64,000 nucleotides of DNA from assembly GCF_023638035.1 (NCBI RefSeq), contig NZ_JAKRVX010000002.1, positions 124,001 through 188,000 on the forward strand, read 5' to 3'. This document shows, piece after piece, positions 1 through 64,000 of this stretch (position 1 is the first letter of the stretch; each line of letters starts with the position of its first letter). This stretch comes from Natronocalculus amylovorans. GTDB taxonomy: Archaea > Halobacteriota > Halobacteria > Halobacteriales > Haloferacaceae. Below the pieces are notes generated by a model, which searched no databases, was not told the DNA's origin, and worked only from the letters and a program-made list of their open reading frames with translations. The translations under genes were made by a program, and so were the position numbers.

Positions 1-405
1 GACGTGATCATTCGGGTGAACAACACGATCGCCAATTTTGGCACCGGTAATTTCTGCAGCACGGTTTGCGATTACCTCGTTCGCATTCATGTTCGAAGAT
101 GTCCCAGAGCCAGTCTGGAAGACATCAACTGGGAACTGATCGTCAAGCTCGCCCGCAATAACCTCATCTGCGGCTTGGACGATTGCATCCGCAATGTCGT
201 CCGCTAGCAATCCGAGTTCGTTGTTCGCTTGTGCTGCACCTTTCTTGACAATACCCAGTGCGCGGATGAAGCGCCGACTGAAGGTTATTCCCGAAATTGG
301 GAAGTTCTCGACGGCGCGCTGTGTCTGCGCTCCCCAGTACGCATCCGAAGGCACCTGCATCTCTCCGAGGCTGTCCGACTCAACGCGATAGTTCTCCTCG
401 CTCAT
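1..405 (-). CDS. fumC: Class II fumarate hydratase, N-terminal part (cut by window edge)
   Basis: This is the first 135 codons of fumarase, which interconverts fumarate and malate in the TCA cycle. The ATG is at 403-405 on the minus strand and the frame stays open to base 1, so the C-terminal two thirds lie outside the window. The visible N-terminus has the class II fumarase signature of the family: [13 protein letters not shown] near residues 23-35, and the [21 protein letters not shown] block near residues 100-120. These belong to the substrate-binding and active-site region of the fumarase/aspartase superfamily. Two inverted repeats sit directly upstream and could be operators. Aspartate ammonia-lyase is the nearest alternative, but the block reads as FumC. 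Confidence 0.93.
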
Positions 406-424
406 AGTTGCAGTTGAGGGACGA

Positions 425-487
425 GATGGGCGTAAAACCCATCGATCCTGTGATCGTTGCCGGCAGTTGCTACTCAAATCTGAGTAG
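425..487. promoter_or_regulatory. Two inverted repeats upstream of fumC
   Basis: GATGGG (425-430) pairs with CCCATC (438-443) around a T/A-rich centre that would lie 20-38 bp before the fumC ATG, the position of a haloarchaeal TATA box. CTACTCA (470-476) pairs with TGAGTAG (481-487) across a 4-nt loop. Either may be an operator of fumC; the second could also be a 3' hairpin of the cold-shock gene that ends at 586. Symmetry is seen, function is inferred. Confidence 0.4.
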
Positions 488-585
488 GGTTTTCAGTGAT
501 GGCGACCGCTCAGTTATGCAATAAATAGTACCCAGCCACAATGGCTGGGAATAAAAACCGTACCGCGGTCGAACCCTCTCGGGAA

Positions 586-780
586 TTACAGCCGGGTGAC
601 GTTAGTTGCGCGCGGGCCTTTGTCGGCCTGCTCAATTTCGAATTCAACTTCCTGTCCTTCCTCGAGGTCGGGTCCGCCAACATCTTCCATGTGGAAGAAA
701 ACGTCGTCGTCCGAGTCGTCGGTCTCGATGAAACCATAGCCGCCGGTGTCATTGAAGAAACCGACTGTACCTTTAGACAT
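586..780 (-). CDS. cspA: Cold-shock domain protein (first of two)
   Basis: A 64-residue single cold-shock domain protein, an OB fold that binds single-stranded nucleic acid and acts as an RNA chaperone. The RNP1-type motif GGYGFIET is at residues 12-19 and the RNP2-type motif DVFFHMEDV at about 25-33. Length is the usual one for haloarchaeal CspA. The ATG at 778-780 was preferred over longer in-frame starts because it gives the canonical MSKGTVGFF start. A paralogue at 55936-56130 is nearly the same over the RNA-binding face and differs mainly in the C-terminal third. The gene stands alone between fumC and an epimerase gene on the same strand. Confidence 0.93.
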   Translation of the reverse strand: MSKGTVGFFNDTGGYGFIETDDSDDDVFFHMEDVGGPDLEEGQEVEFEIEQADKGPRATNVTRL

Positions 781-841
781 TGCATCTAAATGCACACCAT
801 CCTGATTGATAAGGTTTGCGAGCGGCGTGTTCACGTGGGGG

Positions 842-2038
842 CTACTCGACAACCATGTGGAGACCATCTGCACACGCACCGATCGGATGGTAGCCAGGTT
901 CGACCGCCGGCCCATCTGTTGGTTCTACCCACGCATTCGATCGACTTACACGCTCATACCAATTTCCGTGTGGAGCTCGTAGATACGCGTCTGCATACGT
1001 CCAGAATCGATCGTACCACACCGCGTAGTGCGGCGCGCCTGTCTGTCGATGCAACCACGCGGCCGCACCGATCGCTTCTGCCACTGTCCAACCGTAGGTA
1101 TCGGTGACAATTGGCTCGTTGTCTTGATCGATCGTATAATAGAAGCCGCCATCGGAGTCATCCCACCCGTAGGTTGTCGCCCACGCGAAAAGCGCTGTTG
1201 CGCGATCGATCGCCCACGGTGCAGCCACCGCATCGGTCTCACTGCAATACGAATCAATCTGTGCGAGGAGTTTTGCCCACTCAAGATGATGACCGGGCTG
1301 GTATCCCCACGGCCGGAACTGATCCCGAGGATTCGACCGGTTGTACGAAAAGTCGTGTTCCCACTCTTCGGTGTAGTGTTCCCAGATTCGACCATCTGTT
1401 TCGGCAGCTAACTCAACCGTTAGCTGCTTTGCGATCGCCACCGCACGAGAGAGATATGATGGGTCGTCTGTCGCATCGTATGCCGCAAGATACGTTTCAC
1501 ACGCGTGCATGTTCGCGTTCTGTCCACGATAGGCTTCAATCGGCGACCATTCAGCATCGCGTTCCCTCCGAAAGAGCCGCTGTGCTGGCTCAAAAAATCC
1601 GGTCTCAAAGATATCAATCGCGTTTGTAAGCTGGTCCGCCGCTCCGGAGACGCCAACGGTGTGTGCGTGTGCGATCGCAGAAACCACAAACGCGTGTCCG
1701 TATGGCGATCGGCGTCGATCGCGTTCATCCTCCGTGACGATCCAATCGTATCCGTTTGCATCAGCATCGTAATGGGTCGTATGAAGCATCTGGAGTGCAT
1801 CCGCGGTTAGCGGCTCCCACGTCGTTCGGTCACGGATCTCTGTCGCCCTCGCACAGTTGATAACAAACCGGCTTGCCGCGACAAGATGTGAGCGAGTTGG
1901 ATGCGTCACCTGACCCGTTCGTTCATCACGCTCTGCGGTGAACGAGTTGATCGACTGCTCAGGTGTATAAAACCAAAGAATTCGATCGATCTGGTCTTCT
2001 ACATATGGCAGTGATCGATACGGCGACTGCTCGGTCAT
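842..2038 (-). CDS. AGE-family epimerase/isomerase (mannose isomerase-like)
   Basis: A 398-residue protein of the N-acylglucosamine 2-epimerase superfamily, an alpha6/alpha6 barrel whose members epimerise or isomerise sugars (GlcNAc 2-epimerase, cellobiose 2-epimerase, mannose isomerase, YihS). Family features seen are RGQNANMHACE near residue 170, GYQPGHHLEWAKLL near 245-258 with the conserved His and Glu, and a C-terminal EPGYHPIGACADG block that should carry the last active-site His. Length matches mannose/fructose-type isomerases. It is cytosolic, without signal peptide. The neighbour bolA ends 6 bp upstream of its start on the same strand, so they may be cotranscribed. The true substrate cannot be told from sequence. 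Confidence 0.85.
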   Translation of the reverse strand: MTEQSPYRSLPYVEDQIDRILWFYTPEQSINSFTAERDERTGQVTHPTRSHLVAASRFVINCARATEIRDRTTWEPLTADALQMLHTTHYDADANGYDWIVTEDERDRRRSPYGHAFVVSAIAHAHTVGVSGAADQLTNAIDIFETGFFEPAQRLFRRERDAEWSPIEAYRGQNANMHACETYLAAYDATDDPSYLSRAVAIAKQLTVELAAETDGRIWEHYTEEWEHDFSYNRSNPRDQFRPWGYQPGHHLEWAKLLAQIDSYCSETDAVAAPWAIDRATALFAWATTYGWDDSDGGFYYTIDQDNEPIVTDTYGWTVAEAIGAAAWLHRQTGAPHYAVWYDRFWTYADAYLRAPHGNWYERVSRSNAWVEPTDGPAVEPGYHPIGACADGLHMVVE

Positions 2039-2043
2039 CGATC

Positions 2044-2307
2044 TTACTCTTCGAGTTCAGCGTACTCCTCAGGCGTGTACGTCTTAATTTCAAGCGCATG
2101 AACTTCGTTTGTCATTTTCTCACCGAGCGAATCATAGACGAGTTGGTGTTGTTGAACAAGGGATTTTCCGTCAAATGCTGGTGAAACAACGACGGCCGCA
2201 AAGTGCGAGTCTTCGTAGTTTTTGTCATAGCTTCGCGGGCGCGAAACTGTCGCCTCTGCATCTTCAATGCCATCCTCAATCAGTGATTCAATTTCTGAAA
2301 CGTCCAT
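2044..2307 (-). CDS. BolA family protein
   Basis: An 87-residue BolA/IbaG-like protein. The family has a class II KH-like fold and works with monothiol glutaredoxins in iron-sulfur cluster and redox regulation. The motif DSHFAAVVVSPAF at about residues 33-45 and VQQHQLVYDSLGEKM near 50-65 match the family core, including the conserved His in QQHQ. The start at 2305-2307 gives the normal N-terminus MDVSEIESLIE; a longer frame adds 13 residues with no family match. It precedes the epimerase gene with a 5-bp gap. A glutaredoxin is encoded far off at 14.7 kb. Confidence 0.87.
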   Translation of the reverse strand: MDVSEIESLIEDGIEDAEATVSRPRSYDKNYEDSHFAAVVVSPAFDGKSLVQQHQLVYDSLGEKMTNEVHALEIKTYTPEEYAELEE

Positions 2308-2374
2308 ACATATCTTCAGGTATCGATCGGCAAAAACGGGACGCATTTAGGAGTGGCCAGTGCAACCAGAAGTA

Positions 2375-2818
2375 ATGTCTTCGATCGAAGCCCGGGTCAA
2401 GCGTCGGTGTGAAACTGAACACGCAGAAACGATCGAAAGAATCGGCCACTGTGCTGATGCAACCGCATCCATGTGGCCTGAGTCGGTAGATGGCGATCGA
2501 TACACCACCGATCGGAATTCAGTTTCATCGCAGCTAACGACTGTCTTTGATCGTGCTGGTGTTCGCACAGCACTTGTCTCTGTGCTGACTGACCTGTGTA
2601 CGCATATTGGGGAACCACTCCCTGCACAGCCAGTGTCTGCACCGCCGTATGTTGTCATTTCGACGACAGGCCCGATGGTTCGGGCAACTCTTCCATCGGG
2701 TCGCCTGGTTGTGCAGTTTATGATTTTTGAAATTGATCGTTCAACAGCAGACCAACTTCGGATCGTCCGAAAAGTGAATAGTGGCTGTTCAGTGAGCGTC
2801 ACTCATATTTTGAACTGA
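2375..2818 (+). CDS. Conserved haloarchaeal hypothetical protein
   Basis: A 147-residue soluble protein I cannot assign. It has an N-terminal, Arg/Glu-rich helical part (SSIEARVKRRCETEH) and a C-terminal beta-like half with VISTTGPMVRATLPSGRLVVQFMIFEID. No signal peptide, membrane segment or metal motif is seen. The ATG at 2375 was preferred to a GTG at 2360. Several CGATCG words and the codon use match neighbouring native genes. It is convergent with FEN-1 and divergent from bolA. Confidence 0.7.
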   Translation: MSSIEARVKRRCETEHAETIERIGHCADATASMWPESVDGDRYTTDRNSVSSQLTTVFDRAGVRTALVSVLTDLCTHIGEPLPAQPVSAPPYVVISTTGPMVRATLPSGRLVVQFMIFEIDRSTADQLRIVRKVNSGCSVSVTHILN

Positions 2819-2836
2819 TTGAGATCTGTGCCCGTA

Positions 2837-3817
2837 TTAGCCCCAGTTATCTAATCCGGTTTGAACGATCGAGGACTCAATTCGTTCAAATCCACGTGCA
2901 ACCTCCGAAGCATCTATTTCCCACTGTTCGGTCACGTATGTTCTTGCTGCAGCAACGTCTGGAGTAATCGCTGTTTCGATCTCGTAGTTATCTGTCACCG
3001 GTGGATTAAAAAAGAGCTCGCGGATTCGATCGGCGTGTGGAACATGCTTACCGCGTGCCTCAAGCACTGAAAACAGGTCGCCATGTGCTGTGATGAGTTT
3101 GATCGCTGTTTTTGGACCGATTCCTCGTACCCCGTCGTTGAAATCCGTTCCACAGAGGATACCGACGTCGACCAACTGCTCGTACGTGATGTCGTGTTTT
3201 GTTAGTGTTTTATCGAGGTCCATTAGCTCAGGGTTCCCTTTGCTTGTGATTTGCCGGAGGGTCCGAGGTGCCCCAAAGAGCAACGTGTCGTAGTCTTCGC
3301 TCCCAACATAATCCACATCGCCGATCCGATTCATATACGCTGCCTGTGCTTCCCCCTCCGCAGGCGCCTCAACGTATGGGACGTCCAGAATATCAAACAG
3401 TTCGCGCGTGGTAGTCTGGATAACGTCTGTCAGTCGTTGCGTTCGTGCCTCAAGCCTCGCTGCAGCGACCGAATCGCCGCGCTCTTTGGCTTCTTCGAGC
3501 TGTTTTTCAGCATCACGGCGTTGTTCACGGCGGCGCTCTACCTCGTCATCCTTGAGTTCGGTGACGCCACCGTCAAAGACGAAAATCGGAACCATGTCGT
3601 GCTCGAAGAACTTTGGAAGCCCTTGTACAACCCCGATCAGATTTGCAACCTCGTCCCCGCTTTCGGTCGTGTAGATTTCGTCATTTGTCCACTTTACCGT
3701 TGTTGTGAGGTATCGATACAGCCAGTTATGCGCATCAACCGCGACAACGCTTCCCTCAAGTTCACTAAATGGTATCTCCGAAATCGAAGCCAGCGATCGG
3801 AGGTCCGAATTTCCCAT
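2837..3817 (-). CDS. fen: Flap endonuclease 1 (FEN-1)
   Basis: A 326-residue structure-specific nuclease that removes 5' flaps during Okazaki-fragment maturation and repair. The start at 3815-3817 gives MGNSDLRSL, keeping the conserved Gly2 of FEN-1; the longer frame carries 66 unrelated residues. Metal-binding acidic residues are visible in [12 protein letters not shown] (about 28-39), FVFDGG (about 80), [13 protein letters not shown] (about 150) and [10 protein letters not shown] (about 173). A helix-hairpin-helix follows in [20 protein letters not shown] (about 230). The C-terminus QTGLDNWG resembles a PCNA-interacting box (QxxLxxW) without the final aromatic pair. No partner genes lie beside it. 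Confidence 0.96.
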
Positions 3818-3860
3818 ATCTGCTTTCAGTGTTGACTCGTGGTTAAGTTCCCGTTTTTGT

Positions 3861-4466
3861 TCACTGCTCCACCAGTGCTGGCAGCCCTTGATTTCGCTTG
3901 GATTTGAGAAATGCGCGTTCTTGTTGTGAGAGGTTGCCTCGGGCACGATAGCGATCGAGTCCGCGTTGGTAGAGCCGTGTTGTCTGTTTTGCTGGCTTGT
4001 CGATCGGGCGTTCAAGTACTACCTCAGCAAGCCCGGTCTCATCGCCCGTGAATGCGAACCCTGCTTTGTGGAGTGCATGATACGCGAATGGATTATTCAC
4101 GGCGATCACAGCTATTTGATAACCATGAGTTGCGGCTTCGGAGAGAACATGCATGATGAGCCGTGGGCCAAGCGCTTGGCCCCGCCGATCGGATCGAACA
4201 GTCACATACCGAATCCACAGTCGGGATGGATCGGTTCGGTCAGCATTGAATGCAACCGCAGCGATGACCGAGTGGTCGAACACAGACGGGTCTACACTTG
4301 GGGGTACCGCAGGAATATCGTCTGGAATCGACTGTTTGGCATCCGGGCTTCGAATCACTGCCTTTCCAGTATTCGTTGGAATAAATTTTCCGGCATAGCT
4401 AAAGAGCCGGTAATCAAGCCGAATTGAGACGGAATCCGACGGCCATCCAAGCGTGACACACTCCAT
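3861..4466 (-). CDS. GNAT family N-acetyltransferase
   Basis: A 201-residue protein with a central GNAT fold, which transfers the acetyl group of acetyl-CoA to an amine or protein N-terminus. The acetyl-CoA pyrophosphate loop is seen as [15 protein letters not shown] (about 91-105), a variant of RxxGxG/A, followed by the [22 protein letters not shown] block (motif B). The N-terminal 60 residues and a basic C-terminal tail with many Arg/Lys are outside the domain. It ends 43 bp before the FEN-1 start on the same strand and is divergent from a methyltransferase. Substrate unknown. Confidence 0.8.
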
Positions 4467-4524
4467 AGCAAACTCACACCATTCAACACCCTGTCTTTTT
4501 CGCTCTGGCTGTTGTTATTATTGT

Positions 4525-5112
4525 ATGCATGGCCCCGGCGATATTCAGTTTTTCACTCGCTTCGCTCGGCTGTATGATCTCGTAATGCCTGACGCCGATC
4601 GAACTGCAATTTCGACCGGGCTACAGAAAGCTGAGCGACCGATCGATCGACTCGTTGATCTTGGTGGTGGAAGTGGTCGAGCGACGCTCGCGGTCAAAAG
4701 CGAGGTCAGTGAACCGCTGGTTGTCGATATCTCTATTGGGATGTTGTCGCGTGCACGCGACCGCGGCTTTGCATGTGCGCTCAGCGATGCCCGAAGGCTT
4801 CCCTTACCTAACGCGAGTGTTGATGCGGTGATTATTGTCGACGCATTCCATCACATGCCGGAGCAGTCGATGGTCCTTGACGAGTGCACTCGGATACTCC
4901 GCCCGGGCGGTGTCCTCGTCATTCGTGAGTTTGACCCATCGCGAGCACTTGGATGGCTTATTAAAACTGGAGAGCGCCTCTTTCAGATGAACTCGCAATT
5001 CTACAAGCCAGATACCCTCTCACAACTCGTTTCCGATCGCGGTCTGACCGTCTCAACGCGGTCTGACCGGCTTGGCTACACACTCGTGGGTGTGTTGTCA
5101 ACACATAACTAA
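4525..5112 (+). CDS. Class I SAM-dependent methyltransferase (UbiE/methyltransf_11 type)
   Basis: A 195-residue Rossmann-fold methyltransferase. Motif I is DLGGGSGRATL (about 44-54), the acidic end of strand 2 is VVDIS (about 67-71), motif II-like DAVIIVDAFHHMPE (about 99-112) and ILRPGGVLVIREFDP (about 124-138) complete the fold. The N-terminal GDIQFFTRFARLYDLVMP resembles UbiE/menaquinone-type methyltransferases, but the protein is shorter than MenG. The start MHGPGD at 4525 was chosen; the longer frame overlaps the promoter of the divergent acetyltransferase. Substrate cannot be called. Confidence 0.85.
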   Translation: MHGPGDIQFFTRFARLYDLVMPDADRTAISTGLQKAERPIDRLVDLGGGSGRATLAVKSEVSEPLVVDISIGMLSRARDRGFACALSDARRLPLPNASVDAVIIVDAFHHMPEQSMVLDECTRILRPGGVLVIREFDPSRALGWLIKTGERLFQMNSQFYKPDTLSQLVSDRGLTVSTRSDRLGYTLVGVLSTHN

Positions 5113-5161
5113 GGAAGCGCAGAACCACGAGGGTCTTTACCCATCGAGCAAATGTGCAACT

Positions 5162-5569
5162 ATGCTTGCGATTCCGACGGCACTTGAGGGGCGCATTGAA
5201 GCCAATGCGCTTCCGCTTGCGATCGGGGACCTGCTTGCGATTATTGCGGTCCTCACGTATGGAATGGTCGATCACAATACATTCGGCGATCCGGGGTACA
5301 TGGCGATGGTGTATGCACCATTTGTTATTGGTTGGCTTGTTGCGTTCCCGCTCATTGGTGCGTACTCCGCTGGTGCGGCCGAGTCCGCAAAAGCAGCGAT
5401 CCCACTTGGGATTCGGGCGTGGGTGCTTGCAGCCTTGGTTGGCTTTGCGCTTCGGTGGACATCATTGTTCCCCGGTGGGTTAGCACCGGTCTTTGTGGCG
5501 ATCACGTTGGTCTTGATCGGTGCGCTCATCGGTGTCTGGCGATGGGGATTCTTTAAAATCACCGGCTAA
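5162..5569 (+). CDS. DUF3054-type integral membrane protein
   Basis: A 135-residue membrane protein with four predicted hydrophobic segments (about residues 20-37, 52-72, 85-105 and 110-130). The N-terminal loop GRIEANALPLAIGDLLAI and the WVLAALVGFALRWTSLF segment resemble DUF3054 membrane proteins of haloarchaea and actinobacteria. Function is unknown. The ATG at 5162 follows the methyltransferase stop by 49 bp, so cotranscription is possible. Confidence 0.75.
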   Translation: MLAIPTALEGRIEANALPLAIGDLLAIIAVLTYGMVDHNTFGDPGYMAMVYAPFVIGWLVAFPLIGAYSAGAAESAKAAIPLGIRAWVLAALVGFALRWTSLFPGGLAPVFVAITLVLIGALIGVWRWGFFKITG

Positions 5570-5618
5570 TCATCTGCTGTTTCGGGATATTTTTGTTACA
5601 GGCTCTGAACCAGAGCGT

Positions 5619-6179
5619 ATGCCAGGTCCGATCGTTGAGGCAACCGACCGTGTTGCGCTCCGAACGCTTGAGTCAGAAGATATCGAATTCTTACAGCAGG
5701 CGTACACAAATCCTGCAGTACGGTATCCGCTTGGGGCTCCAATAAAAACTCGTCCGCAACTTCGTGAGTGGATCGATGACGATGAGACAGACCGATTTAT
5801 CATCACCGAACAGCCAACAGAAGACGAGGCAACTGCTGATGTAGAGCCGACACCGATCGGTGTCGTTACTGTCGCGGATGCTAGTTGGCGTCGGCCAGAA
5901 CTAACGTATTGGATCAGCCCACACCGACAGAACGAGGGGTTGGGGACGGCCGCAGTTGCACTCACCATCTCGCACGTGTTTCGAGCACAGAGTGTGCCAG
6001 CGGTTGGGGCCGTTGCGTACGATTTCAATGATGCGTCGAAACGGCTCTTAGAGTCACTCGGATTCAGTATCGAAGGAAGAGTACGAAAGGAACGATTTGT
6101 CGATAGTGCATACCGAGATACGATCGTATATGGCCTATTGCGCGAGGAATGGGTGGACCATGACCGGCCGGAATACTAG
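5619..6179 (+). CDS. GNAT family N-acetyltransferase (RimJ/RimL-like)
   Basis: A 186-residue acetyltransferase of the RimJ/RimL type, which usually modifies protein N-termini or small amines. It begins with VALRTLESEDIEFLQQAYTNPAVR, then ELTYWISPHRQNEGLGTAAV (Q/RxxGxG acetyl-CoA loop, about 90-109), then YDFNDASKRLLESLGFSIEGRVRKERFVDSAYRDTIVYGLLREEW, the typical C-terminal half. The ATG at 5619 keeps this N-terminus; the longer frame overlaps the previous gene. It lies 49 bp downstream of the membrane protein on the same strand. Confidence 0.87.
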   Translation: MPGPIVEATDRVALRTLESEDIEFLQQAYTNPAVRYPLGAPIKTRPQLREWIDDDETDRFIITEQPTEDEATADVEPTPIGVVTVADASWRRPELTYWISPHRQNEGLGTAAVALTISHVFRAQSVPAVGAVAYDFNDASKRLLESLGFSIEGRVRKERFVDSAYRDTIVYGLLREEWVDHDRPEY

Positions 6180-6555
6180 CGATTAGCGCTTGTCCTGCAG
6201 AAGAAGCAGAGGACACCGAAACAGGCGAGTCTATATGAGGAGCCACGCATGCTCGCAGCGACATGTGATTTATATTACGCAGCAGTTTCGTCACACCACT
6301 CGAGGATCGTGATATGCGGTATCATTGAACTCTACCCTATTTACTACTCAATAGACACGTATATGAATATCATGGTTGGTAATTTGGATTACTGGATAAT
6401 ATCTATTTTGAAATGGCTGTATTCACGCGATAGAGGGCCTGAAAATGTATTAGCCACTCATAACTTATACAGAACCATCTCAGTGCATATACAAACCGTA
6501 CCCATGATGCACGGGAAAGAATTATATAGCATGTCCCCATAGTATAGAATGTATT
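6180..6555 (+). promoter_or_regulatory. 376-bp non-coding gap with a TATA box for the gene at 6556
   Basis: No convincing gene is seen. The gap becomes AT-rich toward its end. TTATATA at 6522-6528 lies about 28-34 bp before the ATG at 6556, which suits a nearly leaderless haloarchaeal transcript. A 97-codon open frame from 6249 lacks acidic bias and is not called. Confidence 0.5.
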
Positions 6556-6801
6556 ATGACTGGATACTATGACTACGTGCTCGGGCTTATCCCGGTGTCG
6601 CTGATTGGAATTACCGCAATGCTCAGCGTGATCGGCTTGCCTTTGACGCTTGCCGTGCCCGTAGGAGCTGCCGTGGCAATTGCCATTATTGGCCACGCAG
6701 TGTTCGTCAATGTTCCAGTCTCGAACCCACAACCAATGACGGACACCGCAACAACCATGCCACAGAGTGCGGCTCCGACCCAGGGTCTAAACGCTGAATA
6801 A
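6556..6801 (+). CDS. Small membrane protein, haloarchaeal
   Basis: An 81-residue protein with two close hydrophobic segments (about residues 8-27 and 30-52) separated by a short turn (GLPLTL), and a hydrophilic Thr/Pro/Gln-rich tail. No signal cleavage motif or catalytic residues are seen. A TATA box sits at the expected distance before the ATG. Its role is unknown; it does not overlap the dehydrogenase gene that follows 61 bp downstream. Confidence 0.72.
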   Translation: MTGYYDYVLGLIPVSLIGITAMLSVIGLPLTLAVPVGAAVAIAIIGHAVFVNVPVSNPQPMTDTATTMPQSAAPTQGLNAE

Positions 6802-6862
6802 TCGGCTCTCCGTTCAATACCTGCAGATTTTTTACGAAATCGATCGTTGTATCCGTAGAGAC

Positions 6863-7861
6863 ATGACTGAGACACTTTTTCTCCAAAGTAATGAGCTCGC
6901 AGGACTTGCAACGCCGAGTGAGTACGTAGATGCAGTTCGTGAGGGATACAGACAGTATGGTGAAGGCGGTGCCGCCGAACCACGGACAAAACTGATCAAT
7001 CGCGATCCACCGGGGATGTTCACCACGTACGCGGCAATCTTACCGGAAACAGGGGCAATGGGCGGATACATGTACAGTGCTGGGTTCGGCGAGCATGATG
7101 CATGGTTTATGACACCACTTTTTGATGCAGAGTCTGGTGAACCGCTTGCACTCCTTGATGGGGCAAGCATGAACCCGTACAAAACCGGTGCCGCAGGCGC
7201 GGTTGGGGTTGATTTCCTTGCACGCGAAGATGCATCCGTGCTCGCAATTATTGGCAGTGGTGCCCAAGCACGTGGGCAGCTCAAAGCGATCGAAACAGTC
7301 CGTGAACTTGACTCTGTCCGCGTGTTTTCACCAACACGGGAGAACCGAATCGCGTTTGCCGAGGAGCTTGGAGATGAGCTTGGACTGTCGATCGAGCCAG
7401 TCGAATCCAGTGCAGACGCAGTGACGGGTGCAGATATTATCGTAACCGCAACAAATGCGTCGTCACCAGTTATTTCAGCCGGAGACATTGAACCAGGGAC
7501 GCACATCACAGCGATGGGACAATATAATCCAGCCAAGAACGAACTAGATCCAGAGACGATCGCAAACGCGACGTATGTCCCCGATATCGCCGATCGAGCG
7601 ACAAAAGACGCCGGCTCATTTATTGCTGCACTGGAGCACGGTCTCATCACAGAAGAACACATTCACGGCGATTTAGGTGACCTCGTTGCAGGAACTGCTC
7701 CTGGCCGACAATCTAAAGATGAGATCACCATTTTTGACAGCGGGGGGACAGGCATCGAAACTGTTGCTGCAGCACATATGCTGTATACAAAAGCGGTTGA
7801 CGCAGACCTTGGAACACCAATCTCGTTTGCACCAGCGAGTGAAGCACTAACTGGACGGTAG
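6863..7861 (+). CDS. Ornithine cyclodeaminase/alanine dehydrogenase family protein
   Basis: A 332-residue protein of the OCD/mu-crystallin family. Archaeal members act as NAD-dependent alanine dehydrogenase, ornithine cyclodeaminase or ketimine reductase. The N-terminal domain carries EPRTKLI (about 39-45), with the Lys expected in the active site, and MGGYMYSAGF. The dinucleotide-binding loop is IIGSGAQARGQLKAI (about 129-143), and IVTATNASSPVIS follows. The C-terminal block ITIFDSGGTGIETVAAAHM is characteristic. Full length for the family. Which reaction it performs cannot be decided from sequence. A CopD-like membrane protein follows. Confidence 0.87.
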   Translation: MTETLFLQSNELAGLATPSEYVDAVREGYRQYGEGGAAEPRTKLINRDPPGMFTTYAAILPETGAMGGYMYSAGFGEHDAWFMTPLFDAESGEPLALLDGASMNPYKTGAAGAVGVDFLAREDASVLAIIGSGAQARGQLKAIETVRELDSVRVFSPTRENRIAFAEELGDELGLSIEPVESSADAVTGADIIVTATNASSPVISAGDIEPGTHITAMGQYNPAKNELDPETIANATYVPDIADRATKDAGSFIAALEHGLITEEHIHGDLGDLVAGTAPGRQSKDEITIFDSGGTGIETVAAAHMLYTKAVDADLGTPISFAPASEALTGR

Positions 7862-7937
7862 TCGCTGAAACAGTTTGGTATCTCCCTTGTGGCGATGACG
7901 TATGGAACTATCACCTATCAGGACAAATAGCGCAGTA

Positions 7938-8396
7938 ATGTCTACAGTTGACATCGTCATGTGGTCGTTGCACACCATCTTCGCTGGTGTGTGGACGGGA
8001 AGCATCCTCTTTTTTGTGGGCGCAGTGTTACCCGCAACCACAGCAGGGACGATCGGGCGTGTTGCGTTGGTATCGATGGTAACAAAACTTCGATGGCTCA
8101 CTCGAATTGGGGCCGTGGTGTTCGTTGCAACCGGTGGACACATGGCAGGAACCCGCTATACTGCAGATTCGCTCTTTGGGACCGGCCGAGGCCATCTCGT
8201 ACTCACAATGTTGGTACTATGGTTCATTCTGACCGCTGTCGTCGAGATTGGTGGTGCACGCCTAGAATCCGGTGCGGAAGATGATGGTGTTGATTCCGCG
8301 ATCGAACAGTCACGGCCGATCTTTGTTATTGCGGCAGTGCTCTCAGTACTACTCTTGATTGATGCAGGGCTGCTTGCATCAGGACAGATAATATAG
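7938..8396 (+). CDS. CopD-like/DUF2269-type membrane protein
   Basis: A 152-residue integral membrane protein with four hydrophobic segments (about 7-30, 50-67, 84-101, 125-146). SLHTIFAGVWTGSILFF at the start resembles the His- and Trp-containing first helix of CopD/YncF-like proteins, which have been linked to copper handling; metal binding here is inference. An upstream ATG at 7902 would add 12 residues; the internal start gives a usual short N-terminus. Convergent with the alpha/beta hydrolase. Confidence 0.68.
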   Translation: MSTVDIVMWSLHTIFAGVWTGSILFFVGAVLPATTAGTIGRVALVSMVTKLRWLTRIGAVVFVATGGHMAGTRYTADSLFGTGRGHLVLTMLVLWFILTAVVEIGGARLESGAEDDGVDSAIEQSRPIFVIAAVLSVLLLIDAGLLASGQII

Positions 8397-8414
8397 CTCA
8401 ATCAGTTTTATTGA

Positions 8415-9227
8415 TCAGAGTGTTTCTGTGAGAAACGCGCGTACTGTGCGATCGAATGGTCGTTTTTCTTCATCAAATACGCCGTGTCCGTGCCGGCGGA
8501 ATAGATACAGTCGAGCATTTGGAATTGAATCTGCAGTTTCACGCAGCGTCTGTTCGTCAAAGAACACATCTTCGTCGCCACCAATTACAAGAGTTGGTGC
8601 ATCAATATCCGTGAGCCGATCGCACACGTCAATGTCTGCAAGGGCGTTCATCGTGACTACGACATCGGATGGGATTGGTGGAACTGACACTGTTACATCC
8701 GCTGGAAGTGACGCTAAAGCCCCATAGAGCGATTGTCGCCAACCACTGTATGTCACATCAATGCTTTCTTCGTAGATCGCCTCCCAGTTGTGTGCCTCCG
8801 CAAATTCGGCCCATCGCTTCGCAATCGCGGTGCCTTGCTCTGTAATTCGGCAGCCAGAGACACCAAGCACAAGCCGATCAACAATTTCGGGGTGTTCTGC
8901 AGCAAGGAGCTGTGCAATACAGCCACCCATAGAGAGGCCATAGACGGCAACCGGCTCAGCGAACCGGTCTGCGATTGCATCTGCATACGCGTCAGCCATC
9001 TCTTCGATTGTGTACCCCTCTGCCATCTCAGACGGGCGGCGAATATAGTAGACGGTGAAGCTGTCGGTGAACCGACGGAAATGCCAGTTTAAAAACCAAG
9101 ATTTCAGCCCGTCGATCGGACCGGTAAATGCGTCACTCGCCCCGGGAAGTACAACCAGTGGTTTTGGTCCATTACCAAACTGTACATACGGAAGTTCGTG
9201 GTTGAGATAGCCAGTTGTGGTTGGCAT
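8415..9227 (-). CDS. Alpha/beta hydrolase
   Basis: A 270-residue alpha/beta-hydrolase fold enzyme. The oxyanion strand is VVLPGASDAFTGP, the nucleophile elbow is YGLSMGGCIAQLLA (Ser near residue 93), the acid lies in VIGGDEDVFFDEQ and the catalytic His in FRRHGHGVFDEEKRPFD near the C-terminus, so the triad is complete. The start at 9225-9227 (MPTTTGYLNHELPYV) was preferred to a start 31 residues earlier with no family match. Similar proteins include esterases and haloperoxidase-like hydrolases; substrate is unknown. Confidence 0.88.
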   Translation of the reverse strand: MPTTTGYLNHELPYVQFGNGPKPLVVLPGASDAFTGPIDGLKSWFLNWHFRRFTDSFTVYYIRRPSEMAEGYTIEEMADAYADAIADRFAEPVAVYGLSMGGCIAQLLAAEHPEIVDRLVLGVSGCRITEQGTAIAKRWAEFAEAHNWEAIYEESIDVTYSGWRQSLYGALASLPADVTVSVPPIPSDVVVTMNALADIDVCDRLTDIDAPTLVIGGDEDVFFDEQTLRETADSIPNARLYLFRRHGHGVFDEEKRPFDRTVRAFLTETL

Positions 9228-9424
9228 TACATACCTGTTAGGTTGGGAGGTTCTTGAGGATGTGGTCTGTTGCGTGACAGGATGGATCAAGCCGACGAAC
9301 ATCATGGTACAATAACACATGTTATTTGTGACACATTGTCTGTTAACTCATGCTACAAACTGTCTCTGTGGGGTGTTGTCGCGGTTCTCGCAACGGTTTT
9401 TGTCTTACAGCCTAAGTATTAGGT

Positions 9425-9625
9425 ATGCGTACATTCAGTCTGAAAAATACGATCGAACCGTTCTCAAGCCGCTTCGATTTGATCAGTGGCTCGATCGAGC
9501 GCGTTGTCTATCCGCTTGAATCAATTGGTGTCGTCTCAGCACAGTATCTGGGCGAGCTATCAACGAATCCAAACGCATCCGTTTCGATCGGTGCTGATGG
9601 ATACGTTGTTGAAGAAAAGCAGTAG
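9425..9625 (+). CDS. Small hypothetical protein
   Basis: A 66-residue reading frame I do not recognise. Support for coding is indirect: it contains three CGATCG words in 200 bp, like native genes here, and the translation is balanced, with a C-terminal acidic tail (GADGYVVEEKQ). A short inverted repeat CCTAA-GTA-TTAGG (9411-9423) ends one base before the ATG. No known motif or membrane segment is seen. Confidence 0.5.
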   Translation: MRTFSLKNTIEPFSSRFDLISGSIERVVYPLESIGVVSAQYLGELSTNPNASVSIGADGYVVEEKQ

Positions 9626-9840
9626 CGCCGATTTTTGCGCGAAGACGTATCCTCGAGATGTCTTCGTTGTGTACCATAGACTCCAACGAAGGGCAATATT
9701 TTTTCTTTTGTAGCCGCCCACTCTGAAACCCTGCGCTAGAATGTGTTTGAGCGTTCACTTCGGTATACTCTATAGTATAGTGAAAAGAGCCCCCACGGGA
9801 TCAAAGAGAGGCACAACAGATGAGACAGGGTAGTTCATCC

Positions 9841-9997
9841 CCGGCATTAATGTAGGCCGGTAGTTTATAGGCTAGTTGCTCCCGTTGGGAGCCGCTTTGA
9901 GAGGGAGTGTTGTTGTCTAGACGTGCTCCCTCTCTGGCGCACACACGGTGCGCAGCTATGTGTTAGCCCATTCAGTTATCAGAGTTGGGGTTTCCCC
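9841..9997. ncRNA. Candidate structured RNA with a four-way junction (in the 9626-10160 gap)
   Basis: The 535-bp gap between genes holds a compact array of exact inverted repeats. CCGGC (9841-9845) pairs with GCCGG (9856-9860). GGCTA (9870-9874) pairs with TAGCC (9964-9968) and encloses three hairpins: GCTCCC/GGGAGC (9878-9883/9887-9892), GAGAGGGAG/CTCCCTCTC (9899-9907/9926-9934, 9 bp) and GCGCAC/GTGCGC (9937-9942/9948-9953). GGGG-TTT-CCCC (9987-9997) follows. The layout is a cloverleaf, but no tRNA arms, RNase P or SRP RNA motifs are seen. The strand is undecided: TATA-like stretches lie on both sides (9765-9779 and 10000-10008). Confidence 0.45.
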
Positions 9998-10160
9998 TAG
10001 TATATAATAGTTGTTTGAACGACATTATTTGGTGACAATTATCTGGGGAAAAATGTGGCCATTGGTCATAGTTTTAACAACGATTTCAAACATTGATTCG
10101 GGTACACTGTCGCGCTTTTTGAACAGTAACAGCCATTTTACTCCTCACAAAACGTAGTAT

Positions 10161-10895
10161 ATGAAACCAGGTTCTACCAGCGGTGTGCATCTTCTACGGA
10201 ATGCAACTGTTTTTTTGACGGTCGGCGAGACCACATTCCTCGTTGATCCATTATTTGCGCCACCTGAGCAACTACCGCCAATAGAGGATACACCGAACGA
10301 TCGGAGAAATCCGCTTGTCCCACTGCCAGACATGGAACTGTCGTATGATGCGGTGGTGGTTACTCACCGTCACGTGGATCACTTCGACGAGAGAGCAAAG
10401 GAAGAACTTGACAGCAAAGTCCCGCTATTTTGTCAACCCGAAGATGAAACTGAATTTGTGCACGATGGCTTCACTGACGTACGGCCAGTCAGCGACAACA
10501 TATCGTTCCGAGGAGTGACAATCTATCGAACACCAGGGCAACACGGGCACGGAGATCTGGCCAAACAGATGGGACCTGTTTCTGGCTTTGTTTTTGAAGC
10601 CGATCGGACGATCTATCTCGCGGGAGATACAGTCTGGTACGATGCAGTCGAACGAACAATATCTCAATTTACTCCAGACATGATTGCTCTCAACGGTGGA
10701 GAAGCCCGATTTAACTACGGAGAGCCGATCACGATGGGTATAGACGATATTGCTGCGGTTCGTGATATTGCTACTGGGACACTTGTGGTCGTCCATATGG
10801 AAGCGATTAACCACTGTCTACTCACTCGCGAACAACTGCGGAAATCAGTAGATGATATCACTGTTCCAGAAGATGGTGAGTCTGTTACGTTTTGA
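10161..10895 (+). CDS. MBL-fold metal-dependent hydrolase (UlaG-like)
   Basis: A 244-residue metallo-beta-lactamase-fold protein. The metal-binding motif is VVVTHRHVDHFD (about 68-79, HxHxDH), preceded by TTFLVDPLFAPP, and later ligands are in YRTPGQHGHG (His), YLAGDTVWYD (Asp) and VVVHMEAINH (His near the end). This matches the UlaG/UPF0173-type subgroup. Family members hydrolyse varied phospho- or ester substrates, so the substrate is open. An A/T-rich stretch (10135-10140) lies about 23 bp before the ATG. Confidence 0.87.
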   Translation: MKPGSTSGVHLLRNATVFLTVGETTFLVDPLFAPPEQLPPIEDTPNDRRNPLVPLPDMELSYDAVVVTHRHVDHFDERAKEELDSKVPLFCQPEDETEFVHDGFTDVRPVSDNISFRGVTIYRTPGQHGHGDLAKQMGPVSGFVFEADRTIYLAGDTVWYDAVERTISQFTPDMIALNGGEARFNYGEPITMGIDDIAAVRDIATGTLVVVHMEAINHCLLTREQLRKSVDDITVPEDGESVTF

Positions 10896-11304
10896 GTAGT
10901 AAGGTACGGTCTGAATAAGCCGATTTGAGGGGCAAAGCCATATCCGTGTTCGTGCTAATCAGAGATCTGCTCAGAGAAACGCTAAGATACAGCGAGTTGT
11001 GGAGGTTAAGAGCCTGAGTCGACAGTCACGCCCGGTAGGGTACTCTCAGAAATCCCCTGAGAAATGGCTTCAGACACGCAAACAACGTATCGACCGCTTC
11101 TACCACTCAAAAATAACATGCCAGCTGAGGAACTTCTCGGTTATTGACGATTCTTGAAGAGTAAACTAACTCAGCGTAAAATAGCTCGTGAGACGTGATC
11201 AAGCTGGATGTTTAATTTCTGTCCGACCCCGTGGCATCCGGGTTGGAGGTCTGTGAATGGCACAATTACATCCTGGCCTCTGAAGAAAGGCAAACCCACC
11301 GCAC
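10896..11304. other. 409-bp gap without a recognised gene
   Basis: No gene is called. An open stretch of about 66 codons without an initiator (plus strand, ending with TGA near 11156) reads as a basic protein fragment and may be a decayed gene, but I could not match it to a family. The gap sits between the native MBL-fold gene and the GC-richer ferredoxin operon, so it may include the border of transferred DNA. Confidence 0.35.
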
Positions 11305-11622
11305 TCATTTCCACGGATTCGGTACAAGATCAGCTTGGACCTCTGCGCCTACCTCAATCCGGCAGTCAGACCTCGGTTCGGCCACACAGAGTAGGACGTA
11401 GCCGTCTTGTCGGTGTTGCGGTTTTAATCCTCGCGCTCGTTTCACGTGGACAAGTCCACCCTCCAGCAAGCGTCCGGTGCATGTGGCGCAGGCACCGTAC
11501 AGGCAGCCATAGGGAATGCCAAGACCTGCACGTTCGGTCGCGTCGGTGACTGTCTCAGCCTTTCGAACGTTGACGGTCGCTTCTCGCCCGTCGCGCCATT
11601 CTAGAGTAACTTCGTGAGACAT
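11305..11622 (-). CDS. Plant-type [2Fe-2S] ferredoxin
   Basis: A 105-residue ferredoxin carrying one [2Fe-2S] cluster. Ligand spacing is C40-x4-C45-x2-C48 in YGCLYGACATC and C79 in YVLLC, exactly the plant/bacterial type. Unlike the well-known haloarchaeal ferredoxin it lacks the long acidic insertion. It starts 6 bp after the stop of the selenium-binding-protein homologue, so both are surely one operon; a role as electron carrier for that enzyme or a partner pathway is inference. Base composition is richer in GC than most of the window and the gene has no CGATCG word. Confidence 0.92.
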   Translation of the reverse strand: MSHEVTLEWRDGREATVNVRKAETVTDATERAGLGIPYGCLYGACATCTGRLLEGGLVHVKRARGLKPQHRQDGYVLLCVAEPRSDCRIEVGAEVQADLVPNPWK

Positions 11623-11628
11623 CGCTGT

Positions 11629-13032
11629 TTATTGCCAAACGTCGCTGGTGCAGTCCCCACCAGGCCAACGAATTTCATGGGCGCGGGCGGGGCCGCCAGG
11701 GGCGTCTCCGAAATCGACCACAAATTCCTCGTCGAGTTCCATCCGACCCTCTTCAGGATATACGTCCGCTTTCATCATTACCGATCCTTTTTCGCCGATT
11801 TCGGGGTAAAACTGGTTGTCCCACGAGGAGAACAAGGATGTAGTCCAGTAGAGCCGTCGACCATCACGGGAGAGCTGGAGCATCTGGGGTGCGCCACGGA
11901 CATCGTGGCCGCCGATACTCTGGCGCTCCGCAAAGTTGCCCCCAACCCAGCACTGATCGACTAACCGTGGGTTCCCAGTGTCGCTAATGTCGTACATCCG
12001 CACGTCGCCATGGAGCCAGTTTGAAAAGAACATGTACTGGTCGTCGAGCGACAGGAGGATGTCTGTCACCAGTCCCGGCACAGGCATGTCCCAGTCAGGA
12101 TGTTCGCGATCCGCAACATCGATGACTTTCTCCCACTCCCAGCGTCCGTCTTCAGCCTCCCAGAACCGGAGGATGTTCGACGAGAGTGCAGCGCCAACGT
12201 ACCCCTCAGTCTCCTCGGGGTTGTGTGGCATCCGAATCTCGAGCGGGATAAGCCCCTCCTCGCCGAAGGTTAGTGTCTGCTGGTGTTCTTTGGTCTCCCA
12301 GTCCCAGACGTGGATGCTGTTGCCATACTTGCCTGCCTCAACATCGTCCAAATCAAAGCCTGGGTAGTACGTTTCCGGCGCCGCCCACTCCGTCGACAGC
12401 ATCACGCCATGCCGGGGCTGATACCAGTAATCGTAGTTCATCTCCATATCGCCACGATCGACCTCCCAGTGGCCATCGATGGAGAAGTCGTCTTGATCGA
12501 GTTGGAGAAATCCTCCAGGAAGTTCACCGTTAGCGTTTCCAAGCATACTGATGACGATCTTCCCGCCGGGAACGCAGTGGACAGTGTGTGGTGCCGAGAG
12601 ATCCTGCTCAAATACCTCCTCCGGTTCGATCACCTTCTCGATTGTCGGATCGCGTGGGTCGGAGGTGTCGATGATATGAATGCGCGAGGAGCGCTGGCCG
12701 GGGACGATCAGATGATCCCGGACCAGCCCCTCGGCGTGACAGGAAGAAGAACAGGTATTCCAGCCGAAGTGGTGGAGTTCGTCGCCCTTGTTTGGCATCT
12801 CGACGGTATTGATCAGTTCGCTGTACGTCTCCGAATCCGGGTCGACATCGACGACGCCAACGAAGTCTGGTTTATCGACGTCCATCCCGACACGAACGCC
12901 CATAACAAAGGCAGTCTTCTCGCGTTCGGACTCGGTGCGCATCGCTGCGGGCGTTGGATACCCCGGGCCCTTTACTGTGTGATGTTCATGATGGTGGGCG
13001 TCGGTCGACTGATTGCGTTCATCAGTGCTCAT
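11629..13032 (-). CDS. Selenium-binding protein (SBP56/methanethiol oxidase family)
   Basis: A 467-residue protein of the SBP56 family. Bacterial MtoX and human SELENBP1 oxidise methanethiol to formaldehyde, hydrogen sulfide and hydrogen peroxide. Family blocks seen are HHFGWNTCSSSCHAEG (about 91-106, with the Cys-rich selenium/active-site motif), APHTVHCVPGGKIVISMLGN, HGVMLSTEWAAP, YVGAALSSNILRFW and the C-terminal ARAHEIRWPGGDCTSDVWQ. The His residues suit copper binding as reported for MtoX. No signal peptide is seen after MSTDERNQ; a His-rich stretch HHHEHH lies near residue 13. The start at 13030-13032 avoids a 53-residue unrelated extension. Higher GC and one CGATCG word in 1.4 kb suggest transfer. 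Confidence 0.9.
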   Translation of the reverse strand: MSTDERNQSTDAHHHEHHTVKGPGYPTPAAMRTESEREKTAFVMGVRVGMDVDKPDFVGVVDVDPDSETYSELINTVEMPNKGDELHHFGWNTCSSSCHAEGLVRDHLIVPGQRSSRIHIIDTSDPRDPTIEKVIEPEEVFEQDLSAPHTVHCVPGGKIVISMLGNANGELPGGFLQLDQDDFSIDGHWEVDRGDMEMNYDYWYQPRHGVMLSTEWAAPETYYPGFDLDDVEAGKYGNSIHVWDWETKEHQQTLTFGEEGLIPLEIRMPHNPEETEGYVGAALSSNILRFWEAEDGRWEWEKVIDVADREHPDWDMPVPGLVTDILLSLDDQYMFFSNWLHGDVRMYDISDTGNPRLVDQCWVGGNFAERQSIGGHDVRGAPQMLQLSRDGRRLYWTTSLFSSWDNQFYPEIGEKGSVMMKADVYPEEGRMELDEEFVVDFGDAPGGPARAHEIRWPGGDCTSDVWQ

Positions 13033-13596
13033 GCTACATTTTGCCACAGCTGGATAGTAATAATTAATTATTATATTTATGAATGACAACCCATCTGTGA
13101 TGTGGGTTCTACTGCGGGCGTCGGTAACTCTCAATGGTGGGTTGTCAGGTCTCCGGACAAACTTGGGGTGAGTGAGATACCAGGGCGGCATTACATTCTG
13201 TAAGCTATGTGTTCCTGTCGATAGTATTCATCCGTAAAAATGAGACTCCATAGTTTCGCTACACTGCGGCGACATGGTAATCAAAACGTGTGGCGTAAAT
13301 AAAACAATCAGAAGAGTGGAGTTCTACTGAGACCGATTATAGGTAGTTCTGATCAGCTGATTATTCGCCGGATTTCTGTCTAACATCGGATTCCGACAGA
13401 CTAAATTTGGGATCTATTTGGATATCAAGACCTGCTTCGAATGTGTACAAACGCAGACGGAGGCGACCCGCAACAGTGAGGATGTTGGGTTCATTCAAAT
13501 CGAAGGTTCCAACAGACCCCCATAAAATCGACGCTCTGTCGATAGAAGCGGTAAGCGTACAACATATCAACAGTTAGAAACCGTGCGTAATTCGTA
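13033..13596. other. 564-bp gap between the SBP operon and tRNA-Val, with a long-range inverted repeat
   Basis: Besides the palindrome, GACAACCCA (13085-13093) and TGGGTTGTC (13138-13146) form a perfect 9-bp inverted repeat 44 bp apart. The second arm resembles the 3' end of the nearby tRNA gene (TGGGTTGCC at 13597). A 69-codon minus-strand frame at 13361-13570 has no recognised family, no CGATCG and no clear promoter, so it is not called. This may be the margin of transferred DNA. Confidence 0.4.
13058..13073. promoter_or_regulatory. Perfect 16-bp AT palindrome at the promoter position of the SBP operon
   Basis: TAATAATTAATTATTA is its own reverse complement. It spans 26-41 bp before the ATG at 13032, the place of the TATA box in a nearly leaderless haloarchaeal promoter. 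It may act as TATA box and repressor site together. The position and symmetry are seen; regulator and effect are inferred. Confidence 0.55.
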
Positions 13597-13671
13597 TGGG
13601 TTGCCCAAGATTCGAACTTGGGAGCTTCGCCGTGTGAAGGCGACGTCATAACCAGGCTAGACCAGCAACCC
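13597..13671 (-). tRNA. tRNA-Val (anticodon CAC)
   Basis: A 75-nt intronless cloverleaf on the minus strand. Acceptor arm GGGTTGC/GCAACCC with discriminator A, anticodon stem TCGCC/GGCGA around the loop TTCACAC (anticodon CAC, reads GUG valine), and T arm CCAAG-TTCGAAT-CTTGG are all perfectly paired. CCA is not encoded. The GC-richer SBP/ferredoxin operon lies on its 3' side. Confidence 0.95.
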
Positions 13672-13761
13672 GATCGTACTATCCAATACCCCGAGAACGA
13701 ACTTAAGAATTGTCTTGTTTAGTGAGTTTTACAGAGTGCAAAGAGAATACCCCGAAGTGAT

Positions 13762-14058
13762 TCACGCAACGGGACGTTCTGTGGACTGTTCATCGTCCGT
13801 CGCTTCGTTGTTCCGGTAGGTTTGAATCCGATCGCGTGCGGTAGCGATCGCATCGCGCGCTTCGCCCTCTGCACGAGCTTCAATCTCTTTGAGATCTGCT
13901 TGAATCTGCTCAAGCCGGCTTTTTTCAGGTTCTTTCTCGCGACCAACAATGCCACGAACACGATGTTCGATCGGTGAGAGCTCTTCACGGAGTCCTGCTT
14001 TGAGATGTCCTGCTGCTCGACCAACGTAGTAACGCGCATCTTTGAAGTGCTTGTTCAT
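13762..14058 (-). CDS. Haloarchaeal conserved small protein (DUF7553-like)
   Basis: A 98-residue, highly charged, helical protein. The start NKHFKDARYYVGRAAGHLKAG is typical of a conserved haloarchaeal family with short amphipathic helices; the middle (LEQIQADLKEIEARAEGEARDAI) has coiled-coil-like heptads, and the tail is acidic and disordered. No catalytic motif is seen and function is unknown. It is a single gene between tRNA-Val and the cobalamin adenosyltransferase operon. Confidence 0.75.
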   Translation of the reverse strand: MNKHFKDARYYVGRAAGHLKAGLREELSPIEHRVRGIVGREKEPEKSRLEQIQADLKEIEARAEGEARDAIATARDRIQTYRNNEATDDEQSTERPVA

Positions 14059-14174
14059 ATCCGTCCTTACGCAGACAACAAATATAACCTTTGTGTTGGG
14101 TATTGTACAACATAATGGTGAGTAGACTACGTGATATCATATGGTGAACAAATAGTGAAAAGAGATGATCGAAG

Positions 14175-14708
14175 TCAGTAAGATGGCGCTTCCTCTGGAA
14201 CACCATCGCGTTGGTTCACGAGGCGTCCAAGCGTAAATAATGCATCAGACAACCGATTAAGATAGACCACCGCTTCCTCGTTAATTGGGTCCGTTGTCGC
14301 AAGTTCAACTGATCGACGCTCAGCGCGGCGGACGACTGCTCGAGCATGATGAAGCGATGCACCAGCTGTACTCCCACCAGGGAGGATGAACGACCGAAGC
14401 GGTTCCAACTCTTCATCCGCGGTATCGATCATGTCCTCAAGTACCGAAACGTGTTTTGGCTCAAGCTGTGGGTCATCGGGGTCAGGATCCGGGTTTGCAA
14501 AATCAGCCTGAATAATATGAAGGTGGTTCTGTATTGTTTCTAACCATGCGTCAACATCGTCGTAGCCACTTGGTCGTATCCTACCGATCAATGCATTGGC
14601 CTCGTCAACAGTACCGTATGCTTCGATTCGAGGACTTGTCTTTGAGACGCGGGACATATCTCTGAGATCAGTAAGCCCCTCGTCCCCTCGTCCGGTATAT
14701 ATCTTCAT
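14175..14708 (-). CDS. pduO: Cob(I)alamin adenosyltransferase, PduO type
   Basis: A 177-residue ATP:cob(I)alamin adenosyltransferase that makes adenosylcobalamin. The N-terminal ATP-binding motif is KIYTGRGDEGLTDL (residues 2-15), AYGTVDEANALIGR (about 30-43) holds the conserved core, and LHHARAVVRRAERR and NRLSDALFTLGR near the C-terminus complete the five-helix PduO fold. Full length. Its start overlaps the glutaredoxin stop by 4 bp (14705-14708), so the two are translationally coupled, glutaredoxin first. No B12 biosynthesis genes are next to it. Confidence 0.95.
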   Translation of the reverse strand: MKIYTGRGDEGLTDLRDMSRVSKTSPRIEAYGTVDEANALIGRIRPSGYDDVDAWLETIQNHLHIIQADFANPDPDPDDPQLEPKHVSVLEDMIDTADEELEPLRSFILPGGSTAGASLHHARAVVRRAERRSVELATTDPINEEAVVYLNRLSDALFTLGRLVNQRDGVPEEAPSY

Positions 14709-14947
14709 TGTGCGAGTGTTTGGTCGATGTATTCGAGAATCTTTTCGCTTTCTGCCATTGTGACACCACGATCTTCATCAACAAGGACCGGGACGCCACG
14801 CTGTCCACTCACTCGTTTGACTTCGTTTCGATCGGAGTGCATCGCCTCGGTCCAGACTGTTTCATACTCAATCTCGTTTGCTTCGAGCGCATCGTGGACT
14901 TTGACACAGAAGGGACAGCCGTCGAGTGCATACAGTGTAATCGACAT
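14705..14947 (-). CDS. Glutaredoxin-like protein
   Basis: An 80-residue thioredoxin-fold protein with the dithiol active site GCPFCVK (about 8-14), the cis-Pro region RGVPVLVDED and the C-terminal ESEKILEYIDQTL helix, which fits the GST-N/glutaredoxin group. It would reduce disulfides with gamma-glutamylcysteine or another low-molecular-weight thiol in haloarchaea (inference). Start MSITLYALDGCPFC at 14945-14947 was chosen over a start two codons earlier. First gene of an operon with pduO. Confidence 0.88.
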   Translation of the reverse strand: MSITLYALDGCPFCVKVHDALEANEIEYETVWTEAMHSDRNEVKRVSGQRGVPVLVDEDRGVTMAESEKILEYIDQTLAQ

Positions 14948-14987
14948 ACACATCCTTCGTGATACGACGGCAAGTAGCTTCGCCTGT

Positions 14988-15389
14988 CTATTCGGTCACT
15001 TGATATGGCTCAATTGCCTCCCTCCAAGACGGTGGTATCGGGGCGGAAGATTGTGTACTGCTATCGAATGTGACCAACGTTGTTTCTGCAGTTGCTGCAA
15101 GCCGATCGCCTGCGTGAATCTCATACCGCATTGGGATACTCGATCGACCCAAGTCACCAATTGCAATACCGACTGTAACCGTGTCACTGAGTTGAATCGG
15201 TGAGAGATAGTCGATCGACAGCGATGCAACAACTGAATCGACCTCATCCAACCCAAGATTAAGCACGTCACGCACAAAATCAGTTCTGGCTTGTTCGAGC
15301 AACGTAACGTAGACTGCATTATTTACATGACCCATCGTGTCTAAATCGCGAAATCGAAGGGGAACTTCAGTTACAAATGGAAAGTCCAT
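14988..15389 (-). CDS. Acyl-CoA thioesterase (hotdog fold, 4-hydroxybenzoyl-CoA type)
   Basis: A 133-residue hotdog-fold thioesterase. The family motif RFRDLDTMGHVNNAVYVTLLEQART (about 11-35) carries the catalytic Asp-type region. DYLSPIQLSDTVTVGIAIGDLGRSS and YEIHAGDRLAATAETTLVTFD follow in the usual order. It would hydrolyse an acyl-CoA in the cytosol; substrate unknown. An ATG four codons upstream (15399-15401) is also possible. An inverted repeat CACGCA-TTCA-TGCGTG (15391-15406) lies right at this start and could affect initiation. Confidence 0.86.
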   Translation of the reverse strand: MDFPFVTEVPLRFRDLDTMGHVNNAVYVTLLEQARTDFVRDVLNLGLDEVDSVVASLSIDYLSPIQLSDTVTVGIAIGDLGRSSIPMRYEIHAGDRLAATAETTLVTFDSSTQSSAPIPPSWREAIEPYQVTE

Positions 15390-15531
15390 GCACGCATTCA
15401 TGCGTGGATATTGTATGTAAGCACCGATCGTGGGATGACTAGAAATTAATATTGCAGCATGTAGTTTATATTTGTGAAATTCAACAGTGAAAATCAACAT
15501 CTTAAACATGGCTGACCACAGAGTGCGGAGT

Positions 15532-15696
15532 ATGAGCCTTGAGATCGAACACGCGTGTCCAAAGTGTGAGGGCGATCAGACATTCTACCGTGCAGCAAGC
15601 ACCATGCTTCACCTTGGCGAGAAAACCAAATGGCGTTGTACCGAATGTGACTACGGATTTATCAAAATCAACGGCATCGACAGCTCAACGGCATAA
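15532..15696 (+). CDS. Small zinc-ribbon protein, haloarchaeal
   Basis: A 54-residue protein with two Cys pairs, CPKC (about residues 8-11) and CTEC (about 38-41), spaced as in a zinc ribbon. The rest reads GDQTFYRAASTMLHLGEKTKWR and a short FIKINGIDSS tail. This is a common haloarchaeal small protein (DUF7838-like). Nucleic-acid or protein binding is likely but not shown. ATG at 15532 chosen; an upstream start at 15487 adds 15 residues. Confidence 0.78.
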   Translation: MSLEIEHACPKCEGDQTFYRAASTMLHLGEKTKWRCTECDYGFIKINGIDSSTA

Positions 15697-16089
15697 CCCA
15701 CGTACACGCCTATTTTTCACAATAGTTTGTCGACTGCCGATCTCGGCCCTCAATCTATCCAGTTCACATCACCTGCCGGGTCGTAGTGATAGCGCACGCT
15801 GAGTTACGAGAGGGGATGACCAAAGAGAAGACTCCGTGTTGGACTGCCCATCTCAATCGAAATGTAGCATGACAGACTCGAATTGTTTATTTGGACCGTC
15901 GTCTCGAACGTGCTCCAGAGGCTCTTTTGTGTGCAAACCCCCAGACTCAAGTCTCTGTCTGCATCGTCTCGAAGGTCACTCCATTTACAACCAAATTTAA
16001 TCGATTACCTACGAGACTCGAGGAAAGCACCAGTTAGGCAGGATGGAACACCAACACATAAACTACATAACGCAATATCAAATAGTGCA
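15697..16089. other. 393-bp gap, no gene seen
   Basis: No acidic or family-like reading frame is found on either strand. A 10-bp direct repeat TCGTCTCGAA occurs at 15899-15908 and 15964-15973. The gap is downstream of both neighbours, which converge on it, so promoters are not expected; a decayed gene is possible. Confidence 0.35.
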
Positions 16090-16857
16090 TTATCGGTACG
16101 TAATATTGAGCTCGATCTCAGAGGCGATCGCTTGGAGCAACTCGGGCAGTGCAGACTCAATACCGGCATCTTTCATCCGATGGCGAGGCCCAGCGACGCT
16201 GATCCCACCAAGCACGCGATCGTCCGTTGCCATCACAGGACAGCCGACCGACCACAGTCCAGTCAGATGCTCATCGGCATCGATCGCAAAGCCACGGTCT
16301 CGAATCAGATTAAGCTCTGAAAAGAGCGCATCTCGATCCGTTGTCGTAGCATCCGTTTTCGCGGGGAGCCCCCACCGATCAATAATTTCTGAAACAGTTT
16401 CATCAGACATCGCCGCAAGTGTTGCTTTTCCAGCCGCCGTATGATGAAGAAATACACGTTTACCCACGCGGGCTTCGGTTCGAACCGCTTTCTCCCCAGT
16501 CCGACGAAAAACAAAGATACCCTTTCCATGTTCCGGGGCAATAAACTGTGCAAGTTCCCCAGTGGTCTCTGCGAGTTCTGTAACTTTCGGCTCGACATCC
16601 GCGAACGAGGGATATTGTTCGCGAACGTGCCCACCCAAATCAAGAAATCGAAGTCCAAGTCGATACCCTGAGGCTGTTCGAACAACGTACTGGTGTTTCA
16701 AAAGCGTCGAGAGGTGTCTGTGGGCAGTGCTTTTTGAAACGCCAACAGCCGACGCAACCTGTGAGACACCCACTCCATCGGATTGTTTGAGCGCGTCAAT
16801 AATCGCAAACAGCGTTTCATCTGATTGGATTAGCTCTCGGTCTCGATCGCCATTCAT
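16090..16857 (-). CDS. IclR family transcriptional regulator
   Basis: A 255-residue IclR-type regulator. The winged HTH is at about 8-65 (SDETLFAIIDALKQSDGVGVSQVASAVGVSKSTAHRHLSTL), followed by the effector domain (LDLGGHVREQYP, FLHHTAAGKATLAAMSD, GLWSVGCPVMATDDRVLGGISVAGP). IclR proteins bind palindromes as dimers of dimers and respond to small carbon compounds. Two identical-type palindromes GTTCCG-N5-CGGAAC lie between this gene and the divergent acyl-CoA dehydrogenase; one overlaps its own promoter region. That context predicts autorepression and control of the glutaryl-CoA genes. Confidence 0.93.
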   Translation of the reverse strand: MNGDRDRELIQSDETLFAIIDALKQSDGVGVSQVASAVGVSKSTAHRHLSTLLKHQYVVRTASGYRLGLRFLDLGGHVREQYPSFADVEPKVTELAETTGELAQFIAPEHGKGIFVFRRTGEKAVRTEARVGKRVFLHHTAAGKATLAAMSDETVSEIIDRWGLPAKTDATTTDRDALFSELNLIRDRGFAIDADEHLTGLWSVGCPVMATDDRVLGGISVAGPRHRMKDAGIESALPELLQAIASEIELNITYR

Positions 16858-16887
16858 ACACACTCCTCGAGCAGCAGCGTTTTCACT

Positions 16888-16904
16888 GTTCCGTCTTGCG
16901 GAAC
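16888..16904. promoter_or_regulatory. Palindrome GTTCCG-N5-CGGAAC, copy 1 (likely IclR operator)
   Basis: A perfect 6+6-bp inverted repeat around 5 bp, 31-47 bp before the IclR ATG, over the expected TATA position on the minus strand. The same sequence pattern recurs 92 bp away at 16980. Repetition of the exact arms and spacing makes chance unlikely. Binding by the adjacent IclR is inference. Confidence 0.7.
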
Positions 16905-16979
16905 AAATTAACGTGTAGAATGATAAAAGCGCGATTTCGATCGTCAATATATGGCCCCGGTCATCACCACGTACACTGT

Positions 16980-16996
16980 GTTCCGCTTCACGGAAC
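16980..16996. promoter_or_regulatory. Palindrome GTTCCG-N5-CGGAAC, copy 2 (likely IclR operator)
   Basis: The second copy has the same arms and the same 5-bp spacer length but other spacer bases (CTTCA rather than TCTTG). It lies about 60 bp upstream of the TATA-like TTAATAT (17057-17063), which itself is 25-31 bp before the acyl-CoA dehydrogenase ATG at 17088. This distance suits an upstream activator or a looping repressor site. Confidence 0.68.
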
Positions 16997-17087
16997 CTAT
17001 GTCGTCCCAATACTATAGATATCATCCGTTTCAGCCCCTCTATCGCCCACAAACCTTAATATCGGCAAGCAAAAACTCTCGACTATC

Positions 17088-18251
17088 ATGCTCGATTATG
17101 TTGGTCTCGAAGCAGACCTTGATTCGGAGGAACGAATGGTCCGTGATACTGCACGGGAGTTCGTTGAAAAAGAGTTCAAACCGATCGTTGGCGAGCACTA
17201 TATCGACGGGACATTTCCAACAGAGCTTATCCCGAAACTTGGTGAGCTAGGATTTTACGCACCAAACTTGGACGGCTACGGACTGCCGGGACTAAGTGAA
17301 ACTGCATACGGGCTGTTGATGCAGGAGTTAGAAGCGGGCGATTCCGGACTGCGATCGATGGCAAGCGTGCAGGGAGCGCTTGTGATGTACCCAATTTATG
17401 CGTATGGCTCCGACGAACAGAAAGAACAGTGGCTCCCGGAGATGGGAACCGGCGAAACGATTGGCTGCTTTGGCCTCACAGAACCGGAGCACGGCTCAAA
17501 TCCGTCTGCAATGGAGACGTATGCGACAAAAGCGGGTAATGAGTACGTGCTCAACGGCTCGAAAACATGGATCACGAACTCACCGATTGCAGACGTCGCG
17601 GTTGTGTGGGCGCGCGATCGGTCTGCAGAGAACACCCCGGTCCGTGGATTCCTCGTAGAAACCGATCGAGATGGAGTCTCCACAAATAAGATTGATGAGA
17701 AACTCTCGCTGCGAGCCTCAATCACAGGTGAAATTGGGCTTCAGAACGTCCACATCCCGAAAGAAAATATGCTCCCAGGTGTGAGTGGGATGAAAGGTCC
17801 ACTTTCATGTCTCACACAGGCACGATTTGGTATTGCGTGGGGTGCAGTTGGCGCAGCGCGTGACTGTTTTGAGACTGCCCGTGAGTACGCGACCGATCGA
17901 GAGCAGTTCGGTGGGCCGATTGCTCGCTTCCAACTGCAACAAGAGAAACTTGCAGAGATGGCGACACAGATCACAACCGCACAGCTGTTAGCATATCGGC
18001 TGTCGGAATTAAAAGAGCGCGGCGAGATGACGCCACAGCATGTCTCGATGGCAAAACGGAATAACGTCCGAATGGCTCGAGATCAGTCACGGATTGCACG
18101 AGAAATGCTCGGCGGCAACGGAATCACCGCAGATTACTCTCCAATGCGGCATATGGCAAACTTAGAGACGGTCTACACCTATGAGGGGACGCATGACATT
18201 CACACGTTAGTACTTGGGCAAGATCTCACTGGAATCGCGGCATTCGAATAA
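17088..18251 (+). CDS. Acyl-CoA dehydrogenase, glutaryl-CoA dehydrogenase-like
   Basis: A 387-residue FAD-dependent acyl-CoA dehydrogenase. Blocks seen are GCFGLTEPEHGSNPSAMET (about 126-144), LNGSKTWITNSPIADVAVVWA, the EKLSLRASITGEI segment and a C-terminal VYTYEGTHDIHTLVLGQDLTGI (about 363-384). The last block, with Glu in YEGTHDIH, is characteristic of glutaryl-CoA dehydrogenase, which oxidises and decarboxylates glutaryl-CoA to crotonyl-CoA; an Arg that binds the distal carboxylate in that enzyme is expected but I did not confirm it. The next gene, 22 bp downstream, is a class III CoA-transferase, as in glutarate degradation. Confidence 0.88.
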   Translation: MLDYVGLEADLDSEERMVRDTAREFVEKEFKPIVGEHYIDGTFPTELIPKLGELGFYAPNLDGYGLPGLSETAYGLLMQELEAGDSGLRSMASVQGALVMYPIYAYGSDEQKEQWLPEMGTGETIGCFGLTEPEHGSNPSAMETYATKAGNEYVLNGSKTWITNSPIADVAVVWARDRSAENTPVRGFLVETDRDGVSTNKIDEKLSLRASITGEIGLQNVHIPKENMLPGVSGMKGPLSCLTQARFGIAWGAVGAARDCFETAREYATDREQFGGPIARFQLQQEKLAEMATQITTAQLLAYRLSELKERGEMTPQHVSMAKRNNVRMARDQSRIAREMLGGNGITADYSPMRHMANLETVYTYEGTHDIHTLVLGQDLTGIAAFE

Positions 18252-18273
18252 CCCATGCATACGAAAGGCACAG

Positions 18274-19503
18274 ATGACCGGTGAAGCCCAGCACCCCGAA
18301 CAGAGTGACGGGCCACTTAGTGGCATCACGGTTATTGATGCAAGCCGCGTCCTTTCGGGGCCGTTTTGCACGATGCAGCTCGGTGATCTCGGTGCAGATG
18401 TAATCAAAATAGAGCGTCCGGAGACCGGTGATCAAACTCGTGGCTGGCACCCACCGACGTTTGAAGACAGCGGTGAGAGCGCATACTACGTCAGTATCAA
18501 CCGAAATAAACGATCGATCGCGGTCAACCTCGCGGATCAAAAAGGGCGCGAGCTTGTTCGAGAGCTTGTTTCGGATGCAGATGTCTTTGTTGAAAATTTT
18601 CGTACCGGAAAGCCAGAGCAGTGGAATCTCGGATATAAGACGGTACGTGAGCTGAACCCATCGCTTGTCTACTGTTCGATTTCAGGATATGGTGAGTGGG
18701 GACCAAAGAAGGACCATCCTGCCTACGATCTCATTATGCAAGCGGAGTCCGGACTGATGAGTATTACTGGGGAGGATGAGCGCCCACCAGTTCGGGTTGG
18801 GGTTGCAATCGCAGATATTGGTGCAGGTCATTATGCAACACAATCAATAGTGGCAGCACTGCTTGAACGTGAACTCGGTAACGGACGTGGACAGAAGCTT
18901 GATATTGCGCTGTTAGATGTGCTTGTCGCATGGATGACGTATATGGCTTCAAATTATGCTGCCACAGGGGAGTCGCCAACTCGGATGGGAAGCAAGCATC
19001 CAACGATCGCCCCATACCAGGGTGTTGAGACTGCTGATGGACATGTTATTGTTGCAGTACCGTCTGCAAACCTGTGGCCGAAGTTCTGTGTAGCGATCGA
19101 TCGAGAAGATCTCATCGATGACGATCGGTTTGAGACAAACGAAAAACGGGTACGGAACCGAGAGGCGTTGGATGCAATCATTGCTGACGTATTTGCAACC
19201 CAAAACACGGAGACCGTCATTGAGAAACTGACCCAGCATGGCGTTCCAGCAAGCAATGTGAATACGATGGCAGATGTGTTTGCACATGAGCAACTGCAGG
19301 CACGCCGAATGATACAAACCGTTTCACACCCCTGTATTGACTCGTTACAGATGGTTGGCGTGCCGATGCAGTTTTCGAAAACACCGGCTTCGATCAGGAA
19401 ACATCCACCACTGCTTGGCGAGCACACAACTGAAATACTCACCGAGACAGGGTATACAGACGAAGAAATCACCGCATACTTCGAGAACGATATTGTTGGC
19501 TAA
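18274..19503 (+). CDS. CaiB/BaiF class III CoA-transferase (glutarate CoA-transferase-like)
   Basis: A 409-residue class III CoA-transferase. Family blocks are GPLSGITVIDASRVLSGPFCTMQLGDLGADVIKIERPETGD near the N-terminus, VFVENFRTG, the SISGYGEWGP block, and AYDLIMQAESGLMSITG with the Asp that forms the acyl-enzyme anhydride (about residue 150). HPTIAPYQGVETADGHVIVAV follows. Together with the glutaryl-CoA-dehydrogenase-like gene just upstream, the likely reaction is transfer of CoA from succinyl-CoA to glutarate, as SUGCT does. That specificity is inferred from context. The ATG at 18274 follows the dehydrogenase stop by 22 bp. Confidence 0.88.
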   Translation: MTGEAQHPEQSDGPLSGITVIDASRVLSGPFCTMQLGDLGADVIKIERPETGDQTRGWHPPTFEDSGESAYYVSINRNKRSIAVNLADQKGRELVRELVSDADVFVENFRTGKPEQWNLGYKTVRELNPSLVYCSISGYGEWGPKKDHPAYDLIMQAESGLMSITGEDERPPVRVGVAIADIGAGHYATQSIVAALLERELGNGRGQKLDIALLDVLVAWMTYMASNYAATGESPTRMGSKHPTIAPYQGVETADGHVIVAVPSANLWPKFCVAIDREDLIDDDRFETNEKRVRNREALDAIIADVFATQNTETVIEKLTQHGVPASNVNTMADVFAHEQLQARRMIQTVSHPCIDSLQMVGVPMQFSKTPASIRKHPPLLGEHTTEILTETGYTDEEITAYFENDIVG

Positions 19504-19512
19504 CGCCAGCGC

Positions 19513-20196
19513 CTAGTCGGCAGCAGACTCTGCCCGAGATGGTGTAAACTGTGTTTCGTATTTTCGGACCGCGTACATGATGAGTGGGATGCCAATAACT
19601 GTTGGTCCAACCCACCGAAGCAACGGTGGAACCACGGTAAGGTTAACCGTGATTGATGCAGTCACCGTTGCAATGTAGCCACCACCCATGAACCCGATGT
19701 GTTTGTAGAACCATTGCATTCGATCCACAGGTGGGTTTCGTATTTCGTGTATCTCACGGACTGCGAGTACCAGTCCAATGAGTCCAAAGACGATCAGTGC
19801 AGGCCCAAGCGATAGCGTGCCAGAAAGGTATCCCCACCCACCAAATGCAATCATTCCACCCCCAGTAACTGCCATGAGTCCATGTCCGGCCCAATCTATT
19901 GGGGCAGCAACACCGGGTTCAGGTCGCTTTCTGGAGAGGACTCGATCGCCAGTAAAGACGAGATAACCAGAAAAAATGGCGATCGTAAACAAAAACCAGT
20001 TCGAATCAAAAAGTGCGATCGGAATAGCGGTCACCACAACAATCGCCATCGATCGGACATAGATCCACCCCGACTGAAGATGTCTCTTCGCACCTTTTGT
20101 GGTGGCGATTGCAACAAACCCGGAGAGCAGTGCAGCGGCACCCGCAATAATATGGATGAGTAGTGTCACGGTTAGCAGCTGTGAGATCATATCCAC
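19513..20196 (-). CDS. DUF2306-like integral membrane protein
   Basis: A 227-residue membrane protein with about seven hydrophobic segments. The first helix (LTVTLLIHIIAGAAALLSGFVAI) with a central His, followed by KGAKRHLQSGWIYVRSM, resembles DUF2306/cytochrome b561-like membrane proteins, in which paired His residues could hold haem; further His are in WAGHGLMAVTGGG and WFYKHIGFMGGGY. Function is unknown. It is divergent from the hypothetical gene at 20356 across a symmetric AT-rich regulatory region. Confidence 0.72.
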   Translation of the reverse strand: MDMISQLLTVTLLIHIIAGAAALLSGFVAIATTKGAKRHLQSGWIYVRSMAIVVVTAIPIALFDSNWFLFTIAIFSGYLVFTGDRVLSRKRPEPGVAAPIDWAGHGLMAVTGGGMIAFGGWGYLSGTLSLGPALIVFGLIGLVLAVREIHEIRNPPVDRMQWFYKHIGFMGGGYIATVTASITVNLTVVPPLLRWVGPTVIGIPLIMYAVRKYETQFTPSRAESAAD

Positions 20197-20238
20197 CGAT
20201 TAACACATCTGTATTTAAAATTATCTTTTATCATATGA

Positions 20239-20317
20239 AATTTGACTATTCTATACGTTTCTTTTGGGCCTTTAATTGGCTATTTGGGCCGTAATCGAAT
20301 AGTAGTAGTCAAATTTT
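20239..20317. promoter_or_regulatory. Divergent promoter region with nested inverted and direct repeats
   Basis: AAATTTGACTA (20239-20249) and TAGTCAAATTT (20307-20317) are a perfect 11-bp inverted repeat. Inside it the octamer TTTGGGCC occurs twice, at 20264-20271 and 20284-20291, exactly 20 bp apart (two helical turns). The block lies between two divergent genes. Such spacing suits cooperative protein binding. A TATA-like GTATACAAATA follows at about 20328-20338 for the rightward gene. Confidence 0.5.
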
Positions 20318-20355
20318 TTAGATAGCGTATACAAATACTGTCACGGTAATCTAAT

Positions 20356-20931
20356 ATGAGCGATCGACGACCACAAGGAATGTTGACTCATTCGGACCGC
20401 GCGTATCTTCTCGGTGAGTCATCTCCGAAGACAAACGCTGCTGAGCGTAAGAAACGACAGCGAATTCGGCGGCGAATCCGAAATGCAATTCTTGATTTTT
20501 CAGTCTTGGTGTACCTCGACTGGCGTGATCTTGAATTGATATTCGATGAGCTTGTCACTGAGTCAGGAATGATCGGTGATCGCGCACTGTATGACGGACT
20601 TATTGATATGATCGAGCTAGCGATGCGACAGAGCACGCTACAGGGTGTGGACTTCGGGCGGATGATGGAAATTGCAACGCTCCGATCGGTCGGTGTCTAT
20701 CACTTGGTGTACCGTGGCTGGCTTGTCGATGTTGAAACGGCACGTGAAACGACAGTCAAGCCCGAACAAAGCATTCCGCTTGAGGAGGTTCCAGAGGCGA
20801 TCGACAGATTTGAAGAAATCCCGCTTCCCGCAGCGTTAGCGCTTGAAGAGTTTGGTGTTACAACGCTTGAGGGAGTCTACGAACTGGCAGAGATGTATGC
20901 AAATGAAGCGTTCATCACAGACCAAACCTAG
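20356..20931 (+). CDS. Conserved haloarchaeal hypothetical protein
   Basis: A 191-residue soluble protein. The N-terminus RPQGMLTHSDRAYLLGES, followed by a basic stretch AERKKRQRIRRRIRNAILDFSVLVYLDWRDLELIF, is a pattern I know from a family of unnamed haloarchaeal proteins. The basic segment suggests nucleic-acid contact. The C-terminal half is acidic and helical (EEVPEAIDRFEEIPLPAALALEEFG). No enzyme motif is seen. It has its own TATA-like box and sits in a divergent regulatory region. Confidence 0.72.
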   Translation: MSDRRPQGMLTHSDRAYLLGESSPKTNAAERKKRQRIRRRIRNAILDFSVLVYLDWRDLELIFDELVTESGMIGDRALYDGLIDMIELAMRQSTLQGVDFGRMMEIATLRSVGVYHLVYRGWLVDVETARETTVKPEQSIPLEEVPEAIDRFEEIPLPAALALEEFGVTTLEGVYELAEMYANEAFITDQT

Positions 20932-21170
20932 GGTGGGGCTCTGAATGACGATAGACAGACTGGACATTGACATGGCCCATCATGAGAACGCACAATCGTA
21001 TCAATCTCCGCATCGCTGAGTTGGTCGATATCTTCTCTTGCAAGTGCCTGTAGCTCCGCTACCGACCGGCTCGAGGATTTTGGCGGTTGTTCTGCAACAC
21101 CCATCGTTCCAATAGAAACTCCGGTAAGGCTAATGGCAACACATCGCTTTCCAAACTGACGGCGGCGCAT
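20928..21170 (-). CDS. Small exported protein with Tat-like signal (uncertain)
   Basis: An 80-residue frame that begins MRRRQFGKRCVAISLTGVSIGTMGVA, which looks like a Tat-type signal peptide with a loose twin-Arg motif. The mature part is short, polar and ends with GPCQCPVC, possibly a metal or redox Cys cluster. It overlaps the 3' end of the convergent upstream gene by 4 bp. The signal peptide and acidic middle (REDIDQLSDAEIDTIVRSHDG) support a real gene, but I cannot name it. Confidence 0.5.
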   Translation of the reverse strand: MRRRQFGKRCVAISLTGVSIGTMGVAEQPPKSSSRSVAELQALAREDIDQLSDAEIDTIVRSHDGPCQCPVCLSSFRAPP

Positions 21171-21376
21171 ACATATCGTGCGTGAGCAACAGTACTAAAT
21201 CCTCCTCTCAGTGGAAGCTAGCTGCTCAGTCACATAGATACCGCTGTTTCGACCAGTAGCAATATAATACAAATTAAATACAATATCCCCACTAAATATT
21301 ATTTTGTGTTCAACATTTATTCTGATAGTGAAACCAATCGAAATTACTATTGACTCGTGCTACGTTCTACCGATTC

Positions 21377-22783
21377 ATGGGACATGGACCATCGATTGAC
21401 GAACTACATTTTGCTGAGACGCCAAGCGTAACGAAAGTGCCCGGACCAAACTCCGAATCGCTACTCGCACGACAGGAGGCAGTCGACAGCAGTGCAGTTG
21501 CATATCCAAAACGGATTCCGATCGGGATTGACGAGGCAAAGGGTGCAACGATCAAGGACGTAGACGGAAACGTCTTTTTGGACTTTTTCGGCGGAATTGG
21601 CGTACTGAATGTTGGTCACGCGAACCCCTACGTCATGGATGCAGTTCATGAACAGATGGACAAGGTGGTTCACACGATTGACTTTCCAACAGAACCTCGA
21701 ATCGAGCTGATTGAGAAGCTCAGAGAGATTGCGCCAGGTGACCTCAAAGGGGCAAGCAATGTTGTGTTTGGTGGGCCAAGCGGCAGTGATGCGATTGAAG
21801 GGTCAATAAAGCTTGCAAAACATAACACCGGTCGTCATGGGATGCTTGCATTTGAGGGTGCATACCACGGTGCGACAGCAGGTGCACTCAGCCTTACCGC
21901 AGGCAAAAAATACAAAGAAGGCTACGCACCGATGCTTCCGGATGTCGTACACGTTCCATATCCGTATCCAGCACGTGATCCGCAGCTACAAGGCGACATT
22001 GGAGGGTTCTGTCCAGCAGAGGACTGTTGTCAAAATACTGGCTGTGCAACCGCACTCGATGCCGTCCAACGGAAATTCGAAGACCCATACAGCGGTCATG
22101 AATCACCAGCCGGTATTTGGGTTGAGCCGATTCAGGGTGAAGGCGGTGTTGTCGTTCCACCGAAAGGATTCATGAAAGGACTTCGTGATATTGCAGACGA
22201 CAATGATGCACTGTTAATCGCAGATGAGATCCAAACTGGACTCGGTCGAACCGGTGAGTGGTTCGGCTCCGACCACTTTGGCGTAACACCGGATGCAGTC
22301 ACCATGGCAAAAGCACTTGGTGGAACCGGGCTGCCAATTGGCGCGATGTTGTATCACGAAAAGTTCGACACTTGGGGTCCGGGCGGGCACATTGGAACAT
22401 TCCGTGGCAACGTCCCAGCAATGGTGGGTGGAATCAAAGCGATCGAGTACATCGAGAATCATAACCTGTTGGCACACGCAGATTCAGTTGGCAGGTATCT
22501 CCGCGATCGATTCCGTGAAATTGCAGCAGAGACCGATCGGATTATCGAAGTCCGAGGGGAAGGGCTGTTTATCGGTGTCGAGTTTGTTGATGCGGCTGGA
22601 GCACCTGACAAGGAGATTATCAAAACGATCCAGAAAACCAGCTATAAAAATGGAGTGCTCGTTTGGAGTGCTGGCCGAAATGGGAATGTACTTCGATTAA
22701 TTCCACCGTTAGTTATCACCGAAACACAAGCAGAGGTTGGTGCGGACATTATTTGTGATGCGATCACAACTGCACTGGACTGA
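21377..22783 (+). CDS. Class III aminotransferase (4-aminobutyrate/diaminobutyrate type)
   Basis: A 468-residue PLP-dependent class III aminotransferase. FFGGIGVLNVGHANP, GPSGSDAIEGSIKLAKHNTGR (phosphate-binding), LLIADEIQTGLGRTGEWF (Asp near residue 283 for the pyridine N) and TMAKALGGTGLPIGA (PLP Lys312) are present in order. A Cys-rich insertion GFCPAEDCCQNTGC lies at 210-223. GABA, ornithine or diaminobutyrate could be the donor. The start at 21377 gives MGHGPSIDELHF; an upstream TTG would add 9 residues. An Lrp-type regulator is convergent immediately downstream, probably its regulator. Confidence 0.9.
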   Translation: MGHGPSIDELHFAETPSVTKVPGPNSESLLARQEAVDSSAVAYPKRIPIGIDEAKGATIKDVDGNVFLDFFGGIGVLNVGHANPYVMDAVHEQMDKVVHTIDFPTEPRIELIEKLREIAPGDLKGASNVVFGGPSGSDAIEGSIKLAKHNTGRHGMLAFEGAYHGATAGALSLTAGKKYKEGYAPMLPDVVHVPYPYPARDPQLQGDIGGFCPAEDCCQNTGCATALDAVQRKFEDPYSGHESPAGIWVEPIQGEGGVVVPPKGFMKGLRDIADDNDALLIADEIQTGLGRTGEWFGSDHFGVTPDAVTMAKALGGTGLPIGAMLYHEKFDTWGPGGHIGTFRGNVPAMVGGIKAIEYIENHNLLAHADSVGRYLRDRFREIAAETDRIIEVRGEGLFIGVEFVDAAGAPDKEIIKTIQKTSYKNGVLVWSAGRNGNVLRLIPPLVITETQAEVGADIICDAITTALD

Positions 22784-22803
22784 ATAGCCGATCGTACCGT
22801 ACC

Positions 22804-23325
22804 CTACTCGCTATTTGCTGGATCAATTCCGTGAGCTGCAAACAACGTCTCCTCACTGTAATCTCGTAACACCGTTGCACTTTCAGTATCTTTGATAGTT
22901 GTGATGACAAACTTTGAGCTTGTTCGTTGAATCTCTGGAATTGACTCGAAATTCGTAATTAAGGATTCAACGTGATCCCTACCCGGTAATCTGGCGATAA
23001 CAATAAAATCTGTTTCACCCATTGTGAAATACACATTGTTGACTCCCTCAACCTCTGCAAGTTTGTCTCCGACAACTGTATGATACCCCTTTCCGTACTC
23101 AGCCCAGACCTCCGAAATCAGTACAATTTCAAGACCGGCTGTTTGGTAATCGATTTCATACAGATCGTTTTTGAATACACCGGCCTCACGCATATTCGTC
23201 AATCGATAGTGAACCGTTGATTTTGGAATGTCGGTCACTTCGTGGATACGATCTGTGCTTGTTGTTTCTTCGATCGCGATCGCACGGAGAATACGGATAT
23301 CTTTCGCGTCAAGAGTTACTGACAT
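22804..23325 (-). CDS. Lrp/AsnC family transcriptional regulator
   Basis: A 173-residue Lrp/AsnC-type regulator. The HTH is at the N-terminus (LDAKDIRILRAIAIEETTSTDRIHEVTDIPKSTVHYRLTNM, about 5-45), followed by the RAM ligand-binding/oligomer domain with IVLISEVWAEYGKGYHTVVGDKLAEVEGVNNVYFTMGETDFIVIARLP. Such proteins sense amino acids. It is tail-to-tail with the class III aminotransferase (21-bp gap) and far enough from gcv genes to have its own promoter. Start at 23323-23325 chosen to match the family N-terminus. Confidence 0.9.
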   Translation of the reverse strand: MSVTLDAKDIRILRAIAIEETTSTDRIHEVTDIPKSTVHYRLTNMREAGVFKNDLYEIDYQTAGLEIVLISEVWAEYGKGYHTVVGDKLAEVEGVNNVYFTMGETDFIVIARLPGRDHVESLITNFESIPEIQRTSSKFVITTIKDTESATVLRDYSEETLFAAHGIDPANSE

Positions 23326-23589
23326 TGAACTATAATGTGTCTTTGATTCCCTACAGTATAGTAGTATTTGCCTTTGGGAACTAAAATCAAAATGAAAAGC
23401 AGCAGACAATTTCCTGTCTCAATTAGTAGGTGCCTCTTTCCACGTTGTTTGGTTGTCGTGGTTCACGTTTGCAACCCGACAATCGGTGATTATTGACACG
23501 ATCATATAAGATTTGTCTTTGATCTGGGCTCCGTGAGAAATAGGAAACTAAATTCAACAAATGACGTATATGTCAGAGTATATCCAATC

Positions 23590-25008
23590 TCACTTCAATC
23601 GGTGCCATGAGAGCCGAGGGTTACGTGCTGCACTTGCCTGATCTATTCGCTTTGCGGTGGTCCGTGACGGTGCCTGCTGTATTGCATCTTCGCTATCACC
23701 AAACGCGATATTAAATGCCTCTGCAAGATCATCAAGCGATGCCTGATTCTCAATTTCAGTTGGCTCGGTTAACATCGCTTCTGGAACCATTTCCGGCCAT
23801 TTTGTTGTCGGTGGATGAACACCGAAATCAAGCATTCGCTTTGCAAGATCTGCTGCATCCCGATCGCCTGCGGTGGCTGCAAATTCATGATGGAATGGGC
23901 CGTATGGTACTTCTAGGTCGATCTGTGAAGCGAGGTAGTTCGCATTAAGTACTGCTTTCGCACTCGCATCAAGCAACCCTTCGTCACCAAGTCGGGCAAT
24001 GTAGGCGTACGCTTTGATCAACACAAGCCAGTTACCCGAAAACCCATGAACCTTACCGATTGACTGCTCTGGCTCAAACAGCTCGAATCCATTGTCGGTT
24101 TGTTCTACCTGTGGCGATGGAAGGTACGGTGCGAGTTTCTCGACAACCCCGACTGGGCCCGCGCCAGGACCGCCGCCACCGTGTGGTGTTGCAAACGTTT
24201 TATGCACGTTGTAGTGCATAATATCGAATCCCATATCGCCCGGCCGACCCCGGCCGAGGAGTGCATTGAGATTTGCGCCATCGTAGTAGAGCAATCCACC
24301 AACGTCGTGTACCATCTCTGCAATTTCGACGATATCACGCTCAAATAGGCCGACTGTATTTGGATTCGTGAGCATGAGCGCTGCAGTGTCTTCGGAAACT
24401 GCCGCCTCCAATGCATCCACGTCAACCCGACCGTCTTCTGCAGACGGGAGCTCAACAACCTCGTATCCCGCCATCGCGGCGGTCGCAAAGTTTGTTCCGT
24501 GTGCAGAAGCCGGAATAATCACTTCGCTTTTGTCGTTGCCATGTGCCTCATGATATGCTTTTGCAACAAGAATTCCCGTAAACTCACCGGCAGCACCAGC
24601 AGGTGGCTGGAGCGTCACCGCATCCATTCCACCGATCGTTCCAAGGAACTCCTGTAGTCCATAGAGCATCCCCAAATTTCCTTGTGCAGTTTCCGCGCGT
24701 CGGTCCGGATGAATCGCCGCGCTCGGATCTGCCGCAATATCTTCGGTAAACTTCGGGTTATACTTCATCGTACAGGAGCCAAGCGGGTATGGCCCGCTTT
24801 CGATGCTCCAGTTCATCTGCGAGAGACGGGTATAGTGGCGGGCAATTTCCGGCTCCGAAAGCGCAGGCAAAGATAGCTCATCACGAGTGAGTGAGTCTGG
24901 AAGTGGGGAATCATCACCCCCGACGTTGATCGTTGTGTCATCCTTCTCTGAGAGGAGCGGTTCGTGTTTGTCCTCGCCTTCCGTGTAGCGTGCCTGCTCG
25001 TAGATCAT
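23590..25008 (-). CDS. gcvPB: Glycine dehydrogenase (decarboxylating) subunit 2
   Basis: A 472-residue C-terminal-type P-protein subunit of the glycine cleavage system. It decarboxylates glycine with PLP and passes the aminomethyl group to lipoyl GcvH. The PLP-Lys motif is [23 protein letters not shown] (about 264-286); [14 protein letters not shown] is near 78. The start overlaps the end of gcvPA by 4 bp (25005-25008), so the two subunits are translationally coupled. Last gene of the gcvT-gcvH-gcvPA-gcvPB operon. An 81-residue C-terminal part after [13 protein letters not shown] is normal; the tail is lysine-poor and variable. Confidence 0.96.
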
Positions 25009-26342
25009 TGTCTCACCTCCAAAAATGCAGCCACTAACTCGTCGGCTGCGTGTACATTCACATCAGTAATACAGACCTGTAGTTCATGCTCACCAACGAC
25101 ATGGACTGCAAAGCCTTCAGCTTCGAGATCGCTTGCGATCGCGGTTGCTGGCTGGTCGGTGCGGACAACAAACTCACGGAAGTGGTGTCGATCGTGGACT
25201 GGTGCACGGTAGCCGCTAATCTCATCGATATCCGACGCAAGCGACGCTGCATTCGTGACGCTGTCTTCTGCAAGTGAAACCAATCCATCTGGGCCGAGCC
25301 ATGCGGTGTGAATCGCGGTCCGAAGCGCCACCCATGCCTGGTTGGTACAGATGTTCGACGTTGCTCGTTCCTTTCGGATGTGTTGTTCACGTGTCTGCAA
25401 GGTGAGTGTGTATGCGCGCCTGTCATCAGCATCTTCACTCACACCGACTAACCTGCCGGGAACTTGCCGAAGGAACTCCTCTTTTGTCGCAAAAATACCA
25501 AGTCCCATCCCGTAGCTGCTTCCAAGTCCCAACACGCCTGCTTCGCCAACGACAACGTCTGCACCGACTGATTTCGGCTCTTGAAGCAATGACAGTGCAA
25601 CAAGATCGGATCCGAGAATAAAGAGCGCATCATTTTCGTGTGCAATCGCCCCAATCTCGGAGAGCGACTCTTCAATCGTCCCACGAAGCGTTGGGTTCTC
25701 TGCATAGATTGCAACCGTCTCATCGCCGACAACGGACTGAATGTCCTCGATGGATGCGTTTCCATCATCCATTGCGTAGGTTTCAATCTGCATATCGACG
25801 CCAGCGACGTAGTTCTCCAGTACCGATCGCTTTCCGCTTCGAAGCTGTTCTGGCACAAGTACGGTATCACCGCTTGTCGATCGAACGCGATTTGCTAACA
25901 GCGATGCTTCCGCCAAGCTTGTTGCTGCATCGTACATCGAGCAGTTTGCGATTGGTAAGCCAGTGAGTTCGACAAGCATCGATTGATACTCGAACAGCAC
26001 TTGGAGAAACCCTTGGGTGATCTCCGGTTGGTACTGCGTATAGCTTGTCAGAAACTCCGCTCGAAGGGAGAGGTGGTTGACAATTGAGGGAACGTAGTGT
26101 GCGTAGTGGCCACGACCCATGAACTCAACCAGCTCGTCGTTCCGGCCAAATAGCCGTGAGAGTTCGGTTCGTATCTCTTGTTCGGTTCGGGAATCGATCC
26201 CGAGTTTGCCATCAAATGCGACATCTCCAGGAATATCGAACAGATCCGCCTCCTGTTCGACACCAAGAATGTCCAGCATTTCGGCGGTCTCTTCGTCTGT
26301 GTGTGGTGCAAATGGGCTTCCGTCTGTATGTCCGTTTGTCAT
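25005..26342 (-). CDS. gcvPA: Glycine dehydrogenase (decarboxylating) subunit 1
   Basis: A 445-residue N-terminal-type P-protein subunit. Family blocks are [18 protein letters not shown] (about 77-94), [50 protein letters not shown] (about 98-147) and [24 protein letters not shown], typical of GcvPA. It lacks the PLP Lys of subunit 2, as usual for the split form, and forms an alpha2-beta2 enzyme with GcvPB. It starts 53 bp after the gcvH stop and overlaps gcvPB by 4 bp. Confidence 0.96.
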
Positions 26343-26395
26343 CGTTTGTGTCTGGTGGTCATCGCGTGCAATCCGAATTAACCTGAGGGAGTTGG

Positions 26396-26779
26396 TTACG
26401 CAATCTGGTCTGCGTACTCTGCAGCAGTGAGCAGCGAATCAGAGGTATCATCGTCTGAGACGTTGATTTTAAGCATCCATCCATCGCCGAACGGGTCATC
26501 GTTGACAAGCTCCGGCTGGTCAAACAGCGCCTCGTTAACTGCGGTTACCTCTCCACTCACAGGGGCATAGAGGTCTGAGACTGCTTTGATGCTCTCAATA
26601 ACCCCAAACGTATCCCCAGCAGTGACTGTATCCCCTTCTGATGGGAGTTCAACAAAGACAACGTCACCCAGTTCATCCTGCGCAAAGTCGGTGATACCGA
26701 CAGTGACGGTGTCTTCTTCAAGCGTTGTCCATTCGTGCGATTCCAAGTAGTTCCGGTCTTCAGGTACGTCAAAGCTCAT
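26396..26779 (-). CDS. gcvH: Glycine cleavage system H protein
   Basis: A 127-residue lipoyl carrier protein. The lipoylated Lys is in [20 protein letters not shown] (about 59-78); the N-terminal [38 protein letters not shown] matches H proteins. It shuttles the aminomethyl and reduced lipoyl group between GcvP and GcvT and to the lipoamide dehydrogenase, which is not in this window. It starts 29 bp after the gcvT stop. Confidence 0.97.
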
Positions 26780-26808
26780 GATTGATTGTTGTATGGTAAT
26801 ATCGGTGA

Positions 26809-27900
26809 TTATGTAGTGATAAATGGTGGTGTCTGAACAGTGGCCTCTTTGGGTTCTCCACGAACAAGGACATGTACTGTATCCCCATCCGCAACCTCCC
26901 GGTTGAGATAGCCAAGTCCGATCGGTTCACTGAGTGTTGGACTCATTGTTCCGCTGGTGAGCTGTCCGATCTCATCACCGTCGGTTGTCGTGACAGTGTA
27001 CCCCGATCGAGGAACACCCCGCTCGGTCAGCATAACACCAGTAAATCGTTGGGTTGTGCCGGTTTTGTTGATTTCAGCAAGCGCGTCGCGTCCAACAAAT
27101 GGCGTGTCAAGTTTCACGGTGAATCCAACACCTGCTTCATACGGGTTCCGTGGCTCAGTATCGACATGGAAATCCTGTCCTGAGAGAAGATATCCCATTT
27201 CAGTTCGAAGCGTATCACGGGCACCTAATCCACATGGTTGACAATCGAGTGCATTCCAGACTGCCTCTGCATCGGCAGTTGGACAAAGCACTTCAAATCC
27301 GTCCTCACCAGTGTATCCTGTTCGTGCAACGAGACAGGTTGTTTCTGCGATCGTATACTCGCCTGCAGAAAACCGTGAAAGATCCGCCACGGATTCACCC
27401 GCGGCGTCAGAAACGAGCGGTTCCGAGTCAGGCCCTTGCACTGCATACATCGCCCACTCCGTTGTAACGTTGTCGACGGTCGCAGTTAGTGACCACTCAT
27501 CTCTATGAGAGGCCCAGCGATCGGTCATCTGTCCATCGTGGCCCGCATTTGGGATAAACCGGTACACTGGTCCATCTTCAGTATCATCGAGTCGATAGAC
27601 CACCGTATCATCGAGGATGATTCCGGAATCATCGGTGATACATGCGTACTGAGAAGTTCCTGGTGAAAGTGCCGCAACATCATTTGTCGTCAGTCGCTGC
27701 ATGAGTTCAGTTGCATCTGGGCCGGAGACATCAATCTCGCTCATGTGCGAGACATCAAAAATCCCGACAGATTCGCGCACTGCGTCGTGCTCTGTTCGGA
27801 TCGAATCAAAAGTGACTGGCATCTCCCAGCCACCAAAGTCGGTGAATTTTGCACCACGTTCGTCATGAACGGTGTACAGCGGTGGTTTCCGTCGAGCCAT
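26809..27900 (-). CDS. gcvT: Glycine cleavage system T protein (aminomethyltransferase)
   Basis: A 363-residue tetrahydrofolate-dependent aminomethyltransferase that releases ammonia and makes 5,10-methylene-THF. Seen are [42 protein letters not shown], the [11 protein letters not shown] block and [19 protein letters not shown], all in the usual order; the Asp in ARDTLR is the THF-binding region. The start at 27898-27900 (MARRKPPLY) removes an unlikely 29-residue extension. First gene of the operon. The 267-bp upstream gap holds no recognised glycine riboswitch. Confidence 0.96.
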
Positions 27901-28167
27901 ACACTCACCTCTCGTTGTAGTAAGTAATGTTTTCTCATCCCGAAGCCAGTCACTCACAAACAATATACATACCACTGCATATTTCATCGGAAATGAGGTG
28001 TCTCAATTACACATGCTCGAATATCATTGTGACTGTTGTGTGTTGACAGAACCCATATGATCCCCCTCAGAATCAGCAGCGCACACGCGTGCATGGGTCT
28101 GAAAAGTGGCACATGGTAGAGCCGTACTACCACTGAGTTGGGCAGGGTGGTGAGAGTGGAAGCTAAA

Positions 28168-28467
28168 TCACGTGGGTGTGATAGAACGGCTTTCACTATC
28201 TTCGCAGGATTCCATGGCGTACTCAGATAGGAGCTCAACCGATCGAGCACGCCATGTTTCTGCGCGACAGCCAATCCGGTCTAGAACAACAAACACTGCA
28301 CAACCGGAGTGGGCAGTCTCCAGTTGTGTTTGTGTTTTGTTGTCTTTGTACTCGACAATATGGAACGTTTCACCCGTTGTGGGCAGGGAGAGCGAAATGT
28401 ATCCATGTTGGTTCATCGGTTGATCAACCAAGCATTGTCGTGCAGTTGTATCGGACGTCGCTGTCAT
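28168..28467 (-). CDS. Conserved haloarchaeal small protein (DUF7999-like)
   Basis: A 99-residue protein with a conserved central part, PMNQHGYISLSLPTTGETFHIVEYKDNKTQTQLETA, which I recall from uncharacterised haloarchaeal proteins. The C-terminal CAVFVVLDRIGCRAETWRARSVEL is beta-like. No membrane or catalytic motif. The ATG at 28465-28467 gives MTATSDTT. A hairpin TGGTAG/CTACCA (28114-28119/28127-28132) lies about 36 nt past the stop and may be a 3' end signal. Confidence 0.7.
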   Translation of the reverse strand: MTATSDTTARQCLVDQPMNQHGYISLSLPTTGETFHIVEYKDNKTQTQLETAHSGCAVFVVLDRIGCRAETWRARSVELLSEYAMESCEDSESRSITPT

Positions 28468-28604
28468 GTGCCACTTATCAGTAACAGTGAATACCACAAA
28501 AGTATGTAGTTCATACAGACCGTTAGGAGGTACCTAACGGGGAATTTTGGCTGCTTGGATAATAAACCAGCAACCTAATACGGTTTGATCGCAGAAGCCA
28601 CTCT

Positions 28605-29111
28605 ATGGATGTAGACCACGATGGTCAGCCCAATCGAACGGGCGTTGCGTTGTTTGTTGATGGGCCAAATATTCTCCGTGATGAGTTTGATGTTGATCTC
28701 GACGATGTCCGGGAGGCAGCAAAAGCGCGCGGACACTTGGTGACGACGCGTCTCTATGTTGATGAGCATGCGACCCCCGGCTTGATACAAGCCGCAGAAG
28801 CACGAGGCTATGAGGTCATTGTTACGAGCGGTGATGTTGACGTGAAACTTGCGGTTGATGCAACTGAGATCGCACTCAGTGGGAACACCTCGATGCTTGC
28901 GATCGCATCTCGAGACACCGATTTCAAGCCGCTACTTGAGATTGCCAACGCACACGGAATCAAGACGTTCGCGATTGCACCGGGTGCCCATGGTCGATCG
29001 GATGCACTCCAAAATGCTGCGACGCATGCAGTCACCTTGGAAGAAACCCGACAAGAAAGCACAACAACGAACCGTTCAGATACGGCTTCTGAACCCTCGG
29101 CTGCGGAATAA
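28605..29111 (+). CDS. NYN domain protein (LabA/DUF88 family)
   Basis: A 168-residue PIN-like NYN domain protein, a family of RNA-processing nucleases. The acidic active-site residues are visible in ALFVDGPNILRDE (about 15-27), SGDVDVKLAVD (about 75-85) and IASRDTDFKPLLEIANAHG (about 98-116). The Thr/Ser-rich acidic C-terminal tail is variable. Family members degrade or mature RNA; target unknown. It converges with the signal peptidase gene (2-bp gap). Confidence 0.85.
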   Translation: MDVDHDGQPNRTGVALFVDGPNILRDEFDVDLDDVREAAKARGHLVTTRLYVDEHATPGLIQAAEARGYEVIVTSGDVDVKLAVDATEIALSGNTSMLAIASRDTDFKPLLEIANAHGIKTFAIAPGAHGRSDALQNAATHAVTLEETRQESTTTNRSDTASEPSAAE

Positions 29112-29113
29112 CA

Positions 29114-29680
29114 CTACCCCGCAAGGACTAGCCTGAGCCATCCAATTTTTGGAATTCGAGCCTGGCCTTTTGCTTCGATCCACTCCGGTTTGACAGGCGG
29201 AGCCGTTCCACTCACCTGGTCATACCGACTATTGTTATCGCCATGCGTAATGTAGCCATCATTTGGAGCGGGACAGTTTCGAAGCTCATCACAGTCGGTT
29301 GTTGGAATCAGTGTTGGATCCGCCCGATCGGTCCAGTCTTCACCTGCAGTTACATAGAATGCGGCTCGATGAAAAATTGGTGACGCGGTCCATTCCGGCG
29401 GTGTAAACACAATTACGTCGCCATGTGAGCCGATCCGCTCATGTCCATTATTTTTGGCTTCTTCCTCAGTGACAATGCCATGTGTCTCCGCATCACCATC
29501 AAACCGATCGAGTGAGGAGACAATAATCAGATCGCCAGTGTTTGCATTTGGCTCCATACTCCCGCTTTCAACCGCAACCATCGGTGGCCATGTTCCGGTT
29601 ACACCAACAAGTACACCGATAAGAAGGATTGCAACGGTAACCGGCAGGAGGATATCAACGAGCAGTTCACGACGACCCAT
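29114..29680 (-). CDS. sec11: Archaeal-type signal peptidase I (S26B)
   Basis: A 188-residue membrane-bound signal peptidase that removes Sec signal peptides. A transmembrane helix at about 8-28 (VDILLPVTVAILLIGVLVGV) precedes ESGSMEPNANTGDL with catalytic Ser41. The second catalytic residue is His104 in ASPIFHRAAF, as in the ER/archaeal Ser-His type that replaces the bacterial Lys, and THGDNN (about 147-152) gives the Asp. Length is short-to-normal for haloarchaeal Sec11 proteins. Confidence 0.9.
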   Translation of the reverse strand: MGRRELLVDILLPVTVAILLIGVLVGVTGTWPPMVAVESGSMEPNANTGDLIIVSSLDRFDGDAETHGIVTEEEAKNNGHERIGSHGDVIVFTPPEWTASPIFHRAAFYVTAGEDWTDRADPTLIPTTDCDELRNCPAPNDGYITHGDNNSRYDQVSGTAPPVKPEWIEAKGQARIPKIGWLRLVLAG

Positions 29681-29732
29681 CTACAGGTTCTTTGGTGTCA
29701 CGACGCTAAAACTGCACTCCTTCACACCGGGA

Positions 29733-30995
29733 TTAGTTGAGAGAAACGGGCGTTCCAAACGCATAGACCGTTTGATGGCTCGTCACCTCTAGCGTACAGA
29801 AATCACCGGGTGAGAGGCCATACTCCGAGGCGTTCTGGACGATAATCTGTCGATACGCGCCATCTCGGCATTTAACAGAATCTCCTACCCCATCTTGCAC
29901 AACAAGCACATCTTGGGTGGTTCCAATCATCGACTCGTAGGCAGCTGCGACAACCTCCATCTTCAGCGAGGACATCGCTTTTGATCGCTCCTTTTTGAGT
30001 GTACCTCCGAGCCCTTTCATGTTGGCTGCATCGGTCCCCGGACGCTTCGAAAACCGTGTCACATTGATTTTTTCGGGACGAACCTCCGCAAGCAGCTCCA
30101 TCGACTGTTCATGATCCGCGTCTGTCTCTGTTGGGAATCCGACAATGAAATCCGTCGATAGCGTCCAGTAATCAAGCTCGGCGTTAAACGTGTCAACAAT
30201 CTCTTTGAATTTTTCAACGCGATGTTGTCTGCGCATCTCCGCAAGTACGTCATCGCTCCCGGATTGGACCGGAAGGTGGATGAAATTGTAGAGTTTTTCA
30301 TGTCGATCGAACACGTCCACCAACTCCTCGTGAATCCCATGGATACCTCCCGGGTTAGCCATTCCAAGCCGAACTCTGAACTCGCCATCAATCTCCGAGC
30401 AGATCCGATCGAGCAGTTCCGGGAGCTTTCTGTCGCCGTTATCCCATCCGTAGACACCGGTATCCTGCCCGGTGATTCGGATCTCTTTGGCACCGGCGTG
30501 GACGAGTGCGCGTGCCTTTCGGACATTCTCCTCGACCGATGGCGAATCAACCCGGCCAGTTGCAAACTTGGTGATACAGTACGAACAGTTCGACATACAG
30601 CCGCGAGCGATCGGCAAAATTCCTATGACACCGTCCAAGATGGGTTCCGTATCCGGCGTGACCGTTGGGCATTCGCCGTTGAGGACTGCCTCTGGCACCT
30701 CGTCCCAATGAAGAACTTGCGCATCAACACCTGCATTTGTGAACTCGTCACCCTGTGCGAGCGCCATACAGCCGGTTACAATGAGGTCAGTTGTCTCTCC
30801 CTCGAGCTCTTTGGCACGAGAAAGCATGTTCCGCTCGGTTTTTTCGACCACTGTACAGGTATTTAAAATAGCGACGTCGGCCTCGTCGAGACTTGGTGCA
30901 GGGTAGTGTCCGCCCTCGCGGAGCGCCTGCTCGATCTGGCGACTTTCACCCTGATTTGACGTACAGCCGTACGTCTCGATATGATACGTGGCCAT
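29733..30995 (-). CDS. tRNA methylthiotransferase (MtaB/CDKAL1-type radical SAM)
   Basis: A 420-residue methylthiotransferase of the MiaB/MtaB group, which makes 2-methylthio-N6-threonylcarbamoyladenosine at position 37 of tRNA. The N-terminal UPF0004 domain has Cys in ETYGCTSNQGE, LNTCTVVEKTE and VTGCMALAQG; the radical SAM motif is RGCMSNCSYCITKFATGR (about 131-148, CxxxCxxC). A TRAM domain is at the C-terminus (DVLVVQDGVGDSVKCRDGAYRQIIVQN). This is the archaeal/eukaryotic e-MtaB type, judged by the short extension. Gene upstream of it is divergent or unrelated. Confidence 0.94.
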   Translation of the reverse strand: MATYHIETYGCTSNQGESRQIEQALREGGHYPAPSLDEADVAILNTCTVVEKTERNMLSRAKELEGETTDLIVTGCMALAQGDEFTNAGVDAQVLHWDEVPEAVLNGECPTVTPDTEPILDGVIGILPIARGCMSNCSYCITKFATGRVDSPSVEENVRKARALVHAGAKEIRITGQDTGVYGWDNGDRKLPELLDRICSEIDGEFRVRLGMANPGGIHGIHEELVDVFDRHEKLYNFIHLPVQSGSDDVLAEMRRQHRVEKFKEIVDTFNAELDYWTLSTDFIVGFPTETDADHEQSMELLAEVRPEKINVTRFSKRPGTDAANMKGLGGTLKKERSKAMSSLKMEVVAAAYESMIGTTQDVLVVQDGVGDSVKCRDGAYRQIIVQNASEYGLSPGDFCTLEVTSHQTVYAFGTPVSLN

Positions 30996-31143
30996 TCAGT
31001 TATTGCTGTTTACGGATGCGTGAGCAAAAGGACGACGGTCCGATCGTCGCTATGCTCAACTTTCACATACCGCAGACACGATCACATCCTGTCCGCCGAT
31101 GAGGGACACACTAGCACGAAGTAGGTGCGGTGTGCGTAACCGC

Positions 31144-31656
31144 TCAGCCAAACAGTCGATCGAGAAGCGACTGTTTCTGTGGGCGCTCTGCAAATAGCAC
31201 GGAGGATTCAACTTCGTTCACCACATCAATATGCCGCTCGCGTTTATCTGGTCCGTATGGTGCATACGGGAGCGAGGTTTCCGATTGGACGAGCTCTTCA
31301 TCCTCAATTTCGATTCCCAAACTTGAGATAGCTCGTGCAATCCGTCGGAGATCGTGAATATCTTCACCGATCGCCAAGACGTGGAGATTTCGCCGGCCAG
31401 TCATTAGTTCACGGACATTGATGACTCCTGGCACAGCCTTTACTTTGGATCCAAACGACTCTCGTTCTGCAATTGGCGCATTACAGAGATAGATGTTTGT
31501 AAGGCTACCGTCTGCAGCCTCAAAATCTATTGCTGCGTGGTACCCAGTGATAATTTGCTCAGCTTCGAGGTTTGTAATCCGATTCCGGATTGTTGCAGCA
31601 GTAACATCCAGCTCGTTTGCAAGGTCGGGAGGCGACGCATGCCTTGCATCATCCAT
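31144..31656 (-). CDS. Lrp/AsnC family regulator; N-terminus probably longer, in frame with deoC stop
   Basis: At least 170 residues of an Lrp-type regulator: HTH SPPDLANELDVTAATIRNRITNLEAEQIITGYHAAIDFE and a RAM-like domain IYLCNAPIAERESFGSKVKAVPGVINVREL. The first ATG (31654-31656) cuts the HTH short. Upstream codons 31657-31713 encode NQLDEIDRRIIYAV, the usual Lrp N-terminus, but hold no ATG, GTG or TTG; they begin directly after the deoC TAA at 31714-31716 in the same frame. The true start may be a non-canonical codon, or the stop may be read through. See findings. Confidence 0.85.
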   Translation of the reverse strand: MDDARHASPPDLANELDVTAATIRNRITNLEAEQIITGYHAAIDFEAADGSLTNIYLCNAPIAERESFGSKVKAVPGVINVRELMTGRRNLHVLAIGEDIHDLRRIARAISSLGIEIEDEELVQSETSLPYAPYGPDKRERHIDVVNEVESSVLFAERPQKQSLLDRLFG

Positions 31657-31713
31657 GACTGCATAGATGATTCGACGGTCGATCTCGTCTAGTTGATTCG
31701 CCGGTGATTCACG

Positions 31714-32373
31714 TTACTCCGGTGCACCGGTGACAATTGAGACGCCGCTTGAAGCACCAATTCGTTCCGCACCAGCCTCAATCATTGCGATTGCGTCCTC
31801 GTAGCTTCCAATGCCACCGCTTGCTTTGACCGGGAGATACGCCGACATGAGCTCAACATCTGCAACCGTTGCGCCACCCGTGGTTCCTTCGTAGCCCGAT
31901 GAATCCGCAAATCCAGTTGCTGTCTTTACCATCGCTGCGTCCGCTGATTGAACTGCACTACACGCACGGTGCTTCTCTTCGTCAGTGAGCAATGGCGTTT
32001 CAATAATGACTTTCACCGGGATCGGGACTGCTGCAACGACTTCCGCGATTTCGGATTCAACCGCGTCACCTGCACCTGATTTGAGCCGTCCAATATTAAT
32101 CACCATATCAACCTCATCAGCCCCGGCTTTCCATGCAACGACCGCTTCTTGTTGTTTTGTTGTCGGCGCATTTTGTCCGTGGGGGAATCCGACGACGGTT
32201 GCGATCGTCGTCTCCGGTGCGTACTCGGCTGCCTCTGCGACGTAGCATGGTGGGATACAGACGTTCATTCCGTACTCGATCGCCGCATCGAGCACGTGCT
32301 TCACATCGTCGATCGTCGTCTCTGGCCCGAGCACGGTATGGTCAATCATCGGTGCAAGCGTTTGTTGGTCCAT
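31714..32373 (-). CDS. deoC: Deoxyribose-phosphate aldolase
   Basis: A 219-residue class I aldolase that splits 2-deoxyribose 5-phosphate to acetaldehyde and glyceraldehyde 3-phosphate in nucleoside catabolism. The blocks [17 protein letters not shown] (N-terminus), [20 protein letters not shown] (Schiff-base region) and [22 protein letters not shown] (catalytic Lys) are all present, with [14 protein letters not shown] binding phosphate. Full length. Its stop is followed at once, in frame, by the Lrp-like regulator. A uridine-phosphorylase-like gene at 33971 may work in the same salvage route. Confidence 0.96.
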
Positions 32374-32474
32374 ACCCGACCTTGCATCACCATACCTATA
32401 GTCGTTGATGGTTAGAAACGATCACAGATCGAGGTTCCGTAACGTTTTCACTCCGCCCACGCACCAGTTGAGCT

Positions 32475-33338
32475 ATGGACTTCTCTGTTCTGGAGATGCT
32501 TGTTTTGCAGTTTCCGTCCCTGTTGCCGGATGGGTTTGCACTCCCACCGCTGCCATACTTGATCGGATTGCTTGCCGCACTTGCAGCCGTTGGGTATGGA
32601 TTATTTCAGGCCAAACCGACGGTCGAAGAAGCACAGATTCTCGCACTCGTACCATGGATCTCAGTAGGTGCAGCAGGCCACGTACTGTTCGTGATCGGTG
32701 GGCTTCCAGCAGTGTTGGAGCCATTGGGTGGGACTCCAGCAGTGTATCTGAGCACCGCTGCGATCGCGGGGGCGGTGTGGATTATCAGCAATAAAAGAAG
32801 TACCGAAGAACAGCTGCCGTTCATTTTGGGCGGTGTTGGTGCGGTCGTATTGCTTCCGCTTGTTGGTGCGATCGTTTATATTGGTGCACAGCAAGCCTCA
32901 CTCGAGCTATTTTGGCCGACAGTTGCCGCGATCGCATCTATCCCCGTCACAGCAGGTGTTTGGGCCCTATTTAAACGAATCCGCCCATCAGATGCAGCAG
33001 TCACCGGGGTAGTTGGGCTCCTTGCGGTGTTTGGGCATGTACTTGATGCGGTCTCTACGACGGTTGGAATCGATATCCTTGGATTCGGTGAGCGAACTCC
33101 ACTCTCCAGAGAGATTATTCTGTTTGCTGACTCGCTCCCAACTGCGGAGTTCATCGGTGCAGGGTGGCTGTTCATTATTGTAAAAGTCATCATCGTCTGC
33201 GGTGTCGTTGCGCTCATGGCAGAGTATGTTGATGAAGAACCAACGGAAGGGCGGCTGCTGCTTGGGTTTATTGCTGCAGTCGGGCTTGGGCCTGCAGTTC
33301 ACAACCTCCTCTTATTTGCTGCAACTGCCGGGATATAG
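32475..33338 (+). CDS. DUF63 family membrane protein
   Basis: A 287-residue membrane protein with about eight hydrophobic segments. The Pro-rich LPPLPYLIGLLAALAAVGYG near the N-terminus and the FGHVLDAVSTTVGIDILGFGERTPLSREII segment (about 190-220) followed by FIGAGWLFIIVKVIIV resemble archaeal DUF63 proteins. The role is unknown. The ATG lies close downstream of the divergent deoC promoter. Confidence 0.83.
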   Translation: MDFSVLEMLVLQFPSLLPDGFALPPLPYLIGLLAALAAVGYGLFQAKPTVEEAQILALVPWISVGAAGHVLFVIGGLPAVLEPLGGTPAVYLSTAAIAGAVWIISNKRSTEEQLPFILGGVGAVVLLPLVGAIVYIGAQQASLELFWPTVAAIASIPVTAGVWALFKRIRPSDAAVTGVVGLLAVFGHVLDAVSTTVGIDILGFGERTPLSREIILFADSLPTAEFIGAGWLFIIVKVIIVCGVVALMAEYVDEEPTEGRLLLGFIAAVGLGPAVHNLLLFAATAGI

Positions 33339-33416
33339 TCCACTGTACTGACTGGTCATGTCCGACGAATGTTTATGTAACCCGAATTGTAAGCCACTAT
33401 AGGAAGTGACTCGTGT

Positions 33417-33908
33417 ATGATTGGATTGATCGGAGCTGAGACGATCGGTCTCGGAGCGATCTCCGGGCTTATTGCCGCCGCCGTAATGAACTGGCCAATG
33501 AGCCATCGGGCGGATGGGTTCACGCCAGCGTACGTTGCAGCTGGAATTCTCACCGGCCGATCTGCAGATACCGTTCCGTTTCGGGATGCTGTGATCGCAC
33601 ATCACGCTGCAGGACTCCTTGCAGGTATTCTCTATGCGGTTGTTGCGACGGTCATCGGTATTGGCGTTCCGTCAGTCGCATCAGTAACTGTTGCTGGTAT
33701 AGACATATTGGCGCACCTCCTCGCGAGTACGCTTGTTGTCATCTTTATTTATGTATTCTTCGCGCATCTTGTCCTCCCACGGGCAGGGGGGCGAATTTAC
33801 GAAGAGCAATCTACCGCGGTACGTGGACAGTGGCTCCGATCGTCACTCGTCTTTGGCACAACAATCGTCGTTGTTGTCCCGCTGCTTGCAGTTGTCGTCG
33901 CAAGTTAG
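33417..33908 (+). CDS. Histidine-containing haloarchaeal membrane protein
   Basis: A 163-residue integral membrane protein with four hydrophobic segments (about 6-25, 65-85, 92-120, 140-162). Motif-like parts are NWPMSHRADGFTPAYVAAG and RDAVIAHHAAGLLAGILYA with paired His, then AHLVLPRAGGRIYEE. I cannot place it in a named family. It ends 62 bp before the uridine-phosphorylase-like gene, probably not in one operon with DUF63 although the strand is the same. Confidence 0.65.
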   Translation: MIGLIGAETIGLGAISGLIAAAVMNWPMSHRADGFTPAYVAAGILTGRSADTVPFRDAVIAHHAAGLLAGILYAVVATVIGIGVPSVASVTVAGIDILAHLLASTLVVIFIYVFFAHLVLPRAGGRIYEEQSTAVRGQWLRSSLVFGTTIVVVVPLLAVVVAS

Positions 33909-33970
33909 CGCACGACCGTTGTGGGATGTCGATCGGACGGTTTTTCATGCTCTCGGCTGTGGAATTGTAT

Positions 33971-34696
33971 ATGGCAAAACAGCCGCATCTACTCATCGAG
34001 GAGGGTGACGTACACGAGATTGCAATCATTCCGGGCGATCCAGGACGCGTCGATCGAATTGCAGCGCAGTGTGAAAACCCAGTAACAATCTCGGAGAATC
34101 GCGAGTACAAGATTGTTAATGCAACGTATGAGGGAACGGATCTGACGATTTGTTCGACCGGTATTGGCTGCCCATCTGCAGCAATCGCAGTTGAAGAGCT
34201 ACACGCAGTTGGTGTTGAAACCGTAATCCGTTGTGGAACCACCGGGGCGCTTCAGAACGGAATGGAGATCGGTGACATGGTTGTCGCCACTGGCGCGGCA
34301 AAAGAAGAGGGAACCTCAAAACGGTATGAGTCGGAAGTCTACCCTGCTGTTCCAGATTATGACGTGCTAACTGCACTTGTTGATGCAGCGGAAGAGAACG
34401 ATGAGGATGTTCACGTTGGACCGATCGTTTCGGACGATGCATTCTACAATGAATCCGAGGAGTTTGTCCAAGACTGGGAAGCAGCCAATCTGCTTGCGAT
34501 CGAGATGGAAGCCGCTGCTGTGTTTGCCCTCGCTCGGAGAAAAGGAATGCGTGCAGGAGCAATCTGTACCGTTGATGGAAATCTTGTTGAAGGGACACAA
34601 AAAGGCGCGGACAGCGATGATGAGCTACCTGAGAAAGCAAAGAACAATGTCGAGCGGGCGATCGCAATTACGCTTTCAGCGGCTGCGTCACTGTAA
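33971..34696 (+). CDS. udp: Uridine phosphorylase-like nucleoside phosphorylase
   Basis: A 241-residue nucleoside phosphorylase (PNP_UDP_1). It would cleave uridine or a related nucleoside with phosphate. The phosphate-binding IIPGDPGRVDRIA (about 20-32), CSTGIGCPSAAIAVEELHAVGVETVIRCGTTGALQ (about 62-96) and ANLLAIEMEAAAVFALARRKGMRAGAICTVDGN (about 172-204) match the family. The MAKQPHLLIEEGDV start at 33971 was preferred to a longer frame. Convergent with the potassium-channel gene, 9 bp apart. Confidence 0.92.
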   Translation: MAKQPHLLIEEGDVHEIAIIPGDPGRVDRIAAQCENPVTISENREYKIVNATYEGTDLTICSTGIGCPSAAIAVEELHAVGVETVIRCGTTGALQNGMEIGDMVVATGAAKEEGTSKRYESEVYPAVPDYDVLTALVDAAEENDEDVHVGPIVSDDAFYNESEEFVQDWEAANLLAIEMEAAAVFALARRKGMRAGAICTVDGNLVEGTQKGADSDDELPEKAKNNVERAIAITLSAAASL

Positions 34697-34705
34697 TCGT
34701 TCGAT

Positions 34706-35854
34706 CTATTTTTCGCCCAGTAACTGATCCGACGCGTCTTCAGCATCCCGTTTTCCAACCGCAGAGTTCGCCAGCAATCGACCACCAATAAGGGCTGGGC
34801 TGATGACTCGGTCGGCACCTGCGCGACGGAGTTTCGCAACATTTTCACGCTGGGTTGCTGCGGCAAGGATGTGGATCTCTGGATTGAGCTGTCTTGCAGT
34901 AAGAATTGCTAATGCATCGTGGGCATCGTTATTTGTCGCAGCGATTGCCGCACGGGCATTTTCAATGCCTGCTTTCTGCAGCGGCTCTTCGTCGCTTGGA
35001 TCCGCTGTTAGCACAGGATAGCCTCGTTCGCTGAGTCGTCGTGCACGAGCCTCATCGGTTGTGATAATCGCGACATCAGTCTCTTCGTCAATATTTTGAA
35101 TAATCGGTTCCGTCAGATCCCCATCACCCAAGAGGAGGATATGTTCGTCAAGGAGGTTAAATTGGCTTTCGGTCATACGTCCAAGGGCTTTCGAGAGCTG
35201 TGCTTCGATCGCGGGCGTGAGCAACACACCAAGTGCGACAGCGAAGGCAGCAACGTTCAACAACAGTACAGAGAGGCCAAAGAGTCGTCCAAGTTCCGTT
35301 ATTGGATAGATGTCACCGTAGCCAACCGTACTTGCGGTGACGACAGTATAATAAAATGCATCCGTAATCGAGACCACACCTTCAAATTCATCGCGAAGCG
35401 CATAGGAGCCGATTGTTCCGTATCCGATCGCCGTTCCAAGCGCAACCCCTGCGGCCAACTGGGTCGCTGACGGCGAAAAGGTACGATCAAAACGGTCTCG
35501 GTTGTATATCAGCGCCGGTGCAGAAACAACAGAGAGAACGATCAGTGGAACAGAGAATGGTGACACCTGCAGCGCACCCTGAAGTGCTGTGATCGGGAGC
35601 AACACTGCAGTTGCGTACCACCCAACACGATATCGGTTTTTGAGTGCGTACGCACTGCCAAGCATTGTGAATCCGGTAATTGTCCCTGTGAATCCAACGG
35701 TCCGTCGAACAACATCTGGAACGTAGTCTGCGAGCGCGCCATCAATACCACCGGTTGAGATGTGTATGAGCCCAACAATGATTGAGAGCAGTGCAACTGC
35801 AAATGTCAATAAAACTGACGCACGAACAGTTACCCACTCTTTACTCCACGCCAT
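34706..35854 (-). CDS. pchA: Potassium channel with pore loop and RCK/TrkA-N domain
   Basis: A 382-residue protein. The N-terminal part has about four hydrophobic segments, then a two-helix channel module with the potassium filter TASTVGYGDIYP (Thr-Val-Gly-Tyr-Gly at 176-180), then a cytoplasmic TrkA-N/RCK nucleotide-binding domain (HILLLGDGDLTEPIIQN, where a GxGxxG-like turn appears as GDGD) to about residue 365. It resembles MthK/KtrC-linked haloarchaeal pchA proteins. Regulation by ligand is likely; ion selectivity rests on the filter. Convergent with udp and divergent from two RCK_C proteins. Confidence 0.9.
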   Translation of the reverse strand: MAWSKEWVTVRASVLLTFAVALLSIIVGLIHISTGGIDGALADYVPDVVRRTVGFTGTITGFTMLGSAYALKNRYRVGWYATAVLLPITALQGALQVSPFSVPLIVLSVVSAPALIYNRDRFDRTFSPSATQLAAGVALGTAIGYGTIGSYALRDEFEGVVSITDAFYYTVVTASTVGYGDIYPITELGRLFGLSVLLLNVAAFAVALGVLLTPAIEAQLSKALGRMTESQFNLLDEHILLLGDGDLTEPIIQNIDEETDVAIITTDEARARRLSERGYPVLTADPSDEEPLQKAGIENARAAIAATNNDAHDALAILTARQLNPEIHILAAATQRENVAKLRRAGADRVISPALIGGRLLANSAVGKRDAEDASDQLLGEK

Positions 35855-35968
35855 CTATCTGCTATTGTCTATCGCTCCTATATATACCGCGGGATTATAC
35901 CCTGTTGATGCAGTGGGTTGTGTCGGTTGCGGTAACTGTATAGTAGAGGAGGCACAAAGCAGGATAGT

Positions 35969-37201
35969 ATGGCGCTTCCGTTTGAGATTCTCTTGGGCAT
36001 CTATCTTGGTGTGCTGACCGGAATCATTCCGGCAGTGATCGCTGGACTGCTCGGATTTGTATTCAAGTATTTTACGGGTGTAACGATTCCTGGGCTTGGT
36101 GTTGTTGTTCTAGCATTAGCAATTGCAGGAGTCAATGGTGGGCTGATGGCACTTGCTGACGAGAATATCCAGACCTCAGAGAATGCCGTTGCAGTCGTTA
36201 CGGCAATTATTGTTGTGTTGATGCTCTCGCTGTACGCACACTCGCAAGGTGACAAACTTGGTGCAAACGTCCCGCGAAAGATTTCGCTTCGAAAGTTTCG
36301 CGATCGAACACTCAATACAGATGTGGTCGAGCTTGTTGGTGGACGAAACCAAGTACGTGTAACCGTTATTGGTGAAATTGGTGACTTGGAAGGCTACCCA
36401 CCACTTACCACCGCAGATCGGACTGCGATCAAAGAAGGGGAGTGGACGTTTCCTGCAGATATCCCGATCGAAGAGCTTGAAACACGGTTTGCTGACCGAC
36501 TCCGATCAGAATTAGACCTCGCAGATGTGTCTGCAAATATTACAACAGATGCGAAGGCAACGGTTTCAGCAGCTCCACCGGCTGGAAGCACCTCAAAACG
36601 GGTCCCAAAAGGCAAACGTGCAGTCTCAATCAGTGCAGTTATTCCAGGTGGATTGGCTCGTGGTGAGCACGTTCAAATACTCACAAAAAATGGGTCAATT
36701 GCTGGTGAGTTAATCGCAGCGAAATCCGGTGAAAAAAAGAAGGATAAAGAAAAAGAAGCGGAGGCCACCGCAACCACAGATGTACAGACGGATGGGGGGA
36801 CAGACAGTGCCAGTGGAGCTACTCAACCGCTCACAACAGGAGGAGAAGGCCGAATAACGGTTGCGGTCCCTCGGTCAGCAGCAAAAACACTGTTGCAGTC
36901 CGAACGTGGGACGGTTATTGTGCTTTCTCGAGGAACAAGGCGGGAGTTTGAACTCGCGACGATCCTACGGCAGGCTGGTGCGAGATTGAAAAAAGTGACC
37001 GTGGTTGCTGGTGGCCCGTTAGATGGCACGACAATCGGAGAAAACCGAGTTAGAGAAACATACCGTGTTGTCATCATCGCTGCGAAACACGAACGCTGGC
37101 AGGTAACGCCAAGCGGATCACAGCCACTCAGTGCCGGTGATGATCTCTATGTGATTGGCACCCAAGATGATCTCCGATCATTCACGGAGGCAGCAGCATG
37201 A
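35969..37201 (+). CDS. Membrane-anchored RCK_C (TrkA-C) protein 1
   Basis: A 410-residue protein. Three hydrophobic segments at the N-terminus (about 6-30, 38-60, 75-95) anchor it, a linker holds KKKDKEKEAEATATTD (about 250-265), and the C-terminal TrkA-C/RCK_C module (RLKKVTVVAGGPLDGTTIGE...DDLYVIGTQDDL) would bind a ligand. It has no pore loop or TrkA-N domain. Its stop overlaps the next start by 4 bp (37198-37201). It lies divergent from the potassium channel, so a regulatory subunit for that channel or another transporter is likely. Confidence 0.82.
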   Translation: MALPFEILLGIYLGVLTGIIPAVIAGLLGFVFKYFTGVTIPGLGVVVLALAIAGVNGGLMALADENIQTSENAVAVVTAIIVVLMLSLYAHSQGDKLGANVPRKISLRKFRDRTLNTDVVELVGGRNQVRVTVIGEIGDLEGYPPLTTADRTAIKEGEWTFPADIPIEELETRFADRLRSELDLADVSANITTDAKATVSAAPPAGSTSKRVPKGKRAVSISAVIPGGLARGEHVQILTKNGSIAGELIAAKSGEKKKDKEKEAEATATTDVQTDGGTDSASGATQPLTTGGEGRITVAVPRSAAKTLLQSERGTVIVLSRGTRREFELATILRQAGARLKKVTVVAGGPLDGTTIGENRVRETYRVVIIAAKHERWQVTPSGSQPLSAGDDLYVIGTQDDLRSFTEAAA

Positions 37202-38403
37202 TTGAGACCGAATTGATCCTTGGACAGTCCGGTGTTACATTCTCCGATCCGCTTGTTGCAATGATCACGCTCGTTATTTATAGTATCCTCTCAGTATTCG
37301 GTGCTGGAGTAATTGCGGTTATCTATCGGTGGTATTTCCGTGAGGAGGTGCCAGAGGGGATTGCAATTCTGATCGGCGTTGCAGTTGTTGCACTCTACAT
37401 TAACACCGCATCTCTTGGTGTAGTGGTTGGAGAAGGTGCTGTTGACCTATTTAGAATCGAAGTGGTACTTTTCAATGTGGTAGCACTCGGTGTGGCGACA
37501 GCAGGTGCACCAGTTGGACAGCGGCTGGGGGACCGAATCGCAGTGGATGTGTTTGCAATTCGAGGGCTTCGAGACATTGAAGGAGAAATGGGCAAAGTTG
37601 TTCGATCGGTTGGTCGGACAACAATGGTTACCCTTCCAACGGAGATTGAAGACATGGATAGCTACGACCCAGTCTCGAAAGAGACAAAAACCGAGATGGC
37701 CGGCAAGCGATTCCATTTCCCACGGCGATTAACTGTTGAAGAGCTTCGAGAACGGATTGTTGATCGAATTAAAGAAGATTACGCGGTTGGCTATGTTGAT
37801 GTTGATCTCACTGATGACGGACAGATTGACTACTTAGCGGTTGGTTCACGAATGGCCGGTGTGGGACCAACACTTGCGCCAGGCACAGTTGCAATTGCGG
37901 TCACTGCAGACCCACCAAACAACGCGGCAGCAGGGGACCTGGTACAGCTGTGGACGGCTGCTGAGGGCCCAGAACTTGTGGTATCTGGCGAGCTTCGAAG
38001 CGTCTCTGGCGATATCTCGACGATTGCGATCGATGAAAATGATATCGAAACAGTGGATCCATCCCAAAGCTACCGATTGGTGACGCTCCCGGAAACACCA
38101 CGTCCTGATCGGGAGTTTGCCACCCTTCTGCGAAGCGTTGATGAAACAATCGCTTCGGTTGAGGTGTCCCCAGAAAGTCTACTCACGGATGAAACCCTAT
38201 CCATGACAGACGCAATTATCATTGCCGTCCGATCCGCAGATGGGACGCTTGAAGCGTTACCTGCTCGTGATCGAGTCTTTTCCGGAAATGAAACGGTGTA
38301 TGCGATCGGCCGCCCGGCCGTCCTTCGACGGCTCGAAGAGGCTGCAACGACACCAAAGCCAGCGGCTGAACAGCCGGAAGTGCAAGCCGAACCTGCTGAC
38401 TAA
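37198..38403 (+). CDS. Membrane-anchored RCK_C (TrkA-C) protein 2
   Basis: A 401-residue paralogue with the same plan: three hydrophobic segments (about 20-45, 58-78, 85-105), a soluble middle with EEVPEGIAIL, MDSYDPVSKETK and a C-terminal RCK_C-like module (SVEVSPESLLTDETLSMTDAIIIAVRSADG and NETVYAIGRPAVLRRLEE). No pore or N-terminal nucleotide-binding domain is seen. Translationally coupled to the first copy (ATGA overlap), which implies a heteromeric complex. It ends 113 bp before the MoaD-like gene. Confidence 0.8.
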   Translation: MIETELILGQSGVTFSDPLVAMITLVIYSILSVFGAGVIAVIYRWYFREEVPEGIAILIGVAVVALYINTASLGVVVGEGAVDLFRIEVVLFNVVALGVATAGAPVGQRLGDRIAVDVFAIRGLRDIEGEMGKVVRSVGRTTMVTLPTEIEDMDSYDPVSKETKTEMAGKRFHFPRRLTVEELRERIVDRIKEDYAVGYVDVDLTDDGQIDYLAVGSRMAGVGPTLAPGTVAIAVTADPPNNAAAGDLVQLWTAAEGPELVVSGELRSVSGDISTIAIDENDIETVDPSQSYRLVTLPETPRPDREFATLLRSVDETIASVEVSPESLLTDETLSMTDAIIIAVRSADGTLEALPARDRVFSGNETVYAIGRPAVLRRLEEAATTPKPAAEQPEVQAEPAD

Positions 38404-38516
38404 GCGTACTCCCGTTGCGGATCCATTACAGAGATTCGAAGAGAAAGCCCACGACTGAAGTCGTCGCAGCAGTCACGGGCACAACGCTCTTGAGAACGCG
38501 CGGACTGTCAACACAC

Positions 38517-38792
38517 ATGCAATGGAAACTCTTCGCTAACCTCGCAGAGATTGCAGGAGAGCGGACCATTTCACTCGCGATCGATTCGGATGCAACCGTT
38601 GGTGACGCATTGGATGCGCTACTCGAACGGCATCCATCACTGAGTGATGAGGTGCTTGTTGCAGATGGAGAGCTGCATGACCATATCAATCTCCTCATCA
38701 ACGGAACAAACATTCACTCGCTATCTGGGTTGGAGACCTCGATCGAACCGGATGATGAGCTTGCGCTGTTCCCACCTGTGAGTGGAGGATAG
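38517..38792 (+). CDS. MoaD/SAMP-like ubiquitin-fold protein
   Basis: A 91-residue beta-grasp protein ending in VSGG. The C-terminal Gly-Gly is needed for adenylation by an E1-like UbaA, either as sulfur carrier for molybdopterin and tRNA thiolation or as small archaeal modifier protein. QWKLFANLAEIAGE at the start, VGDALDALLERHP and LLINGTNI match MoaD/SAMP1. The start at 38517 gives a normal N-terminus; the longer frame reads through a degenerate hairpin (38441-38470). Next gene is dys, 47 bp on. A MoaB homologue is at 60.6 kb. Confidence 0.88.
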   Translation: MQWKLFANLAEIAGERTISLAIDSDATVGDALDALLERHPSLSDEVLVADGELHDHINLLINGTNIHSLSGLETSIEPDDELALFPPVSGG

Positions 38793-38839
38793 TCGAACTA
38801 TTTCGGATCGTTAAAACCGATCGCCGACGGAAACCGAGT

Positions 38840-39880
38840 ATGAGTGACCACGATGACGAGGAGTTCGAGTACGAACCACCGGAGCGGATAGAGTTTGATC
38901 ACAACCCGATCGGACACAGCCGCGTTCACGCTGGCATGACCGTTGCAGAGCTAATTGAACAGTATGGGCATGCAGGGATTGGGGCTGCAGCAGTCCATGA
39001 AGCTGCGGATATTTATGCGGACATGCTTGCAGATGACGAGTGTACGATTTTCCTGTCGCTTGCGGGTGCGATGGTTCCAACCGGCATGCGTCGAATTGTG
39101 TCAGACCTCATCCGTGATGGATACGTTGATGCATTGATCACCACAGGCGCAAACCTCACACATGATTCGATCGAAGCGATCGGTGGGAAACACCACCACG
39201 GTCGTCATCACAATCCGGAAATGAACGACAGAGAGTTTGATGAATCCCTTCGTGATGAGGAGGTCGATCGGATCTACAACGTATACTTGCCACAGGAGCA
39301 TTTTGCACTGTTTGAGAGCCATCTTCGTGAAGCGGTGTTTCCACCGCTTGCAGAACAGGAGAGTGTGAGCATTGCGGAGTTGTGTGCTGAGCTTGGACGT
39401 GCAAATAGCGAAATAAACGAACACGAAGGGATCAAAGAGGATGCTGGGATTGCTGCTGCAGCGTATGAGTGTGATGTTCCGATTTACTGTCCAGCAGTGC
39501 AGGATTCCGTACTTGGATTGCAGGCATGGATGTACTCACAGACGTCTGGACTAACACTAGACGCACTCGGTGATATGACCGCATTGACCGACATGGCGTA
39601 CTATGCCGATCGGGCTGGGTGTTTGCTTGTGGGCGGTGGCGTCCCAAAGAATTTCACTCTCCAGACGATGCTCGTCAGTCCCGATGCGTACGATTATGCG
39701 GTACAGATTACGATGGATCCTGTCTCAACAGGTGGGCTCTCCGGCGCAACGCTCGATGAGGCGCGATCGTGGGGGAAACTCGAAAAAGATGCTCGAAACG
39801 CAACAATAACCGGTGATGCGACGATTTTCTTACCACTGTTAGTCGCAGCAGCACGGGAACGGATCGAAAACAAACCGTAG
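38840..39880 (+). CDS. dys: Deoxyhypusine synthase
   Basis: A 346-residue deoxyhypusine synthase, which transfers the aminobutyl group of spermidine (or, in haloarchaea, probably agmatine-type donor) to a Lys of aIF5A. The NAD-binding and catalytic blocks are FLSLAGAMVPTGMRRI (about 71-86), TTGANLTHDSIEAIGGKHHHG (about 101-121), and the catalytic Lys270 in GGGVPKNF. The end, VSTGGLSGATLDEARSWGKL, is also characteristic. Acidic extension at the N-terminus (DHDDEEFEYEPP) is haloarchaeal. Full length. Confidence 0.95.
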   Translation: MSDHDDEEFEYEPPERIEFDHNPIGHSRVHAGMTVAELIEQYGHAGIGAAAVHEAADIYADMLADDECTIFLSLAGAMVPTGMRRIVSDLIRDGYVDALITTGANLTHDSIEAIGGKHHHGRHHNPEMNDREFDESLRDEEVDRIYNVYLPQEHFALFESHLREAVFPPLAEQESVSIAELCAELGRANSEINEHEGIKEDAGIAAAAYECDVPIYCPAVQDSVLGLQAWMYSQTSGLTLDALGDMTALTDMAYYADRAGCLLVGGGVPKNFTLQTMLVSPDAYDYAVQITMDPVSTGGLSGATLDEARSWGKLEKDARNATITGDATIFLPLLVAAARERIENKP

Positions 39881-39887
39881 TGGGGTG

Positions 39888-40328
39888 TTACGTCCGACGA
39901 CCGACAATTGACGTCGGCTGAAGCTCGTACAGTTCAACAGTTGCCTCATCAACGTTTTCACCAAAGAGCCGAACTGGTCCGAACATCGATCGACATTCTG
40001 CGATCGAAAACGTACTATCGGGGATGCGTGTGAGTGATCCCCGGACAATGATACTCCAAGAATCTCTGGGGCCCTCGTGTCCGTATACAACAAACATTGC
40101 AGTCTCTGTTTTATCTAAATACCCTCGCTTCTTGCTTTGTGGGCCAAAGAGGAGTCGAATAATCAGTCGGTCGTCGCCGTAATGATATCCGACAGGGACG
40201 CAGTAGGCAGTATTCTCTGCTGCCAACCCAAGAACACCAACAGACTCCGCTGAGAGCTTTTCATCGCGCTCGCGATCGGTCATCCCGATCGTGTAGGTGT
40301 ACGGAAAGTCCGAGAGCTCAAAAGTCAT
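39888..40328 (-). CDS. Pyridoxamine 5'-phosphate oxidase-like FMN-binding protein
   Basis: A 146-residue split-barrel FMN-binding protein. The order FELSDFPYTYTIG..., VGVLGLAAENTAYCVPVGYHYGDDRLIIRLLFGPQSKKRGYLD, TAMFVVYGHEGPRDSWSIIVRGSLTRI is that of the pyridoxamine 5'-phosphate oxidase superfamily, often annotated as flavin-nucleotide-binding protein. The start at 40326-40328 or 10 residues earlier (40358) is possible. A specific substrate is not predictable. Convergent with dys (7-bp gap). Confidence 0.84.
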   Translation of the reverse strand: MTFELSDFPYTYTIGMTDRERDEKLSAESVGVLGLAAENTAYCVPVGYHYGDDRLIIRLLFGPQSKKRGYLDKTETAMFVVYGHEGPRDSWSIIVRGSLTRIPDSTFSIAECRSMFGPVRLFGENVDEATVELYELQPTSIVGRRT

Positions 40329-40546
40329 ATCACCGTGTTCGTGTCCGTTCGGCTTCAATACACAGTGCGCTTGGAAATACAGTCTGTCGGAACGACAGCT
40401 AGTTGCTCACACTCGGCAATCTTTGATTTATCATTAACTTTTATTATATATTGGACTGTTGGATGAACTATCATGTTTGTAGTATCCATCGTAGCCTAAC
40501 TCTTCCAATCCGCAGCACCGCTTTTTGAGATCCTCTCACCGCTACG

Positions 40547-40735
40547 ATGAGCACCCATTCACAGACACAGTCGACCGTTGAACCGACACCAGAGTACAGT
40601 CCGAGCGACCCAACACCTGCAAGCGATCGCGTCCAGCAGTTATTTTCGACAACCTGCGATCGCCAACTTGTGAATCTAATGGATACACATAATCAGGCGA
40701 TCGGTTTGATTGCACCCGAAACAGCCGCAGACTGA
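40547..40735 (+). CDS. Small hypothetical protein
   Basis: A 62-residue frame with a Thr/Pro/Ser-rich N-terminal part and a more ordered C-terminal part (SDRVQQLFSTTCDRQLVNLMDTHNQAIGL). Three CGATCG words and acidic composition agree with native coding sequence here. No family is recognised and no RBS is clear. Convergent with the repeat protein gene 5 bp downstream. Confidence 0.5.
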   Translation: MSTHSQTQSTVEPTPEYSPSDPTPASDRVQQLFSTTCDRQLVNLMDTHNQAIGLIAPETAAD

Positions 40736-40740
40736 TCAAA

Positions 40741-41892
40741 TTATTCTCCGTTCGGCTCTTGAATCTCGACTGTATCGTCAGTCACTTTGAGGATATCTGC
40801 ACGCCCAACCCGATACTCGTCATCCGTTTCGCCCCAGTCTAACATTGATTTGATCCGTGTTGCGATCGTCGGCTGCGGGTCAACTACAAGTGCTTCTGCT
40901 TCGACTGCGGTGACGGTACCGATCGCAGAGCCAGCGGACATGACTGTTTTTCCCACAGTCGAATCATTGATTGTTAGCTCATGCGTCTGATCAGCGCCTT
41001 CGGCTGTTTCCCTCTCGCCTGCAACAGGGTCTTTGCGTGCTTTTGTTCGTGTTCCAATTGTTGTACTGCTTTGGAGTTCGTTTTCCAACACCTCGGCCAG
41101 AATCTGTCGGTGTTCGATCTGTTCAGTTTCGACGACTCGTGTTTCAACAAGCGTGGTTCGGAGCTGCCCCGGCGAGACCCGTTCAACGGTCCTAAGCGCA
41201 TCTGTTACGGCCTTTTCATCCGGTGTTTCGATCTCTAGCATTGCTTCGACAACCATGCGTCCGATCGCATCCAGCTCTGTATCCTCGATCTCATCATAGC
41301 CTGATTCAGGACCGTCTGCTGCTCTTGGTGAGATTGTCGTCTCAACCACTGTTTGTTCCGTTAATTCAGTTTGGAGCTGCACCGTTTCGTCAACGTCAAG
41401 CGTAATTTGAGCTGCAATATCGATCGTTGGTCGATCGAGCGCAATCCCATCAGCGGTCGTCTCTGGTCGGTCCGCCGGACCACTACCGCTGCCTGAATCA
41501 GGTGGCTCTGTCACCGGATAATTTCCCGACGGCTCTTCGAATAGTGGTTTCGCCGGATCAACACCTGAATCTGATTCGGTGTGTGCTCCCGCATCCATCC
41601 CTTGATCCTCTTGCCCTCTCTCGCTGTGGGTTTCTGCGCCCATTTCGCGATGTCTCTGTTCATCCTCGATATGAGATGCAGCACCCATCCCGCGGTGTTC
41701 GTGCGCCTCATAGCTCTGTTCCTCCGCTTGGCGGTCAACTGGTGGCTGGTTGCCGATCGCTGCAACATCGGCACCGACGATTTGACGAGCGACTAATGTT
41801 TGCTCAATGAGTGTCGTCGCAACCACTTCGGTATCAATCACTTCGTGTGACAGCTGTTCGGCCGTGATTTTGGTCTCGTGTCGATCAGTCAT
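40741..41892 (-). CDS. Acidic protein with internal repeats and a PRC-barrel-like C-terminus
   Basis: A 383-residue, strongly acidic soluble protein. Residues 64-109 hold three degenerate repeats of about 15-17 residues with the shared core H/R-x-(G/E)MGAxxHxE (HEHRGMGAASHIE, HREMGAETHSE, DQGMDAGAHTE). The N- and central parts have repeated VxxTxVxxTLxE and VxETxxVETEQ patterns (EVIDTEVVATTLIEQTLV; LVETRVVETEQIEHRQIL). The C-terminal 75 residues (VGKTVMSAGSAIGTVTAVEAEALVVDP...DILKVTDDTVEIQ) read like a PRC-barrel. No signal peptide. Function is unknown; a scaffold or stress-linked role is only a guess. Confidence 0.75.
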   Translation of the reverse strand: MTDRHETKITAEQLSHEVIDTEVVATTLIEQTLVARQIVGADVAAIGNQPPVDRQAEEQSYEAHEHRGMGAASHIEDEQRHREMGAETHSERGQEDQGMDAGAHTESDSGVDPAKPLFEEPSGNYPVTEPPDSGSGSGPADRPETTADGIALDRPTIDIAAQITLDVDETVQLQTELTEQTVVETTISPRAADGPESGYDEIEDTELDAIGRMVVEAMLEIETPDEKAVTDALRTVERVSPGQLRTTLVETRVVETEQIEHRQILAEVLENELQSSTTIGTRTKARKDPVAGERETAEGADQTHELTINDSTVGKTVMSAGSAIGTVTAVEAEALVVDPQPTIATRIKSMLDWGETDDEYRVGRADILKVTDDTVEIQEPNGE

Positions 41893-42111
41893 GGGTGTTC
41901 ACAAGTGACCTATTTCGGTTTGATCGCCATAGTCGTGATTCACCAAATTCGATAGGTCTGGCTGTTCTACGTACGTATTTTGGGCATAAGCGGCCGTATT
42001 TGATATGAATCTCTGTGTGCGTGGATGGTATTTTTATCGTATGTTGTTGCTGGGCGATCGATCGGAAGTACACAACCACAACCATCTTTTGTTCGTTGCG
42101 TGTAGTTGCAG

Positions 42112-42322
42112 ATGGCCGATGACGATACGTACCGATCCGAGAGCGGGTGGCACCGCTTTGTGACGATCCCTATGAGTGCCGAGGCCACCGATTCATACGG
42201 TCGGAGAAGACGATGTATCACCGATCGGTGTACCATCGTTCAGCCGAGAGTACAATGATTGGTTCCCGACCGTATCGCTCCGTGCACGTGCCCCAGTTGA
42301 CTGCTCGTTTATTTTTATCTAG
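42112..42322 (+). pseudogene. Frameshifted small gene
   Basis: ATG at 42112 opens MADDDTYRSESGWHRFVTIPMSAEATDSY; just after, the frame breaks, and the +1 frame continues with codon-biased sequence VGEDDVSPIGVPSFSREYNDWFPTVSL and ends at TAG (42320-42322). Dropping one base near 42199 would give one 69-residue acidic protein. I do not recognise a family. It lies in the 538-bp gap 41893-42430 next to an IS end. A sequencing error would look the same. Confidence 0.4.
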
Positions 42323-42375
42323 GAGTGGCCTTCCGCAACTCCCACTGATCGGACGCACTCGCTGGAGATTACGGG

Positions 42376-42422
<47 letters not shown>

Positions 42423-42430
42423 TCGAGAAA

Positions 42431-43432
42431 CTATGATCCTCCTGGTGAAACGGGGACACCAAGAAACTCGAATGGCTCGGTCTCGACGAGATCGTCGTCA
42501 ACATTCCCCGCAAAGACGTTCGCCTGATGCTCACCGAGCGCCAGTGATCGAACGCTGGAATCGGCGGCAAAGTCGATGTTGTCGAGGTCTAGCCAGAAGA
42601 CATTCGGTGAGAGCGCCGACTCGAAGTAGTAGCGTCGGTCCCGGTGATCGGCAACGGTGCGCCAACGTGTCGAAGAGATATGGGGTTCGTCCGGCGTACT
42701 GATTCCGTAGGGTACGGAGACGTTGCGGATCGCGCCGAAGACACTCGCTGTTGCGGTTCGGCGATCCTCGGTTTGAGGAATCGAACCCACATAAAAACTT
42801 GCGCGGACAAATCTATCGGCCGGGCGATTCGTTCCCGGTAACATGACTGTACCGCCGATCTCCGACCAGTACGCCTCGAGTGGGAGTTGCTGGTCGAACG
42901 GCGGGGAGTTCGTCATCACCTGATACTCGCGATCGTGGTGGATCCTCAACTCGCCGTCTATGTATTCGAAGATGGCGCTGTCACCGGTGGCGTCCGAGAC
43001 GGACAGGTGCAAGGTGGCGAACCGATCCTCGTCGGGTATTTCGTCGGAAACAACGACGAGGTCCTCGTTCCGATGGTGTTCGACTGCGTCGGTGACCGTC
43101 CCGAAATTGTCGAGCACGTACTGTGCCCACAGCGAGATTGACAACCCAGGCCTGTCGCCGTCCCACTCGGGATAATCGGATTCGGTGAGCCATAGGACGT
43201 TCGCAACAAGCCCCTTTTCGTTCATTCCGTCGGTCGTCGCGATGTCATACGCGGAGGCAACAACGCTACCGTACTCGGCGGTCCACTCGATCGAAGCCGG
43301 ACCGACTTCGCCAGTTCGCTCCATCCCGCGTGGGAATACCCAGATGTTAGTTCCAATCTCACTGTGCCAATCCATTGACCGCCCAGTAAGTACGAAGTTC
43401 TCGGGTCCGATATAAACCAGTCGCGTACACAT
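42431..43432 (-). CDS. Choloylglycine hydrolase/penicillin V acylase-type Ntn hydrolase
   Basis: A 333-residue linear-amide C-N hydrolase of the Ntn superfamily. Cys2 right after Met (MCTRL) is the nucleophile after Met removal. Arg18 and Asp21 in GRSMDW and Asn175 in QVMTNSPPF fall at the numbers known from bile-salt hydrolase and penicillin V acylase, and RFVRA (about 207-211) supplies the last Arg. No signal peptide, so it acts in the cytosol. Known substrates of relatives include bile salts, penicillin V and N-acyl homoserine lactones; the one here is open. GC is higher than in native neighbours. Confidence 0.9.
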   Translation of the reverse strand: MCTRLVYIGPENFVLTGRSMDWHSEIGTNIWVFPRGMERTGEVGPASIEWTAEYGSVVASAYDIATTDGMNEKGLVANVLWLTESDYPEWDGDRPGLSISLWAQYVLDNFGTVTDAVEHHRNEDLVVVSDEIPDEDRFATLHLSVSDATGDSAIFEYIDGELRIHHDREYQVMTNSPPFDQQLPLEAYWSEIGGTVMLPGTNRPADRFVRASFYVGSIPQTEDRRTATASVFGAIRNVSVPYGISTPDEPHISSTRWRTVADHRDRRYYFESALSPNVFWLDLDNIDFAADSSVRSLALGEHQANVFAGNVDDDLVETEPFEFLGVPVSPGGS

Positions 43433-43569
43433 CTATAATCGTTCTCCTGACTCTTGGCCGTTGTGTGTTCGGGGGGCCAACATATTGTTGCAATACCACG
43501 AGCAAGAACATAAGTTGTGTCTGGCCCAGACTGATACGTTCTGGTCGGGTTGGTGTCTCCAACTCGGGA

Positions 43570-43743
43570 TCACCTGCGGTGACTTGAGCCCAGATATCGG
43601 CACACTCCACAAATAATGAGGCCTATCGAGACGCCAATAACGGCCACGTAGGCAAGGATCATCAAGGCCCACCTCGGTGGCGGCAGCCGCAGGTACGTCT
43701 GATGACGCCGAGCTTGAGGGCTAACTCGTCGCTTAGCCTTCAT
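43570..43743 (-). CDS. Small single-span membrane protein (57 aa)
   Basis: A 57-residue frame read directly from the sequence: ATG at 43741-43743, TGA at 43570-43572. A very basic N-terminus (KAKRRVSPQARRHQ), one hydrophobic helix (WALMILAYVAVIGVSIGLIICGV, about 25-47) and a short tail ending SSHRR. A TATA-like TTTAATTA (43770-43778, read on the minus strand) lies 27-35 bp upstream. It lies 137 bp upstream of the amidase gene on the same strand and divergent from the OFA-type transporter. It could be a small subunit of the transporter; that is inference. Confidence 0.55.
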   Translation of the reverse strand: MKAKRRVSPQARRHQTYLRLPPPRWALMILAYVAVIGVSIGLIICGVCRYLGSSHRR

Positions 43744-43903
43744 AAACGAACGACCCGAATAGCACTCGTAATTAAATTTCGGCCTTTCAAGAGTCGGATT
43801 AACTAGTGGCGATTGTCCAACAATTCAACAATAAATCGGCCATGCGACGGTAATTCACGTCCACTGCAACGGCACGATCGAAGGCGGAGACCCCATACCA
43901 ACA

Positions 43904-44014
43904 ATGCCGCACACAGCTACGAACGAAGAAACGGAATATACAACAGAGACCACCGCAATCACCCAGTATATGAATCAGGCAGTCGACAATCAGTCTCTCA
44001 GTGACAATGAGTAG
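43904..44014 (+). CDS. Short acidic peptide translationally coupled to the MFS gene (36 aa)
   Basis: ATG at 43904-43906 and TAG at 44012-44014 give a 36-residue, Thr/Glu-rich peptide (PHTATNEETEYTTETTAITQYMNQAVDNQSLSDNE). Its stop overlaps the transporter ATG (44007-44009) in ATGAGTAG, so both would be translated from one message with coupling. No hydrophobic or signal sequence. It may be a leader peptide that sets transporter translation or a tiny soluble partner. No homology is claimed. Confidence 0.5.
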   Translation: MPHTATNEETEYTTETTAITQYMNQAVDNQSLSDNE

Positions 44015-45281
44015 CGTCTATCCGAACGACATCGACGACGTTGCACGCGGCATCTTGGGCTACTCACGATGGTGGCAGATCGTTGCCGCCGCAGTGATGA
44101 TGGCGCTGGTGAGCCCTTACCAGTACGTCTGGTCGTCTCTTGAAGGCCCGCTCGCGGTTGAACTCGATGCCTCGCTGTCGGCGTTGGGGTTCGTCTTTAC
44201 CGCGTACGTCGTTATTATGGCGCTCGTACAGTTTCCCGCCGGGTGGTGGCGCGATCGCCACGGGCCGCGCGTCGTTACGGTCATCGCAGGGGTGCTTGCG
44301 GGCGGTGGCTACGTCGGGTTAGCCTTCGCAACGGAGCTCTGGCAGGTGTATCTCTTCTATGGGTTGGGTGCGGCTGGTGTCGGAATGGTGTATACCGTCG
44401 CGGTCAATACCGCCGTCAAATGGTTCCCTGACAAACGTGGGTTGACGACCGGTATTGGGACGATGGCGTTTGCCGCCGGCAGCGCAGCATTCGTTCCTTT
44501 TATTCGGTATATGATCGCCGGCGATGCGATTACAACTGGTCTCTGGAGCATGGGGGTGCTCATCGGTGTCGGTATCATGGTCGGGACAGTGGTGCTCAAA
44601 GACCCACCTCATAACTGGGTCGCTGAGTCTGACTCAAGTGAGACAGAAACAGAGAGCTCCACGGCTGTTGCTGACGGAGGCCGTCGGCACTACACCTGGC
44701 GCGAGATGGTTCGAACCTGGCAGTTTTGGGTGATGTACTTTATGTTCTTTGCAGTGAGCGCAGCCGGTCTGATGATCACCGCTCGGACGATTCTGTACGC
44801 CGAAGCGGTTGGACTGACCGCTGCGACGGCAACAATCGCTGCGACGGTTCTTCCAGTCGGCTCTGCAGCCGGTCGACTCGTTGTCGGTGGGCTGTCTGAT
44901 CGGTATGACCGCGAGTTAATTACGGCTATCTCGTTCCTGTTATGTGGGGTTGGGACTCTTGCTGTCGTTGCCTTCGGGAGTCTCGAAAGCGGTATTGGAT
45001 ACATCGTTGCGGTCGCGATCGCGGTTTTCTTTTGGAGTTCGCAGTTCTCGCTGTTCCCGAGTTTGGTCGGCGACTACTACGGAAGCAAACACTCCTCGGC
45101 GAACTACTCGCTGGTGTACTCAGGCAAAATGTGGGGCGGTGTCTTCGGCGGCGGTGTCGTTGGCTGGTTAGTCGTACTCATCGGCTGGGAGGCCACGTTC
45201 GTGGTGGGCGGCGTCCTCGCGTTGGCCGCTGGTGGCGTTGGCTTCCTGCTTCGACCGCCGATCGCGAGTAAGGATCTGTAG
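44007..45281 (+). CDS. MFS transporter, oxalate/formate antiporter (OFA) family-like
   Basis: A 424-residue MFS permease with 12 hydrophobic segments and a central soluble loop (ESDSSETETESSTAVADGG, about 212-230). Typical OFA-type features are WWQIVAAAVMMALVSPYQYVWSSLEGPL at the start, GWWRDRHGPRVVT in loop 2-3, WFPDKRGLTTGIGTMAFAAGSAAF and GGLSDRYDR in the middle. Members exchange small carboxylates such as oxalate and formate; the substrate here is unknown. The ATG at 44007 was chosen; a GTG at 44001 is also possible. Divergent from the amidase, GC-richer than its right-hand neighbour. Confidence 0.85.
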   Translation: MSSVYPNDIDDVARGILGYSRWWQIVAAAVMMALVSPYQYVWSSLEGPLAVELDASLSALGFVFTAYVVIMALVQFPAGWWRDRHGPRVVTVIAGVLAGGGYVGLAFATELWQVYLFYGLGAAGVGMVYTVAVNTAVKWFPDKRGLTTGIGTMAFAAGSAAFVPFIRYMIAGDAITTGLWSMGVLIGVGIMVGTVVLKDPPHNWVAESDSSETETESSTAVADGGRRHYTWREMVRTWQFWVMYFMFFAVSAAGLMITARTILYAEAVGLTAATATIAATVLPVGSAAGRLVVGGLSDRYDRELITAISFLLCGVGTLAVVAFGSLESGIGYIVAVAIAVFFWSSQFSLFPSLVGDYYGSKHSSANYSLVYSGKMWGGVFGGGVVGWLVVLIGWEATFVVGGVLALAAGGVGFLLRPPIASKDL

Positions 45282-45399
45282 ACCGATCGGGGTTTGACAG
45301 GACCACGACTCACATCTCTTCTGGCTCAATCTCTGGTCGTGAGTATCAATGACAACGCACAGACGCGAATATATCAGCAGGGAGCCCATATGTATACTG

Positions 45400-46455
45400 A
45401 TGCAACAGGACACTGCGATCGCTCAGCATGGCTCGATCGCAACGGATAGCAATCACAACGAAGCCATTGAGACCGCCGTTCCCGCCCTCAAACTCACGAA
45501 CCTCTCCAAGCGGTTCGGAACCGGAGATGATGCGATCGTCGCAGTGGACGATGTCAATCTGACCATCGAACCAGGATCGATCGTTGGGTTACTCGGCCCG
45601 AACGGCGCTGGAAAGACGACACTCATCAAGTGCGCACTCGGCATTATTATTCCTGACTCTGGATCGGTTTCGGTGTTCGGAAACAGAGTTGATGGAACGC
45701 GCCGATCGGCCTACCGCGATGTCGATGCGATGCTTGAAGGGGCCCGAAACGACTATTGGCGGCTCACCGTACGGGAGAACCTGCGATACTTTGCGACTAT
45801 CCACGGTATCGATCCCAATTCTGTAACACAGCAACACGACCGACTACTCGATCGTCTTGAACTCACGGACAAGGCGGATACACCCGTTCGTGATCTCTCT
45901 CGGGGGATGAAACAGAAAGTCTCGCTTGCGAGTGTACTCGCAGGCGGGGCCAGTCTCGTCTTTCTTGACGAGCCAACACTCGGGCTCGATGTTGAGAGTT
46001 CGCGGACGCTCCAACAGGAACTGCGTCGGCTCGCACATGAGGATGGCCGGACGATCGTCCTGAGCAGCCACAACATGGACGTTATTGAACGAGTCTGTGA
46101 CCGCGTGGTGATGATGGCCAACGGACGGATCGTTGCTGACGACAGCGTGAACGAGTTGTTGTCAGATGCGACTCGTGACACAGTTCAGATCACAAGCGCA
46201 GATATCGATGACCGCCTTGTTGAAACGCTCATCGATCGGTTTTCCGTCACCGTTGTTGGGGAAACAGCAGCTGGGCGGACAACGATTGAAATCACTCACG
46301 CTGGTGAGAGACTGTACGATGTACTGGATGTGCTCCGGAACGAAGCTGTGACGATCGACGATATCAGAACGGTCCAACCACAACTTGAAGAGGTATTTGT
46401 CAATCTGACAGGTATGGAGTCCGAACAGACAGCGACTTCGGGGCGAGCAGAGTGA
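45400..46455 (+). CDS. ABC-2 type transporter ATP-binding protein
   Basis: A 351-residue ABC ATPase. Walker A GLLGPNGAGKTTLIK (about 61-75), signature LSRGMKQKVSLASVLAGG (about 167-184), Walker B LVFLDEPTLGLD (about 186-197) and H-loop VLSSHNMD are present. A C-terminal acidic extension of about 85 residues follows (DDRLVETLIDRFSVTVVGETAAGRTTIEITH). GTGA overlaps the start of the permease gene by 4 bp, so the two form an exporter pair. Many CGATCG words mark it as native. Substrate unknown; an upstream ATG at 45349 was not used. Confidence 0.91.
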   Translation: MQQDTAIAQHGSIATDSNHNEAIETAVPALKLTNLSKRFGTGDDAIVAVDDVNLTIEPGSIVGLLGPNGAGKTTLIKCALGIIIPDSGSVSVFGNRVDGTRRSAYRDVDAMLEGARNDYWRLTVRENLRYFATIHGIDPNSVTQQHDRLLDRLELTDKADTPVRDLSRGMKQKVSLASVLAGGASLVFLDEPTLGLDVESSRTLQQELRRLAHEDGRTIVLSSHNMDVIERVCDRVVMMANGRIVADDSVNELLSDATRDTVQITSADIDDRLVETLIDRFSVTVVGETAAGRTTIEITHAGERLYDVLDVLRNEAVTIDDIRTVQPQLEEVFVNLTGMESEQTATSGRAE

Positions 46456-47276
46456 GTCAAGACGGTACCGCAGTGCCACACTCAGCTGCTACTGATCCCC
46501 GTCCCGCAACCTACTATCATCTTGCCAAGGCAGTACTGTATCGTGAGTATCTAATTTTCATTCGATATCCTGCAAATGCGATCGGTGGAATCGTTATCGC
46601 ACTGTTCTTTTTTGGTATCTTGTTCTATGGGGGACAGCTGCTGGCGGGACAGGCGTTGACGGATTCGATCGAGGGAATCATTGTAGGCTACTTTCTATGG
46701 ACGCTGTCTGTTGGTGCGTACTCTGCAGTGTCAAACGACATCAGCAGCGAGGTGCAGTGGGGAACGCTTGAGCGTCACATTACCACACCGTTTGGCTTTG
46801 CACCGGTCGCATTGCTGAAAGGTGTTGCAAAGGTGATTCGGACGTTTCTGACGAGTGCGATCGTTCTTGCAGTCATGCTCGTACTTACCGGGACAAGGCT
46901 CAACCTCGATCCGATCACCGTGGTTGTCGTTGCTGGGCTCGCAATTACGTCCGTTCTCGGTCTTGGCTTTGCAGCCGGAGGCGTCACCGTGCTGTACAAA
47001 CAGATCGGAAACTGGTTGAATCTGCTCCAGTTTGGGTTTGTGGTATTAGTCTCCGCACCAGTGTTTGCACTGCCGTGGATGCGAATACTTCCACTCGCAC
47101 ACGGGAGCGCGATGCTCCAGCGAGCGATGGTTGACGGTGTTCGACTGTGGGAGTTCAGTATCACAGATCTTGGACTCCTCGTTATTGTTGCAGTTGGATA
47201 TCTCGCTGTTGGATACGCAGTTTTTCATCTTGCGACACGACGTGCCCGACGCCTTGGTGTGCTTGGTGATTATTAG
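46452..47276 (+). CDS. ABC-2 type transporter permease
   Basis: A 274-residue ABC-2 permease with six hydrophobic segments. The start is GTG at 46452-46454, in the stop of the ATPase gene. Typical blocks are YREYLIFIRYPANAIGGIVIALFFFGILFYGG near the N-terminus, EVQWGTLERHITTPFGFAPVALLKGVAK in the middle, and YLAVGYAVFHLATRRARRLGVLGDY at the end. It forms an efflux channel with the ATPase. Confidence 0.89.
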   Translation: MSQDGTAVPHSAATDPRPATYYHLAKAVLYREYLIFIRYPANAIGGIVIALFFFGILFYGGQLLAGQALTDSIEGIIVGYFLWTLSVGAYSAVSNDISSEVQWGTLERHITTPFGFAPVALLKGVAKVIRTFLTSAIVLAVMLVLTGTRLNLDPITVVVVAGLAITSVLGLGFAAGGVTVLYKQIGNWLNLLQFGFVVLVSAPVFALPWMRILPLAHGSAMLQRAMVDGVRLWEFSITDLGLLVIVAVGYLAVGYAVFHLATRRARRLGVLGDY

Positions 47277-47351
47277 TCGCATGGAACCGGCTTGGTTTCA
47301 CTCGCGCGCATGCGCGAAAGCCCCATACGTACACGTCTCCTTATTACAACT

Positions 47352-49148
47352 ATGAGTGATCCAGACGAGGTCAGCGATGCTGGAGCCGATGTTCCCGAGT
47401 ATGAAACTGTTGATGTTTCAGTGCTACTTATCGGGGCTGGTGCCGCAGGCGCTCGTACAGCGATCGAACTCGCCGAGTGTGGTGTTGAGGACGTACTCGT
47501 GCTTGGAAAACGTAGCCACGGCGATGCACACACGACATGGGCCCGTGGTGGAATTAATGGCGCACTCGGGACCCAAGATCCAGAGGATTCGTGGGCAATT
47601 CACGCTGCAGACACGCTCAATGAAGGCCATTTCCTCAACGATCCACAACTGGTCGAGACAGTCACAGCACAGATGCCCGATCGGCTTCGCGAGCTCGATG
47701 AGTGGGGTATGGAGTTTTCTCGAACGGACGATGGGAAGATCGACCAACGATTCTTTGGCGCACAGTCATTTCGGCGAACCGCGTTCGCGGGTGACCATAC
47801 GGGAGAGTCATTGTTGAACGCGCTAGTCGATCGTGCACAGGAGCTTTCAATCCCGTATCAGGAGGACGTGATGATTACAAAACTGCTCTCAGACGGAGAC
47901 CGTGTGTACGGAGCAGTCGGATTCGATATGGATTCAGGCGACTTCATACTCTTCAATGCCGGGGTGGTTGTCCTCGCTGCCGGTGGGTACGCAGCAATAT
48001 ACAATCGCCATACATCCAGAGATGACGAAAACAATGGTGACGGTCCTGCACTGGCATATGATGCTGGTGCTGAACTGATGGATATGGAGTTCGTTCAGTT
48101 TCATCCAACTGGGATGGCTGTTGACGAAGGTGACTCCGAGTGGGAGCCGTGGAGTGGTCGTCTCGTTACCGAGGCGGTCCGAGGTGAAGGTGGACGGCTA
48201 TATAACGCGGACGGCGAACGGTTCATGGAGCGGTATTCGCCAACTCAGATGGAACTTGATGCCCGTGATGTTGTTGCCCGGGCGATCGCACAAGAGGTCG
48301 CAGAAGGGAGAGGGACCGACAATGGTGGTGTCTATCTCGACATCTCACACAAATCCGAATCGTTCATTCGTGAACGGCTGCCACGAATGTATGCTCGCTT
48401 CGATGAGCTTGGCGTTGATATGGCAGCAGAACCGATCGAGGTTGCGCCAACAGCACACTACGGTATGGGTGGCGTCAGCGTCAATGAGTACGGTGAGACG
48501 CGCGTTGAGGGGCTGTTTGCCATCGGCGAGACCATGGCCGGCGTCCACGGTGCAAATCGGCTTGGTGGAAACTCGCTTGCAGAGACGGTTGCCTTCGGTG
48601 TGGTCGCAGGAAAACACATTGCAGAGCGGGGTGGCGGTCCTGGTCACATCCCAACACGGCTCATCAAAGAGACCGCAGAGCCACAGTTCCGCGGCCTCGC
48701 GATGCTGGCCGATCGCGACGGCAGCCATGCAGTTGCAGACGTGTGCATCGACCTGCAGAACCTGATGTGGGAACATGCTGGGATCCTCCGCGACGAGGAG
48801 TCTATAAAAGCCGGGCTTGCAAAGCTACGTGCCCTCCGACGGAAGACAGACGATCTCGCTGTCGGTCCAGTCACAAGCGATTCGTTCGAATTTGCGATCG
48901 ACATCGGCTTCATGTTAACGGCAGCGGAGGCGGTGTTGCGTGGGGCGCGTGAGCGAACCGAATCACGAGGTGCGCACTACCGGACGGACTATCCGGACGT
49001 GGATACCGAGTGGCAGCGCAACATCTACTTTGAGCGAGCCGATGTTGGTGGGATGATTAGCCATACAGAACCGGTCGGAACACCAAGCAAACCTGTTCAA
49101 GACGCGATCAACGAGGGATATGAGCTAGATTACCACCAACTCGAATAG
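47352..49148 (+). CDS. Succinate dehydrogenase/fumarate reductase-type flavoprotein
   Basis: A 598-residue FAD-binding protein of the SdhA/FrdA/NadB family. FAD is bound by LLIGAGAAGARTAIELAE (about 25-42). SHGDAHTTWARGGINGALG (55-73) carries His60 at the place of the covalently flavinylated His of SdhA. Substrate-binding blocks are AGDHTGESLLNAL, MEFVQFHPTGM, RLVTEAVRGEGGRLYNADGERFMERY and VAPTAHYGMGGVSVNEYGETRVEGLFAIGETMAGVHGANRLGGNSLAE, with His and Arg residues of the active site. No SdhB/C/D genes are beside it. A standalone fumarate reductase or L-aspartate oxidase-like role is possible. ATG at 47352 chosen. Confidence 0.87.
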   Translation: MSDPDEVSDAGADVPEYETVDVSVLLIGAGAAGARTAIELAECGVEDVLVLGKRSHGDAHTTWARGGINGALGTQDPEDSWAIHAADTLNEGHFLNDPQLVETVTAQMPDRLRELDEWGMEFSRTDDGKIDQRFFGAQSFRRTAFAGDHTGESLLNALVDRAQELSIPYQEDVMITKLLSDGDRVYGAVGFDMDSGDFILFNAGVVVLAAGGYAAIYNRHTSRDDENNGDGPALAYDAGAELMDMEFVQFHPTGMAVDEGDSEWEPWSGRLVTEAVRGEGGRLYNADGERFMERYSPTQMELDARDVVARAIAQEVAEGRGTDNGGVYLDISHKSESFIRERLPRMYARFDELGVDMAAEPIEVAPTAHYGMGGVSVNEYGETRVEGLFAIGETMAGVHGANRLGGNSLAETVAFGVVAGKHIAERGGGPGHIPTRLIKETAEPQFRGLAMLADRDGSHAVADVCIDLQNLMWEHAGILRDEESIKAGLAKLRALRRKTDDLAVGPVTSDSFEFAIDIGFMLTAAEAVLRGARERTESRGAHYRTDYPDVDTEWQRNIYFERADVGGMISHTEPVGTPSKPVQDAINEGYELDYHQLE

Positions 49149-49188
49149 CCGCACAGAACGGTAGTTGGTTGATCTGGGAGACGATCGC

Positions 49189-49446
49189 TCACAAATGAGC
49201 GTTGCCACCGTGTTTCCGGTACCAGACGTGCTCTCCGATCGGCGATTCAGTTTTGCCGATCTCAAGCCGGCTGATAAACAGGTCACGAACCGCAAGTGTA
49301 ACGACTAATTCGACTTGCTCCTCACGCTCATCAGTAACAGTGACGACACAGTGTCCGTCTCGTTCCGTAATCGCGCTGATCGTCCCAACCGACCACCGAT
49401 CACGATGATGAGTTGGCTCTTTTGCGTGGATTCGATCGTGAGTCAT
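49189..49446 (-). CDS. Small haloarchaeal protein (DUF7861-like)
   Basis: An 85-residue soluble protein: HDRIHAKEPTHHRDRWSVGTISAITERDGHCVVTVTDEREEQVELVVTLAVRDLFISRLE, then KTESPIGEHVWYRKHGGNAHL. It has beta-rich OB- or SH3-like alternation but no firm motif. This is a conserved unnamed family in haloarchaea. Alone, convergent with the flavoprotein gene and 52 bp away from the SDR gene. Confidence 0.7.
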   Translation of the reverse strand: MTHDRIHAKEPTHHRDRWSVGTISAITERDGHCVVTVTDEREEQVELVVTLAVRDLFISRLEIGKTESPIGEHVWYRKHGGNAHL

Positions 49447-49498
49447 ATATCATGTATGAACTGTCGGTTGGATACCCCTACCGTTCGCCCGATTATGT

Positions 49499-50419
49499 TC
49501 AGTCATTGGTACTTGTGGGCGGTGCTAATGGTTCGGGGATCTCAAGGAGTGCAGCGCTTTTACTCCAGAGCCGCTTTGCAGCATCATGATCCATCGCAGC
49601 GTCAGATGGTGAACGTGGTCTTTGGCCTGCAAAATAGCGACCGGAGATCTCTGCAGTACGGGGGGACACACCAACAAATAGGAGCTCTGCAGCTCCATCG
49701 GCAACAGCGGTTACGCCTGGAACGGTATCAAGACGCTCAACGAGCGCTGGAAGCGGTTTGGGGAGGAATCGAGAGAATCCGGTGCCCGGAATCGCCCCCG
49801 GATGAATACTATTTGCGGTGATATTATGATTCCCGACAGCAAGTCGCCGCGCGAGCTCCGAGGAAAACAGAATATTTGCGAGTTTTGAGTGACTATATGC
49901 ACGCATCCCTGATAGCCGGTGATCGCCCTGAATTCGATCGAGCTGCAACGATGCCCCTCGATGTGCACCGGAGGCAGTCGTCACAATTCGAGCATCATCA
50001 GTGAGATGATTGAGGAGTTCGGCTGTCAACAAGTATGGCGACAGGTGGTTGACGTGAAACGTGTACTCGATACCAGCATCAGTGACTGCGTTGCTTCTGA
50101 ATAATCCACCAGCATTGTTAATCAACAGATCGAGCCCGTCAGTTTCCTCACGAACGGTTGTCGCAAGCTCCGTGACCGCAGCAACGCTCGCAAAATCCGC
50201 TTCAACGAACATCGCATCCGAGCCTTCTTCGGACAGTTTGTCCACAACCTCCACGCCCGCGTTCGAATCTCGACCATGAACAATCACATCTGCACCAAGT
50301 CGTCCGAGTGCCAACGCTGCCGATCGGCCGATCCCGCTCGTTGAGCCGGTGATTAGCACGTGCATATCAGTGCAATCAACGGTCGATACACCGGCTAGTT
50401 CCTCAGGAAGGCTGCTCAT
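49499..50419 (-). CDS. Short-chain dehydrogenase (retinol dehydrogenase-like SDR)
   Basis: A 306-residue classical SDR. Cofactor loop LITGSTSGIGRSAALALG (about 22-39), the NNAGG motif, TTASGAHRG with the catalytic Ser (about 147), and YSHSKLANILFSSELARR with Tyr-x-x-x-Lys (about 173-177) are all present. RVIVHGRD-like strand after the loop (ADVIVHGRDSN) suggests NADP. It resembles vertebrate-type retinol/WW-domain oxidoreductase SDRs. The start MSSLPEELAG at 50417-50419 was preferred over a longer frame. Substrate unknown. Confidence 0.89.
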   Translation of the reverse strand: MSSLPEELAGVSTVDCTDMHVLITGSTSGIGRSAALALGRLGADVIVHGRDSNAGVEVVDKLSEEGSDAMFVEADFASVAAVTELATTVREETDGLDLLINNAGGLFRSNAVTDAGIEYTFHVNHLSPYLLTAELLNHLTDDARIVTTASGAHRGASLQLDRIQGDHRLSGMRAYSHSKLANILFSSELARRLAVGNHNITANSIHPGAIPGTGFSRFLPKPLPALVERLDTVPGVTAVADGAAELLFVGVSPRTAEISGRYFAGQRPRSPSDAAMDHDAAKRLWSKSAALLEIPEPLAPPTSTND

Positions 50420-50480
50420 TACATACTGTCGGGACCACGCGGCGAAAAACCTGTTCCGCCCGCCTCCGCTTCGACAACTA

Positions 50481-51248
50481 TTATATTCGGTCAAGCGGTG
50501 TGGAACATCGCATACAGAGGGTACTGTCACCAACCCAGTTCACATCTTTTGATTGACAGGACGGACAACGATACGTCTCACTATTGTACGCTGTCGTCCC
50601 ACGTGGGGCCGCAAGATATCCCTCCGCAACAACGGTCTCAAGAAGCGTCGCAAACCGCTGCCGTTTGAATGTTGCTCGATGTGCCAGAAACTGTCCGGGG
50701 TCCCCTGGGTCAGGTCCGTGAAGGGCTTGCCACGAAACCGCAACTTCTCCGTTTGCTGTGCTACGCGCGACCTGTTGGAGTGGTGCTGCAGCCGCCCCAA
50801 ACAACGGCGTTGTACTCCAATACTGCGGGTCATCGATCGACGCGCCCGCTGTTTGATATGCGCTCGCTGCGTCTCGATACAGTTTGGCTGCACCATCTAG
50901 ACCAGCAGCAACGATCGCGTCTGCACGCATCTCTTGCAAGCATGCTTGTTGAACCGGGCGCGTACACACAGTCTGAAAGTCCGCCGCAACAGCACTTGCT
51001 TCAGTCCCCCTGTGGGCTGCGCGATCGGAACGGCCGGCAACACGATAGCAGATCGCGCTCGTCACAAGCCGTTCGATTCCCTTTCCAACCCACCCTTTCT
51101 CATCATCATCAAATGGACTATTGTCAAAGCGTGGGTTGGCGAGTAGCAGCCATCCACCTCGAGCAAGTGCATCACCTGCATGTTCATAGTGTCGATTGGC
51201 AAGCATAGCGACAGCACGATCATACAGATCGTCACTCTGTGAACTCAT
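50481..51248 (-). CDS. Haloarchaeal protein with C-terminal zinc ribbon
   Basis: A 255-residue soluble protein. Residues 1-180 are helical with TPR-like features (DLYDRAVAMLANRHYEHAGDALARGGWLLLANPR); the C-terminus has CPSCQSKDVNWVGDSTLCMRC (about 228-248), a four-Cys zinc ribbon. It has no catalytic motif. The protein is known only as an uncharacterised haloarchaeal family. It lies 61 bp upstream of the SDR start on the same strand. Confidence 0.74.
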   Translation of the reverse strand: MSSQSDDLYDRAVAMLANRHYEHAGDALARGGWLLLANPRFDNSPFDDDEKGWVGKGIERLVTSAICYRVAGRSDRAAHRGTEASAVAADFQTVCTRPVQQACLQEMRADAIVAAGLDGAAKLYRDAASAYQTAGASIDDPQYWSTTPLFGAAAAPLQQVARSTANGEVAVSWQALHGPDPGDPGQFLAHRATFKRQRFATLLETVVAEGYLAAPRGTTAYNSETYRCPSCQSKDVNWVGDSTLCMRCSTPLDRI

Positions 51249-51406
51249 GCTGTCTAATGGGGACTCAGCATAACAAGTGTTCTCGGTATGGTACCCCTTT
51301 CACGCCGGATAGATTGAGTTGCGATCACTGCTAAGCTAGCCAGTATAAATCAGCTGTGAGCGGTGGATGAGAAAAAATATACCATCAGACCAGTAGGTGT
51401 TAGCAA

Positions 51407-52978
51407 ATGAGTCCACCATATCGACCGCGTTTGCTTGGGCTCATAACATACCTTCGGGGATGTCTATCGATCGACACACGATCGCTGGCTGCGTTTCGGA
51501 TCATTGCAGGAGTGCTCATCGTTGTTGATATTTGTCTTCGAGCCCGGAACTTCACACACTTTTATACCGAAAGCGGTGTCGTACCACAGTCGGTGGCCCG
51601 TGAGGCGGCACCGATCGAACTCTCAGTGTACTTTCTCACGACGGATCCAACACTCACTGCACTGCTATTCGTGGTGCATGCAATCGTTGGCATGCTTCTC
51701 ATAGTTGGTTACCGGACACGTCTAGTGACGGTTGTGGCGTTCGTGTTTGTTGTCTCGCTCGATTTACGGAATTCGCTGGTGCTCAGCTATGCGGATGTGC
51801 TCTTTGCATGGCTGTTACTGTGGGCACTGTTCCTCCCACTTGGTGAGCGGTGGTCAGTTGATGCCGTTCACCGGCCCCGATCGCCAAAAGAGACAATCAC
51901 TGGTATCGCGCCGGTTTTGATTCTCGGACAGATGGTGACGATGTACGTTGTGAATGGAATTCATAAGTCGACATCCACACTGTGGACGAGCGGTGATGCC
52001 GCAGTGCTGGTGTTTGGATTAGATGATATGACGTTTCTGCTCGCAGAGCCGCTTCGATCGGTTCCATGGCTGCTTGAAGCGGGCGGACTGCTCTGGTACT
52101 ATCTTCTGTTGAGCGCATGGCTCTTGCTGCTCATTCGCGGCCGTGCTCGAACGCTGCTTGTCTCAGCATTCGTTGCTGGCCATCTCTCATTTGCCGTGAC
52201 CGTCCGAATTGGTGCGTTTGCATTTGTAGCGATCGCTGGATTGGTACTCTTTTATGATGCATCGTTTTGGGATGATCTCGATCGGGTAAGAAAGAAACGC
52301 AAACACCAACTCTCACAAACCGTTCTACATTCACTCAACCGATTTGGTAGAACGCTGTGTGAGGCACTTCCAACCTTTCGACTTCGACCGTGGGGTGAGA
52401 CAAGCGGCACGCAGGAAATATATTTGGCCGTACGCAAGTATGTGGCCGCGATTATGATTGTCGCTGCGGTGCTCGCAGTCGCACTGGCGGGTGCCGATGT
52501 TGGATATGATGGTCCTGGTAGCGAAATCGAAACCGCAGGATCGATGTTTATTGGCGAACAAACGGAGTGGAGTATTTTTGCGCCAAATCCACGGACAACA
52601 GACTACTACTACGTGTTTGCAGCGGTCTCAGCTGACGGCTCAACACACGACCTCTACAACGATCGTGAGCTCAGCTACGATCGCCCACATGAACAGCTAC
52701 AAAAACAGTATGACACGTATCGGGAGCGGTTTTACATGTCGAACGTTGCAGGAGCGGACCCACCCGCTGCCCCGGAGCGACTTGCTGAAACGCTTTGTGA
52801 AACGTGGGATACTGATGAGCAAGCAGAGCTGACCACGACCGAACTCTATCAGATTGGCGAAACGATCGCCCGAGAGACGATCGATGACCATACCGCACGC
52901 GACCGATCCTCCCGGCTGATCTACCAACACCAGTGTGGGACGGATGGGACAGGAACGGTCCCAGAGCCATCGTTTTGA
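51407..52978 (+). CDS. HTTM domain integral membrane protein
   Basis: A 523-residue membrane protein. The N-terminal HTTM (vitamin K-dependent gamma-carboxylase-like) part carries DTRSLAAFRIIAGVLIVVDICLRARNFTHFYTESGVVP, RTRLVTVVAFVFVVSLDLRNSLVLSYADVLFAWLLLWALFLPLGERWSVDA (about 105-155), and a His-Lys in NGIHKSTSTLW; about nine helices are visible. After a basic stretch, another membrane helix (about 345-365) leads into an extracellular domain with SIFAPNPRTTDYYYVF. This domain pair occurs in haloarchaeal HTTM proteins. Reaction unknown. Confidence 0.83.
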   Translation: MSPPYRPRLLGLITYLRGCLSIDTRSLAAFRIIAGVLIVVDICLRARNFTHFYTESGVVPQSVAREAAPIELSVYFLTTDPTLTALLFVVHAIVGMLLIVGYRTRLVTVVAFVFVVSLDLRNSLVLSYADVLFAWLLLWALFLPLGERWSVDAVHRPRSPKETITGIAPVLILGQMVTMYVVNGIHKSTSTLWTSGDAAVLVFGLDDMTFLLAEPLRSVPWLLEAGGLLWYYLLLSAWLLLLIRGRARTLLVSAFVAGHLSFAVTVRIGAFAFVAIAGLVLFYDASFWDDLDRVRKKRKHQLSQTVLHSLNRFGRTLCEALPTFRLRPWGETSGTQEIYLAVRKYVAAIMIVAAVLAVALAGADVGYDGPGSEIETAGSMFIGEQTEWSIFAPNPRTTDYYYVFAAVSADGSTHDLYNDRELSYDRPHEQLQKQYDTYRERFYMSNVAGADPPAAPERLAETLCETWDTDEQAELTTTELYQIGETIARETIDDHTARDRSSRLIYQHQCGTDGTGTVPEPSF

Positions 52979-53051
52979 GCCTATGAAGCCGAAAATAATT
53001 CAGAAAAACGGAGGATCGGAATGCTATTTGTTCACATAGCGTATATAGTGT

Positions 53052-53909
53052 ATGAACAATTCAGTTACGAACGTCAGACTCAATCTACAACAACAGGCTC
53101 AAACACTCGGTATAACACGTACAGATGCCATTGAAGATATTGCGTTTCTCACTCGCGCACCTCACCGAGTTGCGGTGTTGTGTGCGCTTTCGGAGTCACC
53201 GCAGACTCGTACAGAGCTGATTGGAACCACAGATGTGTCAAACTCAACGATCGGACGAACGCTTCGAGCATTCGAGAATCGTCAGTGGATCAAACGCAAA
53301 CGGCGAGCGTATGACACAACGCCGCTTGGGGCGTTCGTAGCTACGTGTATAGACGACGTCATTGGAGATATTCAAATTGAACAGAAGCTACGAACTATCT
53401 GTAAGCAGCTACCGATCGAAGAAACCGAGTTGGAGATAGAGGAGTTTGTTGATGCAGTGGTTACGGTCGCAGAGATCGTCGAACCATATCGACCAATATC
53501 CCGATTTGTTTCCCTACTTAAGGAGACACAAACACTTCGGTTCCTCGGTGTTGATCTTGCACTCTTGGCTCCGTGTCGAGATGAGTTTCAAGCACAGATC
53601 TTGGACGGTACCGCTGTTGAAATAATAGACCCACTAGACGTGACACAACATATTCAACAAGCATATGCAAATCATTGCCAAACTGCGATCGAAAGCGGGA
53701 ATTTAGCGATCTACACCGTAAGAGAACAACCACCATATGGAATTGCAGTTTTTGATGAGCGGGTTGCGATCTGTGGATATGAACCACAGAGCGGAGCGAT
53801 TCGTATCTTGGTGGATACATCCAGCCCGACTGTTCGTAGGTGGGCCAAATCAACATACGGACAGCACAAACGGGATGCAGTCCCACTTTTGATTGATCAC
53901 GCAGTCTGA
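53052..53909 (+). CDS. Winged-helix regulator with FilR1-type middle domain
   Basis: A 285-residue transcription factor. The N-terminal winged HTH is at about 25-95 (IEDIAFLTRAPHRVAVLCALSESPQTRTELIGTTDVSNSTIGRTLRAFENRQWI). The rest (FVSLLKETQTLRFLGVDLALLAPCRDEFQAQILDGTAVEIIDPLD...IAVFDERVAICGYEPQSGAIRILVDTSSPTVRRWAKSTY) reads like the FilR1 domain of haloarchaeal and methanogen regulators. The target is unknown. The HTTM gene on the same strand ends 73 bp upstream. Confidence 0.85.
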   Translation: MNNSVTNVRLNLQQQAQTLGITRTDAIEDIAFLTRAPHRVAVLCALSESPQTRTELIGTTDVSNSTIGRTLRAFENRQWIKRKRRAYDTTPLGAFVATCIDDVIGDIQIEQKLRTICKQLPIEETELEIEEFVDAVVTVAEIVEPYRPISRFVSLLKETQTLRFLGVDLALLAPCRDEFQAQILDGTAVEIIDPLDVTQHIQQAYANHCQTAIESGNLAIYTVREQPPYGIAVFDERVAICGYEPQSGAIRILVDTSSPTVRRWAKSTYGQHKRDAVPLLIDHAV

Positions 53910-54112
53910 GAAGTCCGCCGCTGCAACCTCATATATGGGACACACCAAGAGAGCCATTTCACCCAGTGCAATATCTCAGTCGGTGCACTTCTCTCACATG
54001 GTGACTGGTTTTCATCAGATAGCAATATGTTAACACAACTCAGAGTCATTTACGGGGTTCATCCATAGCGGTGCTTGTGGAGATAGAATCCCAGAGAGCG
54101 TGGTGAGAAACA

Positions 54113-54670
54113 ATGTCCGTAACAAATGGAGTCGATGTCGATCAACTAGAGCAAGCGATCGACGCAATCCAGACAGACCCAAACGTTGGCCGCTTCCGAT
54201 TTTATGGAGAGACGGAGTGGAACGGAGCACTGAAATGTGTCACTGAGATCGACCAGTTCGATCAAGCTGGAGAGACTGTACACACACAAACATTCCAGAT
54301 TGAAGGAGACGAGCCAGAACAGATACTTGGAGAGCGCACCGCACCGAATGCTGTTGAACTGCTCTTAGCGGCGCTTGGTTCGTGCCTAACGGTAGGCTAC
54401 GCCGCAAACGCCGCAGCAATGGGTATTGAGCTGAACGACCTGCGATTTGAGATGGACGGGGATGTCGATCTTCGTGGCTTCCTCGGGCTCAGCGATTCAG
54501 TCCGTCCGGGGTACGATGAACTCACATGCCGAACATACATCGATGCAGATGCTAGTGAGTCGGAGCTCACTGCACTTCGTGAGCGTGTCGAATCCACATC
54601 CCCGCTGATGGATATCATCGGCAATGAGGTCACAATCAAGTCCGAATTCATGCCGATGTCTGTTGCATGA
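54113..54670 (+). CDS. OsmC family protein
   Basis: A 185-residue OsmC/Ohr-fold protein. The first catalytic-type Cys is in LLAALGSCLTVGYAANAAAMGIELNDLRFEMDGDVDLRGFLGL (Cys near 87). In peroxidase members a second Cys follows in a CPV-type motif; here the matching segment is VESTSPLMDIIGNEVTI, with Ser-Pro, so the resolving Cys is absent. It may therefore not be a typical peroxidase. The N-terminal 60 residues carry an acidic extension. Single gene. Confidence 0.88.
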   Translation: MSVTNGVDVDQLEQAIDAIQTDPNVGRFRFYGETEWNGALKCVTEIDQFDQAGETVHTQTFQIEGDEPEQILGERTAPNAVELLLAALGSCLTVGYAANAAAMGIELNDLRFEMDGDVDLRGFLGLSDSVRPGYDELTCRTYIDADASESELTALRERVESTSPLMDIIGNEVTIKSEFMPMSVA

Positions 54671-54762
54671 GTATCAGCAGCTGCGAAAAATGCAGATCAC
54701 ACCGGTGCCCATATTTTTACGTCATTGAAAATAGTGATCCGATACTGCTGAAATAACGGCCT

Positions 54763-55575
54763 CTATATTACATTCTGCAAAATACCGCCATCAACAACAA
54801 CGGATTCGCCAGTAACATTCCGATTTTCCGCAAAGAAGACTGCAAGTCGGCCCATATCTTCGGGTTTCTGATCACGTCCCATTGGAATCGCACGAGCGAT
54901 CGTCTCGTCGAACGACTCACCAAGCTCCGGAGTGAGTACGTCTTCCCACATCGGTGTGTTCACGATTCCGGGACAGATCGCATTCACCGTCACCTCAGGA
55001 GCAAGCTCGAGTGCTAAGGATTTAGTGAAGCCGAGCACAGCATGCTTCGACGCACAGTAGTGTGCAAGTCCGCCAGCACCGATATGACCGGCGATCGACG
55101 CCGTATTTATGATCGTCCCCTCTGCCTCCTGTAGGTGTGGAATTGCAGCACGTGAGACCAAAAACGGGCCCTTCACGTTGACGTCCATCACTGAATCCCA
55201 TTCTTGTTCGTCCATCTCCACAGTCGGCGTGACCGTTATAATTCCTGCATTGTTGACGAGCACGTCTATCTTGCCAAACTCCGAAACTACCTCATCAACC
55301 ATTGCTTGCACCTGATCAGCTTTGGTCACGTCACACTCGATGACATGGGCGCGGCGATCGTGCGCTTCAACGGCTTCAACAACCTCTTGTGCATGTGCCG
55401 CACCACCGATCTCAGTTGATGACTGCTGATTGTACGCTGTGTCTAAGACGTCGACGTCGGCAATGACGATATCGCTGCCTGCCGCCGCAAGCTCCGATGC
55501 AATGCCATGACCAATATCTCCACCGCCACCGGTGACGATCGAGACTGCTCCCTCAAGTGATGTTTTCTCTACCAT
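54763..55575 (-). CDS. Short-chain dehydrogenase (3-oxoacyl-ACP reductase/FabG-like)
   Basis: A 270-residue classical SDR. TGGGGDIGHGIASELAAAG (about 16-34) is the cofactor loop, NNAGI (about 101), SIAGHIGAGGLAHYCASKHAVLGFTKSLALELAPEVTVNAICPGIVNTPMWEDV (about 160-210) carries Ser, Tyr and Lys. The Asp after strand 2 (VIADVDV) suggests NAD preference. Full length. Substrate unknown, 3-hydroxyacyl or sugar-alcohol substrates are possible. Divergent from the second cold-shock gene. Confidence 0.91.
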   Translation of the reverse strand: MVEKTSLEGAVSIVTGGGGDIGHGIASELAAAGSDIVIADVDVLDTAYNQQSSTEIGGAAHAQEVVEAVEAHDRRAHVIECDVTKADQVQAMVDEVVSEFGKIDVLVNNAGIITVTPTVEMDEQEWDSVMDVNVKGPFLVSRAAIPHLQEAEGTIINTASIAGHIGAGGLAHYCASKHAVLGFTKSLALELAPEVTVNAICPGIVNTPMWEDVLTPELGESFDETIARAIPMGRDQKPEDMGRLAVFFAENRNVTGESVVVDGGILQNVI

Positions 55576-55935
55576 CGCACACCATACATCGCCGCGTTAT
55601 AAGATAACAATCTGCATTGTTCTACATAGCGTTCTTTCAGCCTAGGTAGAATATCTGAGTGTATTCGATCGTGAAGCGGGTCTAGCCCTGACGAGGTTGG
55701 TGACCTGCCCGAGCGTAAAAACCAGCCTCGGTTATAGGACCAATAACAGATAATTGTATATTCTGGCAAAGATTGGGCCCGGATGCTGCAATCGCTGAAA
55801 ACAGTCCGGTAAAACTGGTTGGTAGTGGACGATATGCGTATAAATAAAAATATACAGGACATTTGTCTGGAAGAATTGAGTTCAAAAGTACGAATGCCAA
55901 CCCTTATCCGTGTGACTGAGTTGTCTTTAGTTGTA
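55576..55935. other. 360-bp divergent gap with a hairpin and the cspA2 promoter
   Basis: CGAGGTTGG (55692-55700) pairs with CCAGCCTCG (55722-55730) with one G-U across a 21-nt loop. The TATA-like ATAAATAAAAATATA at about 55839-55853 would give a cspA2 leader of roughly 55-70 nt, long for this window. No gene is seen. An RNA leader that responds to cold would fit, but is inference. Confidence 0.4.
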
Positions 55936-56130
55936 ATGGCAAACGGTAAAGTTGATTTCTTCAACGACACAGGCGGCTACGGTTTCATTTCGACGGACGA
56001 TGCTGACGACGATGTCTTCTTCCACATGGAAGATGTTGGCGGCGAGGACCTTACGGAAGGAACTGAGATTGAATTTGATATCGAACAGGCCCCAAAAGGC
56101 CCTCGCGCGAAAAACGTTACTCGCGTATAA
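55936..56130 (+). CDS. cspA: Cold-shock domain protein (second copy)
   Basis: A 64-residue CspA homologue. RNP1-type GGYGFIST (12-19) and RNP2-type DVFFHMEDV are present. It differs from the copy at 586-780 mainly in the linker EDLTEGTEIEFDIEQ and has Ala for Pro next to AKNVTRV. The ATG at 55936 starts the canonical MANGKVDFF. A TATA-like stretch lies about 85-95 bp upstream, so the message may have a leader. Confidence 0.93.
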   Translation: MANGKVDFFNDTGGYGFISTDDADDDVFFHMEDVGGEDLTEGTEIEFDIEQAPKGPRAKNVTRV

Positions 56131-56252
56131 TAACTACATCTCTCGCACAGTCACAAACGTGACATAGCGGATTTGTTTTTCAGACACTACACTCGTGAGC
56201 AGCTGCTCACGGGTACGTGTATTTATATCCAATCACGGAGCGACTGCCACTG

Positions 56253-56558
56253 ATGACAACGTGTCTTAATTGTGGAAAGCCACTTGGCAGCGGATCAACG
56301 TGCTGTTATCACTGCCAAGGTGATCGTGCGGCACCAACAGTCTCTACAGAGGTCCGAGAGCGCGTCGAGCGCTACTTCATTCTCTCATCACTCAAATGTG
56401 CAAACTGCGATGGGATCCATGAAACCGTGACTGTTGATGGAGCGCGCTACACCGCTGCGGATTTTTCGATCGAAACGATCGAGGAGTGGAATAATCGGAT
56501 GCAAGCCGAAGAGGAGTGGCCACAGACGGTGGCTGCAGTTCGATCGCACATCCTTTGA
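56253..56558 (+). CDS. Zinc-ribbon protein, haloarchaeal
   Basis: A 101-residue protein. The N-terminus has CLNCGKPLGSGSTCCYHC (residues 4-21), two CxxC pairs of a zinc ribbon, and the middle holds CANCDGIHETVTVDGARYTAADF. Acidic and helical C-terminus (EEWNNRMQAEEEWPQTVAAV). No other domain. Start ATG at 56253 was chosen from two candidates. Convergent with the PAP2 gene (14 bp). Confidence 0.72.
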   Translation: MTTCLNCGKPLGSGSTCCYHCQGDRAAPTVSTEVRERVERYFILSSLKCANCDGIHETVTVDGARYTAADFSIETIEEWNNRMQAEEEWPQTVAAVRSHIL

Positions 56559-56572
56559 GCGCAGCAGACAAA

Positions 56573-57373
56573 TCATGATCGCTCGACGATGATCGTTCCG
56601 AGAGCAACGCTTACCGCTGCCAACCCAATTCCTGCAACAACATCAACCAGCCAGTGAATTCCAAGTGCCATCGTAGAGAGCACGATACTTGTAGACATGA
56701 TTGTTGCAATGGTGAACCACCGGGGAAACGTTTCGCGGGTCATCAGTGCGATCGCAAACACCGTCACAGAAAGTGAGGTGTGAAGCGACGGGAACACGTT
56801 TGTATTCCGATTGACCTGCGAGGTGACCGTGGTAACATCAGGGTACAGATCTAAAAGCGGTTGGCTTACCTGCTCAGGGATATGATTCCGTGGCCCGTAT
56901 GCAACGACGAGTGTATAACAAACGATCCCACCTGCGTAGTTGAGCCCATAGGCTGTGAGGAGGATTTTGAGATGTTCCAGTGAGTCACTGACAAAGTAAG
57001 CGATTGCGGGGAAGACAAGCAGCACGACATATCCGAATACGTACATGAATGAAAAGTAGTAGTTCATACCCTCCGGGAAACCCGCCTGGACGAATGCGAC
57101 AAATGATCCCTCAACGGCATAGATTGTCTCCGTTGCCTCAAATCCAATCTCCATTGAGAGGTCATAGATTACGTTTTGCAAGCCTTTGTTAGCGACCAGT
57201 ACGATTCCAAGCAGGCCTGCATACGGTGCGATCGATCGGAGCCGAGAGACAATGAGCGCCGGCTCGTTCGTGAGCTGCGCTACTGCTTTGCGATCAAGAC
57301 AAATGACTGAGAGCAGACAAAGTAAAAAGAGGACAACAACTGTAATAACCCCAGTTAATACAAAAAGAAGCAT
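56573..57373 (-). CDS. PAP2 superfamily membrane phosphatase (Aur1/IPC-synthase-like)
   Basis: A 266-residue membrane protein of the PAP2 superfamily. The conserved catalytic stretch is FPSLHTSLSVTVFAIALM (about 194-211, SxxxH) and GIHWLVDVVAGIGLAAVSVALG (about 237-258) with the second His. The first PAP2 motif KxxxxxxRP is replaced by YGPRNHIP near 159, as in inositol-phosphorylceramide-synthase-like (PAP2_3) members. Six or more hydrophobic segments. A lipid phosphate or head-group transferase role is likely; substrate unknown. Confidence 0.86.
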   Translation of the reverse strand: MLLFVLTGVITVVVLFLLCLLSVICLDRKAVAQLTNEPALIVSRLRSIAPYAGLLGIVLVANKGLQNVIYDLSMEIGFEATETIYAVEGSFVAFVQAGFPEGMNYYFSFMYVFGYVVLLVFPAIAYFVSDSLEHLKILLTAYGLNYAGGIVCYTLVVAYGPRNHIPEQVSQPLLDLYPDVTTVTSQVNRNTNVFPSLHTSLSVTVFAIALMTRETFPRWFTIATIMSTSIVLSTMALGIHWLVDVVAGIGLAAVSVALGTIIVERS

Positions 57374-57490
57374 CTACTACATGGTTGCATCTGAGACATA
57401 ATGAATCTCTCTGTGTACCTTGTTAGGTAGTCACTCAAACAGTGTTCACTGAAGCTGTGTTAGTTATTTTTGACCGTAACAAGTCGATTA

Positions 57491-57775
57491 TTAGTCGATG
57501 TGTCCTTCGCGGCGGAGCTGATCTGCATCTTGATCAGTGTAGCGCCATTCAATATTCGCTTTTTCATCCTGCCAAGACCACGGCTCAACAAGGACGATGT
57601 CGCCCTCGTTAATCCATGTTCGGTATTTCATTCGGCCAGGGATTCGTCCCATTCGGTTCTGTCCATCCTCACACCGTACGCGTACGTGGTTTCCTCCGTT
57701 ATGCTCAGTTACCACCGCAAACAGCTCATCGCCATTGGGCATCCGGAGATTCCGACGCCCGATTTCTTCGCTCAC
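57491..57775 (-). CDS. eif1a: Translation initiation factor aIF1A
   Basis: A 94-residue aIF1A (S1/IF1-type OB fold), which helps the ribosome bind initiator tRNA and scan. [60 protein letters not shown] matches the family. The start codon is GTG at 57773-57775: the protein begins with SEEIGRRN, and no ATG fits. An ORF with an upstream ATG adds 14 residues that no family member has. The acidic end is haloarchaeal. Stem-loop and TATA lie upstream. Confidence 0.95.
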
Positions 57776-57789
57776 AATATAAGTAACTA

Positions 57790-57853
57790 TCCCAAGCCGT
57801 AAAACTGCTTGGGACAACCATTGTCAGCCGAAGCCAAAGAAGGCTATATAAAT
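57790..57853 (-). promoter_or_regulatory. aIF1A promoter and leader hairpin
   Basis: TCCCAAGC (57790-57797) pairs with GCTTGGGA (57807-57814) across 9 nt, 15-39 nt before the GTG. TATATAAATA at 57844-57853 (a TATA box on either strand) would start the leftward transcript near 57820, giving a leader of about 45 nt that contains the whole hairpin. A role in translational control of a GTG-initiated gene is inference. Confidence 0.5.
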
Positions 57854-57908
57854 ACGTTCACGTATGAACCAGTAATCAAAAGCATACATACGGTGTACGT
57901 ATAGTTGA

Positions 57909-57959
57909 GCCAAGTGGTACGCGGTTACCAGGGCACAAGTGGGGATCGTATCACTTGGC
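57909..57959. other. Long stem-loop in the aIF1A/bat-type gap
   Basis: GCCAAGTGGTACG (57909-57921) pairs with CGTATCACTTGGC (57947-57959), 13 pairs with one G-U, around a 25-nt loop. It is too short for tRNA. It sits 73 bp past the end of the bat-type gene (58033) and 134 bp upstream of aIF1A. It could end the bat-type message or form part of an RNA gene transcribed rightward from the TATA box at 57844. Confidence 0.45.
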
Positions 57960-58032
57960 CTCACCGGGCAGTCTGTATGATTGGATTGGGCCCCAACGTA
58001 CAGTATACTTCTCACACACGCTTTTACACGCC

Positions 58033-58692
58033 TTATGTGTCTGCAGTAATACCAGTGAGTCCAGTTCTCTCAAGGAGCGTTGCTTGTCCACGCCGAAGCC
58101 GACCAGCAACCGCTCGTGAAGAGATACCTAATTCGTCTGCAAGCTCCTCTAGCGTCGCTTTTCGGGGTTCACTAAAGTATCCAAGCCGGTACGCGGCTGT
58201 CAGCGCTTCGGATTGCTCTGGTGTGAGTCCATACTCGTTTGCTGGTGTTCGGCCTGGTGATGTTGTGACACGCGTGACCGTTAGGGGGACACCACGCTCT
58301 TGACAGAGGCTTCTAAATTGGCTTGTTTGATCCGCATCAGTGAACCGAACTTCAAATGTCCACTGAGCATTATTCGCCCGAGCATCGAGAAGAACACCTT
58401 CCGTCTCGGCGATTGTCCGGAGCGTTCCGATCGCATCCTCGTTCCACACCGCTCGAAAGAGCGCTCCATCATCTACTTCATCAATAATAGACAGCTCTTC
58501 GATCGACGGCTCTCCTGCTGCAGCGTTTGCAAATGACTGACAATCCGAGCCCCACAGCCAAAAGAACGGCATCACAGTCGTTTCTGTAGGAATAATCCGA
58601 TCGAGTTCTAACGATAGCGACGGGTCCTCACCAAGAGAACGACCAAGAGCGCATGCGTTCGCGGGGACCGTAAACTCGACAACAATACTCAT
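58033..58692 (-). CDS. Bat-type (bacterio-opsin activator-like) HTH regulator
   Basis: A 219-residue regulator of the HTH_10 family. The C-terminal HTH is YGLTPEQSEALTAAYRLGYFSEPRKATLEELADELGISSRAVAGRLRRGQATLL (about 155-208), the hallmark of haloarchaeal bat-type proteins. The N-terminal half (SIVVEFTVPANACALGRSLGEDPSLSLELDRIIPTE and the LFRAVW... block) is the bat-associated sensor-like domain. The target is not known. Start MSIVVEF at 58690-58692. Confidence 0.88.
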   Translation of the reverse strand: MSIVVEFTVPANACALGRSLGEDPSLSLELDRIIPTETTVMPFFWLWGSDCQSFANAAAGEPSIEELSIIDEVDDGALFRAVWNEDAIGTLRTIAETEGVLLDARANNAQWTFEVRFTDADQTSQFRSLCQERGVPLTVTRVTTSPGRTPANEYGLTPEQSEALTAAYRLGYFSEPRKATLEELADELGISSRAVAGRLRRGQATLLERTGLTGITADT

Positions 58693-58755
58693 TGTCAGTG
58701 CACAGCAGCCACGGATACAAAAACGTAGCTACCACTCAGTGGTCTTCAGTTCCGT

Positions 58756-60501
58756 TTACTCGTTTTTCAATCCTGGATTCGTGATAGCACCTGCTGCAGC
58801 GGATCCAAAGTCACGGGCATACTTTGCAAGTACACCACCAGTGTACGGCGGTTCTGGTGGTTCCCATGCTTCTTTACGTGCTTGCAACGCCGCGTCATCT
58901 AACCCAACTGAAAGCTCGCGGTTCGGAATGTCAACCGTTACTATATCACCATCTTCAAGCAAGCCGATCGGACCACCAGCGGCTGCCTCTGGAGCAACGT
59001 GGCCGATCATTGGTCCACGGGTACCACCGGAGAACCGACCGTCAGTGAGCAGCGCAACATCGTCTTCGTGGCCTGCACCAACCACCGCAGCAGTGACACC
59101 AAGCATCTCACGCATTCCGGGGCCGCCTTTTGGCCCCTCATTCCGAATAACGATCACGTCACCTGATTCGACATCTCCGCGCTGAACGTATGCCATTGCA
59201 TCCTCCTCATTTTCGAAGATACGGGCAGGCCCTTCGTGATGGAATGCGTCATCGCCAGTGACTTTGAGTACAGCTCCGTCCGGAGCGAGGTTGCCTTTAA
59301 GAATCTTGATTGCACCCTCTTTCTGTTTTGGCTCCTCAACAGTGTAGAGGAAGTCGGCTTCAATCTCGTCGTCGTCCGGCAGACCGAGCGTCTCGAGTTC
59401 TTCTTCGATCGTCCGACCTGTGACGGTCATTGCATCACCGTGAATTAAGCCCGCTTCAAGGAGTCGGCGAATCACAACAGGAACACCACCCAGCTCGTGA
59501 AGATCATTCATGACACGTGCACCACCGGGTTGCATATCGGCAATCTTTGGCGTTCGTTTTGAGATTTCATCAAAGTCCTCAATATCGAGCTCAACGCCTG
59601 CCTCTGCAGCAAGTGCAAGCAGATGCAACACGCCGTTTGTTGAGCCACCGATCGCGGTCTGGACCGCGATTGCGTTTTCGAATGATTTTCGCGAGAGAAT
59701 TGTGGACGGACGGCGATCGTTCTCAATGCAGTCAAGGACTAGCTTGCCAGCCTGTGCTGCAATCTCGTACCGAGCGCGATCTTCCGCTGGTGCAGAGGCA
59801 CTCCCAAGCGGTGCAAGTCCAAGCGCTTCCGAAATTGAGGCCATCGTATTTGCGGTGAACATTCCACCACAGGAGCCTGCACCAGGGCATGCGTGCCGCT
59901 CAAGTTCATCAAGTTCGTCGCCGGACATCTCCCCCTGTGCGTACGCACCAACACCTTCGAACACCTGGACGATCGTCACGTCACGGCCACCGTGTTGGCC
60001 CGGCATGATTGAACCACCGTACAGGAACACTGACGGAAGGTCTGTCCGGATTGCAGCCATCATCATCCCCGGGAGATTCTTGTCACAGCCCGCGACGGTC
60101 ACAAGCCCATCCATACGCTCGCCGAACGAAACCAACTCAACGGAGTCCGCAATGAGCTCTCGCGAGATGAGTGAGGCCTTCATTCCCTCCGTTCCCATCG
60201 AAATTGCATCCGAGATGGTGATCGTTCCGAATTCGATCGGCATCCCGCCCGCTGCATCAACGCCATCAATTGCAGCCTGTGCAACATCATCCAGATGAAC
60301 GTTACATGGCGTGATGTCTGCTGCGGGGTTTGGCACGCCAACAAGCGGCGAGGAGAGATCATCATCATCGAATCCCATCGCACGGAACATTGCGCGATGT
60401 GGTGCACGTTCTGCACCTTCTGTCACATCTTTACTTTGGAGGTCTGCATCCTTTTTGCCCGCGAAACGATCGGTATCGTCTCGTGGCTGTTGCTTGCTCA
60501 T
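58756..60501 (-). CDS. ilvD: Dihydroxy-acid dehydratase
   Basis: A 581-residue iron-sulfur dehydratase of branched-chain amino acid synthesis (2,3-dihydroxy-3-methylbutanoate to 2-ketoisovalerate and the isoleucine counterpart). Fe-S and Mg ligands are in [10 protein letters not shown] (about 65), [13 protein letters not shown] and [24 protein letters not shown] (about 210-232). The C-terminal [24 protein letters not shown] and [21 protein letters not shown] are typical. N-terminal [19 protein letters not shown] is a charged haloarchaeal extension. Full length, single gene. Confidence 0.96.
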
Positions 60502-60567
60502 ACCATGCGATTGTCCGCCGAACGTTTAAAAGACCGCGAACTGACAACCGTTGCAGTCAATTGAGGG

Positions 60568-61143
60568 CTACTCCCGACTTGCAAGTCCGACCAGATGGCT
60601 GACTTCCGGAAGGATAAGCGATTCAACACCCAACCGAACGGCGTTTGTGCTGCCGGGGAGCACAAAAATGATTGTTCCAGTTTGTGTGACGCCTGCGGTT
60701 GCACGTGTGCCGATGACTCGCGTCCCAATTTCCTCAACCGATTTTGCCCGGAAGCGTTCGCCGAAGCCGGGAAGTTTTTTTTCAAAGAAGTGTGATACGG
60801 CTTCAACTGTTACATCGTCGGGAGTGACACCAGTGCCGCCAGTTGTAATGATTACATCAACGTCCTCACGAGCGTCAAGATTGTGTATTGCTGATTGAAT
60901 TCCATCGAAATCATCGTTGATAAGCTCGCGCGTCACAATCGTATGTTCTCCATCCGTTAACAGTTCAGAGATCGTATCTCCTGCAGCGTCCTCCTCAAAA
61001 CTTCGCGAGGAAGAGATCGTGACAAGCGCGGCCGAGACATGTTCGACATCGTGGTGATGGTGGTCATGGTCATGACCATGGTCGTGGGTATGCTCGGGAT
61101 CCGTTCCCTCTTTGTGTGCATGTGTATCTGGCGAGTCGGTCAT
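60568..61143 (-). CDS. moaB: MoaB/MogA-type protein with His-rich N-terminus
   Basis: A 191-residue molybdenum-cofactor protein; MoaB/MogA binds molybdopterin and catalyses its adenylation before Mo insertion. VDVIITTGGTGVTPDDVTVEAVSHFFEKKLPGFGERFRAKSVEEIGTRVIGTRATAGVTQTGTIIFVLPGSTNAVRLGV is the domain core. Ahead of it residues 3-40 hold about fifteen His (HAHKEG...HTHDHGHDHDHHHHDVEH), unusual for the family and suggestive of metal binding. The start at 61141-61143 was chosen; the longer frame is not family-like. Confidence 0.9.
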   Translation of the reverse strand: MTDSPDTHAHKEGTDPEHTHDHGHDHDHHHHDVEHVSAALVTISSSRSFEEDAAGDTISELLTDGEHTIVTRELINDDFDGIQSAIHNLDAREDVDVIITTGGTGVTPDDVTVEAVSHFFEKKLPGFGERFRAKSVEEIGTRVIGTRATAGVTQTGTIIFVLPGSTNAVRLGVESLILPEVSHLVGLASRE

Positions 61144-61234
61144 ATAAGAGATATATACAACCAGTGTAGAAAAGCCACGGATTGGGTGACCGCTTGCCAT
61201 ACAGTTTTGACGCTTGCATAATGATTGATAATGT

Positions 61235-62275
61235 ATGAAAGCCGTCCAATTTTCGGAGCATGGCGATCGAGATGTGATCGAGTATGGGGAGTTTTCGGAT
61301 CCGGATCCGGGCCGAAATGAGGTGGTTGTCGATATCAAAGCAGGCGCACTGAACCACTTGGATATCTGGACCCGACGTGGACTTCCCGGTGTTGAGTTGG
61401 AGATGCCACACATTCCAGGGAGTGACGCAGCAGGCATTGTGACCGATGTTGGTCCCGATGTCGATCGGTTCGATGTCGGCGATCGGGTTGCAGTCAGTGC
61501 TGGCGTCTCATGTGGACGGTGTGAGTTCTGTCGAGACGGAGACCCCACACTCTGTATCCGGTATGGGATTATCGGTGAGCATCAGCGTGGCGTTCATGCA
61601 GAGTATGCGACAGTGCCGGAAGCAAACCTGGTTTCGGTGCCGGACCATGTTGACTGGGAGATCGCAGGTTCTGCATCGCTTGTCTTTCAGACTGCGTGGC
61701 GAATGCTGATCGATCGGGGCAGCCTCAACGCAGGTGAATCAGTGCTTGTGCTTGGTGCATCCGGTGGTGTGGGCCACGCAGCAGTACAGATTGCTGCTCA
61801 TGCGGGCGCAGAGGTATATGCAACGGCTTCAACTGACGAGAAACTTGAGTATGCGAAGGCATGTGGGGCGGATCACGTAATCAACTACGAGCGCACTGAC
61901 TTTGCGAGCGAGATCAGCGACCGCACTGGACGGCGCGGTGTGGATATGGTCGTTGACCATATCGGTGAGGCAACATACCCTGATTCCTTGAAATCGCTGG
62001 CAAAGGGCGGCCGGATTGTCACCTGTGGAGCAACAACTGGGCCACATCCAGGGGCAGGGCTGAATCGAATCTTTTGGAATCAGCTCTCAGTGATCGGATC
62101 GACGATGGCGACACCCGGACAAGCAGATGAGGTGCTTGAGTTGGTGTGGGATGGGACGTTCACGCCACGAATCAGAGAGACGCTTCCAATGAGCGAAGCC
62201 GCAGACGCCCATGCGCTTCTTGAAAACCGTGAGGGCTTTGGTAAAGTAGTGGTAATACCGGATAGTGAGTACTGA
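61235..62275 (+). CDS. Zinc-dependent alcohol dehydrogenase/quinone oxidoreductase family
   Basis: A 346-residue MDR-superfamily dehydrogenase. MKAVQFSEHGDRDVIEY start, PHIPGSDAAGIVTDVGPDVDRF (GroES-like domain), a Cys-rich SCGRCEFCRDGDPTLC block (structural zinc), and the cofactor loop LVLGASGGVGHAAVQIA (about 170-186) are visible. The catalytic zinc ligand region is less certain. Reduction of aldehydes or quinones is possible. The next gene begins inside its last codons. Confidence 0.89.
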   Translation: MKAVQFSEHGDRDVIEYGEFSDPDPGRNEVVVDIKAGALNHLDIWTRRGLPGVELEMPHIPGSDAAGIVTDVGPDVDRFDVGDRVAVSAGVSCGRCEFCRDGDPTLCIRYGIIGEHQRGVHAEYATVPEANLVSVPDHVDWEIAGSASLVFQTAWRMLIDRGSLNAGESVLVLGASGGVGHAAVQIAAHAGAEVYATASTDEKLEYAKACGADHVINYERTDFASEISDRTGRRGVDMVVDHIGEATYPDSLKSLAKGGRIVTCGATTGPHPGAGLNRIFWNQLSVIGSTMATPGQADEVLELVWDGTFTPRIRETLPMSEAADAHALLENREGFGKVVVIPDSEY

Positions 62276-62564
62276 CGAGACAGACGGTGAGACATACACA
62301 CATCGGCCAGGGTCGATAGACAACGAACAATCCGATGAAGACCCGTTCACCGAACCCGAACCCAGCGGATTCGGTGCCCAAGGATGGGTACTCGTTGCAG
62401 CGGTTGTGATCTGTTTTCTTGTCATTCCCGGTGTGATCTATCTATTTCCCGCAGCACCCACACAGCTCGGTTGGACGTTCTTTGCAACATTTCTTGTACT
62501 TCCACTGATTCCCGCTGTACTTCTTGGTGTGATCGCAGTCTGGTCGATGACCGCTGCCACGTAG
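62265..62564 (+). CDS. Small membrane protein overlapping the dehydrogenase
   Basis: A 99-residue protein with a hydrophilic acidic N-terminus (STDETDGETYTHRPGSIDNEQSDEDPFTEPEPS) and two hydrophobic segments (about 40-62 and 68-95). The start is GTG at 62265-62267, 11 bp inside the upstream gene, so translation is probably coupled. No family is recognised. An alternative ATG is not available in this frame near the start. Confidence 0.7.
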   Translation: MSTDETDGETYTHRPGSIDNEQSDEDPFTEPEPSGFGAQGWVLVAAVVICFLVIPGVIYLFPAAPTQLGWTFFATFLVLPLIPAVLLGVIAVWSMTAAT

Positions 62565-62618
62565 GAGTCGTGCTATTCGAGAGGCAGCTATTTGCATGTT
62601 CGACGGCTATCAGATACT

Positions 62619-63533
62619 ATGTCACTTCCCTCACAGCCACAGTCGATTCCGACGGATGTCCCTGGTGAGTCCGTGTTTGTTGAGACAAATGGAATCGAAC
62701 TTCACACCGTGCAAGCCGGGCCTGAAGATGGGCCACTTGTGATTTTGCTCCACGGATTCCCGGAGTTTTGGTATGGGTGGCACAACCAGATTCGAGCACT
62801 CGCGAACGATGGCTATCGAGTGATCGTCCCTGATCAACGTGGATATAACCTGAGTGATAAACCACCAGGAATCGCGTCATACCACATCGATGAACTTACC
62901 CAAGATGTGATTGGATTGATTGACGCATACGATCGAGAGATGGCGTCGATCGCCGGCCACGATTGGGGCGCAGCAGTTGCATGGTGGGCTGCACTACATC
63001 ATCCAGATCGTCTCTCGAATCTCTGTATTGTCAATGTCCCACACCCAACAGTAATGCAGCGAACACTCCAAAACAGCTGGGAGCAACGAATGAAAAGCTG
63101 GTACTTCCTTGGATTCCAACTCCCAAAAATTCCCGAGACGCTATCTCGACTCAACAACTGGCGCGGTCCAACACGCGCACTCAAAAAAAGCAGCCAGCCG
63201 GGGACGTTTACGCAAACCGATCTCGAATACTACCGGAACGCGTGGTCACAGCCGGGTGCATTTGAAGCGATGATCAACTGGTACCGTGCGATCGTCCGCT
63301 ATCGTCCATCAGTGAATGACCCGATCGTTGCTGTCCCGACACTTGTGATTTGGGGTGCAGAGGATACATTCCTCAAAAAGTCGATGGCATGGGAGAGTGT
63401 CGATCTCTGTGAGGATGGACAGCTCGTTATGCTTGACACAGCAACCCATTGGGTACTACATGAAGAACCAGTCCGAGTCAGCAACGAGCTGTGTACATTT
63501 CTCAACGGTGGGCCATTAACTGGTGGAGAGTAA
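62619..63533 (+). CDS. Alpha/beta hydrolase, epoxide hydrolase-like
   Basis: A 304-residue alpha/beta hydrolase. The oxyanion motif is LLHGFPEFWYGW (about 43-54), the nucleophile is Asp115 in AGHDWGAAVAWW, and VVDG..., PTLVIWGAEDTFL holds the acid and DTATHWVLHEEP the catalytic His near the C-terminus. HGFPE and GHDWG are the classic epoxide-hydrolase/haloalkane-dehalogenase motifs. Two Tyr that activate the epoxide are probably in the cap domain. Start MSLPSQPQ at 62619 preferred to one nine codons upstream. Divergent promoter region not needed; it follows the small membrane gene by 54 bp. Confidence 0.9.
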   Translation: MSLPSQPQSIPTDVPGESVFVETNGIELHTVQAGPEDGPLVILLHGFPEFWYGWHNQIRALANDGYRVIVPDQRGYNLSDKPPGIASYHIDELTQDVIGLIDAYDREMASIAGHDWGAAVAWWAALHHPDRLSNLCIVNVPHPTVMQRTLQNSWEQRMKSWYFLGFQLPKIPETLSRLNNWRGPTRALKKSSQPGTFTQTDLEYYRNAWSQPGAFEAMINWYRAIVRYRPSVNDPIVAVPTLVIWGAEDTFLKKSMAWESVDLCEDGQLVMLDTATHWVLHEEPVRVSNELCTFLNGGPLTGGE

Positions 63534-63543
63534 GCGGCTCGAA

Positions 63544-64000
63544 CTACTCAAAATCTCGGCGCATTGCAATCTCGAACCATGGGCAGAGACGAAGCTGACG
63601 GTACAGTCGTGGGTTAGTATTGAGATGTTCGTAATCGACCCATAGCATGCCACCAATCTCTTCTTCAACCGGATCAAGTGAGATGTCGTCAAGCGTAACT
63701 TTCAACACTGCACAGACTTCCCACTCAACGCCTTCGTTCGGGTAGTAGCGTTTGTATTCGAATTTATCAGTCACACGGAGGTCGTTGTACTGATCAGGCG
63801 TAATGCCAAGCTCTTCTTCGAGCCGCTGCTCAGTTGCCTCTTTCTGCGTCTGCCCCTCAACTGGGTGTGATGCAACGGTTCCATCCCAGTGAGTGTCCCA
63901 GAGGCGTTTGTTTGGGGCTCGCTGTGCGAGCAGAATTCGATCCTCATGGTCGAAAACAAGGCAGGTGAACGCACGATGTCGGATTCCATCCCCCGTATGT
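63544..64000 (-). CDS. idi: Isopentenyl-diphosphate delta-isomerase type I, C-terminal part (cut by window edge)
   Basis: The 3' two thirds of type I IPP isomerase, which converts IPP to DMAPP for archaeal lipid synthesis. The frame is open to the window edge and ends at 63544. Visible blocks are GDGIRHRAFTCLVFDHEDRILLAQRAPNKRLWDTHWDGTVASHPVEGQT (Nudix-type), RLEEELGITPD and EWEVCAVLKVTL. The first part with the start codon lies beyond 64000. Convergent with the epoxide hydrolase (10-bp gap). Confidence 0.92.
   Translation of the reverse strand, partial: HTGDGIRHRAFTCLVFDHEDRILLAQRAPNKRLWDTHWDGTVASHPVEGQTQKEATEQRLEEELGITPDQYNDLRVTDKFEYKRYYPNEGVEWEVCAVLKVTLDDISLDPVEEEIGGMLWVDYEHLNTNPRLYRQLRLCPWFEIAMRRDFE

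Follow-up and report, generated by a model that had tools for sequence, protein, structure and literature searches.

A SELENBP1-like SBP56 gene recurrently paired with a plant-type ferredoxin gene in haloarchaea and bacteria

Methanethiol is oxidised in one step of the marine sulfur cycle. The methanethiol oxidase MtoX is described, in the part of PMC5739008 that was available, as a periplasmic protein encoded together with SCO1 and MauG genes and sharing 26–29% identity with archaeal homologues. Rhodobacteraceae 'cluster 1' MTOs, which carry three cysteine motifs, also oxidise methanethiol according to the accessible portion of PMC10936201, where the reaction is written with O2 and where RdMTO and RlMTO consumed 44 µM and 111 µM methanethiol, respectively, with no ferredoxin named. 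The same portion presents the product of the oxidation as disputed, being either H2S plus H2O2 or sulfane sulfur without H2O2. Human SELENBP1 is a thiol oxidase by the title of PMC10362175, in whose available part the change of H73, H74, H137, H140, D189 or E252 strongly suppressed activity. Here, an SBP56 gene of the haloarchaeon Natronocalculus amylovorans is compared with these systems; it lies next to a ferredoxin gene, and this pairing recurs in archaea and bacteria.

The gene pair and its products

The window, a stretch of 64,000 nucleotides of the N. amylovorans genome, carries the SBP56 (selenium-binding-protein/SELENBP1-like) gene at positions 11629–13032 (467 aa) and the plant-type [2Fe-2S] ferredoxin gene at 11305–11622 (105 aa), both on the minus strand and, as an earlier sequence-only reading of this DNA had stated, 6 bp apart. 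SBP56 begins with the ATG at 13032. The mechanical ORF offers a longer version starting at 13191, which is not supported because the alignments with relatives begin at residue 1, where these too have an ATG. An AT-rich stretch on the minus strand (13059–13079), 5′ of SBP56, is a putative promoter, and the by-eye comparison of upstream sequences revealed a similar element in a comparable position in several relatives. The whole genome (3.26 Mb) gave a single SBP56 match, the one in the window.

The SBP56 protein scored 649 bits with Pfam PF05694 (cut-off 34) and 130.6 bits with the NCBIfam MtoX equivalog NF052453, below the cut-off of 650. Read by eye, its polar N-terminus, STDERNQSTDAHHHEHH, presented no hydrophobic stretch that would indicate a signal peptide, and SCO1/SenC and MauG were absent among the seven neighbour genes scanned by profile from 8415 to 17052. 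By score, signal peptide and neighbours, MtoX proper was rejected. The AlphaFold model (pLDDT 87.9) had PDB entry 2ece as its top match, with a TM score of 0.89, in agreement with a beta-propeller fold. The putative Cu-site residues are H87, H88, H149, H152, D201, E265 and H452, and the cysteines are C94, C153 and C461. H87, H88, H149 and H452 do not vary in any group aligned, the four MtoX-like rows included, with the exception of one haloarchaeal row at 452, while C94, H152 and C153 are constant everywhere in the conservation table except in the MtoX-like rows. C461 is found in 27/27 and 13/14 haloarchaeal rows and in all 32 linked bacterial rows. Moreover, W314 and H341 (constant) together with W362 and W466 (nearly so) are characteristic of the linked clade and of unlinked proteins closely related to it, and are missing from the nine unlinked alphaproteobacterial rows. 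Judged by these features, the window protein is a SELENBP1-like, ferredoxin-linked type of SBP56 with conserved putative Cu-site residues. The label 'methanethiol oxidase-like' given to it earlier thus stands for the family and the copper-site residues, and falls as regards the MtoX equivalog, whose cut-off the protein does not reach.

The ferredoxin preserves the ligands C-x4-C-x2-C...C and scored 54.3 bits with Pfam Fer2 (cut-off 21); among 102 linked ferredoxins, no less than 99% have each of the four cysteines. Its score with the plant-type [2Fe-2S] ferredoxin model TIGR02008 (68.4 bits) was below the cut-off of 81.15, and the general haloarchaeal ferredoxin Fer (NF041393) was excluded by 38.3 bits against a cut-off of 150. 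The protein ends in NPWK, and a tail of the form [N/T]P[W/F] following the fold was detected by script in 70 of the 72 named linked ferredoxins from the best 80 of 527 loci, with Leu in L028; concerning the remaining two, L026 also shows the tail and L081 is cut by a contig end. Among the 102 distinct linked sequences, 99% keep proline 102, and the alignments of all 60 PDB matches stop at or before residue 95. The model of the ferredoxin reached a pLDDT of 93.9 overall and of 68 in the last five residues, which is compatible with a tail that might become fixed on its partner only. The tail is not wholly specific, since a paralogous ferredoxin beside other genes ends similarly (SPWG).

Recurrence of the pair across genomes

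The named relatives comprised 80 loci (41 haloarchaeal and 39 bacterial), the best 80 of 527 matches, and a related same-strand ferredoxin followed SBP56 in 40 of the 41 haloarchaeal and 32 of the 39 bacterial loci of this set; tblastn accounted for 40 haloarchaeal and 31 bacterial ferredoxins, and an HMM added L081. In L043 and L045, the ferredoxin gene lies about 490 bp further on, beyond a CoA-binding gene. The loci without it among these best 80 of 527 were the haloarchaeal L009 and the bacterial L044, L048, L050, L055, L056, L061 and L074, the seven bacterial ones having no ferredoxin within the available DNA; three of them (L050, L056 and L061) sit nested in the tree among linked bacterial relatives. 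The bacterial pairs occur in Proteobacteria, including Pelagibacter/SAR11 and roseobacters, and in Cyanobacteria. An informal look at the loci compared revealed no SBP56-ferredoxin fusion.

A survey of 292 Halobacteriales genomes, drawn evenly and searched at E ≤ 1e-30 for SBP56 and E ≤ 1e-22 for the ferredoxin, found SBP56 in 97 and the cognate ferredoxin in 82. Both genes were present in 80 genomes, SBP56 alone in 17, the ferredoxin alone in two and neither in 193 (Fisher p 7e-52, kinship ignored), so that merely 2 of the 195 genomes without SBP56 had such a ferredoxin. At 83 of 109 SBP56 places, a count that omits the second fragment of G064, the ferredoxin lay at most 600 bp downstream; within the window's own clade (at least 77% identity to the window SBP56), the adjacent ferredoxin was found at 26 of 26 places, the window included. 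The other 26 of the 109 places had no adjacent match at the cut-off, and at least one of them (G029, the same as L084) does have an adjacent ferredoxin, which carries an insertion and falls below the cut-off.

The divergence of the two proteins is likewise correlated: SBP56 and ferredoxin distances gave a rho of 0.87 over 71 loci, 0.51 in haloarchaea (40) and 0.65 in bacteria (31), all of them exceeding 500 of 500 permutations, with L041 and L081 excluded. Mapped onto a tree of 103 SBP56 proteins, linkage to the ferredoxin required six changes, versus about 20 with shuffled labels. That the two genes are chance or hitch-hiking neighbours with no functional link could be argued from the abundance of Fer2 proteins, some match to the ferredoxin being found in 40 of 40 relatives searched. 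Adjacency and co-occurrence in archaea, Proteobacteria and Cyanobacteria, together with the correlated divergence, stand against it, and the distribution over the 292 Halobacteriales genomes contradicts it; this explanation was rejected as extremely improbable. The sequence-only reading had assigned the ferredoxin to SBP56 and had proposed looking for the pair in other genomes, where a lack of association would have spoken against it; the association proved very strong.

Among 289 alphaproteobacterial genomes, 20 had an SBP56-family gene: six with a nearby ferredoxin, among them the centre genome G305, which was picked for having the pair, and L132, where the ferredoxin is 263 bp away; nine SELENBP1-like without it; and five low-scoring MtoX-like, a label given from score and missing motifs alone.

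The pair is not described in the titles and abstract openings of the literature searched, a scope outside which most subscription journals and preprints lay, nor in the accessible parts of PMC8371827, PMC10974252 and PMC10203303, and the words 'ferredoxin' and 'operon' never occur in a paper on SBP evolution (PMC10277263). An expression table in the available part of PMC10203303 includes a selenium-binding protein and a ferredoxin whose gene numbers are adjacent; both are higher in one and the same marine species, and the text there does not link them. As a genomic marker, the combination of SBP56 with an NP[W/F]-tailed ferredoxin would allow the linked type to be told apart in metagenomes from both MtoX and the SELENBP1-like type that lacks the ferredoxin.

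Transfer history, tRNA-Val and a candidate operator

The sequence-only reading had called the pair probably transferred, on account of its composition and its position next to a tRNA gene. The compositional observations themselves were confirmed: the pair has 57.6% GC versus 52.0% for the window, a value reached by 0.3% of 623 sliding 1,728-bp segments (the pair's own included), and CGATCG occurs once in the pair (at 12455) versus 13 times in the first 2 kb. The latter contrast flatters the case, because no other 2-kb bin of the window is as rich in CGATCG as the first; the mean is 6.2 per 1,728 bp, with one site or none in 17 of the 623 segments. GC3 is atypical in SBP56 (0.68) and ordinary in the ferredoxin (0.54), relative to 54 window ORFs (mean 0.50, sd 0.064). 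Furthermore, SBP56 is GC-richer than its own 13-kb locus in 7 of the 10 relatives compared (L002–L005, L007, L008 and L040; not L006, L011 and L012), which makes GC alone a weak mark of foreign origin. Composition thus points only weakly to a foreign origin of the pair.

By EF-2, N. amylovorans joins Halalkalirubrum salinum (95%) and then Halogranum, and the SBP56 trees likewise join N. amylovorans and Halalkalirubrum (SH-aLRT 93 and 87). In quick trees, a single clade for 12 Haloferacaceae (group code f1, so taken since Haloplanus ruber is in it) was rejected by SBP56 with a p-AU of 1e-50 and weakly by EF-2 (0.025). Halobellus captivus has 93% identity in SBP56 and 86% in EF-2. Plasmid matches were found on 74 of 72,556 records, 8 of the 40 records listed being haloarchaeal, and there were zero matches in 50,697 phage records. 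Because the SBP56 tree rejects the monophyly of the family Haloferacaceae, the gene has moved among haloarchaea; the arrival of the window copy need not be recent, since it groups with the copy of its closest relative. We read the pair as an old module, mobile among haloarchaea. The proposed transfer survives as movement within haloarchaea, seen in the tree and the plasmid copies.

The proposed acquisition at the tRNA gene was not supported. The tRNA-Val(cac) gene (13597–13671, minus strand) marks a border of conserved synteny: together with the cobalamin adenosyltransferase and glutaredoxin genes beyond, it is common to four relatives, with spacing of 0.1 to 10 kb, and the shared synteny is on the higher-coordinate side of tRNA-Val, not on the pair's side. 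The six window genes on the pair's side had no match beside tRNA-Val in those four relatives, where the Halalkalirubrum contig ends close to the tRNA on that side. On its own strand, tRNA-Val with its edges has no second copy of at least 12 bp anywhere in the window; no inverted one was found on the pair's side either, and the flanks of the pair share no word longer than 10 bp. Within these searches of window and flanks, which yielded no integration repeats, a recent insertion at tRNA-Val was rejected, and the grouping of the copy with that of the closest relative stands against it as well.

Upstream of SBP56, the palindrome TTGTCGYTCGACAA is present as an exact match in 8 of 241 loci, which represent 7 distinct places, always 58 bp before the SBP56 start, and with one mismatch in L006. 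A regulator of the HTH_10 family (HVO_2928_N type) adjoins SBP56 in seven of the eight places with the palindrome, L006 counted and L008 being the exception, and at E ≤ 1e-20 it was found in none of those among the 241 loci that are without the palindrome. The N. amylovorans genome yielded no full-length relative of this regulator, and the window holds no more than a decayed half-site, a possible operator remnant TTGTCATTCATAAA on the minus strand (13076–13089) with four mismatches to TTGTCGYTCGACAA, at –57 versus –58 for the intact palindrome in relatives. The window copy thus looks as if it might descend from a regulated form, which is suggestive only, because L020 also reaches four mismatches in the same comparison.

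Functional context and comparison with known enzymes

The richest neighbourhood was observed on a Phaeobacter inhibens plasmid, in the order IclR, SBP56, ferredoxin, CoA-binding protein, rhodanese, persulfide-dioxygenase-like MBL protein, enoyl-CoA hydratase, acyl-CoA synthetase and DMSP-demethylase-like GcvT. The GcvT protein scored 377 bits against a cut-off of 410 with the DMSP demethylase model, and its best PDB match was 3tfh, which we take to be DmdA. The MBL protein matched the dioxygenase half of Blh with 367 bits (the cut-off of 625 being that of the whole two-domain model), and the acyl-CoA synthetase was far under the methylthiopropionyl-CoA ligase cut-off (288.5 of 822). DmdD is not claimed for the enoyl-CoA hydratases beside two bacterial copies, whose best PDB matches were other crotonases. 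Relatives of these neighbours were counted in the 39 bacterial loci among the best 80 of 527, the flanks being of unequal length: the CoA-binding protein in 32, enoyl-CoA hydratase in 13 (one at 30% identity), an upstream divergent IclR regulator in 11, rhodanese in eight, acyl-CoA synthetase in three and the MBL protein in none, while a close DMSP-demethylase-like GcvT was present in four (L045, L052, L057 and L070; 65–88% identity) and nine more had one at 22–36%. In Paracoccus seriniphilus, a copper-chaperone-family gene (PF09948) lies directly 3′ of the ferredoxin, in favour of a copper enzyme, and two genes further, on the other strand, is an annotated S-(hydroxymethyl)glutathione dehydrogenase; neither gene was refound in the best 80 of 527 loci. 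The rhodanese, persulfide-dioxygenase-like and DMSP-demethylase-like genes of the roseobacter cluster point to methanethiol as the probable substrate. This DMSP-type context is bacterial; haloarchaeal neighbours are variable or housekeeping genes, with no methanethiol source among them.

The substrate could instead be another thiol, a persulfide or a selenol, with methanethiol incidental in haloarchaea. Such a role would suit those neighbours, the low MtoX score and the N. amylovorans genome, in which no methionine gamma-lyase exceeded the family cut-off (best 410 of 549.7 bits), as well as the designation of human SELENBP1 as a thiol oxidase in the title of PMC10362175. Considering that a linked bacterial copy has a DMSP-demethylase-like gene in its neighbourhood and that the cluster 1 enzymes act on methanethiol in the available part of PMC10936201, a different substrate is rather unlikely. 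The readings weighed here overlap, and their probabilities need not sum to one.

Our preferred reading, at about an even chance of being correct, is that the two genes specify a cytoplasmic, copper-dependent oxidase of thiols, most likely of methanethiol, which has two components, the second being a dedicated ferredoxin redox partner. The comparisons above show the pairing and how widely it occurs, the correlated divergence and the conservation of metal-site residues and cysteines; copper, substrate, location, complex formation and electron direction are what we infer from them. With Cu bound in its central cavity, the SBP56 propeller would use O2 to cleave the C-S bond; its redox partner would be the [2Fe-2S] ferredoxin, perhaps docking via the conserved C-terminal tail. 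Plant-type ferredoxins are low-potential carriers, which makes the role of electron donor the most likely one: reduced ferredoxin would deliver electrons to the Cu/O2 site in a monooxygenase-like manner, CH3SH + O2 + 2e- + 2H+ -> HCHO + H2S + H2O, with no free H2O2. The suggestion of the sequence-only reading, that an electron carrier perhaps takes the place of free H2O2 production, may thus hold. To our knowledge, there is no biochemistry on any ferredoxin-linked SBP56 together with its ferredoxin. Weighing against the preferred reading are the methanethiol consumption by RdMTO without added ferredoxin, the relatives that lack the ferredoxin, the paralogous ferredoxin with a similar tail, the lack of a methionine gamma-lyase above the cut-off and the bacterial character of the DMSP-type context.

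Two other roles of the ferredoxin deserve consideration. As an electron acceptor, it would make SBP56 a thiol dehydrogenase in which electrons are saved instead of H2O2 being made. The same pairing data would fit, and among the weaker fold matches of the SBP56 model (TM 0.35–0.51) are two copper propellers that rely on external redox partners, nitrous oxide reductase and thiocyanate dehydrogenase; a low-potential plant-type ferredoxin would nevertheless be unfavourable for a methanol-like oxidation. As the MTO reaction is, moreover, written with O2 in the accessible part of PMC10936201, the acceptor role is distinctly unlikely. Alternatively, the ferredoxin could be a helper that reduces the Cu site or a cysteine disulfide or persulfide for activation or maturation, outside each catalytic cycle. 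This would agree with the three conserved cysteines of SBP56, with the absence of the ferredoxin from some relatives and with the copper-chaperone-family gene directly 3′ of the ferredoxin in Paracoccus seriniphilus. It would also agree with RdMTO, which turned over without added ferredoxin in the available part of PMC10936201, so that the ferredoxin would not be strictly required in vitro. The near-universal pairing in the window's clade and the conserved tail suggest a stable partner instead, and a helper role is fairly unlikely.

The preferred reading, the two-component oxidase, can be extended to a phylum-spanning SBP56/SELENBP1 branch (haloarchaea, SAR11, roseobacters and cyanobacteria) that would act as a ferredoxin-fed copper thiol monooxygenase, with docking through the NP[W/F] tail, O2 activation and release of H2S and formaldehyde without H2O2, the conflict between H2O2 and sulfane sulfur arising from partner-less assays. 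This extension is tentative and, taken whole, rather unlikely. The recurrence of the pair, including in abundant ocean bacteria, suggests that these enzymes act together with a partner so far omitted from laboratory tests; if the SBP56 proteins of SAR11, roseobacters and haloarchaea work with the omitted ferredoxin, the published rates and products would be those of half an enzyme.

Compared with the known systems, the window protein shares its fold (TM 0.89) and 44% identity with Sulfolobus tokodaii ST0059 (2ece; PDB title: hypothetical selenium-binding protein), which differs by an Ala in place of the third cysteine, a gap at W314, Ile at H341 and Lys at W362, its typed chain ending before 466. 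MtoX, as described for Hyphomicrobium VS and Ruegeria pomeroyi, belongs to the same SBP56 superfamily, and both proteins keep the His residues that correspond to its proposed Cu ligands, as mapped by alignment to four unnamed MtoX-like sequences; unlike the window protein, which has a ferredoxin and no visible signal peptide, it is periplasmic and accompanied by SCO1/SenC and MauG genes in the part of PMC5739008 at hand. The six residues needed for activity in the copper-dependent thiol oxidase SELENBP1 (H73, H74, H137, H140, D189 and E252) correspond in order to H87, H88, H149, H152, D201 and E265 of the window protein, matched by motif and spacing with the human sequence unaligned, and are thus conserved; in contrast, no ferredoxin partner of SELENBP1 is mentioned in the available part of PMC10362175.

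The cluster 1 MTOs have the motifs GWNxC, HTVHC and GGDC(T/S), as given in the accessible part of PMC10936201, and these also occur in the window protein. That text has zero occurrences of 'operon', 'electron' and 'Fe-S', and its assays name no ferredoxin. If its general assay (0.3 mg/mL, 30 min) applied and the mass is about 50 kDa, RdMTO and RlMTO performed about 7 and 18 turnovers, respectively, which leaves room for a missing partner and does not show one. The reported cysteine positions, compared in place of the published sequences themselves, separate the two enzymes: those of RlMTO (76/140/456) are those of the unlinked L141 and fit, unlike the window protein, the branch without ferredoxin, whereas those of RdMTO (82/143/448) are those of the ferredoxin-linked L046 (spacing 61/305), and this spacing fits an assignment of RdMTO to the same ferredoxin-linked type as the window protein.

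A palindrome upstream of SBP56

The perfect palindrome TTGTCGYTCGACAA was found exactly 58 bp upstream of the SBP56 gene in loci from other genomes, namely L002, L008, L009, L011 and L040 (5943-5956 in each), L101 (1443-1456) and L228 (4943-4956), and in every one of these loci except L008 a gene coding for an HTH_10 regulator lay next to it. This palindrome is likely to be an operator controlling the SBP56-ferredoxin pair.

Haloarchaeal context and ferredoxins placed away from SBP56

In the window (region 13597-15509), tRNA-Val formed a synteny border, beyond which the cobalamin adenosyltransferase and glutaredoxin genes were common to the window and its relatives; on the SBP56-ferredoxin side, the gene content was not shared with them. 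Tail-bearing ferredoxins were also observed away from SBP56. In Halalkalicoccus-group genomes, a ferredoxin paralogue whose tail is SPWG (L225 3746-4090, L227 3741-4058, and also L226) was neighboured by what we take, from sequence, to be RadA-like and SufU/IscU-like genes. Genome G253 encoded a ferredoxin bearing the tail STPWK (L224, about 3979-4224) and had no SBP56 match at E <= 1e-30, and this ferredoxin may be the remnant of a lost SBP56-ferredoxin pair.

Regarding the marker protein EF-2, that of Halobellus captivus ZY8 (G312; L182) joined Halorubrum lipolyticum (SH-aLRT 100), apart from the other Halobellus sequences, possibly due to species mislabelling or to EF-2 transfer.

Bacterial SBP56 loci

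The alphaproteobacterial SBP56 genes of L136-L144 were SELENBP1-like and had no ferredoxin. In Pelagibacter, enoyl-CoA hydratase and HalD-like (halogenase/hydroxylase family) genes were placed upstream of SBP56 (L059 4137-5768 and other Pelagibacter loci); this hydratase could be a methylthioacryloyl-CoA hydratase, in a lineage that is not known to have DmdD. In the Phaeobacter inhibens plasmid pP30_b, predicted to be conjugative, SBP56-ferredoxin lay within a single gene row (L229 5149-13179) together with CoA-binding, rhodanese, persulfide-dioxygenase-like, enoyl-CoA hydratase, acyl-CoA synthetase and DMSP-demethylase-like genes.

Follow-up and report, generated by a model that had tools for sequence, protein, structure and literature searches.

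A start-less lrp reading frame downstream of deoC in Natronocalculus amylovorans as a probable deletion-made chimaeric gene

Layout of the deoC–lrp locus

The reading frame described here lies on the minus strand between two well-conserved genes in a 64-kb stretch of the Natronocalculus amylovorans genome (the window, i.e. the whole stretch that was analysed). The genome (3.26 Mb, 20 contigs) has been assembled to 99% completeness. In order of transcription, starting from the divergent gene upstream of deoC, the locus contains the following features:

32475..33338, plus strand: DUF63 membrane protein gene, divergent from deoC, kept on the other flank
31714..32373, minus strand: deoC, deoxyribose-phosphate aldolase (DeoC/LacD family, PF01791), intact, 219 aa
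31696..31713, minus strand: junction from the deoC stop to the conserved Gln codon, 18 nt, start-less in the lrp frame
31234..31695, minus strand: 5' portion of an Lrp/AsnC gene, TrkA-C (Trh2-like) type, with HTH and middle domain (alignment, Pfam)
31228..31233, minus strand: deletion breakpoint by alignment to relatives, in-frame join of Lrp-derived and permease-derived sequence
31144..31227, minus strand: last 27-28 codons and stop of an APC/Usp amino-acid permease gene, IDVVNEVESSVLFAERPQKQSLLDRLFG (tail alignment)
29733..30995, minus strand: MiaB-like radical-SAM (UPF0004) gene, intact; downstream of the permease gene in relatives
29114..29680, minus strand: S26 signal-peptidase-like gene, next in the conserved order

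The order of the DUF63, deoC, miaB-like and S26 peptidase genes around the anomalous frame is conserved with respect to relatives. Since these four neighbours align over essentially their full length with zero frameshifts (deoC with 72-73% identity to its syntenic relatives, full length), the local sequence quality looks good.

The start region and the deoC junction

On the minus strand deoC runs from the ATG at 32373 to a TAA at 31716-31714. In the same frame 19 sense codons follow (CGT GAA TCA CCG GCG AAT CAA CTA GAC GAG ATC GAC CGT CGA ATC ATC TAT GCA GTC) that encode the Lrp N-terminus, RESPANQLDEIDRRIIYAV, and the reading frame continues for 189 codons in all before the TGA at 31146-31144. 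We searched the 19 codons in frame for ATG, GTG and TTG and found none; the first ATG is located at 31656. This confirms the preliminary description, according to which the lrp frame leaves the deoC stop codon without a normal start. When the codons ahead of the first ATG are included, Pfam recognizes an AsnC-type HTH (PF13404, E=1.8e-7; PF13412, E=5.6e-9), whereas for a protein starting at ATG 31656 no HTH model was matched. Re-initiation after deoC might still yield a truncated, useful protein from this ATG, which encodes a conserved Met and is followed by 170 codons; we regard this as scarcely credible, as such a product fits no HTH model and as manual curation of haloarchaeal genomes has identified the internal Met codons of disrupted genes as being at risk of misreading as starts (PMC4500146).

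The same locus is found in five genomes of one neighbouring genus (G035, G009, G117, G118 and G119). There the order is deoC, lrp, APC/Usp permease and miaB-like gene, with S26 peptidase genes further on and DUF63 divergent from deoC, and both lrp and the permease gene are full-length in all five. In each of them the lrp ATG lies 2 nt past the deoC stop and the distance from this stop to the conserved Gln is 17 nt, compared to 18 nt in the window; in the relatives lrp is therefore out of the deoC frame. The loss of the start is thus seen as a difference from relatives that have ATG in 5/5 cases. Lrp proteins from related genera nearly all begin with a plain ATG just ahead of the conserved Q/R-LDE-ID. 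The frame shared by deoC and lrp in the window is a by-product of an indel (18 versus 17 nt) and a 1-in-3 coincidence; the missing start is not a matter of chance.

These comparisons bear on two explanations put forward from the sequence at first reading. Non-canonical initiation would allow the sequence as it stands to yield the complete Lrp N-terminus, and the open frame and the well-conserved N-terminal helix agree with it. However, no near-cognate start precedes the conserved Gln, as CGT, GAA, TCA, CCG, GCG, AAT, CAA and CTA all differ from ATG by more than one base, and the first codons one base away from ATG are ATC codons inside the conserved helix. With a plain ATG in almost all relatives in addition, we find this explanation unsupported and highly improbable. 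Read-through of the deoC stop into a DeoC-Lrp fusion protein fits the agreement of the two frames and the 19 stop-free codons. Against it stand the 1-in-3 nature of the shared frame, the own ATG of lrp in the other frame in 5/5 syntenic genomes and a gap of nearly 2 kb between deoC and lrp in the g21 genomes; the junction comparison leaves read-through a negligible chance.

A deletion between lrp and the permease gene

The preliminary description missed that, by alignment, the 3' end of the frame is the tail of a permease and not Lrp. Residues 4-159 of the Lrp protein of G035 align to 31701-31234 with 68.6% identity, and past 31234 the similarity to Lrp is lost. In general, Lrp proteins from related genera share ~70% identity with the Lrp part of the window. 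Orthologous Lrp proteins comprise about 245-250 residues and have a TrkA-C domain (PF02080 in Pfam, residues 175-233 in G035), which is absent from a Pfam search of the window protein. Among 52 related lrp loci, 50 reach the TrkA-C domain and two have no TrkA-C match. The segment 31227-31147 corresponds to residues 721-747 of the 754-residue permease that adjoins lrp in the relatives. It matches the permease C-termini of nine genomes with E=1e-7 to 1e-10. Aligned without gaps it scores 90, whereas the highest of 5000 shuffles reaches 19 and the second-best position anywhere in the window 27; these E-values and shuffle scores rule out a chance match. The miaB-like gene directly follows the tail, as it follows the permease gene in relatives. 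Apart from this tail, the locus shows no trace of the permease or the missing Lrp domain. More than 95% of the permease gene is deleted here.

Each half of the frame thus aligns to a different gene, and in the relatives these two genes are neighbours and both intact; the missing piece amounts to ~2.7 kb, as measured on G035 (10035 to 7323 in L036). Comparison with intact relatives that are not close revealed no convincing microhomology at the breakpoints. From the sequence comparisons we consider it very likely (probability about 0.86) that the start-less frame is a disrupted, chimaeric gene that arose by this deletion, lost its start as well and was inactivated recently. The ancestor would have had the order deoC, lrp (HTH, middle domain and TrkA-C), APC/Usp amino-acid permease and miaB-like gene. 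Alignment and gene order show that a single deletion of ~2.7 kb from about lrp codon 160 to about permease codon 720 took the TrkA-C domain, the intergenic stretch and most of the permease, and that it joined both genes in frame by chance. At the start region, as the difference from the relatives shows, an indel or substitutions erased the ATG, presumably after the deletion or else before it. Of the possibilities raised in the preliminary description it is therefore the fragmented regulator that is borne out, with the Lrp C-terminal domain, most of the next gene and the start all lost.

A different view would accept the deletion but attribute the missing start to a one-base sequencing or assembly error, so that the cell would produce a functional, shortened Lrp that lacks TrkA-C. 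The spacing indeed differs by one net base, and a GTG (31712-31710) lies just past the deoC stop, overlapping the junction (TAA-C-GTG) in another frame that hits a TAG after 7 codons; the codons of the lrp part also look constrained (see below). The neighbouring genes are nevertheless frameshift-free in an assembly of high completeness, and the TrkA-C domain and the permease are lost whatever the start, so that the gene would be damaged regardless. We consider such an error, combined with a working protein, unlikely.

The loss is plausible, because a full-length lrp paralogue with an ATG (C12:597005) and other APC permeases, in complete or near-complete copies, remain elsewhere in the genome. 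A scan of genome contigs returned one distant relative, and viral contigs gave none. Beside the intact paralogue we observed two N-terminal APC permease fragments (63-90 residues) in opposite orientations (L039 5772-6428, G000:C12:595771-596427); this second lrp-permease neighbourhood of the genome also looks eroded. Within the window, two adjoining membrane proteins of about 400 aa are encoded on the plus strand at 35969-38403, and the end of the first shows a weak match to the C-terminal, TrkA-C-type portion of Lrp in the relatives (29% identity, E=4e-6).

Ancestral partner and state of the remnant

The gene order had suggested at first that the regulator controls deoC. We counted the neighbours of lrp in the 52 related loci within 1.5 kb on each side (2.5 kb for one locus): a permease or Usp gene lies beside lrp in 39 of them, deoC in only five, all of one genus. 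This gene order makes the permease, rather than deoC, the likely ancestral partner of lrp, and control of deoC doubtful. A second genus (G020, G092 and G093; L038, L067 and L068) has an extra permease/Usp gene of ~600 aa between deoC and lrp, which places the C-terminal tail of this gene just upstream of lrp; permease-type genes lie on both sides of lrp.

Considering sites that are invariant in the two relative genera and counting changes on the window branch, we found 16/111, 4/124 and 20/37 changes at codon positions 1, 2 and 3, respectively, a pattern as in constrained genes, which reflects constraint along most of this branch. Relaxation of constraint is not apparent on the long branch that leads to the relatives, where a recent event would not show. 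Likewise, compared with deoC or the miaB-like gene, the window lrp shows no clear acceleration, which says nothing about a recent death. As the remaining codons keep their third-position bias, the inactivation would be recent or the chimaera still in use; at the level of codons the constraint fits both a young pseudogene and a still-used chimaera. The chimaera might be a working short Lrp that the deletion has freed from its TrkA-C sensor and that is made via an uncharacterised start or by re-initiation after deoC, which we regard as very unlikely. For the recently inactivated gene, the frame would still be open because the remnant is young. As the remnant has neither a start codon nor the sensor domain nor a permease gene beside it, it is most likely not translated at all, or would yield only a fragment that begins at ATG 31656 and lacks the first HTH helix.

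With Trh2-type Lrp/AsnC proteins (FFRPs) the window gene shares the AsnC-type HTH and the middle domain (~70% identity to orthologues in related genera) and the place beside an APC/Usp permease; it differs in that it has neither start codon nor TrkA-C domain and in its 28 permease-derived C-terminal residues. The likeness to Trh2 itself is one of kind (TrkA-C type). For Trh2 of Halobacterium salinarum, TrkA-C was proposed to be the effector-response domain because the RAM domain is regarded as non-functional (PMC4236453). If this proposal holds here, the loss of TrkA-C leaves a chimaera devoid of sensor, start and neighbouring permease. From the APC-family permease with C-terminal Usp domains, only the last 27-28 residues and the stop survive after the lrp part. 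Among the described causes of gene inactivation in haloarchaea are larger deletions that create chimaeric genes, and small indels that shift the frame (PMC4500146, section 3.6). The window gene resembles those disrupted genes in its larger-deletion chimaera, the small change at its start and an internal Met open to misannotation, without any difference in kind.

Taken together, the anomaly most likely reflects a gene that died recently rather than an unusual translation start, and ordinary gene decay would explain the apparent lack of a start codon. The locus offers a clear case in which a regulator's sensor domain and the neighbouring permease were lost in one deletion. It also serves as a warning, since automatic gene calling could list a 170-aa 'Lrp regulator' that begins at ATG 31656. 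Should the frame be translated after all, it would make a small test case of haloarchaeal initiation.
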